This document shows, piece by piece, positions 1 to 59,582 of a stretch of 59,582 nt of DNA. Position numbers and translations under genes: made by a program. Below the pieces are notes generated by a model. That model did no database searches. It saw nothing but the letters and a program-made list of their open reading frames with translations, and was not told the DNA's origin. The stretch is from Bacteroidota bacterium (GTDB lineage Bacteria; Bacteroidota; Bacteroidia; Chitinophagales; Chitinophagaceae). Each line of letters opens with the position of its first letter. The stretch's first letter is position 1. The stretch covers positions 1-59,582 of the forward strand of contig JAGWVE010000006.1 of NCBI GenBank assembly GCA_018971025.1, written 5' to 3'.

Positions 1-510
1 GTTTGGCGTTTGGAGTTGGTTGAAGGCATTATAGAATCCTAATGATCTTTCAAATCTCAATTGTGCAACCGAAGGCATCCAGCCGCTCACTTCAATAAAA
101 TTATAATAAGCAAGATTTTGTTTCTGTTTCTGCTGAAGGGTGAGGGTGTTGTTACAGATATCACCTACCGCTACTATTCCGCTGGTCAGCATTTCATCTT
201 CAGCCCTGGCAATGGCATCCAGTATCTCTTCTTCGGGGAAATGGCGTTCGTTCACCACTTTAAAAACAAAATCCACCAGGCCGGTCTGTTCGGGTATCAG
301 CCCGCGCATATGGCTGAGCTCCAGGTGGCAATGGCAGTTGATAAAGCCGGGACTTAAAATGCCATTGTATTGACGGATATCTTCTCCTGCGTCTTTTGCG
401 TCGATGATCTCTTCCACGATACCCTTATCGGTGGTGATCAATACGGCATCCTGACCGAGTAATTCGGTTCCGGTGAAGAGTTGGGTGGCCTGGAATTTCT
501 GGTAGCTCAA
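1..510 (-). CDS. Amidohydrolase family protein, N-terminal part (runs off window)
   Basis: Partial gene; 170 codons are in the window and the C-terminus lies beyond base 1. The frame shows the amidohydrolase-superfamily layout: an N-terminal beta-sandwich segment, then GFINCHCHLELSHMRG at about residues 55-70, where H60 and H62 form the metal-binding HxH motif. The form resembles the cytosine deaminase/chlorohydrolase group (COG0402). The reaction cannot be set from this part; deamination of a nucleoside or base is plausible. I chose the TTG at 510 because the following residues fit a family N-terminus and a TACATTTG -7 box lies about 20 bases upstream. However, the frame stays open to an ATG at 699, through a palindromic repeat, so a longer product is possible. 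Codons end in C or G more often than in the downstream genes. Confidence 0.72.
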   Translation of the reverse strand, partial: MSYQKFQATQLFTGTELLGQDAVLITTDKGIVEEIIDAKDAGEDIRQYNGILSPGFINCHCHLELSHMRGLIPEQTGLVDFVFKVVNERHFPEEEILDAIARAEDEMLTSGIVAVGDICNNTLTLQQKQKQNLAYYNFIEVSGWMPSVAQLRFERSLGFYNAFNQLQTPN

Positions 511-529
511 ATGGGGGTCAGATTGATGG

Positions 530-537
530 CAAATGTA
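530..537 (-). promoter_or_regulatory. Bacteroidota-type -7 box for the amidohydrolase
   Basis: Read on the minus strand this is TACATTTG, a full match to TAnnTTTG. It lies 20 bases upstream of the TTG start at 510 and would give a short leader. No clear -33 TTG is seen. Confidence 0.4.
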
Positions 538-555
538 TTTAAGGCGATGGGTTTT

Positions 556-610
556 GCCGCAGATTACACGAATTAACACGAAAAACGGAAAAAGCAGTGC
601 AATCTGTGGC
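556..610. repeat. Imperfect palindromic extragenic repeat
   Basis: Arms GCCGCAGATT (556-565) and AATCTGTGGC (601-610) are complementary except for one position. Between them is the doubled half-site ACACGAA-TT-AACACGAA. Sequences of this style (CAGATTACACGAATTAACACG) are, as I recall, dispersed in many Bacteroidota genomes, but only one copy is in this window. It lies inside the open upstream extension of the amidohydrolase frame. Confidence 0.5.
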
Positions 611-776
611 TCAAAAAGGCTGACCGGACCCCTTGTTGCAGCTGAATTGTGCGACGCAACCCAGCCCAATAGCTGTAAAATTGCCTGTTTCATCAGCATG
701 CTTAAAAAATGATTCAAAATTATTATTGATAATCAACTAATTACGAAGGTGCGTTGTAAAATACTTTCCCGGATTC

Positions 777-808
777 TTGGAAAATTGCGTGGGTGATGCC
801 TACCTTCG
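777..808 (+). promoter_or_regulatory. Promoter of the rplM-rpsI-rpsB operon
   Basis: TTG at 777-779 and TACCTTCG at 801-808 match the Bacteroidota -33/-7 consensus (one mismatch in the -7 box), about 20 bases apart. Transcription would begin near 813, leaving a leader of about 53 nt before rplM. Confidence 0.5.
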
Positions 809-810
809 CC

Positions 811-865
811 GTCCATTAAAAACCGGCGGGATAGCGTCCGGGTTCATTAAAACAGAAAATAGTAT
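811..865 (+). promoter_or_regulatory. Structured 5' leader of rplM, candidate ribosomal-protein autoregulatory site
   Basis: The leader holds a hairpin: AACCGG (821-826) pairs with CCGGGTT (838-844) with one bulged G around an 11-nt loop. It is flanked on both sides by CATTAAAA. Position and size suit a binding site for L13 or S9 acting on its own message. That is inference; no covariation test was possible. Confidence 0.35.
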
Positions 866-1309
866 ATGAGTAAACTTCATTTCACCACCAAGCATGCAAA
901 CGCGGCTACCGTACAGCACAACTGGTATGTGGTTGACGGTACTAATCAAACCGTAGGACGTATTGCATCAAAAATCGCGGCTGTTCTTCGTGGTAAGAAC
1001 AAAGCGTATTACACTCCACACGTAGACTGTGGCGATTATGTTATTGTGATTAACTGCGAAAAAGTTGTTTTCACTGGTAACAAATTTCATGACAAACAAT
1101 ACATCAACTTCTCTGGTTACCCAGGTGGTAAAAAAGAAGAAGCTGCAGAAGATTTAATCAAGCGTCGTCCAGAAGTAATTATGGAGAGAGCGGTAAAAGG
1201 TATGTTACCTAAAAACCGTTTGGGTCGCAAGATGATCAAAAAGTTATTTGTTTATGCAGGTGCTGCTCATCAACATAGCGCACAGCAACCAAAAGAACTT
1301 ACATTCTAA
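866..1309 (+). CDS. rplM: 50S ribosomal protein L13
   Basis: 147-residue L13 (uL13), an early-assembly protein of the large subunit that binds 23S rRNA. The family pattern is clear: [19 protein letters not shown] near residues 21-40, the [16 protein letters not shown] stretch, [10 protein letters not shown], and [14 protein letters not shown] near 110-125. Length is normal. It is the first gene of an operon with rpsI 30 bases downstream, the common L13-S9 pairing, and then rpsB. Expression probably starts at the promoter near 777-808 and may be controlled through the leader hairpin. No strong Shine-Dalgarno sequence is seen, as is usual in this phylum. Confidence 0.98.
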
Positions 1310-1339
1310 ACCAATTACAAAACATTAATTCCAACATAA

Positions 1340-1729
1340 ATGGAAAAACAAAAAAACGCAGTTGGTCGCCGTAAAGAAGCTGTAACCCGTGTATTTATTA
1401 GCAAGGGTGAAGGTAAGATCACTGTAAACGACAAAGACTATAAAGCTTATTTCCCACTTGTTTACTTGCAAAATCAAGTAGAAGCGCCTTTAAAAACTGC
1501 AGAAGTGGAAGGTAAATTTGACATCGTAATTAACGCACAAGGTGGTGGCCTTAAAGGTCAAGCCGAAGCTGCAAAGCTTGGTATCGCTCGTGCTTTATTA
1601 GAGATGAATCCTGAATTCCGCCCTACTTTAAAAGCAGCTGGTCAATTGAAGCGTGATCCACGTAGTGTTGAACGTAAGAAATTCGGTCACAAGAAAGCAC
1701 GTAGAAGCTATCAGTTCAGCAAACGTTAA
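1340..1729 (+). CDS. rpsI: 30S ribosomal protein S9
   Basis: 129-residue S9 (uS9). The N-terminus carries the GRRKEAVTRVF motif. The middle has the GGGLKGQAEAAKLGIARAL signature, and the basic C-terminal tail ends in RSYQFSKR, which in the ribosome reaches toward the P-site tRNA. Length and order after rplM are standard. It is co-transcribed with rplM (30-base gap) and rpsB (36-base gap). Confidence 0.98.
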   Translation: MEKQKNAVGRRKEAVTRVFISKGEGKITVNDKDYKAYFPLVYLQNQVEAPLKTAEVEGKFDIVINAQGGGLKGQAEAAKLGIARALLEMNPEFRPTLKAAGQLKRDPRSVERKKFGHKKARRSYQFSKR

Positions 1730-1765
1730 TCAAACTTATACTCTAACAAATTATACAATCATACA

Positions 1766-2644
1766 ATGGAAAATAATACTTCATTACAGCAACAACTTTT
1801 GGAGGCCGGCGTACACTTTGGTCACCTCAAAAAGAAGTGGAATCCTAAGATGTTACCTTACATCTTTGCTGAGAAGAAAGGTATTCACATTATTGACCTC
1901 AATAAAACAGTAGATCACCTACAAGAAGCTGCTGCCGCTGTTAAGCAAATTGCAAAGAGTGGTAAGAAGATCATGTTTGTTGCTACTAAAAAGCAGGCAA
2001 AAGAAATCGTGAGCGAATGTGCGAAGCGTGTAAACATGCCTTATGCAACTGAGCGTTGGTTAGGTGGTATGCTTACCAACTTCAACACAGTGCGTAAGAG
2101 CGTTAAAAAGATGCAAAGCATTGAAAAAATGTTAGCTGACGGAAGCGCAGAAAGCCTAACTAAAAAAGAGCGTCTTACTTTAAGTCGTGATAAAGAAAAA
2201 ATGGAAAAAGTATTAGGTGGTATCGCGCAATTAGGCCGTTTACCAGCTGCACTTTTCTTAGTAGATATTGGTGTAGAACATATTGCACTTGCAGAAGCAA
2301 AACGTTTAGGCATTACAACTTTTGGTATGGTTGATACCAACTGTGATCCTAACAAAGTTGACTTTGCAGTACCTGCAAATGATGATGCAACTAAATCTAT
2401 TGCAATCATTACCAACTACATCGTTGCTGCAATCGCAGAAGGTTTAGCAGAGCGTCAAGCATCAAAAGATGATGATGAGTCTGAAGAATCAAACAACGAA
2501 AACGAAGCAAAAGCTCGTAGACTAGAAGCAGAAGCGCAAGCAGAAGCTGGTCGCGGCGGTCGCAGAGCACCTGCTAGCGCAGATGGTGCTGCACCTAAGC
2601 GTCGTACCACAACAGGCACACGTCGTCCTGCTGCTGGAAAATAA
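1766..2644 (+). CDS. rpsB: 30S ribosomal protein S2 with long acidic/basic C-terminal tail
   Basis: 292-residue S2 (uS2). It has the N-terminal signature HFGHLKKKWNPKMLPY (about 18-33) and the second signature from PAALFLVDIGVEH to FGMVDTNCDP (about 160-195). The conserved core ends near residue 235. The remaining 57 residues are low-complexity: an acidic D/E/S/N run, then an A/R/G/T/P-rich basic run. Such tails occur in Bacteroidota S2 but their role is unclear. The gene follows rpsI and precedes tsf, a classic rpsB-tsf arrangement, but a hairpin with a U-run lies between them. Confidence 0.97.
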   Translation: MENNTSLQQQLLEAGVHFGHLKKKWNPKMLPYIFAEKKGIHIIDLNKTVDHLQEAAAAVKQIAKSGKKIMFVATKKQAKEIVSECAKRVNMPYATERWLGGMLTNFNTVRKSVKKMQSIEKMLADGSAESLTKKERLTLSRDKEKMEKVLGGIAQLGRLPAALFLVDIGVEHIALAEAKRLGITTFGMVDTNCDPNKVDFAVPANDDATKSIAIITNYIVAAIAEGLAERQASKDDDESEESNNENEAKARRLEAEAQAEAGRGGRRAPASADGAAPKRRTTTGTRRPAAGK

Positions 2645-2654
2645 ATGACAACTC

Positions 2655-2706
2655 AATTGGGCCATCACTTCAATACCTTTTGGTAATGACTTATGGCCCA
2701 ATTTTT
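2655..2706 (+). terminator. Hairpin with U-run between rpsB and tsf (terminator or attenuator)
   Basis: A perfect 11-bp stem, AATTGGGCCAT (2655-2665) with ATGGCCCAATT (2693-2703), with a 27-nt loop, followed by a short T-rich stretch. The long loop and modest U-run suggest partial termination. It would set the ratio of ribosomal proteins to EF-Ts. Confidence 0.5.
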
Positions 2707-2729
2707 ATAAAGCCTAAAAATTAATTATT

Positions 2730-3566
2730 ATGAGTACTGTAAACATTACAGCCCAAGATATTAACAAGCTCCGTCAGGCAACTGGTGCGGGTATGATGGA
2801 TTGCCGTAAAGCATTAACAGAATCTGCTGGTGATTTTGAAGCGGCTATTGATTGGTTAAGAAAGCAAGGTCAAAAAGTTGCTGCTAAACGTAGTGATCGT
2901 GAAGCAAAAGAAGGTGTGATTATTGCACAAACTTCTGCAGACAACAAAACTGGTTTTGTAGTTTGTATTTCTTGCGAAACAGATTTCGTTTCTAAAAATG
3001 CAGAGTTCGTTGCATTCGCGCAAAGCATTGCTGATGCTGCTGTTGCAAACAATGTAAAATCTGCAGAAGAATTAAATGAAGTAGTGATCAACGGCGCTAA
3101 AGTGTCTGATATGATCAACGATAAATTAGCTTCTATCGGCGAAAAAATTGGTGTAGCTAAATTCGAAAGAGTAGAAGCTGCTTATGTAGCATCTTATATC
3201 CACGGTGCAAATCGTATGGGTGTATTAGTAGGTTTAAATAAAGAAGCAGCAGAAGCTGGTAGAGACGTTGCTATGCAAATTGCAGCGATGAACCCACTTG
3301 CTGTTGACGCAAATTCTATTCCTGCTGATGTTATTGAAAGAGAGCGTGCGATCATCATCGATACCATGAAGGAAGATCCTAAGATGGCTGGCAAACCAGA
3401 CGAAATGGTTGCTAAAATTGCTGAAGGTAAGCTTAATGCTTTCTTCAAAGAAAATACCCTTTTAGCGCAAGCCTTTGTGAAAGATGGTGGCATCACCGTA
3501 GAGGCTTACTTAAAATCTGCTGGCGACGTAGTTGTTACAGAGTTTAAGCGTGTAGCTTTAGGTTAA
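2730..3566 (+). CDS. tsf: Elongation factor Ts
   Basis: 278-residue EF-Ts, the nucleotide exchange factor that reloads EF-Tu with GTP. The N-terminal UBA-like domain has RQATGAGMMDCRKAL (15-29). The core has the TDFVSKN motif (84-90), whose Asp-Phe contacts EF-Tu. The later YIHGANRMGVLVGL segment belongs to the second EF-Ts subdomain. Length is normal for the short Bacteroidota form. It follows rpsB after an attenuator-like hairpin and is closed by a strong terminator at 3594-3621. Confidence 0.98.
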   Translation: MSTVNITAQDINKLRQATGAGMMDCRKALTESAGDFEAAIDWLRKQGQKVAAKRSDREAKEGVIIAQTSADNKTGFVVCISCETDFVSKNAEFVAFAQSIADAAVANNVKSAEELNEVVINGAKVSDMINDKLASIGEKIGVAKFERVEAAYVASYIHGANRMGVLVGLNKEAAEAGRDVAMQIAAMNPLAVDANSIPADVIERERAIIIDTMKEDPKMAGKPDEMVAKIAEGKLNAFFKENTLLAQAFVKDGGITVEAYLKSAGDVVVTEFKRVALG

Positions 3567-3593
3567 ATAGTAAGTTTCAAACTGCTTATACAA

Positions 3594-3621
3594 AGAGGCC
3601 CTCACGGGCCTCTTTTTTTTT
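3594..3621 (+). terminator. Intrinsic terminator after tsf
   Basis: Stem AGAGGCCC (3594-3601) and GGGCCTCT (3606-3613) with a CACx-type 4-nt loop and a long T-run to 3621. A textbook Rho-independent terminator. Confidence 0.93.
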
Positions 3622-3684
3622 GGCTCGGTTTTCTTTGGCACTTGGCTAAAAATTGAGGTTATTTGCATATATAAATGACCCATT

Positions 3685-4401
3685 ATGCTTCCTAAGTACA
3701 AAAGAATCTTACTTAAATTATCAGGTGAAGCCTTATTAGGTGAACAAAAAAATGGCGATCCGTTCAATCCAAAAATTATTGAGCAGTACGCGCAGGATAT
3801 TAAAAAAGTAGTAGACCTAGGGGTACAAGTTGCCATTGTTATTGGCGGTGGTAATATTTACAGGGGTATGAATGAAGCCGATAGCGGCATCGAGCGCGCA
3901 CACGGCGATTATATGGGCATGCTCGCAACGGTTATTAATGCCATGGCGATGCAAGCAATGTTAGAAAAAATTGGCGTGTATACCCGCTTACAAAGCGCGA
4001 TTAATATGGAGCAGGTTGCAGAACCGTATATCCGCCGTAAAGCGTTAAGACATTTAGAAAAAGGACGCGTTGTTATATTTGGTGCGGGTACTGGTAACCC
4101 TTATTTCACAACCGATACTGCCGGTTCTTTACGTGCGATTGAAATGAAAGCCGATGTGATTTTAAAAGGTACCCGTGTAGATGGTGTGTACAGTGCTGAC
4201 CCTGAAAAAGATCCTACGGCTACTAAATTTGAAACCATTGGTTTTCAGGAATGCATTTCTAAAAATTTAAAAGTTATGGACATGACAGCATTTACGCTGT
4301 GCATGGAAAATAAATTACCCATCATTGTGTTTGATATGAACAAGCCTGGCAACTTATTAAAAGTGGTTGAAGGCATGCAAGTAGGAACACTGGTTGGATA
4401 A
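3685..4401 (+). CDS. pyrH: Uridylate kinase (UMP kinase)
   Basis: 238-residue amino-acid-kinase-fold enzyme that phosphorylates UMP to UDP with ATP, normally a cytoplasmic hexamer. Visible motifs are KLSGEALLG (11-19), GGGNIYRG (54-61), the [13 protein letters not shown] nucleotide site near 133-145, and the [13 protein letters not shown] segment near 160-175. Length is typical. It follows tsf after a terminator, so it probably has its own promoter in 3622-3684, where TTATTTGC is only a weak -7 candidate. The usual partner frr is absent; a TolC-like gene follows after 19 bases. Confidence 0.97.
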
Positions 4402-4420
4402 TCAAATAAAAACTGGACAC

Positions 4421-5719
4421 ATGAAAAAATGGCTCCTTGTTGTATGTATTGTTGCTGCTGCACAAGTTAAGGCGCAACAAAAATTAAGTTTATCTGACGC
4501 CATTGCAATCGCATTAAAAAATAGTTACGACGTTGAACTTGTCAGAAATCAACTTTCAATAAGTACCATCAATAATAATCCTGGTGTTGCAGGAGCCTTA
4601 CCCACAGTGAATCTTACGGCTTCTGATAACGAGCAAGTGATTTCAATCAATCAAAAATTTCCGGACGCTACACGTAACACCGAGCGTAATAATGTAGGAT
4701 CTAATATTTTATCGGTAGGGGTTACCGGAAGTATTTTATTGTACAATGGCAACCGTGTGGTAGCTACACAAAAAAGATTGGCGCAGTTACAGCAGCTCAA
4801 TACCAATGTACTCAATGCGCAACTTCAAAACACCATGGCAACAGTTGCTGTTCGTTATTATGAAATTGTACGTCAGCAAGAGCTGTTAAAAACCATTCAA
4901 AAATCAATTGCTGTTTTTCAAAAAAGACTGGATGTTTTAGAAGCCCGCAAAGAAGCAGGACTTGCTAACAACGCAGATATTTATCAGGCAAAGCTGGATT
5001 TAAATGGCCAAAAACAAGCCCTCGAAACACAATATTTAATCATCAAGCAAAGCAAGGCAGACTTATTGCAATCGATGGTGCAAGCTCCAGATTCAGCAAT
5101 TGTAATTGATGATAAAATTTCGATTGATCAATCTTTGGCTTTAGAAAGTATTAAAAATGCGTTGCCTACCAATCCGCAATATATTGCTGCTGCTACACAA
5201 ATAAGCATCAATCAACTGATCGAAAAAGAAACAGCTGCACTGCGCACGCCCACTTTAAGAGCAACAACTGGTTTTAATATTAGCAGCAATAAAAGTGCTG
5301 CGGGTTTTATTTTACTCAACCAAAGTTATGGTCCATTTGTTGGCATTAACCTTAGTGTTCCAATTTATAATGGATCTGTGTTTAAGCGTCAAAGTCAAGT
5401 GGCTGCTATTAATACGCGCAGTGCCAAGTTGCAACAAGAAACGGTTGCGCTTAATTTAGAAACCAGCGCTGTTAAAACTTTTAATGCCTATTCAAATGCA
5501 TTGGCGCAACTTCAAACAGAAAAGGACAACTATGCGTTGTCTGGTCAATTATTAGATTTAGTGATGCAAAAATTTGAACTCGCGCAGGCCACCATTATTG
5601 ATGTACGTCAAGCACAGCAGAGCTTTGAAAATGCAGGCTACCGTTTGGTAAACCTTGAGTACACAGCAAAAATTGCTGAAATAGAACTCAATAGACTCGT
5701 TAGCAAATTAGCTTTATAA
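4421..5719 (+). CDS. TolC-family outer membrane protein, no pump partners nearby
   Basis: 432 residues. I chose the ATG at 4421 because it starts a good signal peptide (MKKWLLVVCIVAAAQVKA, cleavage before QQK); an in-frame ATG at 4394 would overlap pyrH and add a hydrophilic prefix. The mature protein shows the OEP/TolC layout: LSLSDAIAIALKN at the front, two long alpha-helical repeats rich in Q, A, L and N, and beta-strand-like segments such as GPFVGINLSVPIYNG. It should form an outer-membrane channel for efflux or secretion. No membrane-fusion protein, RND or ABC transporter is encoded beside it, so its partner must lie elsewhere. Confidence 0.88.
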   Translation: MKKWLLVVCIVAAAQVKAQQKLSLSDAIAIALKNSYDVELVRNQLSISTINNNPGVAGALPTVNLTASDNEQVISINQKFPDATRNTERNNVGSNILSVGVTGSILLYNGNRVVATQKRLAQLQQLNTNVLNAQLQNTMATVAVRYYEIVRQQELLKTIQKSIAVFQKRLDVLEARKEAGLANNADIYQAKLDLNGQKQALETQYLIIKQSKADLLQSMVQAPDSAIVIDDKISIDQSLALESIKNALPTNPQYIAAATQISINQLIEKETAALRTPTLRATTGFNISSNKSAAGFILLNQSYGPFVGINLSVPIYNGSVFKRQSQVAAINTRSAKLQQETVALNLETSAVKTFNAYSNALAQLQTEKDNYALSGQLLDLVMQKFELAQATIIDVRQAQQSFENAGYRLVNLEYTAKIAEIELNRLVSKLAL

Positions 5720-5735
5720 TTTTTATTCATCTGGT

Positions 5736-6881
5736 ATGCATGTTACCTCCAAATTACCGAGCACTGGCATTAGCATATTTACGGTCATGAGTGAGCTTGC
5801 TGCAAAGCATGGCGCCGTTAATTTAGGCCAAGGATTTCCTGACTTTGACATGCCTCAAGACCTCATAGAACTTGTGGCTGCAGCTATGCGCGATGGATAT
5901 AACCAGTACACGCATTTAAATGGCTATTTACCCCTCAGAGAGGCAATTGCAGCCAAAGTAGCGGCGCTTTATGGCACGCGTATATCGCCAGATTCAGATA
6001 TCATTGTTACACCGGGCGGTACCTATGCCATTTATACGGCGCTTACCACTATTTTACAAAGAGGGGATGAAGTGATTGTGTTTGAGCCTTGTTACGATAG
6101 TTATATTCCCAATATTGAAATCAATGGCGCTGTTGCGGTAACCATTCCACTTCAATTTCCAACATATAGTATTCCTTGGGACCTGGTTCGTGAAAAAATT
6201 ACGGCACGTACAAAGTGCATCATGATTAATTCGCCGCACAATCCAACTGGAACAGTACTATCAAAAAATGATATTGAACAGTTAAGACAAATTGTTGCGG
6301 ATACACAAATTATTATTCTAAGTGATGAAGTGTATGAGCATTTGATATATGATGGCGTGGAGCACCAAAGCATACTTCGTTACCCCGATTTATTAGCGCG
6401 TAGTTTTGTATGTTTTTCTTTTGGCAAAACCTATCATGCTACGGGATGGAAATTAGGTTATTGCATTGGCGATACTGGTTTAATGGAAGCGTACCGGAAA
6501 GTGCATCAGTTTAATGCCTTTTGTGCAGATACCCCTAAGCAAGTGGCACTGGCTACGTACATGGAAAACAAAAACGCTTATTTACAACTGGGCGTTCAGA
6601 TGCAAGTGAAGCGTGATTTTTTCAGAAGCCTGATGAAAGCCACGCCACTGCAGTGTTTGCCCTCTAGTGGTAGTTATTTCGAATGTTATAGTTACGCAAA
6701 CATTTCAGATGCAGCAGACACTGATTTTGCTATGAAGCTCATTAAGGAATATGGCGTTGCCACCATACCCGTGTCTGCGTTTTATAAAAACAAAACAGAC
6801 AACAAAGTGGTCCGTTTTTGTTTTGCAAAAAAAGAAGAAACCCTTCAGCGCGCACTAGAAAAATTAGCATCGCTCAAATAA
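5736..6881 (+). CDS. PLP-dependent class I/II aminotransferase, methionine aminotransferase-like
   Basis: 381 residues with fold-type I aminotransferase features: GQGFPDF (31-37), Asn in SPHNPTG (166-172), D197 and Y200 in SDEVYEHL, and the Schiff-base lysine K231 in SFGKTYHATGWK. The GFPDFDMP and YNQYTHLNGYLPLREAI segments fit the YbdL/kynurenine-aminotransferase-like group, which transaminates methionine and aromatic amino acids, so a role in methionine salvage is likely (inference). It starts 17 bases after the TolC gene and ends convergently with a cystathionine gamma-synthase-like gene that also handles sulfur amino acids. Confidence 0.88.
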   Translation: MHVTSKLPSTGISIFTVMSELAAKHGAVNLGQGFPDFDMPQDLIELVAAAMRDGYNQYTHLNGYLPLREAIAAKVAALYGTRISPDSDIIVTPGGTYAIYTALTTILQRGDEVIVFEPCYDSYIPNIEINGAVAVTIPLQFPTYSIPWDLVREKITARTKCIMINSPHNPTGTVLSKNDIEQLRQIVADTQIIILSDEVYEHLIYDGVEHQSILRYPDLLARSFVCFSFGKTYHATGWKLGYCIGDTGLMEAYRKVHQFNAFCADTPKQVALATYMENKNAYLQLGVQMQVKRDFFRSLMKATPLQCLPSSGSYFECYSYANISDAADTDFAMKLIKEYGVATIPVSAFYKNKTDNKVVRFCFAKKEETLQRALEKLASLK

Positions 6882-6886
6882 TCATA

Positions 6887-8026
6887 TTACCCAATTGCGT
6901 TATTGATATCTGCCATTAAGTCTTCAATATCTTCTACACCCACACTCAGTCTAATTAAACTATCAGAGAGACCGTTTTTAATACGCTCTTCTCGTGGAAT
7001 AGAAGCGTGTGTCATAGATGCAGGATGATTGATCAGTGATTCTACACCACCTAAACTTTCTGCAAGCGCAAATACCTTGGTACTTGAAAGCACCCTTACA
7101 GCATTTTCAACGCTGTCATCTTTTAGCGTAAAGCTCATCATGCCGCCAAATCCGCGCATTTGCTTTTTGGCTACTGGATAACCTGGATGGTCTTCAAACC
7201 CGCACCAGTAAACGCGTTCAACCTTTGGGTGTTGCCTTAAAAAAGCTGCCATGGCTGCGCCATTTTCACAATGACGTTGCATACGTAGGTGAAGTGTTTT
7301 AATACCTCTTAATACTAAAAAGCAATCCATGGGGCCAGGTACGGCACCTCTACTTTTTTGAATAAAATATAATCTTTCACGAAGTGCTGCGTCATTCATG
7401 ACAAGGCAGCCTTGTATTACATCGCTGTGTCCGCCTAAATATTTAGTAGCAGAGTGCATCACAATATCGGCACCTAAGTCTAATGGATTTTGTAAGTACG
7501 GAGAAGCAAAGGTATTGTCTACACAAAGTAAAATGTTGTGCTTTTTTGCAATGCTAGCAACGGCTGCAATATCTGTAATATTCATGAGTGGATTGGTAGG
7601 TGTTTCAATCCATAATAATTTTGTTTTACTAGAAACCGCTTTTTCTATTTGAGTGATATCAGTAGTGTCTACATAGGTAAACACGATATTATATTTTGCA
7701 AAAATTTTAGTGAAGAGCCTGTAGGTACCACCATACATATCATTTGCTGCAATCACTTCATCACCTGGTTCTAGTAACGTAATAACAGCGTCAGTAGCAG
7801 CCACACCACTACTAAAAGCGAGCCCAAATTTTCCATTTTCAATTTCAGCAAAAGCGCTCTCAAGGGCCGCCCTTGTTGGGTTTTGGCTACGTGCATACTC
7901 ATAACCTTTGTTTACACCAGGGGCTTCTTGTACATAGGTAGAGGTTTGATAGATAGGTGTCATGATGGCGCCTGTAGAAGGATCAGGCTCTGTGCCAGCG
8001 TGGATATATTTGGTTGCTAATTTCAT
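6887..8026 (-). CDS. metB: Cystathionine gamma-synthase/lyase family PLP enzyme
   Basis: 379 residues of the Cys/Met-metabolism PLP family. It has YEYARSQNPTR (43-53), SSGVAATDA, ETPTNP (141-146), DNTFASPY (170-177), and the cofactor lysine K195 in HSATKYLGGHSD. The Ser-Leu-Gly-Gly-Val-Glu-Ser segment near the C-terminus is the usual substrate-phosphate/carboxylate region. Such enzymes condense an activated homoserine with cysteine to give cystathionine, or cleave cystathionine; the family cannot be split safely by eye, so metB is the best guess. DUF2911 lies 18 bases upstream on the same strand. Confidence 0.88.
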   Translation of the reverse strand: MKLATKYIHAGTEPDPSTGAIMTPIYQTSTYVQEAPGVNKGYEYARSQNPTRAALESAFAEIENGKFGLAFSSGVAATDAVITLLEPGDEVIAANDMYGGTYRLFTKIFAKYNIVFTYVDTTDITQIEKAVSSKTKLLWIETPTNPLMNITDIAAVASIAKKHNILLCVDNTFASPYLQNPLDLGADIVMHSATKYLGGHSDVIQGCLVMNDAALRERLYFIQKSRGAVPGPMDCFLVLRGIKTLHLRMQRHCENGAAMAAFLRQHPKVERVYWCGFEDHPGYPVAKKQMRGFGGMMSFTLKDDSVENAVRVLSSTKVFALAESLGGVESLINHPASMTHASIPREERIKNGLSDSLIRLSVGVEDIEDLMADINNAIG

Positions 8027-8044
8027 AGGTATCGATTTTACAAA

Positions 8045-8632
8045 CTATTTCTTTTTATTAAGGATGGCTTCTTTAGAAAACGAAATGGGTAGCATTACTT
8101 TTACTTGGTCCCATAAAATAATGAGTCCTGCACCTAAATTGGTTTCTTCAAAATATAAAGTGAAGGCTTCGGTGGTATCCATTGTTTTTAATACCGGCAC
8201 TTGAACGCGTAGTAAATCTTTTTTAGCGTTGTAACTAAAATTACCCCAGCTAAAATTATCGGTATTTAAAATGAGTGTCCAATTGTTTTCATTGGGGATA
8301 CTATAGAGTGTATACCTCCCTTTAGGCACCAATTTGCCGTCAATTTTTACAGGCACAAAAAATTCAATTTCTGTGGCTTCGTTGGCACCCAAACGCCAAA
8401 TGCTATTATACTGTACAATGTCGCCAAAAAGAACACGTCCATTTTTTTGAGGTCTTCCATAAATAACCCTTGCAAAGGGTTCACCACTTGCTTTTCCGCT
8501 GAGTTTAAGCATGGGAAAGTTGGACGGCCAATAGCTCATATCCATGGGCGACTTATCTAAATCAGTAGGTTTTTGTTGTGCAGTTGCCAAAATACTGGCC
8601 ACAAGCGCTAGGGCTAAAAAAAGAGGTCTCAT
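8045..8632 (-). CDS. DUF2911 secreted protein
   Basis: 195 residues beginning with a signal peptide (MRPLFLALALVASILATA, cleavage near AQQ). The rest matches the DUF2911 pattern common in Bacteroidota: VIYGRPQKNGRVLFG, then WRLGANEATEIEF, then GKLVPKGRYTLYSIP and WTLILN. The function of this family is unknown; the protein is probably periplasmic. Its start lies 64 bases from the divergent deoxyhypusine-synthase-like gene. Confidence 0.85.
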   Translation of the reverse strand: MRPLFLALALVASILATAQQKPTDLDKSPMDMSYWPSNFPMLKLSGKASGEPFARVIYGRPQKNGRVLFGDIVQYNSIWRLGANEATEIEFFVPVKIDGKLVPKGRYTLYSIPNENNWTLILNTDNFSWGNFSYNAKKDLLRVQVPVLKTMDTTEAFTLYFEETNLGAGLIILWDQVKVMLPISFSKEAILNKKK

Positions 8633-8669
8633 GCTTCAAATTTCAATAAAGAAAACCGGTTAAAAAAAT

Positions 8670-8677
8670 TACTTTTG
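8670..8677 (+). promoter_or_regulatory. -7 box for the deoxyhypusine-synthase-like gene
   Basis: TACTTTTG, an exact TAnnTTTG match, 19 bases before the ATG at 8697. A clear -33 TTG is not seen. Confidence 0.5.
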
Positions 8678-8696
8678 CCCTCACAAATTATATACC

Positions 8697-9671
8697 ATGA
8701 CAAAAGGCCCTGTTTCCCAGTTTATTGAGCACCATTACCGCCACTTTAATGCGGCTGCTTTAGTGGATGCTGCAAAAGGTTACGAAACGCATTTATTAGA
8801 AGGTGGAAAAATGCTCGTGAGTTTAGCGGGTGCCATGAGTACCGCCGAATTAGGTATTAGCCTCGCAGAAATGATTCGTCAAGATAAAATTGCGATCATT
8901 AGTTGTACCGGTGCTAACCTGGAAGAAGATGTAATGAACTTAGTTGCACATAGCCATTACAAGCGTGTGCCTAATTACAGAGACCTTACGCCGCAAGATG
9001 AGTGGGATTTATTAGAAAACCATTACAACCGTGTTACGGATACTTGTATTCCGGAAGAGGAAGCCTTTAGACGTTTGCAAAAACATATTGTAAAGTTTTG
9101 GAAAGATGCAGAAGCAAAAGGGGAGCGTTATTTCCCACACGAATTTTTATACCAAGTAGTACTGAGTGGTGAATTAGAACAGTATTATGAAATTGATCCA
9201 AAAAATAGTTGGATTGTTGCGGCTGCTCAAAAAAATATTCCGATTGTTGTTCCAGGATGGGAAGACAGTACCACCGGAAACATTTTTGCTTCTTATGTAA
9301 TCAAAAATGAATTAAAAGCGAGCACCGTAAAAAATGGTATCGAATATATGATCATGCTTACCGAGTGGTACCGTGCTAACAGTGGTGGAAAAGGGGTAGG
9401 CTTTTTCCAAATTGGTGGTGGTATTGCAGGTGATTTTCCAATTTGCGTAGTACCCATGATGTACCAAGATTTAGAGTGGCATGACGTTCCGTTTTGGAGT
9501 TATTTCTGTCAAATTAGTGACTCTACCACATCTTACGGATCTTACTCTGGCGCGGTTCCTAACGAAAAAATTACCTGGGGTAAATTAGATATTCATACAC
9601 CTAAATTTATTGTAGAAAGTGATGCAACGATTGTGGCGCCACTTATTTTCGCATACATTTTAGGGCAGTAA
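8697..9671 (+). CDS. Deoxyhypusine synthase family protein (bacterial type)
   Basis: 324 residues with the deoxyhypusine-synthase fold signs: an NAD-site segment TGANLEED (71-78) and TWGK (293-296), whose K296 matches the lysine that forms the enzyme-substrate imine in the eukaryotic enzyme. The region around 239-255 reads QIGGGIAGDFPICVVPMM, where eukaryotic enzymes have a His-His-Ile-Asn catalytic stretch, so the general-base histidine seems to be missing or moved. Bacteria have no eIF5A, so classical hypusination is unlikely. A homospermidine-synthase-like or other spermidine/NAD reaction is possible. It is monocistronic, with its own promoter and a bidirectional terminator. Confidence 0.88.
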   Translation: MTKGPVSQFIEHHYRHFNAAALVDAAKGYETHLLEGGKMLVSLAGAMSTAELGISLAEMIRQDKIAIISCTGANLEEDVMNLVAHSHYKRVPNYRDLTPQDEWDLLENHYNRVTDTCIPEEEAFRRLQKHIVKFWKDAEAKGERYFPHEFLYQVVLSGELEQYYEIDPKNSWIVAAAQKNIPIVVPGWEDSTTGNIFASYVIKNELKASTVKNGIEYMIMLTEWYRANSGGKGVGFFQIGGGIAGDFPICVVPMMYQDLEWHDVPFWSYFCQISDSTTSYGSYSGAVPNEKITWGKLDIHTPKFIVESDATIVAPLIFAYILGQ

Positions 9672-9694
9672 TAACTGCAAAAAATAATTCAAAT

Positions 9695-9729
9695 AAAAAA
9701 GCCCTCTGAATTATCAGAGGGCTTTTTTT
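9695..9729. terminator. Bidirectional intrinsic terminator
   Basis: GCCCTCTGA (9701-9709) and TCAGAGGGC (9714-9722) with a 4-nt loop. An A-run on the left and a T-run on the right let it work for both the plus-strand gene ending at 9671 and the minus-strand peptidase ending at 9751. Confidence 0.93.
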
Positions 9730-9750
9730 ATGCAGATATGTTATTTTAGT

Positions 9751-11298
9751 TTATCTCGCTGGCATTGTTAAAGGAATATCTCTTTTTAACATTGCATCTC
9801 TGTTTGCGATTTCGCAAGCAGTATGGAATACCATTAAGGTTCTTTTTTGCATCAATTCGAAATTGATTTTATCTACAGTATCTGTTGGTTTGTGGTAGTC
9901 TGCTAAAAGCATACCATCGTAGAAGAATAAAATAGGCACACCCATTTTAGCAAAGTTGTAATGGTCGCTACGGTAGTAAATTCTATTTTTATCGTTCGGG
10001 TCATCAAACTTATAATCAAGCACTAAGTTGCTAGAATTTTTATTGGCAGCTTCGTTGATGATCGGTAAATCAGAACTTAATTTGTCATGACCAATTACAT
10101 AAATATAATTTAAAGAATCGGCTGTCATGCGCTCTGTATCTACACGACCAATCATGTCTGTGTTTAAATCTGCAGTTGTTTTATCCAATGGATAGATAGG
10201 GTGTTCAGCGTAATATTGAGAACCCCAAAGGCCTTTTTCTTCACCAGACACCGTCATAAACACGATTGTTCTACGCGGGTATTTACCTTTTTTAGCAGCG
10301 GCCGCAAAAGCTTCTGCCATTTGCATTACACCTACAGTGCCTGAGCCATCATCATCTGCACCATACCAAATTACATCTCCTTTTTTACCTAGGTGATCGT
10401 AGTGGCCTGTTAAAAATAAGTATTCGTCTTTTTTATCGGTACCTGGTAAAATAGCAATTACATTACTGCTCTCTAAGTTTTCAGTTGTTTTTGTAGCAAC
10501 AATATGTAAACCTGCATTGTAAGCGCCTTTTGTTGTAGCAGCAATATCAGCTATACTTAAAGTGCTTGAACTACCTACCAGTGCACTAGCAACAGTAGTA
10601 GAAATATTCACCATTAAAAAACCTGGTGCATCATTTTTTTTGAGGTACATGCCACCCTTAACTTGTGTTGCAACTTTTTTAGGAAAGTCTGCAGAAACCA
10701 CTAAAAGACCAATCGCACCTTTACCACTTGCTACACGCATTTTTGCAGCAGGAGATGCTGGGTTGGCACCAAATGCGCGGCTTCCACCTGCACCCATTGT
10801 TGGTATGCCAGCGCTAGAACCTTCTACCACTACCACTAATTTTCCTTTAACATCTAGGTTTGCATAATCGTCGATTCCTTTTGCAGAATCTACAATACCA
10901 TAACCAGCAAATACAATGCTGCTGTAATTAAAGTTACCGCTTGCAATGGTTTGCATAGAAAAATTAAAGTCTTTATCCCATTCCATGCTTTTACCATTTA
11001 CAACCAATTGTTTTTGGGTAAGTGCATCTTGGTAAACAGGATATACTTGTTGATAGCTATCACCATTACCTGGCTGTAAGCCCATTCTTTTAAATTCATT
11101 TTCGATGTAAGCAGCTGCACGCTTTTGGCCTGGAGAAGCTGTTTCACGGCCTTCCATATCTGCGCTCGCTAAAATGCTTAATTTTTCTTTTAAGCCATTT
11201 GCTGTAATTACTTTTCCAAATTTGGTAAGGTCATCTGCTTTTTGTGCAAAAGCAATCGTACTCATCAAAGGAAAAAAGATCCAGATCAATTTTTTCAT
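9751..11298 (-). CDS. Secreted M28-family zinc aminopeptidase with PA domain
   Basis: 515 residues. A signal peptide (about 1-18, ending AFA-QK) sends it to the periplasm or outside. A protease-associated domain occupies roughly 125-250. The M28 catalytic part follows, with co-catalytic zinc ligands visible as H299 (TGHYDHLG), D316 region (GADDDGSG), E353/E354 (SGEEKG), D381 (NTDMIGR) and H446 (YRSDHYNF). The order and spacing are intact, so it should be active, removing N-terminal amino acids from peptides. It lies upstream of nothing obvious in function; rpiB is 21 bases upstream on the same strand. Confidence 0.92.
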   Translation of the reverse strand: MKKLIWIFFPLMSTIAFAQKADDLTKFGKVITANGLKEKLSILASADMEGRETASPGQKRAAAYIENEFKRMGLQPGNGDSYQQVYPVYQDALTQKQLVVNGKSMEWDKDFNFSMQTIASGNFNYSSIVFAGYGIVDSAKGIDDYANLDVKGKLVVVVEGSSAGIPTMGAGGSRAFGANPASPAAKMRVASGKGAIGLLVVSADFPKKVATQVKGGMYLKKNDAPGFLMVNISTTVASALVGSSSTLSIADIAATTKGAYNAGLHIVATKTTENLESSNVIAILPGTDKKDEYLFLTGHYDHLGKKGDVIWYGADDDGSGTVGVMQMAEAFAAAAKKGKYPRRTIVFMTVSGEEKGLWGSQYYAEHPIYPLDKTTADLNTDMIGRVDTERMTADSLNYIYVIGHDKLSSDLPIINEAANKNSSNLVLDYKFDDPNDKNRIYYRSDHYNFAKMGVPILFFYDGMLLADYHKPTDTVDKINFELMQKRTLMVFHTACEIANRDAMLKRDIPLTMPAR

Positions 11299-11319
11299 AA
11301 GAGGATTTTATTTATTGAA

Positions 11320-11775
11320 TTAAGAACATGAAATTTTTCCAACACGTGTTGCATGTCTACCACCTTCAAAAGCGGTTTCCATAAATACTTCAATCATTTG
11401 TTCTGCAAGTGCTAATGCAACAAATCTTGCAGGGATACAAATGATATTTGCATTGTTGTGTTGTCTGGTTAATGCAGCTACATCTGTTTGCCAACAAAGT
11501 GCTGCTCTAATCGATTGGTGTTTATTAGCGGTCATGGCAACGCCGTTGGCGCTTCCACAAATTAATATACCAAAAGTACTTTCACCGCTCGCTACGCTCG
11601 CTGCAGTAGGATGCGCAAAGTCGGGATAGTCCACTGAATCTAAAGACGGTGTGCCAAAATCATGCACCTGATAACCCTTGTGTACCAACCATTTTTTAAT
11701 AGCTTCTTTGTATTCAAAGCCAGCATGGTCTGATCCAATAGCAATAGGTTTAGATGCGTCAAAAACAAAACTCAT
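11320..11775 (-). CDS. rpiB: Ribose 5-phosphate isomerase B
   Basis: 151-residue RpiB/LacAB-type sugar-phosphate isomerase that interconverts ribose 5-phosphate and ribulose 5-phosphate in the pentose phosphate pathway. It has the N-terminal GSDHAGFEYKEAIK (14-27), the catalytic Cys C73 in ILICGSANGVAM, and the later TRQHNNANIICIPAR segment with a conserved His at 106. Length fits the family. It lies between the M28 peptidase and tatC in a minus-strand run and may be co-transcribed with either. Confidence 0.95.
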   Translation of the reverse strand: MSFVFDASKPIAIGSDHAGFEYKEAIKKWLVHKGYQVHDFGTPSLDSVDYPDFAHPTAASVASGESTFGILICGSANGVAMTANKHQSIRAALCWQTDVAALTRQHNNANIICIPARFVALALAEQMIEVFMETAFEGGRHATRVGKISCS

Positions 11776-11811
11776 AATCTAAGGTATTAAACTAGTATGA
11801 AAGATACTCCG

Positions 11812-12666
11812 TTAACTCCACTCTTCTTCCTCTTCTTTAATTTTTTGTTTGGTCACTCTTGCGGCCACTAAAATACTTAGTTCATATAAGGCAAAGAGTG
11901 GAAGAAACACGATGAGCTGGCTCATCCAATCAGGGCTAGGTGTAATGATAGCAGCGGCTAACAGAATCACCACCACTGCATATTTGCGAATTTTTCTTAA
12001 ATAGGTTGGCGTGATCAATCCAATTTTTGTAAGGATAAATGCTAGTACGGGAAGCTCAAAAGCGATGCCGCAGCCAAGTATCAAATTGGTTAAATTGTCT
12101 AAATAATCGGTGAGCGTAGGTCTTGTTTCAAGAACACCTTTGGTACCCAGGGTAAAGCTTCCTAAAAAGTTAAACGTAAAAGGACCTAATAAAAAATAAC
12201 CAAATGCCGCACCCGTAAAAAAGAAAAACGAAACCCAAAAAATAATAAAACGGGTATTTTTTAATTCTTTGTCTTTTAATGCAGGCTTAATAAAGCGCCA
12301 GAATTCCCAAAAAATATAAGGGAAAGCCACGAGCAGTCCGCCAATAAGGGCTAGTGAGATACTGCTTAAAAACTGACCGCCAAATGTGGTTGTTTGCATG
12401 TTTATTTTAACCGGAGGCATGCAAAGGGCGTCACCCATATGTGCCCAATGGCTAAAATCACATAATACGCGGTAAGAGATAAAATCAGGGTTAATAGGTC
12501 CTGTGATGATATTGTCAAAAACCCAGTCTCTGTATATGAAAATGATGGCAGCCATCACCAAAATGGCAATCACGGATCTGATAATATGCTGACGGAGTTC
12601 TTCGAGGTGGTCTATAAAACTCATTTCGGCCTTCTCTTCGCCTCTATTTCTATTAAATAATGCCAT
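11812..12666 (-). CDS. tatC: Sec-independent protein translocase TatC
   Basis: 284 residues, the polytopic core of the Tat pathway. The cytoplasmic N-terminus contains MSFIDHLEELRQHIIRS (about 15-31), including the conserved Glu that contacts the twin-arginine motif. Six hydrophobic segments follow, including the WEFWRFIKPAL region, and a charged tail with a KEEEEEW ending. The length is slightly above the E. coli protein. tatA/B is not in this window. A Tat-type signal peptide is present on the aminotransferase at 23366, a probable client. Confidence 0.96.
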   Translation of the reverse strand: MALFNRNRGEEKAEMSFIDHLEELRQHIIRSVIAILVMAAIIFIYRDWVFDNIITGPINPDFISYRVLCDFSHWAHMGDALCMPPVKINMQTTTFGGQFLSSISLALIGGLLVAFPYIFWEFWRFIKPALKDKELKNTRFIIFWVSFFFFTGAAFGYFLLGPFTFNFLGSFTLGTKGVLETRPTLTDYLDNLTNLILGCGIAFELPVLAFILTKIGLITPTYLRKIRKYAVVVILLAAAIITPSPDWMSQLIVFLPLFALYELSILVAARVTKQKIKEEEEEWS

Positions 12667-12701
12667 TGTAGGGACCTTTTGGGAGGCTAAAGTTAGGGGT
12701 T

Positions 12702-13964
12702 CTAGCGCAAGATTTTAAGTTTTACCATCTCAATTCTTGTGTCGCTTACCGTTAAAACATCTATTTGGTAATGATCTAGAATAATGGTCTCTTTTTGCTT
12801 CGGAATGGCTTCGTGTTTATTGATGATATAGCCACTTAATGTTTCGGATTCATTTTCAGGAAAATCCAATTCATATTTTTCTTTGAGGTAGTCTAATTCG
12901 AGTCTTCCGCTAAAAATAAATTCGTCGGTGGCGAGTTGTTTTTCTACAAATTCTTCTACGTCGTATTCGTCTCTAATTTCACCAAAAATTTCTTCTAGTA
13001 CATCTTCCATGGTAACAATACCTGCAGTGCCACCAAATTCATCTACTACCCAAGCAATACTTTTACGCTCTTTGGTAAATTTATTAATCAGGTCTGTGGC
13101 AGACATACTTTCTGGAACAGCAATAATGGGATGTAAAATTTCTTGAACAGATGCAGGTCTTTTAAATAGGTCAATTTGATGCACATAACCTAATATTGAA
13201 TCTACGCTATCATCATAAATAACCAGTTTACTTAACTGTGTTTTTATAAATTGCTTTTTTAAATCTTCGATGCTGGTATGAATGTCTGCGCCTTCAATCT
13301 CTGTTCTAGGAACCAAGCACTGCCTGATTTTCACGAGTGGGAGGCTCAGTGCGTTTTCAAAAAGTTCGGTATTTAATTCTTGGTTTTCTTCGTCCTGATC
13401 TTTTGTTTGTTGAAAAAAATGTTCCAGATCTACTTTACTAAACGCTTCATTTTTATTGTTCACGCGTACATTAAAAATATAGGTTAGTATCCACTGTGCA
13501 ATAGAAACAAAAACACTTGCAAGGGGTTGAAGTAGTGAATGAAAAAACTGCGCTACGGGTGCAAAAAAAGCAATTAACTTATCGTTGCGTGCTTTAAAAA
13601 TTGCTTTCGGAATAAACTCGCCAAAAATGAGCACCACAAATGTAGAGATGATGGTGTCAATAATTAATTTGAGGTATTCGTTTTCTACATGTAGGGGATT
13701 CCAAGCAATACCCTTTAAAAAAGAAGTAAAGAGTAGTCCATAAATCACGAGCACAATGTTGAGTCCAATTAAGCAAGTACCTATAAATTTAGCAGGACTC
13801 TCCATAAAATTAGAGAGAATGATACCGCTTCTTAACCCTTGCTTTTTTTTAAGCTCAATGCTAAGCCGGTTGGCACTAATAAATGCAATTTCATAACCAG
13901 CAAAAAAGCCAATTAATATAAGCGAGGCAACAATCCAGATAATCGTGTATAAGTGTTCGGACAT
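12702..13964 (-). CDS. CNNM/CorC-type membrane protein (DUF21, CBS pair, CorC/HlyC domain)
   Basis: 420 residues. The N-terminal ~190 form the DUF21 domain with four hydrophobic segments (for example 8-28, 57-84, 95-118 and 135-160). A CBS pair follows near 205-330 (VPRTEIEGADIHTS, then AWVVDEFGGTAGIVTMEDVLEEIFGE). The C-terminal 85 residues form the CorC_HlyC domain. Proteins of this kind are linked to magnesium or cobalt homeostasis; in Bacteroidota the relative GldE takes part in gliding, but nothing here supports that. An exact -7 match (TACGTTTG on the minus strand, 13976-13983) lies just upstream. Confidence 0.9.
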   Translation of the reverse strand: MSEHLYTIIWIVASLILIGFFAGYEIAFISANRLSIELKKKQGLRSGIILSNFMESPAKFIGTCLIGLNIVLVIYGLLFTSFLKGIAWNPLHVENEYLKLIIDTIISTFVVLIFGEFIPKAIFKARNDKLIAFFAPVAQFFHSLLQPLASVFVSIAQWILTYIFNVRVNNKNEAFSKVDLEHFFQQTKDQDEENQELNTELFENALSLPLVKIRQCLVPRTEIEGADIHTSIEDLKKQFIKTQLSKLVIYDDSVDSILGYVHQIDLFKRPASVQEILHPIIAVPESMSATDLINKFTKERKSIAWVVDEFGGTAGIVTMEDVLEEIFGEIRDEYDVEEFVEKQLATDEFIFSGRLELDYLKEKYELDFPENESETLSGYIINKHEAIPKQKETIILDHYQIDVLTVSDTRIEMVKLKILR

Positions 13965-13998
13965 AGTGTTATAAACAAACGTAAATATACACAGAATA

Positions 13999-14985
13999 TT
14001 ATGCTAAATCCATAAATGGCTTATTCCCTAAAATAGCATCGATACGAGCTAAAACCTCAGGTGTGAGTAGCTTTTGGGCATCTAATGCTTTTAGGTTTTC
14101 AGTTAATTGACTGGCTTTAGTGGCACCTAAAATAGTGGTCGTTACATTTGGGTTGGCAAGCGTCCAAGCTATCGCAAGAGCTGCCATACTAATGCCTAAA
14201 TCTGCAGCTACAACACTTAGTTTCTTTACTTTTTCAATTTTATTATCTTGCACCCAGCGCTCTTTTAGCCAATCAAAACCTTCAAGTGATAATCTAGCAT
14301 CGGCAGGAATACCGTCATTGTATTTACCGGTTAAAAAACCGGCACCTAGTGGACTCCAAATGGTGGTGCCTAAGCCTTTGTTTTTAAATACGGGTAAATA
14401 GTCTTGTTCCATTTTAAAACGCTCAAACATATTGTATTGAGGTTGTTCTACAGTGGGTCCAATTAAATGATGTTGATCGGCAACGCGGTGCGCTTCCATA
14501 ATTTCTGCAGCACTCCATTGAGATGTTCCCCAGTATAAAATTTTACCCTGTGTAATTAAATTATGCATGGTCCAAACCACTTCTTCGATAGGCACATTTT
14601 GATCGGGTCTATGACAAAAATACAAGTCTAGGTAATCAGATTGTAAACGGCCCAAAGCCTCGTGGCAGGCTTCTATAATGTGTTTACGACTCAGTCCAGT
14701 TTGGTTGGGTTTGTTGTTTGTTCTCCATCCAAAAAACACTTTAGAAGAAAGGGTATAAGAAGTACGGTCCCATTTTTTTTGTTGTAACACACGACCCATC
14801 ATTTTTTCACTTTCACCAAACGCATAACCTTCTGCGTTATCAAAAAAATTGATACCCGCATCATAGGCCATGCCCATTAAAGTATCAGCGGTGTTGTCTT
14901 CAATTTGTTTGTGAAACGTTACCCAACTTCCTAAACTTAATGCACTCAATTGTAAGCCTGTGCGGCCCATTCTTCTGTATTCCAT
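13999..14985 (-). CDS. Aldo/keto reductase, potassium-channel beta-subunit-like
   Basis: 328 residues with a complete aldo/keto reductase tetrad: D49, Y54 (NAEGYAFGESE), K82 (SSKVFFG) and H125 (LYFCHRPD). The opening MEYRRMGRTGLQLSALSLGSW and the QPQYNMFERF segment are typical of the Kv-beta-like AKR6/YghZ group. It should be an NADPH-dependent carbonyl reductase in the cytoplasm; the substrate is unknown. It is transcribed from the same strand as lptC upstream (20-base gap). Confidence 0.92.
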   Translation of the reverse strand: MEYRRMGRTGLQLSALSLGSWVTFHKQIEDNTADTLMGMAYDAGINFFDNAEGYAFGESEKMMGRVLQQKKWDRTSYTLSSKVFFGWRTNNKPNQTGLSRKHIIEACHEALGRLQSDYLDLYFCHRPDQNVPIEEVVWTMHNLITQGKILYWGTSQWSAAEIMEAHRVADQHHLIGPTVEQPQYNMFERFKMEQDYLPVFKNKGLGTTIWSPLGAGFLTGKYNDGIPADARLSLEGFDWLKERWVQDNKIEKVKKLSVVAADLGISMAALAIAWTLANPNVTTTILGATKASQLTENLKALDAQKLLTPEVLARIDAILGNKPFMDLA

Positions 14986-15005
14986 AATTTTATTTTATTA
15001 GCATA

Positions 15006-15596
15006 TTATTTTGAAAGTACACTATCTGGTAATATAGCATAGCTACCAGGTAGGACCGTAAAGAAAACAATATTTGTTAGATTTTGGTTCGACGTAAACC
15101 CATTGGCATACTTACCTTTTTGTTTGTAGGGGTAGGTTTGAACCAGCGTTACTTCTTTATCGGTAAAAAACTGCTCAGTACCTTGGTCCCAATAGAGTTC
15201 TTTACAAAAAAGGGTGTCTCCCTTTAAATTAAAGACCACAACACTGTCTCTTAGGTATACTTTTCGTTCATTTTCGAGGTATCTACCGTATTTGGCGTCT
15301 AGTTTGCTCTCAAGTTTAAGGCTATCATCAAAAAAGTCTACGTGTAATGATTTTGGAAATTCGGCCTTTCGGGCGCTATCACCTTGGTAGCGTAGTAAAA
15401 GTGGCGCTGTTAATTTGGCGCTTATTTTTCCTTCGTTGCTGAGGTAACTTTCTATTTGGATGCCTTCTTCAATACTGGTTGTTTTGGCACCCAATTCTTT
15501 TACTACGTTCACGTCATTTTCACAAGCGTACATAAAAAAGCAGCCAAAAAAAATGGCTGCTACTTTATATATTTTATGTGCGGTACGCTTAGTCAT
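15006..15596 (-). CDS. lptC: LPS export protein LptC, lipoprotein-like
   Basis: 196 residues. I start it at the ATG at 15596, which overlaps the upstream stop as ATGACTAA. The N-terminus gives a hydrophobic segment ending in FMYAC, with a possible lipidated C25. The body is the LptC/OstA-like beta-jellyroll, with IQIESYLSNEGKISAKLTAP, FPKSLHVDFFDDSLKLESKLDAKYGRY and KELYWDQGTEQFFTDKEVTL. LptC links the LptBFG transporter in the inner membrane to the periplasmic bridge that moves lipopolysaccharide outward. It is the third gene of the coaX-OMP-lptC operon. Confidence 0.85.
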   Translation of the reverse strand: MTKRTAHKIYKVAAIFFGCFFMYACENDVNVVKELGAKTTSIEEGIQIESYLSNEGKISAKLTAPLLLRYQGDSARKAEFPKSLHVDFFDDSLKLESKLDAKYGRYLENERKVYLRDSVVVFNLKGDTLFCKELYWDQGTEQFFTDKEVTLVQTYPYKQKGKYANGFTSNQNLTNIVFFTVLPGSYAILPDSVLSK

Positions 15597-16941
15597 ACTT
15601 ACGTTTCTGGAACCAAAGATCACTTAAGCTCATGCCCAGTGTAAACTGCGCAAAACTTTCTGTAAAATTATTTACGTTAGATCCTCTTTTGCCTAATTGT
15701 AAAGTAGTATTAAGTACTGTAAATTGTCTATCATAAGCATTCCATTTTTTAATAGGAAGTCCCATACCCATCGAAAATCCAAATTGTTTTAAACCATTGC
15801 CATCAGGATTTACATAATCTTTTCCTACAAAAAATCCTGCTCTATAATTTACGTTGCTCCAATAATTTCTACCGGCAACAGGGTCAGGACAAAATTGTGC
15901 ACCCACTCTAAACTGCCAACTATCTACAAGTCTATCTGATTGATTAAAATATTTATACTTTGTCCATTGTGTGCTAGTATACTCCGCACCAACTGACCAA
16001 AGTTCAAATAACCCTCTGTTATTACCAGCTGTTTTGTGAAGTGTAATACCTGCTGTGTAGGTGGCAGGAATTTCTACAGTGCCCGGAACATCCAGCACTT
16101 TATATATGCTATCAATGGTAATATCTCCCGACGCAGATTGCGTGAAAGTCTCTCTCTTAGTGGTTTGTGTGCCACTTAGTTGTTGACTAAAGTTTGCAGT
16201 AGCACCCAGTCTAACCCAATATTTGTTAATCACTTTAGCCTTGCTATCTACATTTTCAGCAATCGAAAAATCATATTGAAAGCCCGTGTGTAAAAAAGCA
16301 CCGCTAAAATTTCCAACACTTGCAGAGTTAGATTGATAATAAAAAACTGTATCGTTCAAGAAAGTTTTTTTAGTAGATATTTCTCTTCTACCAAAATTAT
16401 AACCGGTATTAAAGCCAATGCTAAATCCTTTCCATTTTTTACCAAGTCCAATAAAAAGTTGATTGAGTCCACCACTTCCTTCGTATACCGTTCCTAAACT
16501 ATCGTTGGCAATTCTTGTACGTTCCACCACCGAATAATTGATTTTACTAGCGGGTCTTAATCCAAAAGCAAAACCCAAATTCTTTTTGCTTTTAATGGGT
16601 GCACCAAAAGCAATATACGTGGGATAGAAATTATTAGAAGTAAATTTATCAGAAGGATTAGCGCTTCTTAAAGTTCTAGAATCAATGGTTAATCCTAAAT
16701 CATAAGACACCATAAAAAAGCTTGAATAGGTAGCCGGATTAGCAAAATTGATCGCTTGTCCAACATTGTTAACTTGACCATCTGCATATGCAGCACCAAG
16801 TCCACCCATCGCTCTACTTATTGAATGACTACCTGGTGACACATCACCAAGGCCATACCTTGAAAATGGAGAATTTTCTTGTGCCTTCGCATCTAAAAAG
16901 AAACATCCGGTAACTAGTAGCGGTAGGAAAATCCTACCCAT
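15589..16941 (-). CDS. Outer membrane beta-barrel protein
   Basis: 450 residues with a signal peptide ending near DAKA-QEN. The first mature residues (SPFSRYGLGD) and the following SRAMGGLGAAYAD are shared by Bacteroidota outer membrane proteins with a FadL/OmpP1-like look. The rest alternates hydrophobic and polar residues with many aromatic strand ends, as in a large barrel. I chose the ATG at 16941, which overlaps the coaX stop as ATGGGTAG; an ATG at 16962 is possible. Substrate is unknown. The gene sits between coaX and lptC with 8-base overlaps on both sides, so translation is likely coupled. Confidence 0.75.
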   Translation of the reverse strand: MGRIFLPLLVTGCFFLDAKAQENSPFSRYGLGDVSPGSHSISRAMGGLGAAYADGQVNNVGQAINFANPATYSSFFMVSYDLGLTIDSRTLRSANPSDKFTSNNFYPTYIAFGAPIKSKKNLGFAFGLRPASKINYSVVERTRIANDSLGTVYEGSGGLNQLFIGLGKKWKGFSIGFNTGYNFGRREISTKKTFLNDTVFYYQSNSASVGNFSGAFLHTGFQYDFSIAENVDSKAKVINKYWVRLGATANFSQQLSGTQTTKRETFTQSASGDITIDSIYKVLDVPGTVEIPATYTAGITLHKTAGNNRGLFELWSVGAEYTSTQWTKYKYFNQSDRLVDSWQFRVGAQFCPDPVAGRNYWSNVNYRAGFFVGKDYVNPDGNGLKQFGFSMGMGLPIKKWNAYDRQFTVLNTTLQLGKRGSNVNNFTESFAQFTLGMSLSDLWFQKRKYD

Positions 16942-17662
16942 TATTAATCTCACTGATCGCATAAAGGCCTTTAAATATTAAGTTAGGGTCGGCAAATATC
17001 CTGTTTTTTAAGTGTGGTACAAAAAAAGGCATATCTCCCCCGGTTAAGAGCACGTTAAAGTTGCTGTATTTTTGGGCATAAGCCTCTATGATACCGTCAA
17101 TTTCTTTGGCCATACCCAAAATAACCCCCGAAAGAAGGTTGGTTTTTGTGTCGTAGCCCACTAGCGGGAACTGTTTTTGGGCCTCAATTAAGGGCAAAAG
17201 TGCCGTTTGCTCGTGCATAGCCCTAAAGCGCATGTTCATACCCGGCGAAATGCTTCCGCCTAAAAATTCGTGGTATTTATTGACGAAATTGAAGGTAATG
17301 CAGGTTCCTAGGCCAATAGCGAGGTTATGTTGCCCTTCAAATAGGTCAACAGCCGCCGAACAAAGGGCCAAACGGTCGGCGCCAATGGTTTCGGGCTTAC
17401 CTACTGGGGTGGTAATAGGTAGTTTACTGGCATGCCCCAACATATGAAACTTGGCGGCAGCACCTAATTGCGCCTCCAGCCCATCTCGGTGCTTGATCAC
17501 AGATGATAATATAATTTTTGTGGGATGGTGGCTTTTTAAAACCTCCGCAATGGTATTTTCCGAGTCATTTTCTAGATGAATGGTTTCTTGTAGGTCGCGA
17601 CCTTCAAAAACCGCACATTTAAGCCGGCTATTTCCAAAATCAAGGCATAAGGTTCTTTCCAT
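16934..17662 (-). CDS. coaX: Type III pantothenate kinase
   Basis: 242 residues. I start at the ATG at 17662 because it opens directly into the phosphate-binding motif LCLDFGNSRLK (5-15); a start at 17692 would add ten unrelated residues. Other motifs are GADRLAL near 100, GTCITFNFV (about 118-126), GGSISPGMNMRFRAMHEQTALL and LLTGGD near 215. CoaX phosphorylates pantothenate in the first step of CoA synthesis and is insensitive to CoA feedback. It heads an operon with an outer membrane protein and lptC. Confidence 0.95.
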   Translation of the reverse strand: MERTLCLDFGNSRLKCAVFEGRDLQETIHLENDSENTIAEVLKSHHPTKIILSSVIKHRDGLEAQLGAAAKFHMLGHASKLPITTPVGKPETIGADRLALCSAAVDLFEGQHNLAIGLGTCITFNFVNKYHEFLGGSISPGMNMRFRAMHEQTALLPLIEAQKQFPLVGYDTKTNLLSGVILGMAKEIDGIIEAYAQKYSNFNVLLTGGDMPFFVPHLKNRIFADPNLIFKGLYAISEINNG

Positions 17663-17764
17663 AAAAGAAGGTTCTGTAGTTACCAGGTTCAAAAATAATG
17701 CTTTTGGACAGCTTCATCTACTATTTACTTGGATAGCCTACAATTTCACGGTTACTTTGTAGCC

Positions 17765-18637
17765 ATGAAAATCAGTGGCTTCACAATTATTAAAAATGCA
17801 GTGATCAACGACTATCCCATTGTGGAAGCGATCACTTCTATTTTACCAGTTGTAGATGAAATGATTGTGCTAGTGGGAAAATCAGATGATGATACCTTAG
17901 GTTTGATGCGTTCGATAGGAGATCCTAAAATAAAAATTCATGAATCGGAGTGGGATCCCAATCTCAGAAAAGGCGGTGCGGTACTTGCTGTAGAAACCAA
18001 TAAAGCATTTGCCTTAATCGATCCAAATAGTACTTGGGCTTTTTATATTCAGGGTGATGAAGTGGTGCATGAAAAATACCATGCAGCTATTAAAGAAGCC
18101 TGCAATCAATATCAACATGATACGCGTGTTGAAGGACTTCTTTTTGATTATGTACATTTTTATGGCACTTACGATTATGTAGGAGATAGTAGAAAATGGT
18201 ACAACAAAGAAGTGCGCATCATCAGAAATAAAAAAGAAATTCGTGCTTACAAAGATGCGCAAGGCTTTAGAAAAGGGACCACCAAAATTGATGTAAAGAG
18301 AATAGCAGCAAGTGTTTACCATTATGGCTGGGTAAAAAGTCCTGCGCAAATGGCTAAAAAAATAAAAAATTTTAGTGCGCTTTGGCATTCGGATGCGGAG
18401 CTCAACGAGATTTTAAAAGACAACCAGTATTGGGATTTTACAGCCTACGATTCGTTACAAAAATTTTCAGGAACGCATCCAATGGTCATGCAACCCCGCA
18501 TTGCTGCACAAAATTGGAAAATAGAAATTGACACCACCCGAAAAAATTTTTCATTTAAAGACCGGATGCTATATTACTTCGAAAAATTAACGGGCATTCG
18601 ACTTTTTGATTTTAGTAACTTTAAAGTCATAAAATAA
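17765..18637 (+). CDS. Glycosyltransferase family 2-like protein
   Basis: 290 residues. The start at 17765 gives MKISGFTIIKNA; an ATG at 17729 would add an unrelated prefix. The N-terminal nucleotide-binding fold shows PIVEAITSILPVVDEMIVLVG followed by KSDDDTLG. QGDE near residue 97-100 stands where GT2 enzymes have the metal-binding DxD. The C-terminal part is basic and aromatic. It likely transfers a sugar in surface-glycan assembly; donor and acceptor are unknown. It precedes meaB by 5 bases and is part of a cluster with three other glycosyltransferases. Confidence 0.75.
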   Translation: MKISGFTIIKNAVINDYPIVEAITSILPVVDEMIVLVGKSDDDTLGLMRSIGDPKIKIHESEWDPNLRKGGAVLAVETNKAFALIDPNSTWAFYIQGDEVVHEKYHAAIKEACNQYQHDTRVEGLLFDYVHFYGTYDYVGDSRKWYNKEVRIIRNKKEIRAYKDAQGFRKGTTKIDVKRIAASVYHYGWVKSPAQMAKKIKNFSALWHSDAELNEILKDNQYWDFTAYDSLQKFSGTHPMVMQPRIAAQNWKIEIDTTRKNFSFKDRMLYYFEKLTGIRLFDFSNFKVIK

Positions 18638-18642
18638 ATTAG

Positions 18643-19545
18643 ATGAATAGCGCTCAAGAATTAGCAGCAGGTATCATAGCTGGAGATTTTAAATCTTTGG
18701 CAAGGGGTATTTCTTGGGTTGAAAACGAAGTGCCAGGCTATGAACATTTGTTGCATACCACACCTGCGCATAAGTGCGCTATTACTGGGATAACGGGCCC
18801 TCCGGGTGCTGGTAAAAGCACATTGGTAGACGCGTTAATTGCTAACTGGGTGGCTGCCGGAAAAAAAGTAGGCGTGCTTTGTGTAGACCCTTCTTCACCC
18901 TTTAATTTAGGCGCATTACTTGGCGACAGGATTAGAATGAGTGAGTGGTACAACCATCCTGGCGTATACATCAGGTCACTTGCAAGTAGAGGCGCGCTAG
19001 GTGGGCTGCATACGCATATTTTAGAAATTTGTCAGCTCATGGCCGTAGCTGGATTTGATGAAATTATTGTGGAAACTGTTGGGGTTGGACAAAGTGAAAT
19101 TGAAATTGCAGGTCTTGCCGATACCACGGTTGTTGTTGTTGTGCCAGAAGCCGGCGATGAAGTACAAACCATGAAATCTGGTATCATGGAAATTGCACAT
19201 ATTTTTGTAGTCAACAAAAGCGACCGACCCGAAGCAGATCAATTTGTACATCATCTAAAACAAATGATGGCGCCAAGTTTTTCAAATACATCGTATCAAA
19301 TACCCATTATTAAAACCATCGCAGCTCAAAAAACTGGTATTGATGAACTCGCTGCAGCCATTGCTGCACATCAGTTACAGCTGCACGACCCTACTAGAAA
19401 AAACTGGTTGCTAACGCAAAAAGCACTTCGTTTAATTCAACAAAAAAGAATGCAAGACATAGATGTTACTGCATTACTTGCTACGATAACTGCAAAATCA
19501 CAAGATCCTCAATTTAATATTTTTGAATTTGCACAATCCTACTAA
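18643..19545 (+). CDS. meaB: MeaB/ArgK-type GTPase, methylmalonyl-CoA mutase chaperone
   Basis: 300 residues of the G3E GTPase family. Walker A is GPPGAGKST (52-60), the switch region includes CVDPSSPFNLGALLGDRIRM, G3 lies in IVETVGVGQSE, and the base-specificity motif is VVNKSD. MeaB loads and protects adenosylcobalamin in methylmalonyl-CoA mutase. The mutase genes (mutA/mutB) are not in this window, and the gene sits between glycosyltransferases. The C-terminus is normal in length. It overlaps the next gene by 23 bases. Confidence 0.9.
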   Translation: MNSAQELAAGIIAGDFKSLARGISWVENEVPGYEHLLHTTPAHKCAITGITGPPGAGKSTLVDALIANWVAAGKKVGVLCVDPSSPFNLGALLGDRIRMSEWYNHPGVYIRSLASRGALGGLHTHILEICQLMAVAGFDEIIVETVGVGQSEIEIAGLADTTVVVVVPEAGDEVQTMKSGIMEIAHIFVVNKSDRPEADQFVHHLKQMMAPSFSNTSYQIPIIKTIAAQKTGIDELAAAIAAHQLQLHDPTRKNWLLTQKALRLIQQKRMQDIDVTALLATITAKSQDPQFNIFEFAQSY

Positions 19546-20455
19546 TACATCTGTTGCAGTAGTGGTTGCCACCTACAATGGCGCTACCTATTTGTTAGCG
19601 CAATTAGAAAGTATTGCGCAGCAAACGCATAAGCCTGATCAAATTATTATTGTTGATGACGCTTCATCAGATGATACTATATCTATTGCACATGCATTTG
19701 CCGCGCAGCATCCGGAAGTTATGGTGGTTCAAAATGAAACCAGACTGGGTTACATTAAAAATTTCGAAAAAGGCATGCTGCTTGCCACTGCAAATTATGT
19801 AGCATTAAGTGATCAAGATGATATTTGGGTGCCACATAAACTGAAAACATTACTAGCAAATATTGGTGATCAAATGCTGGCCTATTCCGATTCTGAACTC
19901 ATTGATGCCAATGGACAATTGCTGCATCAAAAAATGTCCTCCATTAAAAATCAACTCGCTTACCATACCCCCATTATGTATGCGGTTGGAGCCTGGGCGC
20001 CGGGTCATGCCATGCTCTTTAAAAAGGAATTAATTGACAAAGCCATTCCTTTTCCAACCCTTGTTACACATGATTTTTGGTTAGGCTTTGTTGCAACTTG
20101 TTATAGCACTGTGGTATATGTAAACGAGCCACTGGTACATTACCGCCAGCACGCACAAAATGCAATTGGCGCCGATACTACTAAAAATAAAAAAGCTTCC
20201 TTAACGTTTACGCAAAAAAATGAGCAAGCCCGCGCACGCATGGGACTATTATACAATAAAGTAAAAGAAACCGGTCACAAACATGCAGTTGTGTTTGAAA
20301 AAATAAATGCTAGTTATAGCAGCTTTTCTTTGGTCAACAATTTTAGACGCGCCAAATTATTTTATACCTATCGTGATTTAATACTCGCTTACAAAAAAAA
20401 GTCGGCGCTACTTAAAATATTATTCGCTGTAAAAATGTTTTTTAAAATTGACTAG
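19523..20455 (+). CDS. Glycosyltransferase family 2 protein
   Basis: 310 residues with a clear GT-A start: SVAVVVATYNGATYLLAQLESI, then IIIVDDASSDDT and LSDQDDIW near 95-102, the acidic triad of many rhamnosyl- or galactosyl-transferases. The C-terminal third is basic (for example FRRAKLFYTYRDLILAYKKK), suiting membrane-surface binding. It starts inside the end of meaB (23-base overlap) and ends convergently with the next glycosyltransferase, sharing 14 bases at the 3' end. Confidence 0.88.
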   Translation: MNLHNPTNTSVAVVVATYNGATYLLAQLESIAQQTHKPDQIIIVDDASSDDTISIAHAFAAQHPEVMVVQNETRLGYIKNFEKGMLLATANYVALSDQDDIWVPHKLKTLLANIGDQMLAYSDSELIDANGQLLHQKMSSIKNQLAYHTPIMYAVGAWAPGHAMLFKKELIDKAIPFPTLVTHDFWLGFVATCYSTVVYVNEPLVHYRQHAQNAIGADTTKNKKASLTFTQKNEQARARMGLLYNKVKETGHKHAVVFEKINASYSSFSLVNNFRRAKLFYTYRDLILAYKKKSALLKILFAVKMFFKID

Positions 20456-21338
20456 CAAAAAACTTTACTTGAAGTCTTTTGATAAAATTTTTTACTTGTA
20501 CACTTAATGGAACTTTGGCCTCAGGTAGTGGTCCAGTAAACTTCTCACCTCTGCGTAAATAATACTTAGATAATGTGCTTGACGTGAATCCCCATTTTTG
20601 AATAAAAGTAAAATAGCCTTTGTTTCGTTTTACGCGCTTCACAGATACAGATCCAAAGTGATACACCCTGCTTTCTGAAATGCCTCTAAACAGCCTCACG
20701 CCTGCATTCCAGAGCTTCATCGAAAAATCAGGATCGGAGTACATGCCCGGACTAAACTCATTGCTATAACCACCCACGGCATCCCAGGTATCTACGTGTA
20801 CAATATTTGGAGGCCAGGTAGCACCCTGCCAATCCTGCATAGGTAAGGATGCGTAAGTAGCTAGTAAATCTGATTCTTTAAAACTGCTAATGTCTTTGCC
20901 AAAGTCATACTCAATCGAACAATTGCTCTGCGCTTTTAATTCGATAGCAGTACTTGAAAAAAAGAACTGGTTATGACCTGTTGCTTCAATGGCTTTTACA
21001 AGTGGCGTATCCCAACCCGGACATACATACATGTCATCATTGATGTACAATAAGTAATTTGTTGTAACCAGTGTTCGACAACTATTTAATGCATAGCAAA
21101 CGCCAATATTTTCTTTACTATAAGAGTAACTAATATCTGGTTGCGATTTTACCCAGTCGAGTGTACCATCTACGCCTTCATTAATATGCACAATAATTTG
21201 ATGCGTAAATTTTGAATGCTTTTTAATACTCTCAATGCACAATTGTAAATAGGCCAAATTGTTCCAGCTAGGAATTACAATAGAGAACTTTGCCTCAGAT
21301 GCCGTCTTGCCCGCTACTTTTTCTATATTTACATGCAT
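20442..21338 (-). CDS. Glycosyltransferase family 2 protein
   Basis: 298 residues. FSIVIPSWNNLAYLQLCIESI begins the GT-A domain, followed by NIGVCYALN and the metal-binding YINDDMYVCPGWD near 110-122. Probable acceptor-side motifs are WDAVGGYSNEFSPGMYSDPDFSMKL, typical of GT2 enzymes acting on polymeric or lipid-linked sugars. It is the only minus-strand gene in the glycan patch; its start is 31 bases from the divergent glycosyltransferase at 21370. Confidence 0.88.
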   Translation of the reverse strand: MHVNIEKVAGKTASEAKFSIVIPSWNNLAYLQLCIESIKKHSKFTHQIIVHINEGVDGTLDWVKSQPDISYSYSKENIGVCYALNSCRTLVTTNYLLYINDDMYVCPGWDTPLVKAIEATGHNQFFFSSTAIELKAQSNCSIEYDFGKDISSFKESDLLATYASLPMQDWQGATWPPNIVHVDTWDAVGGYSNEFSPGMYSDPDFSMKLWNAGVRLFRGISESRVYHFGSVSVKRVKRNKGYFTFIQKWGFTSSTLSKYYLRRGEKFTGPLPEAKVPLSVQVKNFIKRLQVKFFASQF

Positions 21339-21369
21339 TGATTACTACCTTAAAGGCTAAAAGTAAAAA

Positions 21370-22287
21370 TTGTTGACGAAACCGCCTATTTCAGTTGTTG
21401 TTTGCACCTATAACGGGGCAAAATATGTAGAAGAGCAGCTGGCTTCTATTACAGGCCAAACCTATGCGGTTACCGAAATAATTGTGGTTGACGATGCGTC
21501 TACTGATGATACCACGCAGGTGGTAGAGCGCGCGGCAGCGCGCGATAGCCGTATTCTACTCCATAAAAATGAGGTTAATATTGGATTTACGGCCAATTTT
21601 GAAAAAGCCATGAAAATGGCAAAGCACGATTTTATTGCCATCGCCGATCAGGACGATGTATGGCATCTTCATAAAATTGAAAAATTGATGGCTGCTTTTT
21701 TACCTGAAGCTGCTGCTATTTATTGCGACTCGGTTCGTTTTTCAAAAACCGTTCCATCAAATCCGGTGGCCAATAAAAAAAATAGGCGAATTAATGGAAC
21801 GGAGGTTAGGCAACTTGCGATGTACAATACGGTGAGTGGGCATGCGCTCATTATCCGAAAGTCATTGCTTGCGCATGCACTGCCCATTCCTTCAGAAATA
21901 TATTACGATTGGTGGTTGGCATTACAAGCAGTAGCCAATGGCGGTTTGCAGTTTTTGGATGAAATACTAGTTTACCAAAGAGCGCACGACAACAATGTTA
22001 CCATCGCAAAAAACACTAGTGAAAAGGAGCTCCGAAACAATTACCGCACCATGCTGGGGGCGCATTTAAACGCATTTACACAAATCGATAATTTGTCAAA
22101 AGAGGACAAAGCATTTTTTACTTCGTTTCAAAAATATTGGGATCAGCCCTCTACTCAAAATTTTAGTAGAGGCTTATTTGTTTTTATTTTAAAACACCGA
22201 AAAAACCTCTTTTACTATAAGAAAAGAAAATTTCCTTTTGTTTCCGCATTCAAGCACGCATTTTTATTTGCCTTCCGAAGTGCTTGA
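21370..22287 (+). CDS. Glycosyltransferase family 2 protein (TTG start)
   Basis: 305 residues. No ATG or GTG lies near the true N-terminus, which must be close to PISVVVCTYNGAKYVEEQLASI, so a TTG at 21370 or 21373 is the likely start. The domain has IIVVDDASTDDT and IADQDDVW (about 96-103). It resembles the protein at 19523 in order and motifs (VDDAS-DDT, DQDD-W, and a YRQH/YQRAH segment), so the two are probably paralogues. It diverges from 20442 and precedes an FkbM methyltransferase gene. Confidence 0.85.
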   Translation: MLTKPPISVVVCTYNGAKYVEEQLASITGQTYAVTEIIVVDDASTDDTTQVVERAAARDSRILLHKNEVNIGFTANFEKAMKMAKHDFIAIADQDDVWHLHKIEKLMAAFLPEAAAIYCDSVRFSKTVPSNPVANKKNRRINGTEVRQLAMYNTVSGHALIIRKSLLAHALPIPSEIYYDWWLALQAVANGGLQFLDEILVYQRAHDNNVTIAKNTSEKELRNNYRTMLGAHLNAFTQIDNLSKEDKAFFTSFQKYWDQPSTQNFSRGLFVFILKHRKNLFYYKKRKFPFVSAFKHAFLFAFRSA

Positions 22288-22320
22288 TTTTATCTACTTT
22301 AGCAATGCTAAATTAAAAAC

Positions 22321-23058
22321 ATGTCAAAAAGGCTAGTACCTCTTATCAAAGCATTTGGGCTCATAGATGGAATTATATTTTTTATTCGTCGCATTTTTAA
22401 AAAAGATGGATGGTATGCATCTAGTCGCTATAATACCCGTATATATTTAAGAAAAAAATACGCTGATAATTATACTTTTAAACAAGTTTTTTTAGAGGAC
22501 CAATATAATTTTAATATCCCATTTACACCTGCTACCATTATTGATGGAGGCGCTAATATTGGACTCGCATCTGTTTATTTTGCACACCGATACCCTAGCG
22601 CAACCATTGTAGCTGTTGAGCCTAGCCAAGAAAATTTTAAAGTAGTTGAAAAAAATATAGCAGGGTTTTCTAAAGTCACTGCAAAGCTTGGCGGTATCTG
22701 GAATGAGAACAAACATCTTGCTATTGTTAATGCAAAAGATAACGATAATGCATTTATGGTGGAAGAAGTTGATGCTGCAACGCCGGGAAGTATTCCAGCC
22801 TATTCAATAGGGTCAATCATGCAAGAAATGAACTGGTCATCCATTGACCTATTAAAATTAGATATAGAAGGTTCAGAAAAAGAAGTGTTTGAAAAAAATT
22901 ACGAGTGTTGGTTACCGCACACTAAAATGATTATCATTGAAGTCCACGATCATATGCGTAAGGGTGCTGCTAAGTCTGTGTTTACTGCAATGAACAAGTA
23001 TCATTTTTCTTTTTCAATGCACCACGAGAATCTACTCTTTATTAATTTGGATCTCTAA
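22321..23058 (+). CDS. FkbM family methyltransferase
   Basis: 245 residues. The SAM-binding domain is visible: TIIDGGANIGLASVYFAHRYP near 71-91 (motif I, GGANIG), VAVEPSQENF (motif II), and IDLLKLDIEGSEKEVF near 175-190, the FkbM hallmark. Members methylate hydroxyl groups, often of sugars. The location next to glycosyltransferases suggests O-methylation of a surface glycan (inference). Its 3' end overlaps the small minus-strand gene at 23042 by 17 bases. Confidence 0.88.
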   Translation: MSKRLVPLIKAFGLIDGIIFFIRRIFKKDGWYASSRYNTRIYLRKKYADNYTFKQVFLEDQYNFNIPFTPATIIDGGANIGLASVYFAHRYPSATIVAVEPSQENFKVVEKNIAGFSKVTAKLGGIWNENKHLAIVNAKDNDNAFMVEEVDAATPGSIPAYSIGSIMQEMNWSSIDLLKLDIEGSEKEVFEKNYECWLPHTKMIIIEVHDHMRKGAAKSVFTAMNKYHFSFSMHHENLLFINLDL

Positions 23059-23284
23059 ATTTCTGTTCTGTTTTCCACCAGCGCCAACCAATGTAACCCA
23101 TAATGGCAAGTGGTGCTCCCGCTAAATATAAGATAGCGCCATTTAGTGCTTTTGCAGGACCATCTCCTAATTGAGAAGCTGTTTTTGTACAAATCGAACA
23201 CTGTGCACCTGCCTGATTGGAAATGACCAATAGTAATAATCCGGCGATGCTATAAAAAAGAATGCGTTGTGTTTTAGGATTCAT
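23042..23284 (-). CDS. Small membrane protein with CxxC, unknown function
   Basis: 80 residues. The N-terminal hydrophobic segment (about 8-26) ends in NQAGAQ, which could be a signal peptide or a first membrane span. Directly after it comes CSIC, a CxxC pair expected on the periplasmic side, then a second hydrophobic segment (about 50-68) and a short basic cytoplasmic tail (WWKTEQKFRDPN). I do not recognise a named family. The CxxC suggests metal or heme binding or thiol exchange. Convergent with the FkbM gene. Confidence 0.6.
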   Translation of the reverse strand: MNPKTQRILFYSIAGLLLLVISNQAGAQCSICTKTASQLGDGPAKALNGAILYLAGAPLAIMGYIGWRWWKTEQKFRDPN

Positions 23285-23365
23285 AGGTTTTTAAGGGAAT
23301 GCCACAAAGTTAATTGAATAATTGCGTAAGAAATTTTCTTAACTTACTATTTCAATACTATAACA

Positions 23366-24664
23366 GTGACAGAACGCAGAAAGTTTATTCAAAAAATAGC
23401 CGGCATCACCGCTGCCTTTAGCGCCCCCAGTCTTTTACAACAGGCTTGGGCTGCAAACTGGGAAGATGTCCATCAAAAAACCCAGGGTTTAACCCCTCAA
23501 GAACTAGCTTCCAACGAAGACTACTGGTCCGTTATCCAACAGGCTTACACCGTTAACCCTAATATGGTCAACCTCAATAATGGAGGTGTTAGTCCGGCCC
23601 CAAGGGTGGTGCAAGAGGCCGTTGAGCGCTTTAATCAGCTCTCCAATGAAGCCCCTTCCTATTATATGTGGCGTATTTTGGATCAGGGCCGCGAGCCTGT
23701 GCGGTATAAACTAGCCACATTAGCTGGAACGTCACCGGACGAAATTGCCATCAACCGCAATGCGACAGAAGCCCTAAATACAGTTATTTTTGGCTATCCA
23801 TTTAAGGCCGGAGACGAAGTGATTGGAACCAAACAGGATTATCCAAACATGATTCAGGCCTACCGTCAGCGGGCACTACGCGATGGTATTGTGTACACAC
23901 AATTAAGTTTTGATTTTCCTATCGAAGATGACAATACCATTGTAGCGGCTTTTGAAAAAGCGATTACGCCAAATACCAAGCTTATTCATATCACGCATAT
24001 CATTAATTGGGTAGGACAAATTATGCCCGTTAAAAAAATTGCAGCAATGGCGCATGCGCATGGTATCGAAGTAATTGTTGATGGTGCGCATTCGTTTGGA
24101 CTACTTGATTTTAAAATTCCTGATTTAGGATGCGATTATTTTGGTACCAGTTTACATAAATTCTTATCTGCACCCATTGGGAGTGGCATGTTATGGATTC
24201 AAAAAGATAAGATCGAAAAAATTTGGCCACTACTATGTAATGATAAACCCCATAGTTCTGATATTAGAAAGTTTGAAACCCTTGGTACCAGAAGCTTTCC
24301 AATAGAGCAGGGCATTGGCGAAGCCGTTAATTTTCATATGGCCATTGGTCCTAAAAGAAAAGAAGAAAGGGTGCGCTATTTAAAAAATTATTGGGCTACA
24401 AAAGCACTTGGTATTCCGGGTGTAAAAATTCATACTTCCTTAAAAGACAAATATGCCTGCGGTATTTGTGGAGTTACGATTGATGGTATGACACCTGCTG
24501 CACTAGACGGGGCACTTTATACAAATTATAAAATTCATACAGTGGGTATTGTTTGGGAAAATATAAGTTGCGTTAGAATTACGCCGCATGTATATACCAG
24601 GTTAGAAGACCTGGATAAACTTGTAACAGCATTAACTGAAATTGCTGCGAAACAAAAAGTATAG
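23366..24664 (+). CDS. Class V aminotransferase-fold protein with Tat signal (GTG start)
   Basis: 432 residues from a GTG start; no ATG lies near. The N-terminus has a twin-arginine motif, ERRKFIQK, then a mild hydrophobic stretch and AWA before NWED, so Tat export is likely (tatC is in this window). The rest is a PLP fold-type I enzyme of the isopenicillin-N-epimerase/cysteine-desulfurase-like class V group. It has NLNNGGVSPAP near 70, INRNATEALNTV, HITHIINWVGQIMPV, DGAHSFG with the PLP-contacting Asp, and TSLHKFLSAP with the Schiff-base lysine. The substrate is unknown. The first ~500 bases are more G+C-rich than the rest. Confidence 0.85.
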   Translation: MTERRKFIQKIAGITAAFSAPSLLQQAWAANWEDVHQKTQGLTPQELASNEDYWSVIQQAYTVNPNMVNLNNGGVSPAPRVVQEAVERFNQLSNEAPSYYMWRILDQGREPVRYKLATLAGTSPDEIAINRNATEALNTVIFGYPFKAGDEVIGTKQDYPNMIQAYRQRALRDGIVYTQLSFDFPIEDDNTIVAAFEKAITPNTKLIHITHIINWVGQIMPVKKIAAMAHAHGIEVIVDGAHSFGLLDFKIPDLGCDYFGTSLHKFLSAPIGSGMLWIQKDKIEKIWPLLCNDKPHSSDIRKFETLGTRSFPIEQGIGEAVNFHMAIGPKRKEERVRYLKNYWATKALGIPGVKIHTSLKDKYACGICGVTIDGMTPAALDGALYTNYKIHTVGIVWENISCVRITPHVYTRLEDLDKLVTALTEIAAKQKV

Positions 24665-24671
24665 ATCCTCA

Positions 24672-24707
24672 AAATAATAAACCCCCAAATTTGGGGGTTT
24701 ATTATTT
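24672..24707. terminator. Bidirectional terminator, perfect 36-bp palindrome
   Basis: Two 18-base arms are exactly complementary (24672-24689 and 24690-24707), with a CCCCC/GGGGG core and A/T-rich ends running into a T-tract. It serves the plus-strand aminotransferase and the minus-strand bTHX gene, whose stop codon begins two bases beyond it. Confidence 0.9.
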
Positions 24708-24708
24708 T

Positions 24709-24825
24709 TTATGCTTTAGCGGCAGCTTTTGCAGTTTTTACAACAGCTACTTTAGCTGGACGGCTCTTACCAAAAGAACCTTTGAATCTTTTACCTTTAG
24801 CGGTTTTTTTATCACCTCTACCCAT
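24709..24825 (-). CDS. 30S ribosomal protein bTHX (38 aa)
   Basis: A 38-residue basic protein, too short for most ORF cutoffs. The N-terminus MGRGDKKTAKGKRFKGSFGK matches the bTHX family, which binds at the top of the 30S head in Thermus and is widespread in Bacteroidota. After residue 24 the tail is a lysine/alanine/valine-rich extension. It has its own promoter-like box (24860-24867) immediately after the HU terminator, and its stop abuts a strong terminator, so it is a complete small transcription unit. Confidence 0.88.
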   Translation of the reverse strand: MGRGDKKTAKGKRFKGSFGKSRPAKVAVVKTAKAAAKA

Positions 24826-24859
24826 GGTTTAAATTTTTTAAATGAACAATCTTGAACTG

Positions 24860-24867
24860 CAAAAATA
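24860..24867 (-). promoter_or_regulatory. -7 box of the bTHX gene
   Basis: Minus-strand TATTTTTG, exact TAnnTTTG match, 35 bases before the bTHX ATG and just past the terminator of HU. Confidence 0.5.
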
Positions 24868-24891
24868 GAAAAACCCCGCGAAAGCGGGGTT
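24864..24891 (-). terminator. Intrinsic terminator of the HU gene
   Basis: GC-rich stem AACCCCGC (24872-24879) with GCGGGGTT (24884-24891) around GAAA. On the minus strand it is followed by TTTTTC, the U-run for transcripts from HU. Confidence 0.9.
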
Positions 24892-24913
24892 CAATTCTTT
24901 TTCTAAGTAAAAA

Positions 24914-25183
24914 TTAAACTTTGCTGCTTAATTCTTTACCAGCTTTAAAGCGAGCAACTTTTTTAGCTTTGATTTTGATTGTTTCACCAGTTTGTGGGTT
25001 ACGGCCCGTACGAGCTGCACGCTTAGAAACTGAGAAAGTACCAAAACCTACTAAAGTTACTTTATCACCTTTCTTAAGTGTTTTTGTAACTGTGTCTACG
25101 AAAGAGTCAAGTGCAGCGTTAGCTTGTACTTTAGTGATACCAGCATCTTCAGCAAGTTGCGCGATTAATTCTGCTTTGTTCAT
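24914..25183 (-). CDS. hup: HU-family DNA-binding protein
   Basis: 89 residues from ATG at 25183; a longer frame upstream would add 18 residues foreign to the family and would cover the promoter. [21 protein letters not shown] and [40 protein letters not shown] are the HU/IHF signature, with the DNA-wrapping arm RxxRxGRNPxTG intact and the tail [14 protein letters not shown]. It compacts the nucleoid and bends DNA. It has a good promoter (25216-25246) and its own terminator, so it is monocistronic. Confidence 0.97.
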
Positions 25184-25215
25184 AAATGATTTTTTTAGTT
25201 GTTTGAATAACAAAA

Positions 25216-25246
25216 CAAATTTATCCGCTTTTCCCAATCAGCAAAA
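25216..25246 (-). promoter_or_regulatory. Promoter of the HU gene
   Basis: Minus-strand -7 box TAAATTTG (25216-25223) with TTTTG (25242-25246) 18 bases upstream. Both elements match the Bacteroidota consensus. Confidence 0.6.
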
Positions 25247-25283
25247 TTTTTTTATTAAAAAAATCAATTCCCGGGATTGCTCC

Positions 25284-25386
25284 AAATCCTTTATGCAAAG
25301 GGATTACAGGCTTTTTATAAAAAATAGCTTCTGTGTAATAAGTGCCTATAATACTCGGAAATCCTTTGCTGTAAAGGGTTTCAGGC
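25284..25386. repeat. Pair of imperfect direct repeats in the HU upstream gap
   Basis: Two 28-base copies (25284-25311 and 25359-25386) share AAATCCTTT at the left and AAAGGG-TT-CAGGC at the right, differing mostly in the middle and by a one-base shift. The starts are 75 bases apart. Each copy also contains a short inverted repeat (AATCCTTT and AAAGGGATT). The ~295-base gap 25184-25478 contains the HU promoter and these repeats; I see no gene in it. Confidence 0.5.
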
Positions 25387-25478
25387 GATATTGCCTAAGA
25401 TTCAATGCCCGTAAGGGTTGTAGAACAATATAATGAAGATTTGTGATTACCAAAATGAAAATTTAAATCTATCCACAC

Positions 25479-25784
25479 TCAATTCACAACTGCCATTAAT
25501 GACTTAAAACCTATGGTTAAAGAGCCCCAAAGCATTGTGGCGTCTTGTCTTAAGGCCGCCGCGTAGGTGTCGATATACTTGTCATATTGTTCCCTGTTTT
25601 CTATAAAATATTGCACGGCATAAGTAGGTCCGTCACTATCATCGATGTCTAATATTCGAACAAAATGATGATGGGTAAAACATCCCGTGCGCAAAACGGC
25701 AGGTATATGGGTGTTTTTCATCCAGTTTACCCAGTTTTCGTGAATACTAGGGTCAATTTTGGTGGTTACGTTGTATAATAGCAT
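25479..25784 (-). CDS. DUF4286 family protein
   Basis: 101 residues, cytoplasmic, without a signal peptide. MLLYNVTTKIDPSIHENWVNWMKNTHIPAVL is the DUF4286 opening (a ferredoxin-like alpha-beta fold), followed by YAVQYFIENREQYDKYI. The function is unknown. It begins 21 bases before the start... of the exonuclease III stop on the same strand, being downstream of xth; co-transcription with xth is likely. Confidence 0.82.
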   Translation of the reverse strand: MLLYNVTTKIDPSIHENWVNWMKNTHIPAVLRTGCFTHHHFVRILDIDDSDGPTYAVQYFIENREQYDKYIDTYAAALRQDATMLWGSLTIGFKSLMAVVN

Positions 25785-25804
25785 GGCTAACAGGTATATA
25801 TGTG

Positions 25805-26587
25805 TTATTTGCCTTTTAAAGGGCTTAATTCTACAAAAATAGGGCAGTGGTCACTGTGTTTGACCTCCGGAAAAATAGAGGCGCTTTTTAGAGCAGTTGA
25901 GAGCGAATCTGTTACACAAATATAATCGATGCGCCATCCCTTGTTTTGTAAACGTACTGATGGAAAACGCTGACTCCACCAGGAGTATCCACCTGTAAAT
26001 TCAGGATTCAGGTGTCTAAAACTATCTATCCACCCCGTATTTAAAAACTGATCCATCCAGGCACGCTCTTCTGGTAAAAATCCAGAGCTCTTTTTATTGC
26101 CTTTAGGGTCATGAATATCAATTTCACGGTGGGCAATATTATAATCACCTACTACAATCAGTTGCGGTCTTTTTTTTCTTAGAGCAGCAAGGTGTTGATC
26201 AAATTCAGAGAGCCACTGGTATTTGTAGTTCTGTCTTTCATCACCACTGGTACCAGAAGGGAAATAAGCATTCACAATACTAACGGCTCCAAAATCTGCT
26301 TGAATAACCCTTCCTTCAAAATCAGACTGCTCAATGCCCGTTCCATACACGACATTGTCTGGTTTTATTTTTGTAAAAATAGCAACGCCACTATATCCTT
26401 TTTTTTGTGCCGAAAACCAGTAGCTCTCATAGCCTAATTTTTCAATTTCAGAAACATCAACGTCATCTTTGGTGGCTTTGGTTTCTTGCAAACAAATAAT
26501 ATCTGCAGGGTTCTCCGCAAGCCACTCAGTAAAACCTTTTTTGATGGCAGCTCTGATGCCGTTAACGTTGTAAGATATAATGCGCAT
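25805..26587 (-). CDS. xth: Exodeoxyribonuclease III
   Basis: 260 residues of the exonuclease III/AP endonuclease family. MRIISYNVNGIRAAIKKGF starts the fold. Catalytic motifs are LQETK (metal-binding Glu, about 34-38), VNAYFPSG, GDYNIAHREIDIHDP (the Asp-Asn pair), and KHSDHCPIFVEL (catalytic Asp-His) near the C-terminus. The WWSQRF and WRIDYICVT segments are usual. It cuts at abasic sites and trims 3' ends in base excision repair. It directly abuts the 26588 gene upstream (no gap) and precedes the DUF4286 gene by 20 bases. Confidence 0.94.
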   Translation of the reverse strand: MRIISYNVNGIRAAIKKGFTEWLAENPADIICLQETKATKDDVDVSEIEKLGYESYWFSAQKKGYSGVAIFTKIKPDNVVYGTGIEQSDFEGRVIQADFGAVSIVNAYFPSGTSGDERQNYKYQWLSEFDQHLAALRKKRPQLIVVGDYNIAHREIDIHDPKGNKKSSGFLPEERAWMDQFLNTGWIDSFRHLNPEFTGGYSWWSQRFPSVRLQNKGWRIDYICVTDSLSTALKSASIFPEVKHSDHCPIFVELSPLKGK

Positions 26588-27943
26588 TTATAATAAAAAT
26601 TTATTGTAAGCGATGAGTAATAATTCTTTGATCATTGTTGGATTGTTATAGCCATTAATGAGCATAAAATTTTCGGGATCTGTTTTTCCTTTAACAATAC
26701 CAATCAGTTGATTGTTGATATACAATTCTTTCATTTCATTGTTCCAGAAACTATAAATCGTAAAATGTGCACCGTTAATTTTTCCGGTCATTTGATAATC
26801 ATAGTTCACTTTAAACGTGTAGTCTTCTTTGCTAATACTAGCTGTAGAGCTACTATCTATACCATTGGTAGTTTTGTCTAAATAAATTTGCTTAAGTGGG
26901 TCGCCTACATATTTAAAAATCCCAAAAACGGCAACGGTGTCTTTGCCTCGAAGCATGAGGTTAACCATACCAGGCAAGAAATTGGTAAATATGTCTTTTT
27001 TACTAATGGCCTGACCAAAGGGGTCTATTTCAGTTGCAAGTTTGATGGTATAATTTTTGTCTTGGTAAACATCTCTGCATTCCTGTCTTAAATAAATAAA
27101 ATCAGAACTAGACATGTTGCCTGTTTCTTTCATTTTGGAAAGTAGCAGCGGCGATGCGCTACTATCTATTAATTTGCGCTTGACCCAAATTTCATCATAC
27201 AGCTGCTCACCCATTCTAAGCACTTCTGGATTGCCCTCCATGTTAAATTGCCAAACACTTTTATTTTCTTTTACTTCAATTTTAGTTGCATTTTTTAGGT
27301 GCTTTAAAATAAAATTATCTGCATAATATACGGGTGGTGCTTTTATTTCAACCACTTCGGTTGTATTGCTGCTATCTAGCGCCATTTGAAGCCCTACCTG
27401 CACCAGAGAGCCAAAGCTTTTTTTCGTTAAAAAAATATTTTTTGGACTAATACCACCACCACTGCTAGCTGTTGTTGTTATGGCTGCAAAAATATTTTGA
27501 TCATTGATGATTTGCTTTTGACCATTGGCGAGCAAAATGCTAATTTGGAAAACACTTTTTGATTTTTTAATAATAACAGTATCTTCTAATTGGCTCATGG
27601 AGCCTGACATAAAAGTGGATGGGTCATACTCATAGAGCTCTACAAATAAATGCCAGGTACTTGTGTCATTTGTTTTAAAAGAAGCATTGTTGTTTTTTAG
27701 GGCTTCGGGGGTATAATAAATTTGAATTGGAAGCGCTTCTTCTACAAGCGTTAGGTTGTAATTACTACTCAGTAAGGTTTTTAGTTTAGCCGTTATGCCG
27801 GCCTGAATATTTGGGTCTTCTAAATAATACATGGTAGGGCCAAACATAGAATAGCTTCTGATAGATTCTATCACCACCTTATTTTGTGCCTCCAAGTAAA
27901 AGCTTGTTAGCATAAATAGGCATATATAAACCACTCTTTTCAT
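26588..27943 (-). CDS. Secreted protein of unknown function
   Basis: 451 residues with a signal peptide (MKRVVYICLFMLTSFYLEA, cleavage before QNK). I do not recognise the family. The body is mixed, with many beta-prone stretches, an aliphatic/aromatic pattern, YYLEDPNIQAGITAKLKTLL early, and a C-terminal third (IYSFWNNEMKELYINNQL then GIVKGKTDPENFMLINGYNN) that looks like a folded domain ending in a helix. It has no cysteine cluster or repeat. Probably periplasmic. Its stop is adjacent to the xth start, so the genes may share a message. Confidence 0.7.
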   Translation of the reverse strand: MKRVVYICLFMLTSFYLEAQNKVVIESIRSYSMFGPTMYYLEDPNIQAGITAKLKTLLSSNYNLTLVEEALPIQIYYTPEALKNNNASFKTNDTSTWHLFVELYEYDPSTFMSGSMSQLEDTVIIKKSKSVFQISILLANGQKQIINDQNIFAAITTTASSGGGISPKNIFLTKKSFGSLVQVGLQMALDSSNTTEVVEIKAPPVYYADNFILKHLKNATKIEVKENKSVWQFNMEGNPEVLRMGEQLYDEIWVKRKLIDSSASPLLLSKMKETGNMSSSDFIYLRQECRDVYQDKNYTIKLATEIDPFGQAISKKDIFTNFLPGMVNLMLRGKDTVAVFGIFKYVGDPLKQIYLDKTTNGIDSSSTASISKEDYTFKVNYDYQMTGKINGAHFTIYSFWNNEMKELYINNQLIGIVKGKTDPENFMLINGYNNPTMIKELLLIAYNKFLL

Positions 27944-28021
27944 ACGGAGGCTAAATTACAACCTGTCTTTTATTATTAACAATTTTATTACAGGCCATTC
28001 GTTATCATTGTAACATCAATT

Positions 28022-28753
28022 ATGGAACATACAGAAAGAATCATACCCGCCAAAGAGTTTGTTTACTTAGATGGCCCCAAGCCACGTATCAATGAGCTCT
28101 CTTTTGCCTGGGATATTTTTACCCAGTTCATTAAAGGCTTTAGAACACTACATTTTTTAGACCCATGTATTACTGTTTTTGGATCTGCGCGTTATCAGCC
28201 AGATCATCCTTATTACAAGGCGGCTGCTGAATTTGGTAAGCGCATTGCCAATATTGGCTTTACCACTATGACTGGTGGTGGTCCTGGTATTATGGAGGCA
28301 GCTAATAAAGGTGCCATGGAAGCAGGCGGAAAATCTGTGGGCTGTAACATTAAGTTACCTTTTGAACAGCAGCCTAACCCGTACATGCACAAATGGATTA
28401 CTTTCGATTACTTTTTTGTTCGAAAAGTTTTGATGGTGAAATATTCTTACGCATTTATTATTATGCCGGGTGGCTTTGGTACCATGGATGAATTTTTTGA
28501 AACATTAACCCTAGCGCAAACAGGTGTGATCAATGATTTCCCTATTGTTATTTATGGGAAAGAATATTTTCAGCCACTCATTGATATGGTGGATGCCATG
28601 GTGGTAAAAGGCACCATATCACCAGAAGACAAAAAGCTCATGCTCTTTACTGATGATATTGATGAAGGGATGCAATACATTCAAGCGTACGTCAAAAAAA
28701 ATTATACCGTAAAGCCACGCAAAAGATTGTGGTGGCTTTTTGAAAAAGTATAA
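28022..28753 (+). CDS. LOG family protein (TIGR00730, Rossmann fold)
   Basis: 243 residues. Hallmarks are ITVFGSAR (about 51-58), TMTGGGPGIMEAANKGAMEAGG (77-98) and the LOG motif MPGGFGTMDEFFETL (about 149-163). The family includes cytokinin-activating phosphoribohydrolases that release a base from nucleoside 5'-monophosphates; many bacterial members have unknown targets. The N- and C-terminal extensions relative to the shortest LOG proteins are usual for this type. It ends convergently with the methionine-synthase gene. Confidence 0.9.
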   Translation: MEHTERIIPAKEFVYLDGPKPRINELSFAWDIFTQFIKGFRTLHFLDPCITVFGSARYQPDHPYYKAAAEFGKRIANIGFTTMTGGGPGIMEAANKGAMEAGGKSVGCNIKLPFEQQPNPYMHKWITFDYFFVRKVLMVKYSYAFIIMPGGFGTMDEFFETLTLAQTGVINDFPIVIYGKEYFQPLIDMVDAMVVKGTISPEDKKLMLFTDDIDEGMQYIQAYVKKNYTVKPRKRLWWLFEKV

Positions 28754-28767
28754 TGATATTATACTTT
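28745..28767. terminator. A/T-rich hairpin at convergent gene ends
   Basis: Perfect 10-bp arms AAAGTATAAT and ATTATACTTT around GAT; it contains both stop codons of the convergent genes. Without G+C it is a weak terminator at best. Confidence 0.4.
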
Positions 28768-31477
28768 ATTCAAGTACCGGACGAAGCCAACGCTCTGCTT
28801 CTTCTAATGACATATTTTTTCTGGTCGCATAATCCTTTAATTGGTCTTGCATAATTTTTCCAAGCCCATAGTAAGTGCTTTGTGGATTTGCAAAATACCA
28901 TCCACACACCGATGACGCTGGGTACATGGCTAAATTTTCTGTTAGCTCAATGCCAATTGTATCCGTAACGTTTAAGAGTTCAAATAACTTATATTTTTCG
29001 GTGTGGTCCGGACAAGCAGGATAGCCTGGCGCAGGTCTGATACCTACGTATTTTTCTCCAATGAGTGCGGCATTATCTAAACTTTCAGAAGGCGCATATC
29101 CCCAATCTGATTTTCTAGTTTGCAAGTGTAGGTATTCAGCAAAAGCCTCTGCTAGCCTGTCTGCTAGGGCTTGCAACATAATTTTATTATAATCGTCGTG
29201 CTGCGCTTCAAAGGCTTTAATATGCTGTTCAATACCTTTAATGGTTACCGCAAATGCGCCTATAAAATCTTGTGTATTACATTCTGTAGGTGCTATAAAA
29301 TCTGCTAATGAAAAGTTAGGTTGCCCTGGTGCTTTTTTAATTTGTTGTCTTAAAAAAGAAAGTTTTACTGGTTTTTCGGCTGCAACTATTACATCATCTG
29401 CATCACTGTTGGCTGGCCAAAAACCAATGATACCATCTGCGGTTAACCAGTTATTAGCAATGATGGTATCTAATAACGCATTCGCATCTGCGTATAATTT
29501 GCTGGCTTCTTTTCCGACAACTTCATCTGTTAAAATAGCTGGAAAATTTCCGTGCATTTCCCAAGTAATAAAAAATGGTTTCCAGTCTATAAATTCTCTT
29601 AGTACCGTTAGGTCAACATTTTTATAGAGCTTAGTGCCGGTGTATGATGGTGTAACGGGTTTGTATGTTTCCCAGTCAATGGCTACTTTATTTCCAAGTG
29701 CCTCAGTGTAAGACAGATATTCTTTGGTAGGCTTTTTATTATCAAATTGATCTTTGAGTTTCGCATAATCGGATTGTGTATCAGATAAAAATGCTGCTTG
29801 TTGATCTTTGCTTAATAAAGATCCTGCAACGGTTACGCTTCTAGAAGCATCTAGCACGTGAATCACATCTTTATATGCTGGTGCGATTTTTACCGCTGTA
29901 TGAATTTTAGAAGTAGTGGCACCACCAATTAGCAATGGCTGCTTCATGCCTCTGCGGCTCATTTCTTTAGCGATATGCACCATTTCATCCAGTGATGGCG
30001 TGATGAGGCCACTAAGTCCAATGATGTCTACATTTTCTTTTTGTGCAGCTTCTAATATTTTATCTGTGGGTACCATAACGCCTAGGTCAATAATGTCGTA
30101 GCCATTACAACCTAATACCACACCTACAATATTTTTTCCAATGTCATGTACGTCACCTTTTACGGTTGCTAATAATATTTTAGCAGCACCCGCAGCCTCT
30201 GTGTTGGTGGTACCGGCAGCCAAATGCGCTTGTTTACGTTCTTCTTTTTCCGCTTCAATAAATGGGGTTAATACCGCCACCGATTTTTTCATCACACGGG
30301 CACTTTTTACAACCTGTGGCAAAAACATTTTTCCGGCGCCAAATAAATCACCCACAATATTCATTCCGTCCATGAGTGGCCCTTCAATTACATCGAGTGG
30401 CTTTGGATATTTTTGTCTTGCTTCTTCGGTATCAGCGTCTATGTATTCTGTAATACCATTGATGAGTGCATGCGCGAGTCTTTTTTCGACAGGCTCGTTT
30501 CTCCAAGCTTCATCTTTTATTTCAACCTTACCTTTTGCTTTAACGGTTTCAGCATGTGCAATAAGCTTTTCTGTGGCTTCGTTGTTGTCGTTATTTTTAT
30601 TAAGGAGCACATCTTCACAAAGTTGACGAAGCGTTGGTTCTATTTCATCATAAACCACTAACTGCCCTGCGTTTACAATACCCATACCCATGCCTGCTTT
30701 GATCGCATGGAATAAAAACACAGAATGAATGGCTTCTCTCACGTGGTCATTGCCTCTAAAAGAAAAAGAAACGTTGGATACGCCACCACTTACTTTGGTG
30801 AGCGGCATTCTTTTTTTAATTTCTCTAGTCGCTTCAATAAAATCTACTGCATAATTATTATGTTCTTCGATACCTGTTGCTACTGCAAAAATATTGGGAT
30901 CAAAAATGATGTCTTCGGGAGGAAAGCCAACTTTAGTAGTTAAAATATTGTAAGCTCTTTGGCAAATTTCAATTTTTCGTTCTTTGGTATCGGCTTGTCC
31001 CACTTCATCAAATGCCATTACTATAACCGCTGCGCCATATGCTTTGCACTTAAATGCTTGTTCAATAAATTTCTCTTCTCCTTCTTTCATAGAGATAGAG
31101 TTTACGATACATTTTCCTTGTACACATTTTAAACCAGCTTCAATAATTTCAAATTTAGAGCTATCAATCATGATGGGAATACGTGCAATATCCGGCTCAC
31201 TTTGTAGTAAATTTAAAAATGTAGTCATGGCTTCTACGCCATCTAGTAAGGCGTCATCCATGTTTACGTCAAGCACCTGCGCGCCGCTTTCTACTTGTTG
31301 TCTAGCAACAGATAAAGCTTCTTCATATTTATTTTCTCTGATCAGACGCGCAAATTTTTTAGACCCTGTTACATTGGTTCTTTCACCAACGTTCACAAAA
31401 TTTGTTTCGGGCCTAATAACAAGCGGCTCTAATCCGGCTAATCTTAAATAGGGTTGTATCGTATTATTTGAACTCAT
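28766..31477 (-). CDS. metH: Methionine synthase, folate-B12-activation part (split MetH)
   Basis: 903 residues covering three of the four MetH modules. The pterin-binding domain runs to about 290 ([14 protein letters not shown] at 29-42, [21 protein letters not shown]). The B12 cap and binding domains cover about 330-560, with the cobalt-ligand motif GDVHDIGKN and lower-ligand H444. The AdoMet-reactivation domain is at the C-terminus ([12 protein letters not shown]). The homocysteine module is a separate gene 16 bases upstream. Together they make cobalamin-dependent methionine from homocysteine and methyltetrahydrofolate. Confidence 0.96.
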
Positions 31478-31493
31478 AAAAATCTAATTGTAC

Positions 31494-32516
31494 TTATGCG
31501 ATTGAAGTAGCTACTGCAGGTCTTTTTCTTGGCGCAATTTTTTTAACGTGGTCTGCAATATGTTTGATATGATCTGGTGTAGTTCCGCAACATCCGCCCA
31601 CAATATTTACAAATCCTTGGTTGGCCCACTCTTCAATAAAATGGGCTGTTTGGTGTGGCGCTTCGTCATATTCACCCATGGCATTGGGTAGGCCAGCATT
31701 GGGATATGCAGAGGTAAAACAAGATGCAATTTGACTTAATTCTTCTATGTGGCTGCGCATTTCAGCGGCACCTAATGCACAGTTTAAACCAACGCTGAGT
31801 GGTTCTGCGTGTTTGATAGACGTATAAAATGCTTCGAGTGTTTGACCGCTAAGGGTTCTTCCTGAAGCATCCGTAATCGTCCCGCTAATCATGATGGGTA
31901 ATTCAGGAATATTGTTTTCTCTAAAAAACTCTTTGGCAGCAAATATGGCTGCCTTTGCATTGAGGGTGTCAAAAATGGTTTCGATTAGTAACACGTCAAC
32001 ACCGCCATCTACGAGTCCTTTGATTTGCTCTTTGTATGCAACAACTACTTCATCAAAAGTTACCGCTCTAAATCCAGGATTGTTTACATCCGGCGATAAA
32101 CTGAGTGTTTTATTTAATGGCCCAATGGCACCTGCTACAAATTTAGGTCCGCCATCTTTATTTTCTAGTGAAAACTCTTCAACAGCACGTCTAGCGCAGT
32201 TTGCAGCTGCCACGTTTAATTGATAGGCATAGGCTTGCATATCATAATCTGCCATCGCAATGGTGGTACTACTAAACGTATTGGTTTCAATAATATCGGC
32301 ACCCGCTGCTAAATATTGTTTGTGAATACCTACAATGATATCTGGCTGTGTAATGCAAAGCATATCATTGTTGCCCTTTACGTCGGTGTGCCAATTTTTA
32401 AATTGTTCACCACGGTAATCGGCTTCTTCTAATTTGTGACGCTGAATCATGGTACCCATGGCACCATCAATCACTAAAATTCTGTGTTCTAATTCGTTTT
32501 TAATACTCATTGACAT
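31494..32516 (-). CDS. metH: Homocysteine S-methyltransferase part of split methionine synthase
   Basis: 340 residues, the N-terminal module of MetH on its own. [10 protein letters not shown] and the [15 protein letters not shown] segment open a (beta-alpha)8 barrel. The zinc cysteines are C246 (NCALGA) and C309/C310 (VGGCCGTTP). An alternative start two codons in (ATG at 32510) is possible. It is followed 16 bases later by the folate/B12 module, so the pair is an operon. A leader of about 160 nt with several hairpins precedes it. Confidence 0.95.
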
Positions 32517-32684
32517 TTTTAATTTTAAACGGACAAGCCATCTAACAAAAAAATCTAACTAAAAACGTAAGGAGCGTTTAGGGGGGCGTTGCTATCATAC
32601 GTTTATTAGTTCGATTGTATTCGAAAGTAGGGGGCTACCCGAATAGCCAGGCCGAACAATAAACAAATCCGCCTGTGCAGGACG
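32517..32684 (-). promoter_or_regulatory. Structured leader of the split metH operon, candidate attenuator or riboswitch
   Basis: The untranslated stretch holds at least three hairpins, here in plus-strand coordinates. One is GGCTA/TAGCC at 32633-32648, one TTCGA/TCGAA at 32610-32625, and one CTAAAAACG (32559-32567) with CGTTTAG (32575-32581). In the transcript the last is followed after a few bases by a run of seven U (32547-32553). An upstream CTAATAAACG segment (32595-32610 region) can compete for the same arm. I see no S-box, SAM-II or cobalamin-box sequence. Confidence 0.45.
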
Positions 32685-32692
32685 CAAAGATA
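32685..32692 (-). promoter_or_regulatory. -7 box of the metH operon
   Basis: Minus-strand TATCTTTG, exact TAnnTTTG match, in the gap just beyond the stop of the YceI-like gene. It predicts transcription starting near 32678 and a leader of about 160 nt. Confidence 0.5.
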
Positions 32693-32701
32693 CGTAAAAC
32701 C

Positions 32702-33652
32702 CTATAATTGCGTATAGTTACAGCTAATTTCTAGGTCTACTTTTTCGGTTACGGCGCTCGCATCAATATTAAAATCAGCCATCAAGACATGTAAAGCAGC
32801 TGTTGCGGCAATTTTTCCTTTACGAATGTTTAAAGTTGCAGTGGTTTTTACTGGTTTTGTTACACCATGCATGGTTAAAGTTCCAACAATGTTGGCGCTA
32901 TAAACACCATCTTTGGCAAAGTCAATGCTTTTAATATTTTGGATTAAGCCAGTAAAACTTGCCCTTGGATATTTTTCACTTTCTACGTATTCCTCATTAA
33001 AGTGTGTTTGCATTTCTGCATACTTAAATTGAAAACCTTTAAAAAGTAAACTAAAACGGAGTTCACCTGTTGCACTTATTTTACTTGACACTTCGTTATT
33101 AATGGCGCTCACATCAGGGTCTGTGGGTGATATAAATTTGATGCTACCTTTTTTTGTAGAAAAACTTAGTATGGTGTCTTTTTGTAAGGGTGTTGCAGTT
33201 GCTAACGCCATTTTTGTAGTACCTGTTTTTGCTTTAAACAATAGTACCGCTTCATTGATGACGATATTATTATCTTCTGGAAAATAGCCCGCACAAATTC
33301 CTTTGTAAGCAATGCTGTCAAAGGGTTGTACCGAATCTTGTAAAGCACCAAATGCAACCGTAATACTTCCGTTATGTGTGCTGTTTTCAATAGTTGCCAC
33401 CCAGTTTCCAGCCTCATTTTTAGAAGCTTCTTTTACGATGCCGGATAGTACTAATACTTTATCGTTATACTGCGTACTTGCTGTTTTTTCATTTTGCTTG
33501 AAAGCGTCAAGAAGCGCATTAACTTCTACATTAACCGCTATTTCATTGTTGATATTGCGGTGTGGTTTATGATACACCCACCATGCAAATCCTGCACCTG
33601 CAATAATCCCGATTACAATAAAACCTAGGGTAAATTTGATCCAAGCTTTCAT
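32702..33652 (-). CDS. Membrane-anchored OB-fold plus YceI-like protein
   Basis: 316 residues from ATG at 33652; the frame extends upstream over the recR stop but those residues are unlikely. A single membrane span lies near 5-25 (FTLGFIVIGIIAGAGFAWW). Residues about 35-140 look like a tRNA_anti-like OB domain (VNVEVNALLDAFKQNEKTAS, then VLVLSGIVKE). The C-terminal ~170 form a YceI-like lipocalin: FSTKKGSIKFISPTDPDVSA, KYPRASFTGLI, GTLTMHGVTKPV. YceI proteins bind polyisoprenoids. It follows recR by 10 bases. Confidence 0.82.
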   Translation of the reverse strand: MKAWIKFTLGFIVIGIIAGAGFAWWVYHKPHRNINNEIAVNVEVNALLDAFKQNEKTASTQYNDKVLVLSGIVKEASKNEAGNWVATIENSTHNGSITVAFGALQDSVQPFDSIAYKGICAGYFPEDNNIVINEAVLLFKAKTGTTKMALATATPLQKDTILSFSTKKGSIKFISPTDPDVSAINNEVSSKISATGELRFSLLFKGFQFKYAEMQTHFNEEYVESEKYPRASFTGLIQNIKSIDFAKDGVYSANIVGTLTMHGVTKPVKTTATLNIRKGKIAATAALHVLMADFNIDASAVTEKVDLEISCNYTQL

Positions 33653-33662
33653 ATCGTACAAT

Positions 33663-34277
33663 TTATTTAACGTATTGACCCACAGGTAATCTGTTGGTAA
33701 TACTTCTAGCAAGTGTCATTTCATCTGCATACTCTAGTTCGCCTCCAAAAGCAATACCTCTTGCAATGGTTGTTACTTTACAACCTAGCGGGGCTATCTT
33801 TTTTTGGATATAATAGATGGTGGTATCCCCCTGAATGGTTGGATTGAGCGCAAATACGATTTCTTCGGTGCTTTCTTTTTCAATTCTAGCTATCAGCGCT
33901 TCAATATTTAATTGCTCTGGCCCAATGCCATCTAATGGCGAAATAATGCCGCCAAGTACATGATAGGTCCCATTAAATTGACCGGTGCTTTCTATGGCAA
34001 TTACGTCTCTTATATTTTCAACCACACAAATCATTTGCTGGTTGCGTGCACTGTTTGAACAAATCGAACAAATATTGCCATCGCTGATATTGAAACAGCG
34101 CTGACAAAATTTTATTTCATTGCGCATTTTAGTGATTGTATCACCAAACATGGTTACATCTCCAGCGTCTTGTTTTAGTAAATGCAATACGAGGCGTAGG
34201 GCTGTTTTTTTTCCAATACCAGGTAGCTTAGCAAATTGTGCTACTGCATTTTCAAGTAAGGAAGAAGGTAGTTGCAT
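33663..34277 (-). CDS. recR: Recombination protein RecR
   Basis: 204 residues. The N-terminal helix-hairpin-helix is LPGIGKKTALRLVLHLL (18-34). Next is a four-cysteine zinc site, C58-C61-C70-C73, and a Toprim domain from about 80 (ICVVENIRDVIAIE) with ALNPTIQGDTTIYYI and ARGIAFGGELEYADEMTL. RecR with RecO helps RecA load at single-strand gaps. Length is normal. It sits between a lipoprotein gene and the YceI-like gene in a minus-strand run. Confidence 0.96.
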   Translation of the reverse strand: MQLPSSLLENAVAQFAKLPGIGKKTALRLVLHLLKQDAGDVTMFGDTITKMRNEIKFCQRCFNISDGNICSICSNSARNQQMICVVENIRDVIAIESTGQFNGTYHVLGGIISPLDGIGPEQLNIEALIARIEKESTEEIVFALNPTIQGDTTIYYIQKKIAPLGCKVTTIARGIAFGGELEYADEMTLARSITNRLPVGQYVK

Positions 34278-34288
34278 AGATTATTTTT

Positions 34289-35677
34289 TTACCAAGAAAC
34301 TGTTATTTCGTTATCCCAATTGTTGCGTACAGAAATAGGCTTTGGAATTTCTATAACAATTTCTGGCTGCCTTTTGTTGAGTTTAAAAGACCCTGTATCC
34401 CATACGCCATTTTTATTGGCGTCAAACAAAATTCTTAAATCGTAACTGCCCGGTTTGTACCTTTTAATAACCAGTTGGTTGCTCGTTAAAGGATAACTGT
34501 TAACCACTTCATTTCTTTCTGTTATTTGTAAAACTGGGTTGCGCAAAGTGTCTATGTTGGGGAACTTAAATTTAATGAGGCCGTAATCCGTTTCTCTTTT
34601 GGTGTAAAAAGATAAAGTGTCTGATTTTGCAGTGGTATTGCCAAGGCTATCTGTTACCGATCCCTTTGGTACCAATAGTTTAAAGGGCTCTGCTGCTGGC
34701 CAGTTGTAACCAATGCTTAGTTTTGTAGCAGCGCTATCTAGGGTAAGGGTATAGCCTTCTTTGCTAACAAAATTAGTGTCAACTAACTTAATAGCAGCAC
34801 TATCTTTTAAGATAATTTTTTTGGCAAAAGTTAAATCTAAAGATGTAAGTAAGTCCTGCTCTCCATTGTTAAAAGAAGCTTGATATTTTAAACGCTTGTC
34901 TTCTTTGGTGTCCTTATTGTTCGTTGATGCGTAAATCCTTTTTTCTATTTTTTTAACTTCTTCAAACGCATATATCGTGTCTGATTTTGTTTGTTCGCTT
35001 ACTACTACGTGATTATTTAAAAACCCAAAATAGTTTGTACTATCGTCATATTTTCTAGAAAAATTAGTAGGAATTACATAAGCTGCATAGGTGCCTGGCG
35101 CTAGATTTTTAAAACTAAAATTACCTTTTCCGTTAACACGCGTATAATACCTTGGCGCGTTTTTATAAATTGACGTGTCGTTTACATTATTGTGAAGTAC
35201 TACAATGAGTGTGCTATCCACTTTACCAGTAGCTGCCACCACAACCCGTCCACTATAACTTCCATTGTCGATGGTGGAACCCGTAGAAAAAATATACCTA
35301 AAACCTGTTGCCATATTAGACTCGTTAACGTCTACGATAGCTTTTCCAAAATCTAATGTATAGGTTGTGTTTTCTTCTAAAGAGTCTTTAAATTTTATGG
35401 TAACATTTTTTAGCTTGTAGTCTATGATAGGTGTGTTTTTAACCGTGGGGGACACAATTAAATTTTCTTGAATACCCTGAAGCGTTACGTATTCGTCAAA
35501 ACTGAGCATGAAGTTTTTGGTATGCACATTGGTAGCTGAGTCTTTGGGTAAAGCAATCACTAATTTTGGAGGCAAGCTATCTCTTGGGCCTCCACCGGGT
35601 GGTATAATATTGGCACAGCCTGAAATGTACATGCTTATAAGTAAGACAAGCGCTCCCGCACCAACTGGTTTAAACAT
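34289..35677 (-). CDS. Lipoprotein with Ig-like (Big_5/SbsA-type) domain
   Basis: 462 residues from the ATG at 35677 (the ATG at 35701 is an alternative). The signal ends ISGC, giving lipid-anchored C21, followed by ANIIPPGGGPRDSLPP, a Bacteroidota lipoprotein opening. An Ig-like domain follows at about 25-115 (PKLVIALPKDSATNVHTKNFMLSFDEYV, KFKDSLEENTTYTLDFGKAIVD). More beta-rich domains follow, and the end has LRILFDANKNGVWDTGSF. A role at the cell surface is likely; the substrate is unknown. Confidence 0.82.
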   Translation of the reverse strand: MFKPVGAGALVLLISMYISGCANIIPPGGGPRDSLPPKLVIALPKDSATNVHTKNFMLSFDEYVTLQGIQENLIVSPTVKNTPIIDYKLKNVTIKFKDSLEENTTYTLDFGKAIVDVNESNMATGFRYIFSTGSTIDNGSYSGRVVVAATGKVDSTLIVVLHNNVNDTSIYKNAPRYYTRVNGKGNFSFKNLAPGTYAAYVIPTNFSRKYDDSTNYFGFLNNHVVVSEQTKSDTIYAFEEVKKIEKRIYASTNNKDTKEDKRLKYQASFNNGEQDLLTSLDLTFAKKIILKDSAAIKLVDTNFVSKEGYTLTLDSAATKLSIGYNWPAAEPFKLLVPKGSVTDSLGNTTAKSDTLSFYTKRETDYGLIKFKFPNIDTLRNPVLQITERNEVVNSYPLTSNQLVIKRYKPGSYDLRILFDANKNGVWDTGSFKLNKRQPEIVIEIPKPISVRNNWDNEITVSW

Positions 35678-35704
35678 CTTTTGTATTGAAAGCGCAAACA
35701 TAGG

Positions 35705-38700
35705 CTAATCTTCAGACTCGTCTTGATCTTCATGTAGTTCATGAAGCGCAATGGATATCTTATTTGTTTTGACAAAATTACACCAATGACATTCGTTTTT
35801 GCCACAACCGGTATAAAATTCCTTGTTTTTAATTTTTTGCCACACGGTTTCTATCTGATGGGTTACGGTTGCGATGTCTTGTGGGGTCACCACTACTTTT
35901 TCCTGCTTGTAAGTCCCGGTTTTATCTGGTTCTATAAAGTCAAAAGTGGCACTGATGGCTTCCCAGTCTTTGGAAGGATAGTTGTCGATTAAAATTTTGT
36001 AGAAAACCGCCTGTCTCCAATAATCGCCACCATTGGGGTCTTTGTCATGTGGTGGCTTTAGTTTAGGACGGGCTTTATCAATATCTCCGGTTTTATAATC
36101 AACAACATTAACGCTTTTGCCGTCAAATTCTATCTTGTCTAATTTTCCTTTTAATGGTACGCCTTTTACAACTACATTTCTAATATTGGTTTCTGCTAGC
36201 ATTACTTTATTCCAACTATTAATATTAGCATCGTAGTAATTGTTGAGTACTATTTCACCATACTCCATTCTTCTGTCAAATTGCTCTTTGGTAAAATTTT
36301 CTCTGTGACGGTGCATGTACCAATTGAAATCAGCAATAAATAATTCTTTAGATTGAAAAACGTTGTTGTTTTTTTGCATTTTTTGAAATAACATTTCAAG
36401 AGCAAAGTGAACAGCAGATCCAAACTCGGTAGCTTCAGATTTTCCTGAAGGCACCCTTACTAAATTGTTATAGTAAAACTGTAAAGGACATTTAAGATAA
36501 TTGTTAAGCGCTGTAACGTTCATTACAAACTTGTCAAGTAGCTTGTCTACAAAAGCAGCTTCTTCTTTTTCAATTTCTGGCGCCTGTTCTTTACTAAAAC
36601 CAATCAGCGCAAATTCACTTAACTGCTCTTCGGTAATATTCATTTTATTTGGCACCAACTGATATCCATCGATAATTTCTGCAACAAATAATGAAGGTTC
36701 AATTTCTTTACCATCATTTTTATACTCCGTATAGCAAATGCTTAAATGCTTTGCAGCCCTTGTCAATGCTACATAAAACAGACGCCTTAATTCTTCTTCC
36801 TCTTTAAATGCCGGCCCAGAAACAAAGATGGTATCAGGTAATTGATAGCCGCCACCGGGCTTCTTTTTCTTCTCCCAATTGCTGGCATTACATCCTACTA
36901 CAAATACGTGTTCAAACTCTAATCCTTTGGAGCCATGTGCGGTTAACAAATTCACCGCGCTGTGGCTGCCACTTAGTTTGGCTAGAGGTAAAGCGAGCCC
37001 TTCTTTATTCATCAGCGAAAAAATAGTAACCAGTGCATCTAAAGTGAGCCTTGGATTTCTGCGCGTTTCTTCTTTAATGAAATCAAAAAGACCCGTTAAT
37101 AATTTTAATTCCCAGTGTTTGTCTGGGCTTTCCATAATGCAACGTAACAGACCCGATTCCTTGATGCAATTTTCAAATACTGTTTGCAGCGTTTCATTGG
37201 GCACATCTCCAATCATCTTTTCAATAAAAATTGCCGCAGCTTGCAGGCCCGGAATTTCTTTGGAAAACAAATCTTCTCCTTGGCCCGTTAATTTTTCTGC
37301 AATAAGTCTGCGAAGCGATGTTTTGTTGTCACCAAATCTGCGGTCTGCAACAGCAGCACTTAATTTAGCGATTTCGATGGGCGGAATTTGAAACCAATCA
37401 AAGTGTAAAATTTCAAACAATAGTTCATCACCTCCATAAGGTATATCATGCTCTGCGGCTAAATAAGTAAGCAGCTTGATTAGTTTTTGAGGCGTGGGTT
37501 GGTGTAAGATATTAACGCTTCGTTTGCTATAGTAAGGGATGTTTTTTTCTTTAAAATATGTAGCTAACTCCTCGCCATATTTGTTTTCTTTATAAATCAC
37601 GGCAATTTGTCCGGGCTCCGTACCATTGTGTATTAAGGCATCCACAGCGGTTGTAATGCCAATCATTTCGGCTCTCGGTGTTTCATATACCTCTATTACC
37701 GGCTTATGCGTAAGCGTTACCAAATTTGTATTGGAGGCTACCAAATCTTTACTGAGGCCTTCTATTTTATTGACAAGGCGCTCTTCATTTTTATCGATGA
37801 GTGTTTTTGAAACGTCTAGTATCGCCTGCGTAGACCTGTAATTGTTGGTAAGCACTACCGTAAGTAAACTATCAGAAAATTTATCGGCAAAGGCTTGCAT
37901 ATTTTCTATGTTGGCACCCTGAAAGCGGTAAATACTTTGATCATCATCACCTACCACAAAAATATTAGGGGTGTCCCAAAAACTAATAAGCTGCTCTACA
38001 ATTTTATTTTGTGTACCACTGGTGTCTTGATATTCGTCAACTAAAATATATTGATACCTCTCTTGGTAGCGAAGTAGTAAATGTTTATCTTCTTCAAATG
38101 CACGAATCACCCAGTTAATCATGTCGTCAAAATCATACCTGTTTTTGGCACGCATCATTTGTTGAAACACGGGAAAAGCAGCTACTGCTGCACGTAATTT
38201 TTCCATTTTTTCTGTTGCTTCCTCAATCTTATTTTCTTTGAGGTCGCCGGCCTTAAATCCTTTGTAGGCGCGCTTATACACAAACTCCTCCCGGTTGGGC
38301 ATGTCTGCAATAAAGGCGTCGATACAGGTATTGATATAATCAGGTGTCCAACCTTCTTTTTTCATAGTAGAAAAAAGTTGCTGTAAATTATTGATCTCAA
38401 AATACACGTCACCTCTGTATCTTTTTAGCGGATGATTTTTTGGAAATTGATCAATTAAGGTTTTAAAAAGTGCAATTCTTTCTAAATCAGAAATAGGATC
38501 TAAAACCGTTTTTTCAAACAACGATAAATTTTCTTGGATGATGTCATTACAAAATGCATGAAACGTATAGAGGTTTACTTTGTAAGCATCAGGTCCAATA
38601 AAATCGAGTAGTCTTTTGCGCATGGCAACAACACCAGCATCTGTATAGGTAAGGCATAAAATATTTTCAGGACGGGTATCGCTTTCTAATAATATTTTTC

Positions 38701-38854
38701 CAATGCGTGCGCCTAAAATTTGTGTCTTACCCGTTCCTGGCCCCGCAATAACCATAACGGGGCCTTCCATATTGTCTACCGCTTTTTTTTGAGCTGGGTT
38801 AAGCCCACTCATAATTTTATCAAAAGCTGCCTGTTGTTCTGTTTTAGTGACCAT
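35705..38854 (-). CDS. UvrD/AddA-like helicase fused to a PD-(D/E)xK nuclease
   Basis: 1049 residues. SF1 helicase motifs are complete: GPGTGKT (38-44), VDEYQDTS, GDDDQSIYRFQGA, NNYRS, TAHGSKGLEFEHV and YVALTRAAKHL. The C-terminal nuclease starts near 785, with C789 (YLKCPLQFYY), an upstream FGSAVH, GKLDKIE and the DYK catalytic core, then C1017, C1022 and C1025 (GCGKNECHWC). The cysteine layout matches the Fe-S staple of AddB/Cas4-type nucleases. It should be a cytoplasmic helicase-nuclease in DNA repair or end processing. No AddB-like partner is adjacent. Confidence 0.9.
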   Translation of the reverse strand: MVTKTEQQAAFDKIMSGLNPAQKKAVDNMEGPVMVIAGPGTGKTQILGARIGKILLESDTRPENILCLTYTDAGVVAMRKRLLDFIGPDAYKVNLYTFHAFCNDIIQENLSLFEKTVLDPISDLERIALFKTLIDQFPKNHPLKRYRGDVYFEINNLQQLFSTMKKEGWTPDYINTCIDAFIADMPNREEFVYKRAYKGFKAGDLKENKIEEATEKMEKLRAAVAAFPVFQQMMRAKNRYDFDDMINWVIRAFEEDKHLLLRYQERYQYILVDEYQDTSGTQNKIVEQLISFWDTPNIFVVGDDDQSIYRFQGANIENMQAFADKFSDSLLTVVLTNNYRSTQAILDVSKTLIDKNEERLVNKIEGLSKDLVASNTNLVTLTHKPVIEVYETPRAEMIGITTAVDALIHNGTEPGQIAVIYKENKYGEELATYFKEKNIPYYSKRSVNILHQPTPQKLIKLLTYLAAEHDIPYGGDELLFEILHFDWFQIPPIEIAKLSAAVADRRFGDNKTSLRRLIAEKLTGQGEDLFSKEIPGLQAAAIFIEKMIGDVPNETLQTVFENCIKESGLLRCIMESPDKHWELKLLTGLFDFIKEETRRNPRLTLDALVTIFSLMNKEGLALPLAKLSGSHSAVNLLTAHGSKGLEFEHVFVVGCNASNWEKKKKPGGGYQLPDTIFVSGPAFKEEEELRRLFYVALTRAAKHLSICYTEYKNDGKEIEPSLFVAEIIDGYQLVPNKMNITEEQLSEFALIGFSKEQAPEIEKEEAAFVDKLLDKFVMNVTALNNYLKCPLQFYYNNLVRVPSGKSEATEFGSAVHFALEMLFQKMQKNNNVFQSKELFIADFNWYMHRHRENFTKEQFDRRMEYGEIVLNNYYDANINSWNKVMLAETNIRNVVVKGVPLKGKLDKIEFDGKSVNVVDYKTGDIDKARPKLKPPHDKDPNGGDYWRQAVFYKILIDNYPSKDWEAISATFDFIEPDKTGTYKQEKVVVTPQDIATVTHQIETVWQKIKNKEFYTGCGKNECHWCNFVKTNKISIALHELHEDQDESED

Positions 38855-38962
38855 AATTAAAGGTAAAATTTCTATTGCTACTTATAGGAGGGGCGCCTAT
38901 ATTTTTAATTAAATTTTGGCAAACATTTATACGCCATTTTTGTTGTAAGCTAAACTACTGCT

Positions 38963-39430
38963 ATGTCTAAAGTGTATACGATCAAAACGGTTCAAAAAAT
39001 ACCTATTTCACTAGCCGAAGCCTGGGATTTTTTTAGCAAGCCTTCTAATTTGGCTGACATTACCCCAGATAACCTCGGTTTCAATATAATAAGCAAGCAC
39101 CATGGCGAGCGCATGTATCCAGGTCAAATTATCGAATACATTGTGAAACCCGTTTTAGGCATTCCACTTTATTGGATGACCGAAATTACCCATGTAGAAG
39201 ACCAAAAGTATTTTGTAGATGAACAACGTTTTGGCCCCTACAGTATGTGGCACCACCAACACCATTTTAAGGCAATTGAAGGTGGCGTTGAAATGACAGA
39301 TATTGTGCATTACAAACTTCCGCTTTGGATACTAGGAGACATTGCACATACTTTATTTGTGAAAGCTCAGCTTACCCATATTTTTGATTACCGCTTTACG
39401 GCAGTAGAAAATAAATACGGAAAGTTTTAA
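38963..39430 (+). CDS. SRPBCC family protein
   Basis: 155 residues of the START/Bet v1-like fold. It has a YTIKTVQKIPISLAEAWDFFSKPSNLADITP opening, then a GQIIEYIVKPVLGIPLYWMTEI strand pair, and HHHFKAIEGGVEMTDIVHYKLP. These domains bind hydrophobic ligands; this subgroup is cyclase/dehydrase-like with unknown ligand. Isolated gene; its stop codon overlaps the stop of the convergent GHL10 gene. Confidence 0.85.
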   Translation: MSKVYTIKTVQKIPISLAEAWDFFSKPSNLADITPDNLGFNIISKHHGERMYPGQIIEYIVKPVLGIPLYWMTEITHVEDQKYFVDEQRFGPYSMWHHQHHFKAIEGGVEMTDIVHYKLPLWILGDIAHTLFVKAQLTHIFDYRFTAVENKYGKF

Positions 39431-40899
39431 TTGAGTTCTACTAGGCCGCTTACATTGTTGTTGAGGTCTACAGATCCAATAAATAATTTTTCATCTTTTT
39501 TGTGCGCAATAGTGCTTGCATCAACAGTACATGTTTTTGCAGCAACCATAATTTTTACAAGCTGAGCATTTTTAGCATTTGCTTTTATGCCTGAAGCGCA
39601 AGAAAATATACCAAAGGATTTTATTTTTTCTTTGCCATTATAATTTACAACATACGTAGAGGCATTCTTTTTTTGAATGGTTGGCGCATCAGGTGCTGTG
39701 TCGTCTAACCATGGCATTGGTGGTACAAGTGCAGGATATTTGTAATAATTATTTTGCAAACTATCATTCCATCCGTTCGGATTTTTTGCAAAAGTGCTGC
39801 TGTTGTAAAACACGCTTCCCTGCGTTGTTTTAAAGGAACGTAATAAATTGATTTGATCTGGAATTTGATTGTTGTCCTTCCATGCTTCATTGGTGCCACC
39901 TCTATAAATACCATGTCCAATGTATAAGTGTTTGCCATAGGTGTATTGGTTCCACCAATTCAGTAATAAATCATAATCTGCTAGCTTGTGACCGCGTTCC
40001 CAATATAGTTGCGGCACTACATAATCAATCCATCCTTTTTCAAGCCATAGTAAAATGTCTGCGTACAAATCATCATAATTGGTTTGTCCACCTTTTGTTT
40101 CACTGCCTCTTGGATCTTGTGTTTTATTTCTCCAAATACCAAAAGGGCTGATACCAAATTTAACACGTGCATTAGTGGCGAGAATTGTTTTTTTAAGATC
40201 TACAATGATGCTATCGCAGTTGCTTCTTCTCCATGCATCTTTAGATAATCCTTTTCCATATTTTGTAAAACTTGCTTGGTCTGGAAATTCTTTACCTGCA
40301 ATTCTGTAAGGATAAAAATAATCATCCATATGCACTGCATCAATGGCATATCTAGTTACCAAGTCTTTTACAATGGCTGTGGTATGTGTTCTTACAGCAG
40401 GAAGTCCTGGATCAAAATATTTTTTATCTCCATAAATTAAAAACCATTCTGGATGTGTTTTTGTAATATGATTTTCTGCTACAGAAGATCTATTGATATT
40501 AAAAACCGCTCGGTATGGATTAAGCCATGCATGAAATTCCATACCACGCTTATGTGTTTCTTCAATCATAAATGCGAGCGGATCATAAAATGGAACGGGT
40601 GCTACACCTTGAGTGCCCGTTAAATATTCCGACCATGGTTCAAAACTTGAAGGATACATCGCATCTGCTGCGGGGCGTACTTGAACAACAACGGCGTTCA
40701 TGCCATTTTTTTGATGCATGTCTAAAAGCTTGATAAACTCTTGTTGTTGTGTTTCTACTGGAAGACCTCTTTTACTAGGCCAGTCAATATTTTCTACGGT
40801 GGCTACCCATACGCCTCTAAATTCAAAGTTGCGAACGGGTTGTGCGAATACATGAAAAGTGCAAGCTAGTAGCACTAAAATGGATGCTATTTTTTTCAT
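39427..40899 (-). CDS. Secreted glycoside hydrolase-like protein (GHL10/DUF187)
   Basis: 490 residues with a signal peptide (MKKIASILVLLACTFHVFA). The catalytic barrel opens FRGVWVATVENIDWPSK and continues with NAVVVQVRPAADAMYPS, EFHAWLNPYRA, AVHMDDYFYPY (likely acid/nucleophile region) and KFGISPFGIWRN. This is the GHL10 family, which includes peptidoglycan and polysaccharide hydrolases in Bacteroidota; the substrate is not known here. The C-terminal ~100 residues form a beta-rich Fn3-like tail. It shares four bases with the convergent SRPBCC gene. Confidence 0.88.
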   Translation of the reverse strand: MKKIASILVLLACTFHVFAQPVRNFEFRGVWVATVENIDWPSKRGLPVETQQQEFIKLLDMHQKNGMNAVVVQVRPAADAMYPSSFEPWSEYLTGTQGVAPVPFYDPLAFMIEETHKRGMEFHAWLNPYRAVFNINRSSVAENHITKTHPEWFLIYGDKKYFDPGLPAVRTHTTAIVKDLVTRYAIDAVHMDDYFYPYRIAGKEFPDQASFTKYGKGLSKDAWRRSNCDSIIVDLKKTILATNARVKFGISPFGIWRNKTQDPRGSETKGGQTNYDDLYADILLWLEKGWIDYVVPQLYWERGHKLADYDLLLNWWNQYTYGKHLYIGHGIYRGGTNEAWKDNNQIPDQINLLRSFKTTQGSVFYNSSTFAKNPNGWNDSLQNNYYKYPALVPPMPWLDDTAPDAPTIQKKNASTYVVNYNGKEKIKSFGIFSCASGIKANAKNAQLVKIMVAAKTCTVDASTIAHKKDEKLFIGSVDLNNNVSGLVELN

Positions 40900-40986
40900 G
40901 CTTTAAAGATAAATGGGGATCCCGGCCTGCGCGCTTTTGTGGATGAATAATTATGTGCTGTAATAGTAATGCACAATTGCGCCTAA

Positions 40987-42018
40987 TTAGTCTTCCCATA
41001 CGCTGAGGCCTTCGCTGCAATTGGCGCAAATATCAATGGACTTTCTGGAGGTCATTAAATTTTTGCGAAAAGCATGGTAGTCGGGGCTGTTCCATACTTC
41101 TGTAAATGGCTTGTCTTTTAAATTTCCTAATGTATGACTAGCGTCTTTATCAAAACAGCAAGGCACAACAATGCCATCCCAGGTAATTACATTGGCATGC
41201 CATAATTTCCAACAATGGTTGCCCAATCCGTTTTTTACCTGCATTTCACCAGCACTATCTTTTTTATACCTGCTATATTTTTGGATTGTTGGTATGAGTT
41301 TGTGTGGGTCATTGCTATAATCATATACTTGAGCGGTCTTAAATCTTACGGCATCTACACCGATTTCTGCCCCAAGTGCTTTAATGGCTTCAATTTGATG
41401 TTCGTTGGGTTTTACCACCAAAAATTGAAAAAATATAAAAGGCGTCTTGCTTTTTAATTCTTTTTTCCATTTTACAATTTGTCGCGCGCCTTCTATTACT
41501 TTATCTAGTTTTCCGCCAACTCTATACTGCTCATATACTTCTTGTGTGGTGCCATCAATGGAAATAATGAGCCTATCAAGTCCTGATTCCACCGTTTTTT
41601 TGGCATTGGCTTCCGTTAAATAATGGGCATTGGTTGAAGTGGCGGTATACAAACCTTTTTTATGTGCGTAATGCACCATTTCTAAAAACGCAGGGTTCAA
41701 ATAAGGTTCCCCCTGAAAATAAAAGATTAGATATATTAAATCTTTATATATGGAATCAATGGTCTCGTTAAAAAAACTAGGCTGCAACATACCGGTAGGC
41801 CTGGTAAATGCCCTTAACCCACTTGGACACTCCGGGCAGCGTAGGTTACAAGAAGTGGTGGGCTCAAACGATATTGAAATGGGAAGTCCCCAAACAATGG
41901 GCTCTCCAGTAGCACGGCTTAACTGGTAACTGAAATAGACTTTTGCTCCATTCCATAACCGTCTTAGGGTTAGTTTGGATAAAAAATTAATAGAATCGTT
42001 GAGGTTAAACTGCGGCAC
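40987..42018 (-). CDS. Radical SAM/SPASM domain protein
   Basis: 343 residues. The radical SAM cluster is C57-x3-C61-x2-C64 (SCNLRCPECPSG). The GEPYLNP motif near 105 and DGTTQEVYEQYRVGGK follow. A C-terminal SPASM domain contributes further cysteines (NHCWKLW, VVPCCFDKD, ICANCSEGL) for an auxiliary Fe-S cluster. Such proteins often mature peptides or modify nucleic acids or cofactors. There is no precursor peptide nearby. It diverges from the Fnr-like gene. Confidence 0.88.
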   Translation of the reverse strand: MPQFNLNDSINFLSKLTLRRLWNGAKVYFSYQLSRATGEPIVWGLPISISFEPTTSCNLRCPECPSGLRAFTRPTGMLQPSFFNETIDSIYKDLIYLIFYFQGEPYLNPAFLEMVHYAHKKGLYTATSTNAHYLTEANAKKTVESGLDRLIISIDGTTQEVYEQYRVGGKLDKVIEGARQIVKWKKELKSKTPFIFFQFLVVKPNEHQIEAIKALGAEIGVDAVRFKTAQVYDYSNDPHKLIPTIQKYSRYKKDSAGEMQVKNGLGNHCWKLWHANVITWDGIVVPCCFDKDASHTLGNLKDKPFTEVWNSPDYHAFRKNLMTSRKSIDICANCSEGLSVWED

Positions 42019-42097
42019 GGTGTAAAGTTAAGACACCGATACATCTAAAATGCAGTGGGAAAGAATTAACTTTAGAGGAATAGGTAATTATTTTTTG

Positions 42098-42128
42098 TTG
42101 AATAATTTACTGTTATTTTTTATTTTTG
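42098..42128 (+). promoter_or_regulatory. Promoter of the Fnr-like regulator gene
   Basis: TTG at 42098-42100 and TATTTTTG at 42121-42128, exact matches to the consensus with a 20-base spacer. The transcript would start about 42135, just before the ATG at 42152. Confidence 0.65.
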
Positions 42129-42151
42129 TCAAACACTTGTCAACTTATTCT

Positions 42152-42856
42152 ATGCATCCAAGCCCATCAACCTGTCAGCAGTGTGCACAAAGATTTAACT
42201 CTGTGTTTTGCAAGGCAAGGGAAGAGCATGTAGAAGTAATCAATGATAAAAAGGTTTGTAATATTTACAAAAAGGGCCAGCTTCTATTTAACGAAGGCGC
42301 TTACCCATTTGGTGTTTTTTGTATCAACGACGGTAAAGTAAAATTATCGCACCAAGGAGATGACGGAAAAGAACAAATCATTCGTTTGTTAAAAGCCGGC
42401 GATGTATTAGGCTACCGCGCATTATTAAGTGGTGACCGTTACAGTGCTTCTGCCATTGCGCTAGAGGACACACAGGTTTGTTTTATTCCAAAAGATGTAT
42501 TTATAAATGTGTTACAACACGACGCTGGTATGGCTTTTGAAATGATGAAAGTATTGAGTGACGAATTACACCGTTCAGAAATCAAGCTTACACATTTAGC
42601 ACAAAAACCAATTCGCGAAAGACTTGCAGAAACATTGCTTTTTATCAAAGAAACATATGGCTTTGAAGCCGACGGCATTACACTTGCTGTAAAACTTTCT
42701 AGAGAAGAAATTGCCAATTTAGTTGGTACTGCCACAGAATCTACCATTCGTTTGCTTTCTGAATTTAAAAAAGACGGCATGATTGAATTAGACGGAAAAA
42801 AAATCCAAATACTTAAGCCTAAGCAACTTTTAGCTACTGCCAATTTACAAGATTAA
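42152..42856 (+). CDS. Fnr/Crp-family transcription regulator with N-terminal cysteines
   Basis: 234 residues from the ATG at 42152; an upstream frame to 42050 is hydrophobic and covers the promoter. It has a cyclic-nucleotide-binding-type barrel (about 30-135: GQLLFNEGAYPFGVFCINDGKVKL, IIRLLKAGDVLGYRALLSG). A C-terminal helix-turn-helix sits at 183-210 (SREEIANLVGTATESTIRLL) with E196 and R200 at the DNA-reading positions. C8, C11 and C20 form CxxC-x8-C, near the Fnr Fe-S pattern, with C36, C57 or C110 as a possible fourth ligand. It probably senses oxygen or NO and activates the adjacent cbb3 operons. Confidence 0.88.
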   Translation: MHPSPSTCQQCAQRFNSVFCKAREEHVEVINDKKVCNIYKKGQLLFNEGAYPFGVFCINDGKVKLSHQGDDGKEQIIRLLKAGDVLGYRALLSGDRYSASAIALEDTQVCFIPKDVFINVLQHDAGMAFEMMKVLSDELHRSEIKLTHLAQKPIRERLAETLLFIKETYGFEADGITLAVKLSREEIANLVGTATESTIRLLSEFKKDGMIELDGKKIQILKPKQLLATANLQD

Positions 42857-42874
42857 CAAAGTTTTTTTTGAAAC

Positions 42875-42918
42875 ATGACCTTTGTCATTTTTCAATGTAG
42901 GTGCTCAAAATATCTTGC
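42875..42918 (+). promoter_or_regulatory. Fnr-type operator and promoter of the hemerythrin-ccoI operon
   Basis: Perfect inverted repeat ATGAC-CTTT-GTCAT at 42875-42888, the Fnr-box layout (5-N4-5) with a different half-site. The -7 box TATCTTGC (42911-42918, two mismatches to the consensus end) lies 33 bp from the operator centre to its own centre. The operator centre therefore falls near -41, the class II activator position. Confidence 0.62.
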
Positions 42919-42934
42919 ACCTAAATTAAGCAGT

Positions 42935-43441
42935 ATGCTTACGCAAACGGGCGCGATCATTAAACCAACCATAGAAAGTATGTGTGACGATATTGTATCA
43001 TCACATCATCTGCCTATTATGGCCGCTTGCAAATCTGTTTCTAACTTTTTACAAACCAATGCTGTTGTAAAAGACCTTTCTCCCGAAAACACAGAGTTAT
43101 TACAGCTTTTGCACCAAAAATTAGAAGATGAATTAACACATTTATTTTTAAAAGAAACAGGTATTATTTTTCCAAGTATTAAAAATAAATTAGCAGAACA
43201 CGCCCAAACATTATTGGCATCCTCCGTACTTGATTTAGTGTTACATGCCCACCAAGTCATTCTTCAGTTATTACAAAAAGAGCGTCAAATTTTAAATAAT
43301 TATGTTACTTGTTACCATTGGGATCCTGCTTGGGCTAGCGTAGTAAATGAGCTGTTTAGTATCGAAACGATGGTCCATCATTTTATTCATGTGGAGCAGA
43401 GCAAACTATATCCTTTACTTATTAATCCTGAGCTTTATTAG
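42935..43441 (+). CDS. Hemerythrin-like (RIC/YtfE-type) protein
   Basis: 168 residues from ATG at 42935; a start at 42875 would use the operator itself. Histidine/glutamate pairs fit a diiron four-helix bundle: SHHLP near 27-31, HLFLKETGIIFP (H-E) near 80, LHAHQVI near 116, and HFIHVEQSKLYPL near the end. The spacing of the first pair (H-x4-E) differs by one residue from RIC proteins. RIC proteins repair Fe-S centres damaged by NO or peroxide. It precedes ccoI by one base, so both are in one message under the Fnr-type operator. Confidence 0.7.
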   Translation: MLTQTGAIIKPTIESMCDDIVSSHHLPIMAACKSVSNFLQTNAVVKDLSPENTELLQLLHQKLEDELTHLFLKETGIIFPSIKNKLAEHAQTLLASSVLDLVLHAHQVILQLLQKERQILNNYVTCYHWDPAWASVVNELFSIETMVHHFIHVEQSKLYPLLINPELY

Positions 43442-43442
43442 T

Positions 43443-45842
43443 ATGGCTTTTTCTACAGAAACCAAAACAACCCTGCATTGTTTTCACTGCGGAGCCGAAT
43501 GTGTCAATACAAAAATAATTGTAGTAGATAAAAACTTTTGTTGTGAAGGCTGTAAAATGGTGTTTGAAATATTGAATCAAACAGGTATGTGTGGTTATTA
43601 TGATCTAAATCAATCACCTGGGTCATCACAAAAATTTAATGTTCGTACAGATAAATTTTCATTTTTAGAAGATACTGCAATTGAGCAAAGCATTATTAGC
43701 TTTAAAGATGAAAATCAAACACATGTAACTTTTTATTTACCTCAAATACATTGCAGTAGCTGTTTGTGGTTACTTGAAAACCTTCATAAAATAGAGCCAG
43801 GCGTTGTTTTGAGTCATGTAAATTTTGAAAGAAAGGAAGCTGCCATTGTATACAATCACAAACAGTGTTCTTTGCGAAAGGTTGCAGAACTGCTAACACG
43901 CATTGGTTATGAGCCTTATATTAGTTACAGTGATATGGGTAAGAAAAGGCCACGCGTAAACAGCAGTAAAATTTACCGGTTAGGTGTGGCCGGCTTTTGT
44001 TTTGCAAATATTATGCTTTTAAGTTTTCCGGAGTATTTGGGTATAGATCAAAAAGAAGAAAACTTATTAATCTTTTTCAGGTATGTAAATGTGCTCTTAA
44101 GTTTGCCTGTATTTTTTTATAGTGCTGGAGAATTTTACAATAGCGCATGGCAGGGTATCAAACAAAAGTTTCTAAATATTGATGCGCCTATTGTGCTGGC
44201 CATTTGGGTTACTTTTATAAGAAGTTTATTTGAAATATTTTCAGGCACAGGGAGTGGTTATTTAGACTCTATGTCTGGGATCGTTTTTTTTATGTTGGCT
44301 GGAAGAATTTTACAGGATCGTACGCAAAAGCAATTGAGCTTTGAAAGAGATTACACATCTTACTTTCCGGTAGCTGTTACAAAAGTTAATGGCGTTGAAT
44401 CAACAACCCTCGCTCTCCCAGATATTCAATTAGGGGATACGCTTCGTATTCATGATCAAGAATTAATTCCGGCTGATGGTATTTTAACCAGAGGCAATGC
44501 GCTTATTGATTATAGTTTTGTAACAGGTGAGAGCCTGCCAGTTGTAAAAGAAATGGGTGAAATCATTTATGCTGGCGGTAAACAGTTGGGTGGAAATATT
44601 GAGCTTTTGGTTATTAAAGAAGTGGCGCAGGGATACTTAACAAGTTTGTGGAATAAGGATGCGTTTAAAGAAGATCCTTCAAAAGATAGATCTTTTGTAC
44701 ACAACATAAGCTACTGGTTTACATGGGGTGTGCTACTAACTTCATTTGCAGCAGGCATTTACTGGTATTTTACAAATGTCATTGTAATGTGGAATGCGGT
44801 AACAGCTGTATTAATTGTTGCTTGTCCATGCGCTTTATTGCTTAGCAATACTTTTACAAATGGGAGTATTCTCCGAATTTTTTCTAATAATAAATTTTAT
44901 TTACGAAACGCAACTGTCATTGAAAAACTTGCAACAGCAAATACTTTGGTATTTGATAAAACTGGCACCCTTACCACTAGGGCCTATCAAGATGTGGTAT
45001 ATCAAGGTCTTCCAATAACGAGTAGTATTAAAATGAAAATAGGAGCATTGGCTGCACAGTCTTCGCATCCATTAAGTAACGCCATTGCAAATTGGTCCGG
45101 AACAGTAGTGGGTAATCCAGTTATAGCCTTTGAGCAAATACCTGGAAGTGGTATTGAAGGCATGGTTGACGACGATTTAATTACCCTTGGATCTTCGTTA
45201 TTTGTGACTGGAAAAGAAGACAAAATGACCACTTCAGGTTCGGTAGTACATGTTGCAGTTGAGGGTGTTTATATGGGATTTTTTAGACTTCAAAATCAGT
45301 ATAGGAAGTCAATTCCTAGCATGCTACAACGCTTAACAAACAAGTTCACATTACTTGTTATTAGCGGAGACAACGATACTGAACGTAGTTATTTGCGTCA
45401 ATTGTTGGGTCCTAACACTGATTTATATTTTAACCAACAACCTGCAGATAAGCTTACAATCATAGAGGCGTTGCAAAAAAAAGGTAGTAAAACTATTATG
45501 TTGGGGGATGGTTTAAATGATGCAGGTGCATTAAAACAATCGCATGTAGGAATCGCTATTACAGACGATACCAATAATTTCACCCCTGCCAGTGACGCTA
45601 TATTAGATGCATCAAAATTGCCTCAACTAGAGCAGTTTATTCAACTCGCTAAAGCCAACAAGGTAATTGTAATGACTGCATTTGTTATTTCCATTGTATA
45701 TAATATCATAGGGTTGTCTTTTGCAGTTCAAGGACTTTTGTCACCCATGATTGCTGCTATTTTAATGCCCATTAGTAGCATTAGTATTTTGCTTATCAGT
45801 TTTGGGTTCACCCATTTGACAGCTAAATGGCTGTCTTTGTAA
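43443..45842 (+). CDS. ccoI: Copper-transporting P-type ATPase for cbb3 assembly (CcoI/FixI type)
   Basis: 799 residues from the ATG at 43443; the upstream frame overlaps the preceding gene. The N-terminus has a cysteine-rich metal domain (CFHCGAEC ... CCEGCKMVF) and a second CxxC (HCSSC) in an HMA-like fold. P-type features are the VACPCALLL membrane motif with the CPC copper site, the phosphorylated DKTGTLT, GESLP in the actuator domain, and GDGLNDAGALKQSHVGIA. CcoI moves copper out of the cytoplasm toward the cbb3 oxidase. About eight membrane spans are visible. It is co-transcribed with the hemerythrin gene. Confidence 0.93.
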   Translation: MAFSTETKTTLHCFHCGAECVNTKIIVVDKNFCCEGCKMVFEILNQTGMCGYYDLNQSPGSSQKFNVRTDKFSFLEDTAIEQSIISFKDENQTHVTFYLPQIHCSSCLWLLENLHKIEPGVVLSHVNFERKEAAIVYNHKQCSLRKVAELLTRIGYEPYISYSDMGKKRPRVNSSKIYRLGVAGFCFANIMLLSFPEYLGIDQKEENLLIFFRYVNVLLSLPVFFYSAGEFYNSAWQGIKQKFLNIDAPIVLAIWVTFIRSLFEIFSGTGSGYLDSMSGIVFFMLAGRILQDRTQKQLSFERDYTSYFPVAVTKVNGVESTTLALPDIQLGDTLRIHDQELIPADGILTRGNALIDYSFVTGESLPVVKEMGEIIYAGGKQLGGNIELLVIKEVAQGYLTSLWNKDAFKEDPSKDRSFVHNISYWFTWGVLLTSFAAGIYWYFTNVIVMWNAVTAVLIVACPCALLLSNTFTNGSILRIFSNNKFYLRNATVIEKLATANTLVFDKTGTLTTRAYQDVVYQGLPITSSIKMKIGALAAQSSHPLSNAIANWSGTVVGNPVIAFEQIPGSGIEGMVDDDLITLGSSLFVTGKEDKMTTSGSVVHVAVEGVYMGFFRLQNQYRKSIPSMLQRLTNKFTLLVISGDNDTERSYLRQLLGPNTDLYFNQQPADKLTIIEALQKKGSKTIMLGDGLNDAGALKQSHVGIAITDDTNNFTPASDAILDASKLPQLEQFIQLAKANKVIVMTAFVISIVYNIIGLSFAVQGLLSPMIAAILMPISSISILLISFGFTHLTAKWLSL

Positions 45843-45845
45843 AAC

Positions 45846-45889
45846 ATGACTTTTGTCATTGCCTAAAATATTGCAGTAAAATAGCTTTG
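45846..45889 (+). promoter_or_regulatory. Fnr-type operator and promoter of the ccoS-NO-Q-P-G operon
   Basis: Perfect inverted repeat ATGAC-TTTT-GTCAT at 45846-45859, starting two bases before the ccoI stop codon ends... adjacent to it. An exact -7 box TAGCTTTG lies at 45882-45889. The centre-to-centre distance is 33 bp, the same as upstream of the hemerythrin gene, so the operator is near -41. No -33 TTG is seen, consistent with activator dependence. Confidence 0.72.
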
Positions 45890-45906
45890 TAGCTTAATAC
45901 ATCTAC

Positions 45907-46065
45907 ATGAGCGTTATCATTTTATTACTTATAGCTAGCATCAGTGTGGCTTCCCTTTTTTTAGCGGCTTTTATATGGAGCGTTAAGTCGGGGCAGTATG
46001 ATGATGAGATGTCGCCTCCAATGCGTATGCTATTAGATGATACTACTACGCCAAACAAACAATAA
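45907..46065 (+). CDS. ccoS: cbb3 oxidase assembly protein CcoS (52 aa)
   Basis: 52 residues: one membrane span (MSVIILLLIASISVASLFLA, about 2-24), then FIWSVKSGQYDDEMSPP, the conserved CcoS pattern with Trp-Ser and an acidic Q-Y-D-D segment. It is needed for heme and copper insertion into cbb3 oxidase in studied bacteria. Short for gene finders. It ends 28 bases before ccoN. Confidence 0.9.
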   Translation: MSVIILLLIASISVASLFLAAFIWSVKSGQYDDEMSPPMRMLLDDTTTPNKQ

Positions 46066-46093
46066 CCTTCTTTTTCTATTAAAACCTAAATAC

Positions 46094-48226
46094 ATGCAGT
46101 TAGAAAAATTCTACTATGATAACAAGACCGTAAAAATGTTTGCATATGCTACTATGTTATGGGGCATTGTAGGCATGCTTGTTGGACTATTAGCGGCGGT
46201 ACAAATTTATTTGCCTGCTGCCAATTTTGGCTTGCCCATCACAACTTTTGGACGTATTAGACCGCTACACACCAATGCTGTGATTTTTGCGTTTGTGGGC
46301 AATGGTATTTTTATGGGTGTCTATTATTCTTTACAGCGTCTATGTAAAGCGCGCATGTTTAATGATACACTCAGTAAAATCCATTTTTGGGGCTGGCAGT
46401 TAATTATTGTTTCCGCTGCAGTAACCCTACTTGCGGGCTTCACAACCGGCAAAGAATATGCCGAACTCGAATGGCCCATTGATATCGCTATTACACTGGT
46501 ATGGGTGGTATTTGGTATTAATATGTTTGGTACTATTTTAAAAAGAAGAGAAAGTCATTTGTATGTTGCCATTTGGTTCTTTATTGCTACATGGGTAACC
46601 GTAGCAATGTTGCATATCGTTAACTCTTTTGAAATTCCTTTTAGTTTTTTAAAAAGTTATAGTTGGTATGCGGGTGTTCAAGATGCCCTTGTACAGTGGT
46701 GGTATGGTCATAATGCCGTTGCCTTCTTTTTAACAACGCCATACTTGGGTATTATGTATTATTTTTTACCAAAGGCTGCCAATAGACCGGTGTATAGCTA
46801 CCGATTGTCTATCATACACTTTTGGGCTTTAATATTTATTTATATCTGGGCAGGCCCGCACCATTTATTATATACAGCATTACCTGATTGGGCGCAAAGC
46901 TTAGGTGTCGTATTTAGTATTATGCTTATTGCGCCGTCATGGGGCGGGATGCTTAACGGTTTGTTTACCTTAAGAGGGGCTTGGGATAAAGTAAGAGAAG
47001 ATCCTATTTTAAAATTCATGGTAGTAGCCATTACCTGTTATGGCATGGCAACTCTTGAAGGACCCTTATTAAGTTTAAAATCTGTAAATGCTATTTCACA
47101 CTTTACCGATTGGACTATTGCACACGTACATGTTGGAGCACTTGGCTGGAATGGTTTTTTAACTTTTGGAATTTTATATTGGTTGATTCCACGCATGTTT
47201 AACACGCCACTATATTCGAAACGCCTTGCTACCAATCACTTTTGGATTGGCACTATTGGTATTATTTTATATGCACTACCTATGTATTGGGCAGGGTTTG
47301 AACAAGCCATGATGTGGAAACAATTTACTGAAGATGGAACTCTTAAGTTTCAATTTTTAGAAACGGTTACGCATATTATTCCACTTTATGTAGTTAGAAG
47401 TATTGGCGGACTACTTTATTTGGTTGGTGCGTTTGTTATGATTTATAATTTAATTAAGACCATTAAAGCAGGCTCTTTTGTTGCCAATGAAGCAGCAGAA
47501 GCTGCTCCTCTTCCTGCTAGCATTGAAACGCACGGCAAACAATACTGGCACCGTTGGATTGAAGCAAGACCTATTCAAATGCTTGTGTTGAGTTTAGTTG
47601 CCGTTGCCATTGGCGGTATATTAGAACTCATCCCTACTTTTTTAATTAAAAGTAATATTCCTACCATCGCATCCGTAAAACCATACACGCCACTTGAATT
47701 ACAGGGTCGTGATATTTATATAAGAGAAGGTTGTTACACTTGCCACTCTCAAATGGTAAGACCATTTAGAGATGAAGTTGCTAGATATGGCGAGTATAGT
47801 AAAGCTGGCGAATTTGTTTACGACCATCCATTTCAATGGGGTAGTAAAAGAACGGGTCCTGATTTAGCACGTATAGGTGGAAAATATCCAGACAGTTGGC
47901 ATTACAACCATATGTTAGAGCCTCAAAGTATGAGTCCTGGCTCTATTATGCCATCTTATCCTTGGTTATTGGATGATGAAATTGATACCGCTATTACGCC
48001 TGCAAAAATCAGAGCCATGCAAACGCTTGGGGTGCCGTATCCCAGTGGTTATGATCAAATCGCCAATAAAGATTTGATGCAGCAGGCAGCTAAAATTGCA
48101 AAATCATTACAAGCAGAAAAGATTGAAACAGATAGTAATAAAGAAATCATTGCACTCATTGCGTATTTGCAAAGAGTAGGCACTGATATTAAAATGATGC
48201 CGCAAACTGAGGCGGTAAATAAATAA
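46094..48226 (+). CDS. ccoN: cbb3-type cytochrome oxidase, fused subunits I and II (CcoNO)
   Basis: 710 residues from ATG at 46094. The CcoN part (1 to about 470) carries twelve spans with metal ligands visible. These are H in RIRPLHTNAVIFAF (low-spin heme b), H in WYGHNAVAFF (copper-B His with the Tyr region), HH in AGPHHLLY (copper-B), and HVHVGALGW (heme ligands). After a linker the CcoO part contains a c-type heme motif, CYTCHSQM, with a distal methionine in QSMSPGSIMPSYPW. Fusion of N and O is typical of Bacteroidota. It is the catalytic core that reduces oxygen at low concentration while pumping protons. Confidence 0.96.
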   Translation: MQLEKFYYDNKTVKMFAYATMLWGIVGMLVGLLAAVQIYLPAANFGLPITTFGRIRPLHTNAVIFAFVGNGIFMGVYYSLQRLCKARMFNDTLSKIHFWGWQLIIVSAAVTLLAGFTTGKEYAELEWPIDIAITLVWVVFGINMFGTILKRRESHLYVAIWFFIATWVTVAMLHIVNSFEIPFSFLKSYSWYAGVQDALVQWWYGHNAVAFFLTTPYLGIMYYFLPKAANRPVYSYRLSIIHFWALIFIYIWAGPHHLLYTALPDWAQSLGVVFSIMLIAPSWGGMLNGLFTLRGAWDKVREDPILKFMVVAITCYGMATLEGPLLSLKSVNAISHFTDWTIAHVHVGALGWNGFLTFGILYWLIPRMFNTPLYSKRLATNHFWIGTIGIILYALPMYWAGFEQAMMWKQFTEDGTLKFQFLETVTHIIPLYVVRSIGGLLYLVGAFVMIYNLIKTIKAGSFVANEAAEAAPLPASIETHGKQYWHRWIEARPIQMLVLSLVAVAIGGILELIPTFLIKSNIPTIASVKPYTPLELQGRDIYIREGCYTCHSQMVRPFRDEVARYGEYSKAGEFVYDHPFQWGSKRTGPDLARIGGKYPDSWHYNHMLEPQSMSPGSIMPSYPWLLDDEIDTAITPAKIRAMQTLGVPYPSGYDQIANKDLMQQAAKIAKSLQAEKIETDSNKEIIALIAYLQRVGTDIKMMPQTEAVNK

Positions 48227-48237
48227 AATTATTAGAC

Positions 48238-48399
48238 ATGAAATTTATTAACTACTTAGAAAAAATAACGGGCGTGGATGTTTATGCGCTAAGCTCTTTT
48301 TCTATCTTTTTTACTTTTTTTATTGTGATGTGTATTTGGGCATATAAGGCAGATCAAAAAACAATGGATGCCATCAATCAAATTCCACTCAATAACTAA
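48238..48399 (+). CDS. ccoQ: Small cbb3 subunit, CcoQ-like (53 aa)
   Basis: 53 residues with one membrane span (about 19-36, SSFSIFFTFFIVMCIW), a short N-terminal helix MKFINYLEKITGVDVYA, and a charged tail AYKADQKTMDAINQIP. This matches the position and shape of CcoQ/FixQ, between ccoNO and ccoP, where it stabilises the complex. Its sequence is weakly conserved, so the assignment rests mostly on context. Confidence 0.78.
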   Translation: MKFINYLEKITGVDVYALSSFSIFFTFFIVMCIWAYKADQKTMDAINQIPLNN

Positions 48400-48422
48400 T
48401 TCTATATTTTAAATTAATAGAT

Positions 48423-49514
48423 ATGCTATTAAATACAGTATCAACGATGTCAAATCCGCTAGCGCAATTGCTGGTGGTTATAATAATTGCATTACTTGTT
48501 GCCATTGGTATACTCGCTTATACCGTAATGGGGGCAGCAGAAATTTATTTACAAAAGTACGAAGCGCATAAAAAAAATATGGGCAATAAAACGCTGTTGC
48601 TTATTGTAGTTATGTTGCTTGGTGCTGGACTGGTTAACGCGCAAACAGCTGCACCTGACGCTGCTACTGCAGTAGTGGCCGCTGCACCAAATATGGGCGG
48701 ATTGTCAGATACAGTTCTCTGGGCGCTATTGTCTGTGATAGGGTTAGAGTTTTTAGTATTATTATGGCTCCTTTTTCATTTGAAGAGCCTTCTTAATTTG
48801 GAATTTGAAAAAATACAGCCTGATGTTGAAGTTCAAGAAAAAAAGCCGTCTCGCTTTTTAGTATGGTGGGATAACATTAATAAATTCAAACCCGTTCATG
48901 AAGAAGCGGATATTGATTTAGGACATGATTATGATGGTATTAGGGAGCTTGATAATCGTCTTCCACCATGGTGGCTGTATGGTTTTTATGTATGTATTGT
49001 TTTTGCAGGAATTTATTTATACCGCAATCATGTATCACACGATGCACCATCTAGTAAAGAAGAGTTAACGATGTCTTTAGAAGCTGCAGCTATAGAAAAA
49101 GAAGTGTATCTAAAAAAGGCAGCCAATAAAGTAGACGAAAATACAGTAACGTACTTGACGGATGCGTCATCGCTTGAAGCAGGTAAAAAAGTATTTACAA
49201 CTACTTGTGCTGCTTGTCATGCGGCCGATGGTGGTGGCATGGTGGGGCCAAACTTGACTGATAATTACTGGATCCACGGAGGGTCAATTGCAGATATTTT
49301 TAAAACCATTAAGTATGGTTGGCCTGAAAAAGGCATGAAGAGTTGGCAGGAAGATTATTCTCCAGTACAGATAGCTCAGTTAGCGAGCTATGTAAAATCT
49401 TTAACAGGCACAAAGCCTGCTAAAGCCAAAGAGCCACAAGGAAATTTGTTTACAGATAGTACTGCAAATGGTACAAAAAAAGATACAATGGTTGCCGCTG
49501 TATCTAAACCCTAA
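48423..49514 (+). CDS. ccoP: cbb3-type oxidase subunit III (CcoP), one c heme
   Basis: 363 residues. Four hydrophobic segments appear: about 12-36, 54-73 (which reads like a second signal, LLLIVVMLLGAGLVNAQ), 97-117 and 186-203. The N-terminal cbb3 domain motif is PPWWLYGFY. After it a single c-type cytochrome domain holds CAACH near residue 262 with a distal methionine in KGMKSW. Many proteobacterial CcoP have two hemes; here one. It sits after ccoQ and before ccoG. The unusual internal signal-like segment may reflect an old fusion or a true topology feature. Confidence 0.9.
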   Translation: MLLNTVSTMSNPLAQLLVVIIIALLVAIGILAYTVMGAAEIYLQKYEAHKKNMGNKTLLLIVVMLLGAGLVNAQTAAPDAATAVVAAAPNMGGLSDTVLWALLSVIGLEFLVLLWLLFHLKSLLNLEFEKIQPDVEVQEKKPSRFLVWWDNINKFKPVHEEADIDLGHDYDGIRELDNRLPPWWLYGFYVCIVFAGIYLYRNHVSHDAPSSKEELTMSLEAAAIEKEVYLKKAANKVDENTVTYLTDASSLEAGKKVFTTTCAACHAADGGGMVGPNLTDNYWIHGGSIADIFKTIKYGWPEKGMKSWQEDYSPVQIAQLASYVKSLTGTKPAKAKEPQGNLFTDSTANGTKKDTMVAAVSKP

Positions 49515-49517
49515 GTA

Positions 49518-50942
49518 ATGAGCCATATAAAGCATAGCAACGAACCATTAACAGAGAATTTTAGAGACAGAATTGCTACCGTAGATGAATCTGGAAAAAG
49601 AAAATGGATTTATGCATACAAACCAAAAGGTGTTTTTTATAATGCCCGAACAATTTTAAGTTTCTTTTATTTCATCATTTTTTTTGGCCTACCATTTGTT
49701 AAAATAGATGGCAGGCCACTATTTTTATTTAATATCCCCAACGCTAAGTTTATCCTTTTTGGTAAAATATTTTGGCCCCAAGACTTTTTCATTTTTGGGA
49801 TTACAATGATCACTTTTGTGTTCTTCATTATTTTATTTACAGCAGCATTTGGAAGATTATTTTGTGGATGGGCCTGTCCACAAACCAATTTTATGGAAAT
49901 GATGTTTCGTAAAGTGGAGTACATGGTACTTGGTGATGCGCCAGCTCAAAGGCAGTTACAGGAAGCACCTTGGCATATTGGTAAAATAACAAAAGTATCA
50001 ATCAAGCATATTTTATTTTATGGCCTGAGTTTTATTATAGCCAATTTCTTTTTAGCCTATATCATTGGCGTTGATGATTTATATAAAATTATTACAGAGC
50101 CTGTATCGCTGCATGTAGTAGGGTTTTCTGCACTGCTTATGTTTAGTGCTGTTTTTTATGCGGTCTATGCTTTTTTTAGAGAACAGGCTTGTACGGTTGT
50201 ATGCCCTTACGGAAGATTACAAAGTGTGTTACTGGATAGAAATTCCATGATTGTAGCCTATGATTATAAAAGAGGAGAGCCTAGAGGTCATGCAAAAATT
50301 CAAGAAAATGTAGGTGACTGTATTGATTGTCATCAGTGTGTTAAAGTTTGCCCAACTGGTATAGATATTCGAAATGGTGTACAAATGGAGTGTGTAGGTT
50401 GTACGGCTTGTATCGATGCTTGCGATCATATCATGGATAAGCTAGACAAGCCACGAGGTCTTATTAGATATGCTTCTGAAAACGCAATTGCAAATGGGGA
50501 GCCGCTTAGATATACCAACCGGATGAAAATGTATACGGCATTATGTTTTTTATTGTTAACGGTTCTTACAGTGTTACTTGTAACGCGTAAAGATATTGAT
50601 GCTACAATTATAAGAACAGCCGGCATGTTGTATCAAGAGCGAGGAACGGATAGTATCAGTAATTTGTATTCTATTAAAATGGTCAATAAAACAACCAAAG
50701 ATGTACAACTGCAAATAGTGATTACAGGTAAAACCACTGGTCGTGTAGAAATGATTGGCGCTCCACTATTACACGTTAAAAAAGAAGCACAAGGAGCAGG
50801 CACATTTTTTATTGTACTTCCTCGTCATTCAATAACCAAAAGAAAAACAGAACTCTCTTTAAATTTATTAGAAGGTTCAAAAGTTGTTGGTGATGGTAAA
50901 ACCACATTTTTAGGTCCAGCAATAAGAAATCACAAACGTTAA
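49518..50942 (+). CDS. ccoG: Cytochrome c oxidase accessory protein CcoG (FixG)
   Basis: 474 residues. Membrane segments alternate with cysteine motifs: CGWACPQTNF (about 115-124), CTVVCPYGRL, and the two 4Fe-4S motifs CIDCHQCVKVCP and CVGCTACIDACD near 270-300. The C-terminal third is a soluble Ig-like domain. CcoG reduces copper for cbb3 assembly and is usually encoded in ccoGHIS. Here ccoI and ccoS are apart in the same cluster. Four bases separate it from ccoP, and ten from the FixH gene. Confidence 0.95.
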   Translation: MSHIKHSNEPLTENFRDRIATVDESGKRKWIYAYKPKGVFYNARTILSFFYFIIFFGLPFVKIDGRPLFLFNIPNAKFILFGKIFWPQDFFIFGITMITFVFFIILFTAAFGRLFCGWACPQTNFMEMMFRKVEYMVLGDAPAQRQLQEAPWHIGKITKVSIKHILFYGLSFIIANFFLAYIIGVDDLYKIITEPVSLHVVGFSALLMFSAVFYAVYAFFREQACTVVCPYGRLQSVLLDRNSMIVAYDYKRGEPRGHAKIQENVGDCIDCHQCVKVCPTGIDIRNGVQMECVGCTACIDACDHIMDKLDKPRGLIRYASENAIANGEPLRYTNRMKMYTALCFLLLTVLTVLLVTRKDIDATIIRTAGMLYQERGTDSISNLYSIKMVNKTTKDVQLQIVITGKTTGRVEMIGAPLLHVKKEAQGAGTFFIVLPRHSITKRKTELSLNLLEGSKVVGDGKTTFLGPAIRNHKR

Positions 50943-50952
50943 AATTAAAATT

Positions 50953-51387
50953 ATGAGTTGGGGAAATAAATTAATCATTGTGTTTATTGTTTTTGCGGCT
51001 TTAATGGCGACACTTGTTTTCAAAGCCACGCAAACAAAATTTGAACTAGTAAGTAAAGATTATTATCAAGACGAGCTACGCTATCAAGATAAAATAGATG
51101 GCGCCGCCAATGCTGCTATAGAAACGCCACTTGCTATTCATGTAAAAGACGGGTATGTTACTATTCAATTTCCAGATGCACAAAAAAAATTAAATATCAG
51201 CGGAGAAGCCTGGTTTTACTGCAGTGTAGACGCTAGTAAAGATAAGCGTATTCCATTAAGCGTAGACTCAACGGGTTTACAGCTTATAGAAAGTAAGCGC
51301 CTTCAAAAAGGAAATTATCTTGTAAAAATTTCATACGAAGCTGCCGGAAAAAAATATTATTCAGCACACCCACTTCATATTCAATAG
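50953..51387 (+). CDS. ccoH: FixH-family cbb3 accessory protein
   Basis: 144 residues: one N-terminal membrane span (about 5-24, LIIVFIVFAALMATLVFKA) then DYYQDELRYQDKIDGAANA, the FixH opening. A C-terminal periplasmic beta domain of about 90 residues follows. FixH takes part in cbb3 maturation together with CcoI. It lies between ccoG and a SafE-type gene with short gaps, in the same message. Confidence 0.88.
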   Translation: MSWGNKLIIVFIVFAALMATLVFKATQTKFELVSKDYYQDELRYQDKIDGAANAAIETPLAIHVKDGYVTIQFPDAQKKLNISGEAWFYCSVDASKDKRIPLSVDSTGLQLIESKRLQKGNYLVKISYEAAGKKYYSAHPLHIQ

Positions 51388-51389
51388 TT

Positions 51390-52082
51390 ATGTTTTCGGT
51401 GCTTTTTACAACAGCTATTGTACTTGGGTTAACAAGCAGCTTTCATTGTGTTGGCATGTGCGGTCCACTTTTATTGGCTGTTCCAATGCGAACAAATAAC
51501 AATAATAATTGGCAAGAAATAGTAGTATACCATGCTGCTAGAATTCTTACCTATGCATTACTTGGTGTACTTGTTGGCTTTGCAGGTTGGCGTTTGCAAG
51601 TGGCTGGAATGCAACAATTTTTTTCTTTAACGATTGGTGTTATTTTGATTGGTTATGTTTTTGCAAGTCGTTTTTTTGCAGGTGCGGCTTGGGTTCTTGC
51701 ATTTAATAAAATAATTTTTTCTTTTTTTGGTTTTGCCGCAAAGCAAAAAGGACAATTAGGCACTTTGTTATTAGGGGTTGCAAATGGACTTTTACCCTGT
51801 GGTATGGTGTATATTGCTTTAACGGGAGCCATGGCTTCTGCGTCAGTTGCTGCAGCAGCCAGTTTTATGCTTCTTTTTGGACTGGGTACTTTACCCTTAT
51901 TATTTGTCTTTAATTTTTATGGGGTTCGTTTACAAGCCTCTGTAAAACAGCGTATTAAGTTAGTGGCACCGATTGTAATTTCCATCATGGGCATACTATT
52001 AGTGCTTAGGGGATTAAACTTAGGGATCCCATATATAAGCCCTCATTTTGTACATAGTGAGGGCGGCGTAGCCTGTCATTAA
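51390..52082 (+). CDS. Sulfite exporter TauE/SafE-family membrane protein, cbb3-associated
   Basis: 230 residues, about six hydrophobic segments. The start FTTAIVLGLTSSFHCVGMCGPLL has the CxxxC pair (C21-C25 region) typical of the DsbD_2/heavy-metal group seen at the end of cco operons. NGLLPCGMVYIALTGAMA is the mirrored half with a second cysteine. It begins 3 bases after the FixH gene. Members next to cco genes are thought to handle copper or thiol redox in assembly (inference from context). Confidence 0.85.
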   Translation: MFSVLFTTAIVLGLTSSFHCVGMCGPLLLAVPMRTNNNNNWQEIVVYHAARILTYALLGVLVGFAGWRLQVAGMQQFFSLTIGVILIGYVFASRFFAGAAWVLAFNKIIFSFFGFAAKQKGQLGTLLLGVANGLLPCGMVYIALTGAMASASVAAAASFMLLFGLGTLPLLFVFNFYGVRLQASVKQRIKLVAPIVISIMGILLVLRGLNLGIPYISPHFVHSEGGVACH

Positions 52083-52236
52083 CCCATAGTTATCGAACAG
52101 CCGTTTTAACAAATTATTTGTAAAGGTTTATTTTACAAATTCAATAAAAAGTTGGAAATTTAGTAGGACTTCGAATTAGGAGTCACAAGTAACAAAAAAT
52201 TGTAACTTTTTCTCATAAGCAGTTAGTTTTGGTTAT
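52083..52236. other. Non-coding gap with two inverted repeats after the cco operon
   Basis: No frame with coding features is seen. A perfect 9-bp inverted repeat (ATTTGTAAA 52116-52124, TTTACAAAT 52132-52140) and an imperfect one around 52187-52208 are present. A promoter-like pair, TTG 52200-52202 and TAGTTTTG 52224-52231 (21-base spacer), points straight into the terminator at 52237. Confidence 0.45.
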
Positions 52237-52267
52237 GGCCCCAATTTCTATTGGGGCCTGTTTTTTT
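52237..52267 (+). terminator. Terminator downstream of the cco operon
   Basis: GGCCCCAAT (52237-52245) and ATTGGGGCC (52250-52258) with a TTCT loop and a T-run at 52261-52267. It lies 155 bases past the last cco gene, so the operon message has a long 3' end. Confidence 0.9.
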
Positions 52268-52652
52268 AGGCCTGCTTTTGCCTTTTCAAACTAAGCGAAG
52301 TGGCAAGTGCACCAAGGCATCCCACCATATCTGCTAATATATCTGCTCCCTCAAACGAACGGTTGGCTACCAGGTCTCTTTGTACAAATTCCATGGAAAC
52401 ACCATACAAGATACCAAGTATGGATATCAGCCAATACCAACCTAGTTTTTGCTGGCTACTAAGTGGGGCTTGAAATGCCGGGTAATGAAATAGAAGGCAT
52501 AGCGTGCCAAACATGCCAATATGCACGATTTTATCGAACTGAGGGATATGGTTAAAAAACCACCCACTTGGAACCGAGGATCCAGGTAAAGTGAGTAAGA
52601 ATAGACTAATCCCTAAAAAAATAAAACCAGGTAAGAAATGTAATTTTTTCAT
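52266..52652 (-). CDS. VanZ-family protein
   Basis: 128 residues with four hydrophobic segments. Family marks are FDKIVHIGMFGTLCLLF near 43-59 and YGVSMEFVQRDL then RSFEGADILADMVGCLGA. VanZ proteins are small membrane proteins; in enterococci one raises teicoplanin resistance, elsewhere the role is unknown. It starts 5 bases after gcvH on the same strand, so both are probably one message. Its stop overlaps the cco terminator's T-run. Confidence 0.85.
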   Translation of the reverse strand: MKKLHFLPGFIFLGISLFLLTLPGSSVPSGWFFNHIPQFDKIVHIGMFGTLCLLFHYPAFQAPLSSQQKLGWYWLISILGILYGVSMEFVQRDLVANRSFEGADILADMVGCLGALATSLSLKRQKQA

Positions 52653-52657
52653 TTGGG

Positions 52658-53035
52658 TTACCCAACAAGGGCTGCGTAAGCTTCGCTGCTCATTAAAGCG
52701 GCTACATCTGCAGGATTGCTAACGGTCATTTTAACCATCCAGCCATCCCCATAAGCATCTGTATTAACAAGCTCCGGTTGTTTTTCTAAAAGTGGGTTCA
52801 CTTCTGTAATGGTTCCTGCAACAGGTAAAAATAAATCACTTACTGTTTTAACTGCTTCTACCGTACCAAATACTTCTTCGGCAGCAAGGGCTTTGCCAAC
52901 AGTATTGATGTCGATGTATACAATATCACCTAGTTCATGCTGCGCAAAGTCAGTGATACCAATGGTTGCAACGTTTCCGTCTAATTGAATCCATTCGTGA
53001 TCTTTGGTGTAATGTAGGTTTGCAGGAAAATTCAT
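52658..53035 (-). CDS. gcvH: Glycine cleavage system H protein
   Basis: 125 residues from ATG at 53035 (an ATG at 53041 would add two). MNFPANLHYTKDHEWIQLDGN opens the lipoyl domain, and the lipoyl-lysine motif is GTVEAVKTVSDLF near 57-69. H carries the aminomethyl group between the P, T and L proteins of glycine cleavage; those genes are not in this window. An alternative is use as a lipoyl relay. It shares a message with the VanZ gene. Confidence 0.95.
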   Translation of the reverse strand: MNFPANLHYTKDHEWIQLDGNVATIGITDFAQHELGDIVYIDINTVGKALAAEEVFGTVEAVKTVSDLFLPVAGTITEVNPLLEKQPELVNTDAYGDGWMVKMTVSNPADVAALMSSEAYAALVG

Positions 53036-53104
53036 AGTCATTTATTTATAGGTTGCAAAGATTGCATATTTATTCAAATTGACCAATCATTTGATCAACT
53101 AGTT

Positions 53105-53452
53105 TTAAAGACCTTCCTTTTCAAAATAGAGCAGTACGTGGTCTTTTAAAAAGTTTTCTTGATCAGGAAGGTGCATCACCGGTAGTTCCTTGATTTGCTC
53201 AAAATGAGGCCATCCGTCGGGGTCTTTTCCGGCAAAACGGTAATAATCGCTGGCACTTAATACGGTACAAACCGCCACGTGCATTAGGTCCTGTTTTTGC
53301 TCTTTCGATATCTTTTCTTGGATAAAACCGGTTTCTTGCATGCCAATTAAGAACAAAACCCCTTCTAAATCGGGCTTTTTGCCAAAACGGTCCAGTAATT
53401 TGGCCTCCAATTGCCACCATCTTTGTTGTAAATCGTCTGTTGCAAAGCTCAT
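53105..53452 (-). CDS. Conserved hypothetical protein
   Basis: 115 residues, soluble, no signal peptide. MSFATDDLQQRWWQLEAKLLDRFGKKPDLEG then VLFLIGMQETGF, and a later YYRFAGKDPDGWPHFEQIKELP are the clearest segments. I do not recognise a named family; it looks like a small all-helical Bacteroidota protein. It is divergent from serS, 74 bases away, and lies 64 bases from gcvH. Confidence 0.65.
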   Translation of the reverse strand: MSFATDDLQQRWWQLEAKLLDRFGKKPDLEGVLFLIGMQETGFIQEKISKEQKQDLMHVAVCTVLSASDYYRFAGKDPDGWPHFEQIKELPVMHLPDQENFLKDHVLLYFEKEGL

Positions 53453-53500
53453 ATTGCAAATGTAAAGCCCAAAGCAGTGCGTACATCAGCTTTCAAAAGT

Positions 53501-53508
53501 TATCTTTG
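53501..53508 (+). promoter_or_regulatory. -7 box of serS
   Basis: TATCTTTG, exact TAnnTTTG match, 18 bases before the serS ATG at 53526. Confidence 0.5.
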
Positions 53509-53525
53509 CAGAAATAGTTGATTTT

Positions 53526-54794
53526 ATGTTACAGTTGAGTGTTTTAAGAAATGACCCTGCCTTTGTAAAGGAAAGATTGGCGGTAAAGCATTGCAAGCAG
53601 TTAGACCTTGTGGATAGCATCATTGCATTAGATGACCAGCGCAAAAAATTGCAATTGGATTTTGATACGACGCAAGCAAAAGTAAATGCGGCCTCTAAAG
53701 AAATTGGTAAAATGATGGCATCCGGAAATGCTGCAGGTGCAGAAGCTATCAAAGTAGAAGTAGCAGCATGGAAAGAAAGCTTAGATCCTATTAAAACGCA
53801 AATGGCGGAAATTGAAACGTCATTAACCAATCAATTGTTACAACTCCCTAATTTACCAGGTGCGCCTGTTCCAGTTGGTAAAACACCAGAAGATAATGTG
53901 GTGGTAAAAACGGGTGGACCTGCTGCTTCACTTCCTGAAGGTGCGGCGCCACACTGGGATCTTGCAAAAAAATATAATTTAATTGATTTTGATTTAGGCA
54001 ATAAAATTACCGGTAGTGGTTTTCCAGTATATATTGGAAAAGGTGCTAAACTTCAACGCGCACTCATTCAGTACTTTTTAGATTTTAACACAGCTGCTGG
54101 TTACACCGAATACTTACCACCCTTTATGGTGAATGAAGCATCTGCACTTGGTACAGGACAACTTCCAGACAAGGAAGGTCAAATGTATTATATGCCAGCA
54201 GATGATTTTTATATGATTCCTACGGCTGAAGTTCCGGTTACCAATGTGTACCGCGATGTTATTATTAAGCCCGAAGAATTTCCAATTAAAATGACTGCGT
54301 ATTCTCCATGTTTTAGAAGAGAAGCAGGTAGCTATGGAAAAGATGTGCGAGGACTGAACCGTTTACATCAATTTGAAAAAGTTGAAATCATTCAAATCGT
54401 AGAACCTAGCACAAGCTATACAGTACTTGATGAAATGGTAGCACACGTAGAAAAATTAGTGGCTTCTTTAGAATTACCTTACCGCATATTAAGACTTTGT
54501 GGTGGCGATATGGGTTTTGCAAGTGCTATTACGTATGATTTTGAAGTGTATAGTGCAGCACAAGAACGTTGGTTAGAAGTAAGTAGTGTTTCTAATTTTG
54601 AAGCGTACCAAACCAACCGTTTAAAATGCAGATTTAAAGATGAAAATGGCAAGATGCAATTAGCGCATTCTTTAAATGGAAGTTCATTAGCGCTTCCACG
54701 CATACTCGCTTGCTTATTGGAAAATCATCAAACTGCCACTGGCATTAATATACCGGCTGCACTCCAACCATATTTTGGTGCAACAACAATTTAA
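53526..54794 (+). CDS. serS: Seryl-tRNA synthetase
   Basis: 422 residues, a class II synthetase that charges tRNA-Ser. The N-terminal tRNA-binding coiled coil spans about 25-110 (DSIIALDDQRKKLQLDFDTTQAK). The catalytic domain has TAEVPVTN near 231, motif 2 FRREAGSYGKDVRGLNRLHQFEKVEI, and motif 3 near 390 (LNGSSLALPRILACLLENHQ). Length is normal. It has its own promoter. Confidence 0.97.
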   Translation: MLQLSVLRNDPAFVKERLAVKHCKQLDLVDSIIALDDQRKKLQLDFDTTQAKVNAASKEIGKMMASGNAAGAEAIKVEVAAWKESLDPIKTQMAEIETSLTNQLLQLPNLPGAPVPVGKTPEDNVVVKTGGPAASLPEGAAPHWDLAKKYNLIDFDLGNKITGSGFPVYIGKGAKLQRALIQYFLDFNTAAGYTEYLPPFMVNEASALGTGQLPDKEGQMYYMPADDFYMIPTAEVPVTNVYRDVIIKPEEFPIKMTAYSPCFRREAGSYGKDVRGLNRLHQFEKVEIIQIVEPSTSYTVLDEMVAHVEKLVASLELPYRILRLCGGDMGFASAITYDFEVYSAAQERWLEVSSVSNFEAYQTNRLKCRFKDENGKMQLAHSLNGSSLALPRILACLLENHQTATGINIPAALQPYFGATTI

Positions 54795-54804
54795 ACAACT
54801 TACT

Positions 54805-55764
54805 ATGTTACAAAAATGGGCTAAAAGAATAGGCTATACCGTATTAGCTGTATTTATTTTTATCAATATCATTGCCGCTTTTCAGGCCTATAAGTTTACC
54901 CATTTTTATGCGGGTGCACCCAAACCAAAAAAGCCTTCAGAAATGTCGGCATCAGAAAAAGCAAGTGCCATCTTTTTTGGTGTACAATATCCAAAAAGCA
55001 AAGTAGTAGATTCGTTTTTGGTAGCGCATGATACCGTTCATATTACAACACAGGATAGTATTCATTTAGAAAGTTGGTATGCGGCAGCAGATACTTCTAA
55101 TGGAAAAATTCCACGCGGCACCGTTCTTATGTTTCACGGACATGGTAGTAGTAAAAGCGGCATCATTGCAGAAGCTACAGCGTTTCATGAAATGGGTTAT
55201 CATATCATTGTAACTGACTTTAGAGCGCACGGCAATAGTGAAGGATCAACAACTTCTATTGGCATGTATGAAGCGCGCGATGTAAAAGCAGTGTATGATT
55301 ATGTGCTTGCCAAACAAGAAAAAAATATTGTACTATATGGCATTTCTATGGGTGCTGCAACCATTACAAAAGCAGTATCTGAATTTGGTTTAAAACCTTC
55401 TAAAGTGATTTTAGAAATGCCTTTTGCAACTTTACAAGATGCAGTAGCAGGGCGCATGCGCACCATGCAGCTTCCCGCAGAGCCGCTAAGTACTTTACTT
55501 ACTTTTTGGGGTGGTGTAGAACTTGGGGCTTGGGCTTTTAATTACCAACCACAACAAGACGCTGCTGCTATCAGTTGTCCAGTGTTGTTGCAGTGGGGTG
55601 TTAATGACCCGCGTGTAACGGAATCAGAAACCCATCAGATATTTAAAAACTTAGCAAGCCATCAAAAAGAACTCATTAAATATTTACAAAGTGGACATCA
55701 GAGCCTCTGTAAAAATGAAAAGAGTAAATGGTATATGACGGTAGGTCGCTTTTTAATGATGTAA
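54805..55764 (+). CDS. Membrane-anchored alpha/beta hydrolase
   Basis: 319 residues from ATG at 54805; a start at 54775 would overlap serS by 20 bases. An N-terminal hydrophobic segment (about 9-30) anchors it. The hydrolase domain has an oxyanion-side LMFHGHGSSKSG near 110, the nucleophile elbow YGISMGAAT (GxSxG), a late Asp in WGVNDPRV and a catalytic His in SGHQSL. The substrate is unknown; esterase or peptidase of the YqkD/BAAT-like type. It follows serS by 10 bases. Confidence 0.85.
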   Translation: MLQKWAKRIGYTVLAVFIFINIIAAFQAYKFTHFYAGAPKPKKPSEMSASEKASAIFFGVQYPKSKVVDSFLVAHDTVHITTQDSIHLESWYAAADTSNGKIPRGTVLMFHGHGSSKSGIIAEATAFHEMGYHIIVTDFRAHGNSEGSTTSIGMYEARDVKAVYDYVLAKQEKNIVLYGISMGAATITKAVSEFGLKPSKVILEMPFATLQDAVAGRMRTMQLPAEPLSTLLTFWGGVELGAWAFNYQPQQDAAAISCPVLLQWGVNDPRVTESETHQIFKNLASHQKELIKYLQSGHQSLCKNEKSKWYMTVGRFLMM

Positions 55765-55771
55765 TATAGTA

Positions 55772-56707
55772 TTACCAGTTGCTAAAACGAATACCTACTG
55801 CAAATGGATACTGCTCTAATTTGGTATAAGATTCGTGTAGTGTATTTAAACTATATGAGCCGTAAAGCTTGATGGGTCCAATACCTAATTCTCCAATAAG
55901 CGCAGTTCTAAATGGCGACAGGTCAAAATCACCTTTGTATTTTTGTTTGCCACGCTCTGCACTTTTTTGTTTGTTTCTGCTGCCTATTAAATAGCCTGCA
56001 CTTACACCTGCACTAAAACTAAAACCTTTTTTGTTACCTGGTGTTGCGTTCACATGCAACATAAACGGCACGCTTAAATAACCAGCGTACAACTTGTTTT
56101 TAGTGAATGAAATAGAATCGTTGTATACGTATGGATAATTTTCTCTACGATATGAAATACGGGAGTCGTATCTAAAATTGTACATCTCCATCCCAAGCCC
56201 GTATTTTAAAAATACCGCTTGTTTTACAACACTTACTTTTTGCATAAAAAACCAAAGATTGACATTGGTTGTTTTACCATTGTTTAAATTAAAAGTTTGT
56301 TGGTTGGGTGCACCACTTGCGGCTCTTACCGTTCTTAAGTAGCTGGTGTTTCCAACGGCTGTTGCATAATTGGTTTCATCTCTATTGCCTGCAAAGCCAA
56401 GATCAAAAATCCACCAATTAGTGCTTATTTTTTTAGGCGCCGGTTTTTTTCTTTCAATTTTAATTACGGGGTTTCGGTCTAAATCTTTGGCATTAATGCT
56501 TAAGTTTCCAATTTGAACTGTTGCGTCATTGGCAACAGATACACCTTTACCACCATCGCCACCTTTTTTTACAATATAAAAATTGCCCACCTTAATGGTG
56601 TCAGGTTTTACATGGGCGCTATCGGATTTTGTATAACTACTATCTGATTGCCCAACTGCAAATAATGTTCCAATACTAAATAATGCGGTGAGTACTTTAT
56701 TTTTCAT
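55772..56707 (-). CDS. Outer membrane beta-barrel protein of the ECF operon
   Basis: 311 residues from ATG at 56707, overlapping the upstream anti-sigma stop by 11 bases. A signal peptide ends near FAVGQ. The mature part begins with a repetitive S/K/D-rich stretch (SDSSYTKSDSAHVKP), a G-rich IVKKGGDGGKG, and then a barrel of about 200 residues with alternating strands ending in VGIRFSN. It is the third gene of a sigma-anti-sigma-OMP operon and may be a stress or envelope porin-like target of that sigma factor. Confidence 0.75.
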   Translation of the reverse strand: MKNKVLTALFSIGTLFAVGQSDSSYTKSDSAHVKPDTIKVGNFYIVKKGGDGGKGVSVANDATVQIGNLSINAKDLDRNPVIKIERKKPAPKKISTNWWIFDLGFAGNRDETNYATAVGNTSYLRTVRAASGAPNQQTFNLNNGKTTNVNLWFFMQKVSVVKQAVFLKYGLGMEMYNFRYDSRISYRRENYPYVYNDSISFTKNKLYAGYLSVPFMLHVNATPGNKKGFSFSAGVSAGYLIGSRNKQKSAERGKQKYKGDFDLSPFRTALIGELGIGPIKLYGSYSLNTLHESYTKLEQYPFAVGIRFSNW

Positions 56708-57584
56708 TTTTGTTGTTTTCTTTGTTTTTAAATAACGCGTTTGCTTTTCTAAAGAGGCCTCTAAATTTATCTTTATCGATTTCAAAAGCGCCAACCATAA
56801 CAGATCTATTACTGCTAGCGGTTTCTGTATCGATAGTTTCAATAGTTTCTGTTGTTTCGTCGTGGTCCGTCAAGGAACCCGTTATGGAAGGCACCGTTAT
56901 TTCAGCAATAATGGTGGGTTTTACATCTATAACATCACCGGTATAACTTGCGGTGCCATGTGTTGTTTCGGTTGTTGTAACGGTAGAAGCATTTTGTATT
57001 GCGTGATACGCTACATCCCCAAAGCCGCCACTCTCTAAAGTATTTGTTGCAATATTTTGTTGATTGGCCACAATGTTTGTTGACGCCAATGATTCGTTAT
57101 TTTCAATAACAATATTTGTAGTCGTATTTTTATGAGAAGCATTGTTGGCAGTGGAAATTGTTGCTTTGACAACGCTACTTTTTGAAATATTATTTTTAGA
57201 TAAACCAACTCCAGCTTCACCGTTAAACATGCCATAGCGGGCCACAATAAAAATAAATATTGCCGCCGCACCTACTGCCCACCATCTTAAAAACACAACA
57301 GGTGCCTTTTCTTTTTCTTTTTTAAATAGTTTTTGCTTGTTGGGGTATACAATGGTTGTTGGTTCTAGGGTAACAGGAAAAATATTTTTATAGAGTACTG
57401 CTTTGTTAGGGCAGGTAATTACTTCAATAGCTAATTTGGTTGATTGTAATGATTCTAATTCTTCTGCAATAGCTGGATGTAACGCTACAAATGCAAGTAG
57501 GGCCTCTGTTTGACGCAGGTCTAATTCTTCGTCTATATAACGAAGTAAAAAGTCTTGGTAATTATGTAGGTCTATGTTTTGCAT
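56697..57584 (-). CDS. Probable anti-sigma factor with one membrane span
   Basis: 295 residues. The N-terminal ~90 cytoplasmic residues are helical (LRYIDEELDLRQTEALLAFVALHP, like the anti-sigma ASD region without a clear zinc HCC motif). One span is at about 98-118 (FLRWWAVGAAAIFIFIVARYG). The long periplasmic part is T/S/N/A-rich and low-complexity. It starts 5 bases after the sigma gene, as expected of the cognate anti-sigma. The tail (KDKFRGLFRKANALF) is basic and could bind a partner. Confidence 0.72.
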   Translation of the reverse strand: MQNIDLHNYQDFLLRYIDEELDLRQTEALLAFVALHPAIAEELESLQSTKLAIEVITCPNKAVLYKNIFPVTLEPTTIVYPNKQKLFKKEKEKAPVVFLRWWAVGAAAIFIFIVARYGMFNGEAGVGLSKNNISKSSVVKATISTANNASHKNTTTNIVIENNESLASTNIVANQQNIATNTLESGGFGDVAYHAIQNASTVTTTETTHGTASYTGDVIDVKPTIIAEITVPSITGSLTDHDETTETIETIDTETASSNRSVMVGAFEIDKDKFRGLFRKANALFKNKENNKNEK

Positions 57585-57589
57585 TTATT

Positions 57590-58075
57590 TTATAATACTT
57601 GCTGCGGACTAATTAAATAATTTCTTAGCTTTAAACGGGCCCTGTGCAAATACACACGTACTTGATCTGTGGTAAGCTTTGTGATTTCTCCAATTTCCTC
57701 GTAACTATATCCTTCGTAATCTTTTAATAAAACCAAACTACGCTGTGTTTCATTTAAAGTAGCAAGCGCGTCGTGCAATACTTTTTTTAAAGCTTTGTTT
57801 TCTTGATAGGCCGTTTGCGTATCGTTTTCAAAACTTTCTTGTAACGATATGCGTTTTGCTTTTCGGGTATGGTCTATTAATAAGTGATAGGCCACTGTAA
57901 ACAAATAGGATTTTGCTTTTGCTGTTTCAACGCTGTCTTTGTGGATCCACAATTTTTCGAAGGCAGATTGTACAATATCCTCTGCGTCTTCGGTGTGGCG
58001 AAGATTTTTTACGATAAAGCGGTACACATTATCGGCATAAAGCAGCACAGATTCGTTGTAGTCTTTCTCCGTCAT
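57590..58075 (-). CDS. ECF-family RNA polymerase sigma factor
   Basis: 161 residues from ATG at 58075 (an upstream GTG at 58087 is possible). Region 2 has RHTEDAEDIVQSAFEKLW with the -10 contacting helix, and region 4 has YSYEEIGEITKLTTDQVRVYLHRARLKL, a full helix-turn-helix for the -35 element. The sigma-anti-sigma-OMP order and a TGTAAC/CGTTAT promoter 38 bases upstream indicate autoregulation. The inducing signal is unknown. Confidence 0.93.
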   Translation of the reverse strand: MTEKDYNESVLLYADNVYRFIVKNLRHTEDAEDIVQSAFEKLWIHKDSVETAKAKSYLFTVAYHLLIDHTRKAKRISLQESFENDTQTAYQENKALKKVLHDALATLNETQRSLVLLKDYEGYSYEEIGEITKLTTDQVRVYLHRARLKLRNYLISPQQVL

Positions 58076-58112
58076 AGCAAAAAACACAGTGGTTTTGGTC
58101 TTTTCTGTGGGT

Positions 58113-58140
58113 ATAACGATCTCGGCTATAAAAAGTTACA
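58113..58140 (-). promoter_or_regulatory. ECF-type promoter of the sigma/anti-sigma operon
   Basis: On the minus strand TGTAAC (58135-58140), a 16-base spacer, then CGTTAT (58113-58118). The pair looks like a Bacteroidota ECF -35/-10 and lies directly upstream of the sigma gene, so the sigma factor probably activates its own promoter. Confidence 0.5.
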
Positions 58141-58155
58141 GGCTAGCTCAAAAAA

Positions 58156-59280
58156 TTAATAATCAATCACTTGTTCCTTAATGGCTGCCGGTATTTCGCG
58201 CCATTCGTACTGCTGATTTCTTAATTGAGGCTCAAAACCGGCCTCTTTAATAGCTTCTTGCATGGTTTTATAGGTAAAACGGTGGGGCGCTCCTGCCGCA
58301 CTCACCACATTTTCTTCAATCATGATAGACCCAAAATCGTTGGCGCCACTATGTAAGCATACCTGGGCGGTTTGTTTACCCACAGTAAGCCAGCTTGCCT
58401 GAATGTTTTTGACATTTGGTAGCATGATACGGCTAATGGCAATCATTCTAATATATTCGTCGGTGGTGGTTAAATTATGCACCCCTCTAATGCGTGTAAG
58501 TAAGGTGTCCACGTCTTGGAAAGTCCATGGAATAAATGCTAAAAATCCTTTAGCATGTTCAGGTTTTAAACTTTGAATTTCACGGATGCGTGTTAGATGA
58601 ATAAATCTTTCTTCCAGTGTTTCTACATGACCAAACATCATGGTGGCACTGGTGGTAATATTTAGTTTATGCGCTTCATGCATAATGGCTAGCCACTCGT
58701 CGGCACCACATTTTCCTTTTGAAATTAAACGGCGTACACGGTCCACTAAAATTTCGGCACCGGCACCTGGTAGTGAGTCTAAACCCGCTTCCTGTAAGGC
58801 TTTTAGCACATCGTGATGGCTCATTTTTTCGAGCTTACAAATATGCGCTACTTCTGGGGGTCCAAGTGCGTGTAGCTTAAGTGATGGATATTCCTGCTTG
58901 ATTTCTCTAAATGTCTTGGTATAAAAATCAAGTCCTAAACCAGGATGATGTCCCCCTTGTAATAATAACTGATCACCACCATAAGCAAGTGTTTCTTCAA
59001 TTTTTTTACGGTAGGTGGGCATGTCTGTGATATAGGCATCGGCGTGTCCTGGAATTCTGTAAAAATTACAAAACTTACAATTGGCAACACACACGTTGGT
59101 GGTATTTACATTACGGTCAATTTGCCAACTTACTTTACCATGGGGCACCTGAATTTTGCGGAGTTCATCTGCTACGTGCATGAGCTCGGTGAGGGGGGCA
59201 TGTTCAAACAAAAACATCCCTTCTTCTATGCTTAAAAACTCAAAATTGAGTGCCTTTTGGTATAAATCTGCTAATTGCAT
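58156..59280 (-). CDS. mqnC: Cyclic dehypoxanthine futalosine synthase
   Basis: 374 residues, radical SAM enzyme with C64-x3-C68-x2-C71 (CVANCKFCNFYR). Other segments are LLQGGHHPGLGL, LHALGPPEV, GAGAEILVDRVR, TSATMMFGHVETLEERFIHL, and LHSGANDFGSIMIEENV near 310. It cyclises dehypoxanthine futalosine in the futalosine route to menaquinone, in the cytoplasm. Other mqn genes are not in the window. An exact -7 box lies upstream (59306-59313). Confidence 0.93.
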   Translation of the reverse strand: MQLADLYQKALNFEFLSIEEGMFLFEHAPLTELMHVADELRKIQVPHGKVSWQIDRNVNTTNVCVANCKFCNFYRIPGHADAYITDMPTYRKKIEETLAYGGDQLLLQGGHHPGLGLDFYTKTFREIKQEYPSLKLHALGPPEVAHICKLEKMSHHDVLKALQEAGLDSLPGAGAEILVDRVRRLISKGKCGADEWLAIMHEAHKLNITTSATMMFGHVETLEERFIHLTRIREIQSLKPEHAKGFLAFIPWTFQDVDTLLTRIRGVHNLTTTDEYIRMIAISRIMLPNVKNIQASWLTVGKQTAQVCLHSGANDFGSIMIEENVVSAAGAPHRFTYKTMQEAIKEAGFEPQLRNQQYEWREIPAAIKEQVIDY

Positions 59281-59305
59281 GCTTGCTTATTTTATATAAT
59301 GGGTA

Positions 59306-59313
59306 CAAAGGTA
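59306..59313 (-). promoter_or_regulatory. -7 box of mqnC
   Basis: Minus-strand TACCTTTG, exact TAnnTTTG match, 26 bases before the mqnC ATG at 59280. It is in the divergent gap shared with the M16 peptidase gene. Confidence 0.5.
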
Positions 59314-59358
59314 CTACCGAATAGTTCAAGTTTTAAAAATAGCTAACAACGTTGTATG

Positions 59359-59366
59359 TACTTTTG
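59359..59366 (+). promoter_or_regulatory. -7 box of the M16 peptidase gene
   Basis: TACTTTTG, exact consensus match, 19 bases before the ATG at 59385. Confidence 0.5.
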
Positions 59367-59384
59367 CAGTCTATTTTAACTATT

Positions 59385-59582
59385 ATGATTCAATTCGATC
59401 GCTTTGTATTAGACAACGGATTAAGGGTTTTGGTTCACGAAGACCCCTCAACACCCATGGCGGTGGTCAATGTGATGTATGACGTGGGGGCAAGAGACGA
59501 GGATCCGGCCCAAACCGGCTTTGCGCATTTATTTGAGCACCTCATGTTTGGCGGCAGCGTTAACATTAAAGATTATGACGAA
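59385..59582 (+). CDS. M16-family zinc peptidase, N-terminal part (runs off window)
   Basis: Partial; 66 codons are present. FDRFVLDNGLRVLVHEDPST opens the family, and the inverted zinc motif HLFEH is at 48-52 (H48, E51, H52). The downstream glutamate ligand and second domain lie outside the window. In Bacteroidota such insulinase-like enzymes are usually secreted or periplasmic and occur as pairs with a second M16 gene; no signal peptide is seen in this part. Confidence 0.88.
   Translation, partial: MIQFDRFVLDNGLRVLVHEDPSTPMAVVNVMYDVGARDEDPAQTGFAHLFEHLMFGGSVNIKDYDE

Follow-up and report, generated by a model that had tools for sequence, protein, structure and literature searches.

Within a stretch of 59,582 nucleotides from a Chitinophagaceae genome (Bacteroidota; GenBank assembly GCA_018971025.1, contig JAGWVE010000006.1), termed here the window, two palindromes of the form ATGAC-N4-GTCAT precede two adjoining operons for a cbb3 oxidase and its assembly, and the gene of an Fnr-like regulator lies next to the first palindrome. 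The question raised by this locus is whether that regulator switches on both operons through these palindromes when oxygen is scarce, and whether the arrangement belongs to this locus alone. FNR regulation is textbook material in Proteobacteria, and the related FnrL and FixK control cbb3 genes in Alphaproteobacteria; no Bacteroidota FNR operator came up in literature searches of open-licence PMC articles. MalR-like Crp/Fnr proteins have been predicted in Flavobacteriales and Saprospiraceae, according to an excerpt of PMC8510549. An operator, a fixed geometry and a first list of targets would make oxygen control in Bacteroidota directly testable.

The explanation proposed here, to which as a whole a probability of roughly four in five is assigned, is FNR-type class II activation of both operons at low oxygen, where binding, activation, the oxygen signal, cooperation and the transcription starts are what we infer from sequence. 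The regulator encoded at 42152 would be a [4Fe-4S] FNR-type activator, a dimer of which, when oxygen is scarce, would occupy each of the operators O1 and O2, both centred at about -41.5, and would recruit RNA polymerase as a class II activator. This would switch on hemerythrin-ccoI and ccoS-NO-P-G-H-DsbD_2, that is, a high-affinity cbb3 oxidase together with its assembly factors. In most relatives a second dimer at about -63.5, which is 22 bp (two helical turns) upstream, would help the first, and in the window lineage this pair would have been reduced to one perfect site at -41.5. Probably, then, the window promoters are reduced versions of a two-site design that is more widespread, and their regulator probably senses oxygen. 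The features concerned are:

42152..42856, + strand: Fnr-like regulator, 234 aa (Pfam cNMP_binding and HTH_Crp_2; CxxC-x8-C at residues 8, 11 and 20; C110)
42875..42888, + strand: operator O1, ATGACCTTTGTCAT, predicted centre -41.5; proximal position conserved in relatives
42911..42918, + strand: -7-type box of the hemerythrin-ccoI promoter, TATCTTGC, of the TAnnTTGY rather than the TAnnTTTG type; predicted start at about 42923
42935..43441, + strand: RIC/ScdA/YtfE-like hemerythrin-type protein, 168 aa (TIGR03652, 9.7e-10; profile matches to ScdA and YtfE chains)
43443..45842, + strand: ccoI-type heavy-metal P-type ATPase
45846..45859, + strand: operator O2, ATGACTTTTGTCAT, predicted centre -41.5; proximal position conserved in relatives
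45882..45889, + strand: sigma-A -7 box of the ccoS promoter, TAGCTTTG; predicted transcription start at about 45894
45907..46065, + strand: ccoS (FixS, 6.7e-18; TIGR00847 over cut-off)
46094..48226, + strand: ccoNO fusion
48423..49514, + strand: ccoP (FixP_N and Cytochrome_CBB3 over Pfam cut-off; TIGR00782 below its cut-off)
49518..50942, + strand: ccoG (TIGR02745 over cut-off)
50953..51387, + strand: ccoH (FixH)
51390..52082, + strand: DsbD_2-type membrane protein (called SafE in an earlier, sequence-only reading of this DNA)

Both palindromes lie at the coordinates that the sequence-only reading had given them and are perfect in both halves, their N4 spacers being unlike (CTTT in O1, TTTT in O2). 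The distance of 33 bp from operator centre to box centre likewise holds true of both promoters, with a gap of exactly 22 nt in each. The same reading had assumed a common -7 box type, which is not what is found: the box at 45882 is TAnnTTTG, the one at 42911 TAnnTTGC (TATCTTGC). Two boxes have been mapped at -12 to -5 in Flavobacterium psychrophilum, TAnnTTTG of sigma-A and TAnnTTGY, called SM5 (PMC9723704, in the text available); transferred to the window, this places the operators at -48 to -35, with their centre at -41.5, and predicts that transcription begins near 42923 (leader of 12 nt) and near 45894 (leader of 13 nt). The class II position proposed earlier therefore stands on condition that the box spans -12 to -5 here too; the value of -41.5 combines the 22-nt spacing with a box position measured in another genus, and the window starts are predictions.

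The FNR box is TTGAT-N4-ATCAA, and at E. coli class II promoters its centre is at -41.5. The window operators share with it the core TGA-N6-TCA within 14 bp and the (predicted) class II centre, and differ from it in the outer half-site bases (T and T in the FNR box), the window having ATGAC. That ATGAC half-sites form a special recognition code, as had been suggested, is not borne out by the relatives, which have WTGAY-N4-RTCAT, close to the FNR box with its E. coli half-site TTGAT; their distal site is A/C-TGA-C/T and their proximal site mostly TTGAG or TTGAT. Further departures from E. coli class II promoters are the Bacteroidota -7 box here and the tandem sites 22 bp apart in relatives.

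The gene at 42152, just upstream of O1, does encode, as first supposed, an Fnr-like regulator; it carries a four-cysteine signature and is the sole Crp/Fnr found in the genome. PF00027, PF13545 and PF00325 all score above cut-off (a cNMP-binding-like domain plus a Crp-type HTH), and a protein search of the genome with the regulator gave one match; a putative second Crp/Fnr, an HTH_Crp_2 match of 25 bits on C14, was below cut-off and, being GntR/FadR-like by eye, was rejected. The source genome, at 2.02 Mb, is 93% complete, so that a missed paralogue or site is possible.

E. coli FNR holds its cluster by C20, C23, C29 and C122, and its recognition helix is E209-x2-S212-R213. Aligned with it, the window regulator places C8, C11 and C20 on C16, C20 and C29, C110 on C122, E196 on E209, R200 on R213 and I199 on S212, and none of these residues of the regulator, nor its C57, varies among the 81 sequences compared, which come from the window and 80 relatives. 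The two proteins are thus alike in fold, in three N-terminal cysteines plus a central one on C122, and in the positions of E209 and R213. The number of cysteines agrees, whereas their N-terminal spacing does not (C-x2-C-x5-C for the E. coli ligands, C-x2-C-x8-C here), and Ile stands in place of S212 in every sequence. Because of this last replacement the regulator is called 'FNR-like' rather than an E. coli-type FNR. Nor does it reach the curated NCBIfam cut-offs for FNR (87.3 against 228 bits) or FnrL (77.3 against 300 bits); the parallel with FnrL/FixK, that is, an FNR-type regulator over cbb3 genes, was drawn by these scores only.

One alternative is that the palindromes arose by chance and have no function. 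Their numbers could suggest as much: the whole genome has perfect copies at 42875, 45846 and C15:17172, three in all, where a reversed-pattern control has 1, and the corresponding counts in the two sister genomes are 3 against 5 and 5 against 2. With one mismatch allowed the genome count is 38 against 67, and enrichment by number alone was accordingly rejected. Relaxed half-sites, as a source of extra operators in this genome, gave counts of 26 and 21, at or near the control (21 and 22); the best such candidates, C86:29658 and C100:32514, both overlap ORFs and were dropped. What the perfect copies have in common is their setting, for all three are followed at +22 by a TAnnTT box, an outcome whose chance probability, for a fixed place on either side, can be roughly estimated at close to 1e-5 if A and T each make up about 31%. 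When the genome was searched for the ATGAC palindrome together with the box, these three headed the list, with 0, 1 and 2 mismatches respectively; the third place is shared with C86:29658 (2 mismatches; overlapping an ORF, as noted). Many copies at random positions, the result that the sequence-only reading had named as counting against it, are not what a scan of this genome for the motif returned. In the sister genomes, 4 of 8 perfect palindromes have the box at +22, all at the same two promoters, and the other 4 lack it.

The comparison with relatives covers 80 named loci from one scan, in 64 of which ccoI lies within 2.5 kb after fnr, with a hemerythrin-like gene detected in between in 50 of the 64; ccoS and ccoNO also follow in 60 loci, cco genes are upstream of fnr in 10 of the 80, and 6 show neither arrangement, some owing to a contig end. 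The usual architecture is site-8-site-22-TAnnTTTG, with sites at about -63.5 and -41.5, for example ATGACAAAAATCAT-8 nt-TTGAGTACTGTCAT-22 nt-box. Among the 81 stretches after fnr, the first promoter is tandem in 53, proximal only in 3 (the window, L070 and L071) and distal only in 1; in the other 24, classed as 'none', no site scoring 9/10 lies at +22 or +44 relative to a box. Ten of these 24 carry cco upstream of fnr, 4 are without adjoining cco, and in 10 ccoI follows fnr. The second promoter, at 66 ccoS loci with the window included, is tandem in 29, proximal only in 6, distal only in 3 and 'none' in 28. Within this last group, pairs of sites at the 22-bp distance occur without a called box in L128, L129, L131, L132 and L148, and a lone site without one in L090, L142 and L143; in L100 and L101 a site is displaced by a single base (45), and in the remaining 18 loci, all of Chitinophaga, the 160 nt before ccoS contain no site.

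These site counts use a consensus drawn from the same loci; the independent tests are shuffles and, across the family, spacing controls. The shuffles used 33 loci de-duplicated at 90% Fnr identity (32 relatives and the window), with the window's first promoter and L096 left unclassed because the stretch began too near the site. Of 21 first-promoter regions with a 10/10 site, 15 have a box at +22 or +44 of the best such site; at the second promoter the figure is 11 of 14. In 1000 letter shuffles of the downstream 75 nt the corresponding averages were 0.19 and 0.17, and no shuffle exceeded 3. Paired sites are 22 bp apart in 14 of 15 cases at the first promoter and in 11 of 11 at the second. With position and spacing conserved in this manner over many lineages, far above the shuffled maximum, chance is an extremely improbable explanation. 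(In a longer stretch, L096 has a perfect palindrome at its first promoter and no called box.)

Across the family, which the names of the relatives identify as Chitinophagaceae, 106 of 144 genomes contain the tandem composite when up to 2 mismatches are allowed, and 0 of 144 its reversed form; with the box set 5 nt further the count is 13 of 144, and with the sites set 5 nt further apart it is 3 of 144. The regulator itself has a match at E <= 1e-65 in only 36 of 147 family genomes, so that other Crp/Fnr proteins must use similar sites there; and since many tandem-site genomes have several such proteins, the binder is clear only where one is found, as here. Some divergent gene pairs have one common tandem pair, in which each site is proximal for one gene and distal for the other. 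At 60 match loci whose downstream genes were read (two sets of 30, with some overlap), the most frequent such gene is, by eye, ccoS-like. Of twelve other downstream proteins that were scanned, three exceed NCBIfam cut-offs, namely hemN (TIGR00538), a hydrogenase small subunit (TIGR00391) and pta (NF004167), which the locus end truncates; five exceed those of Pfam (Usp, YceI, a cytochrome c, a pyridoxamine oxidase-like protein and another Crp/Fnr). Pfam gave no match for a 63-aa ORF (L206) or for L174, and NCBIfam, the sole library used for both, none for L171 or L154. The regulon, first envisaged as local, is not confined to the two promoters beside the regulator: a third site lies on another contig and the same architecture stands in relatives before hemN, pta, a hydrogenase gene, usp and others.

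Position alone leaves the sign of regulation unfixed, and a protein at -41.5 would cover the place of a putative -33 element; the palindromes might therefore serve repression, with the bound protein blocking polymerase at high oxygen or in another state. This is quite improbable: a fixed centre at -41.5, joined by another site two helical turns further up, is what activation typically shows; the spacing is strict; and the -7 box of single-site ccoS promoters is better than that of their tandem kin, which would be expected after loss of an activator's help.

A rather unlikely alternative, though less so than repression, concerns the signal: a regulator of FNR fold might sense NO or redox stress instead of oxygen, using the same operators and geometry, with the RIC-like hemerythrin as its main target. 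The first gene of the adjoining operon is indeed RIC/ScdA-like, and the RIC/ScdA family, which acts in Fe-S repair, has links to NO and to oxidative stress. The protein scores 38.6 bits against TIGR03652, far under the cut-off of 204.7, its profile matches are to a ScdA chain (1.7e-6) and a YtfE chain (5e-4), and a Pfam search with it (42935..43441) gave no match. Telling against a separate NO or redox regulator are its other targets in relatives, namely cbb3, hemN, pta and hydrogenase, the usual low-oxygen set, and the alignment of the central cysteine with FNR C122. FNR clusters react with NO too, so that sensing of NO and of oxygen are not exclusive. With activation at low oxygen preferred on these points, it may be added that the cbb3 oxidase of F. 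psychrophilum is strongly up-regulated under oxygen limitation, as an excerpt of PMC9723704 states.

How FNR-type activation might have come to act through one site in the window is suggested by the Fnr gene tree, on which the single-site state at ccoS amounts to three changes, all forced by well-supported branches and placed (rows without a class not counted) at the window with L070 and L071, at L089, and at L096 with L097; the 22-nt spacing is retained in each. Changes on a tree can be gains or losses, the simplest reading being three losses of one site within tandem clades; the window's single perfect site at -41.5 is then most simply a derived state and the tandem the commoner form. L088 (tandem) and L089 (single), whose Fnr proteins are identical at 230 of 234 positions, are set apart by a net loss of 22 bp (7+15) in L089 between the distal site and the box, which brings the distal site to +22. 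Set against L079, the window's first promoter has its left half from the distal site and its right half from the proximal one, with 22 bp (16+6) missing. We propose that it may be a distal/proximal hybrid; the gaps fall otherwise against L080 and L090, and the ccoS promoter is less clear.

The reductions coincide with a difference in the box. Within a 30-row clade, in which 27 rows have a ccoS class (the L076 and L093 loci do not include ccoS, and L090 is without a box), the ccoS box is TAnnTTTA in 21 of 21 tandem promoters and TAnnTTTG in 6 of 6 single ones. Fisher's p of 3.4e-6 for this association ignores kinship, the fair count being three reductions and three G boxes. Outside the clade TAnnTTTG stands at tandem promoters too (8 at ccoS, 19 at the first promoter), so that G is not peculiar to single sites. 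At the level of whole genomes, the window genome and its two sisters (2.0-2.2 Mb) have 0 tandem composites each at up to 3 mismatches, and four relatives of 3.7-4.3 Mb have 4 to 10 each; genome streamlining is a likely candidate setting for the collapse. Repeated reduction from tandem to single site would constitute a natural experiment on the balance of activator number against core promoter strength.

The hemerythrin-ccoI promoter differs in another respect. Of the 57 loci classed for the first promoter, 36 have a TAnnTTGY box there (the promoter being tandem in 32, proximal only in 3 and distal only in 1), and the others have TAnnTTTG (19) or TAnnTTT with another last base (2); TAnnTTGY stands 22 nt after a proximal site at 35 of 81 loci. 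In F. psychrophilum the same motif, SM5, is thought by the authors to be read by an alternative sigma factor (PMC9723704, in the portion available). Compared with the sigma-A promoter described in that portion, the window ccoS box is alike, with a short predicted leader (13 nt against a median of 24 there), while the hemerythrin-ccoI box TATCTTGC is unlike it and resembles SM5. A broader conjecture, tentative and more doubtful than not, is that the Chitinophagaceae, and perhaps Bacteroidota at large, possess a stereotyped class of low-oxygen promoter in which two FNR-type dimers would sit at -63.5 and -41.5, 22 bp apart. Such promoters would collapse by loss of one 22-bp unit, each collapse being paid for by a restored last -7 base, so that activator number and core-promoter strength trade off, and the hemerythrin-ccoI promoter would join the same activator to a second sigma factor.

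The third perfect site (C15:17172-17185, or L001:5173-5186) is followed after 22 nt by TAACTTTC and then by the gene of a 68-aa YgaP-like membrane protein (PF11127, 8.6e-19), which was not found in the two sister genomes. Its standing as a conserved regulon member is only partly upheld: among homologues at 8 loci outside this genome (L245-L252), 3 (L245, L249 and L250) show a site matching at 9/10 or better that is followed after 22 nt by a TAnnTT box, L246 is ambiguous, and 4 show no such arrangement; in L250 the site is about 150 nt upstream of the YgaP-like gene.

Two features of the window lie downstream of the regulator gene:

42911-42918, TAnCTTGC-type box of the hemerythrin-ccoI promoter, kept at the equivalent place in relatives
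42935-43441, RIC/ScdA-like hemerythrin protein

The box resembles the SM5 motif (TAnnTTGY) of Flavobacterium psychrophilum, for which an alternative sigma factor is the putative reader (PMC9723704). The hemerythrin protein, which is shorter than both ScdA and YtfE, is 41-43% identical to its counterparts in three related loci (L080, L075 and L078), as against 81-85% for Fnr of those loci; by sequence comparison it is a fast-evolving protein, and tblastn against L114-L118, five loci of Chitinophaga, gave no sign of it. Predicted operators of the Chitinophaga loci (L108-L126, L147) are placed 3' of fnr, ahead of hemerythrin or ccoI; the ccoI-to-ccoS distance is often larger there, and in 18 Chitinophaga loci of this range no operator was found within the 160 nt preceding ccoS.

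The regulator itself has an additional cysteine, C57, that is invariant (81/81 sequences); E. coli FNR has alanine at the aligned position.

Around 1501-1600 of three other loci (L206, L222 and L223), one tandem pair of operators is common to two divergent genes: one encodes a hydrogenase small subunit, the other is an ORF of 63 aa (MKK...AHPGHG...) that has no Pfam match. Tandem-composite matches (two predicted FNR-like sites and a TAnnTTTG box) number 27, 15 and 11 in genomes G045, G005 and G124, from which a close orthologue of the window regulator is absent; these composites probably mark a large set of genes under the control of a different Crp/Fnr regulator.
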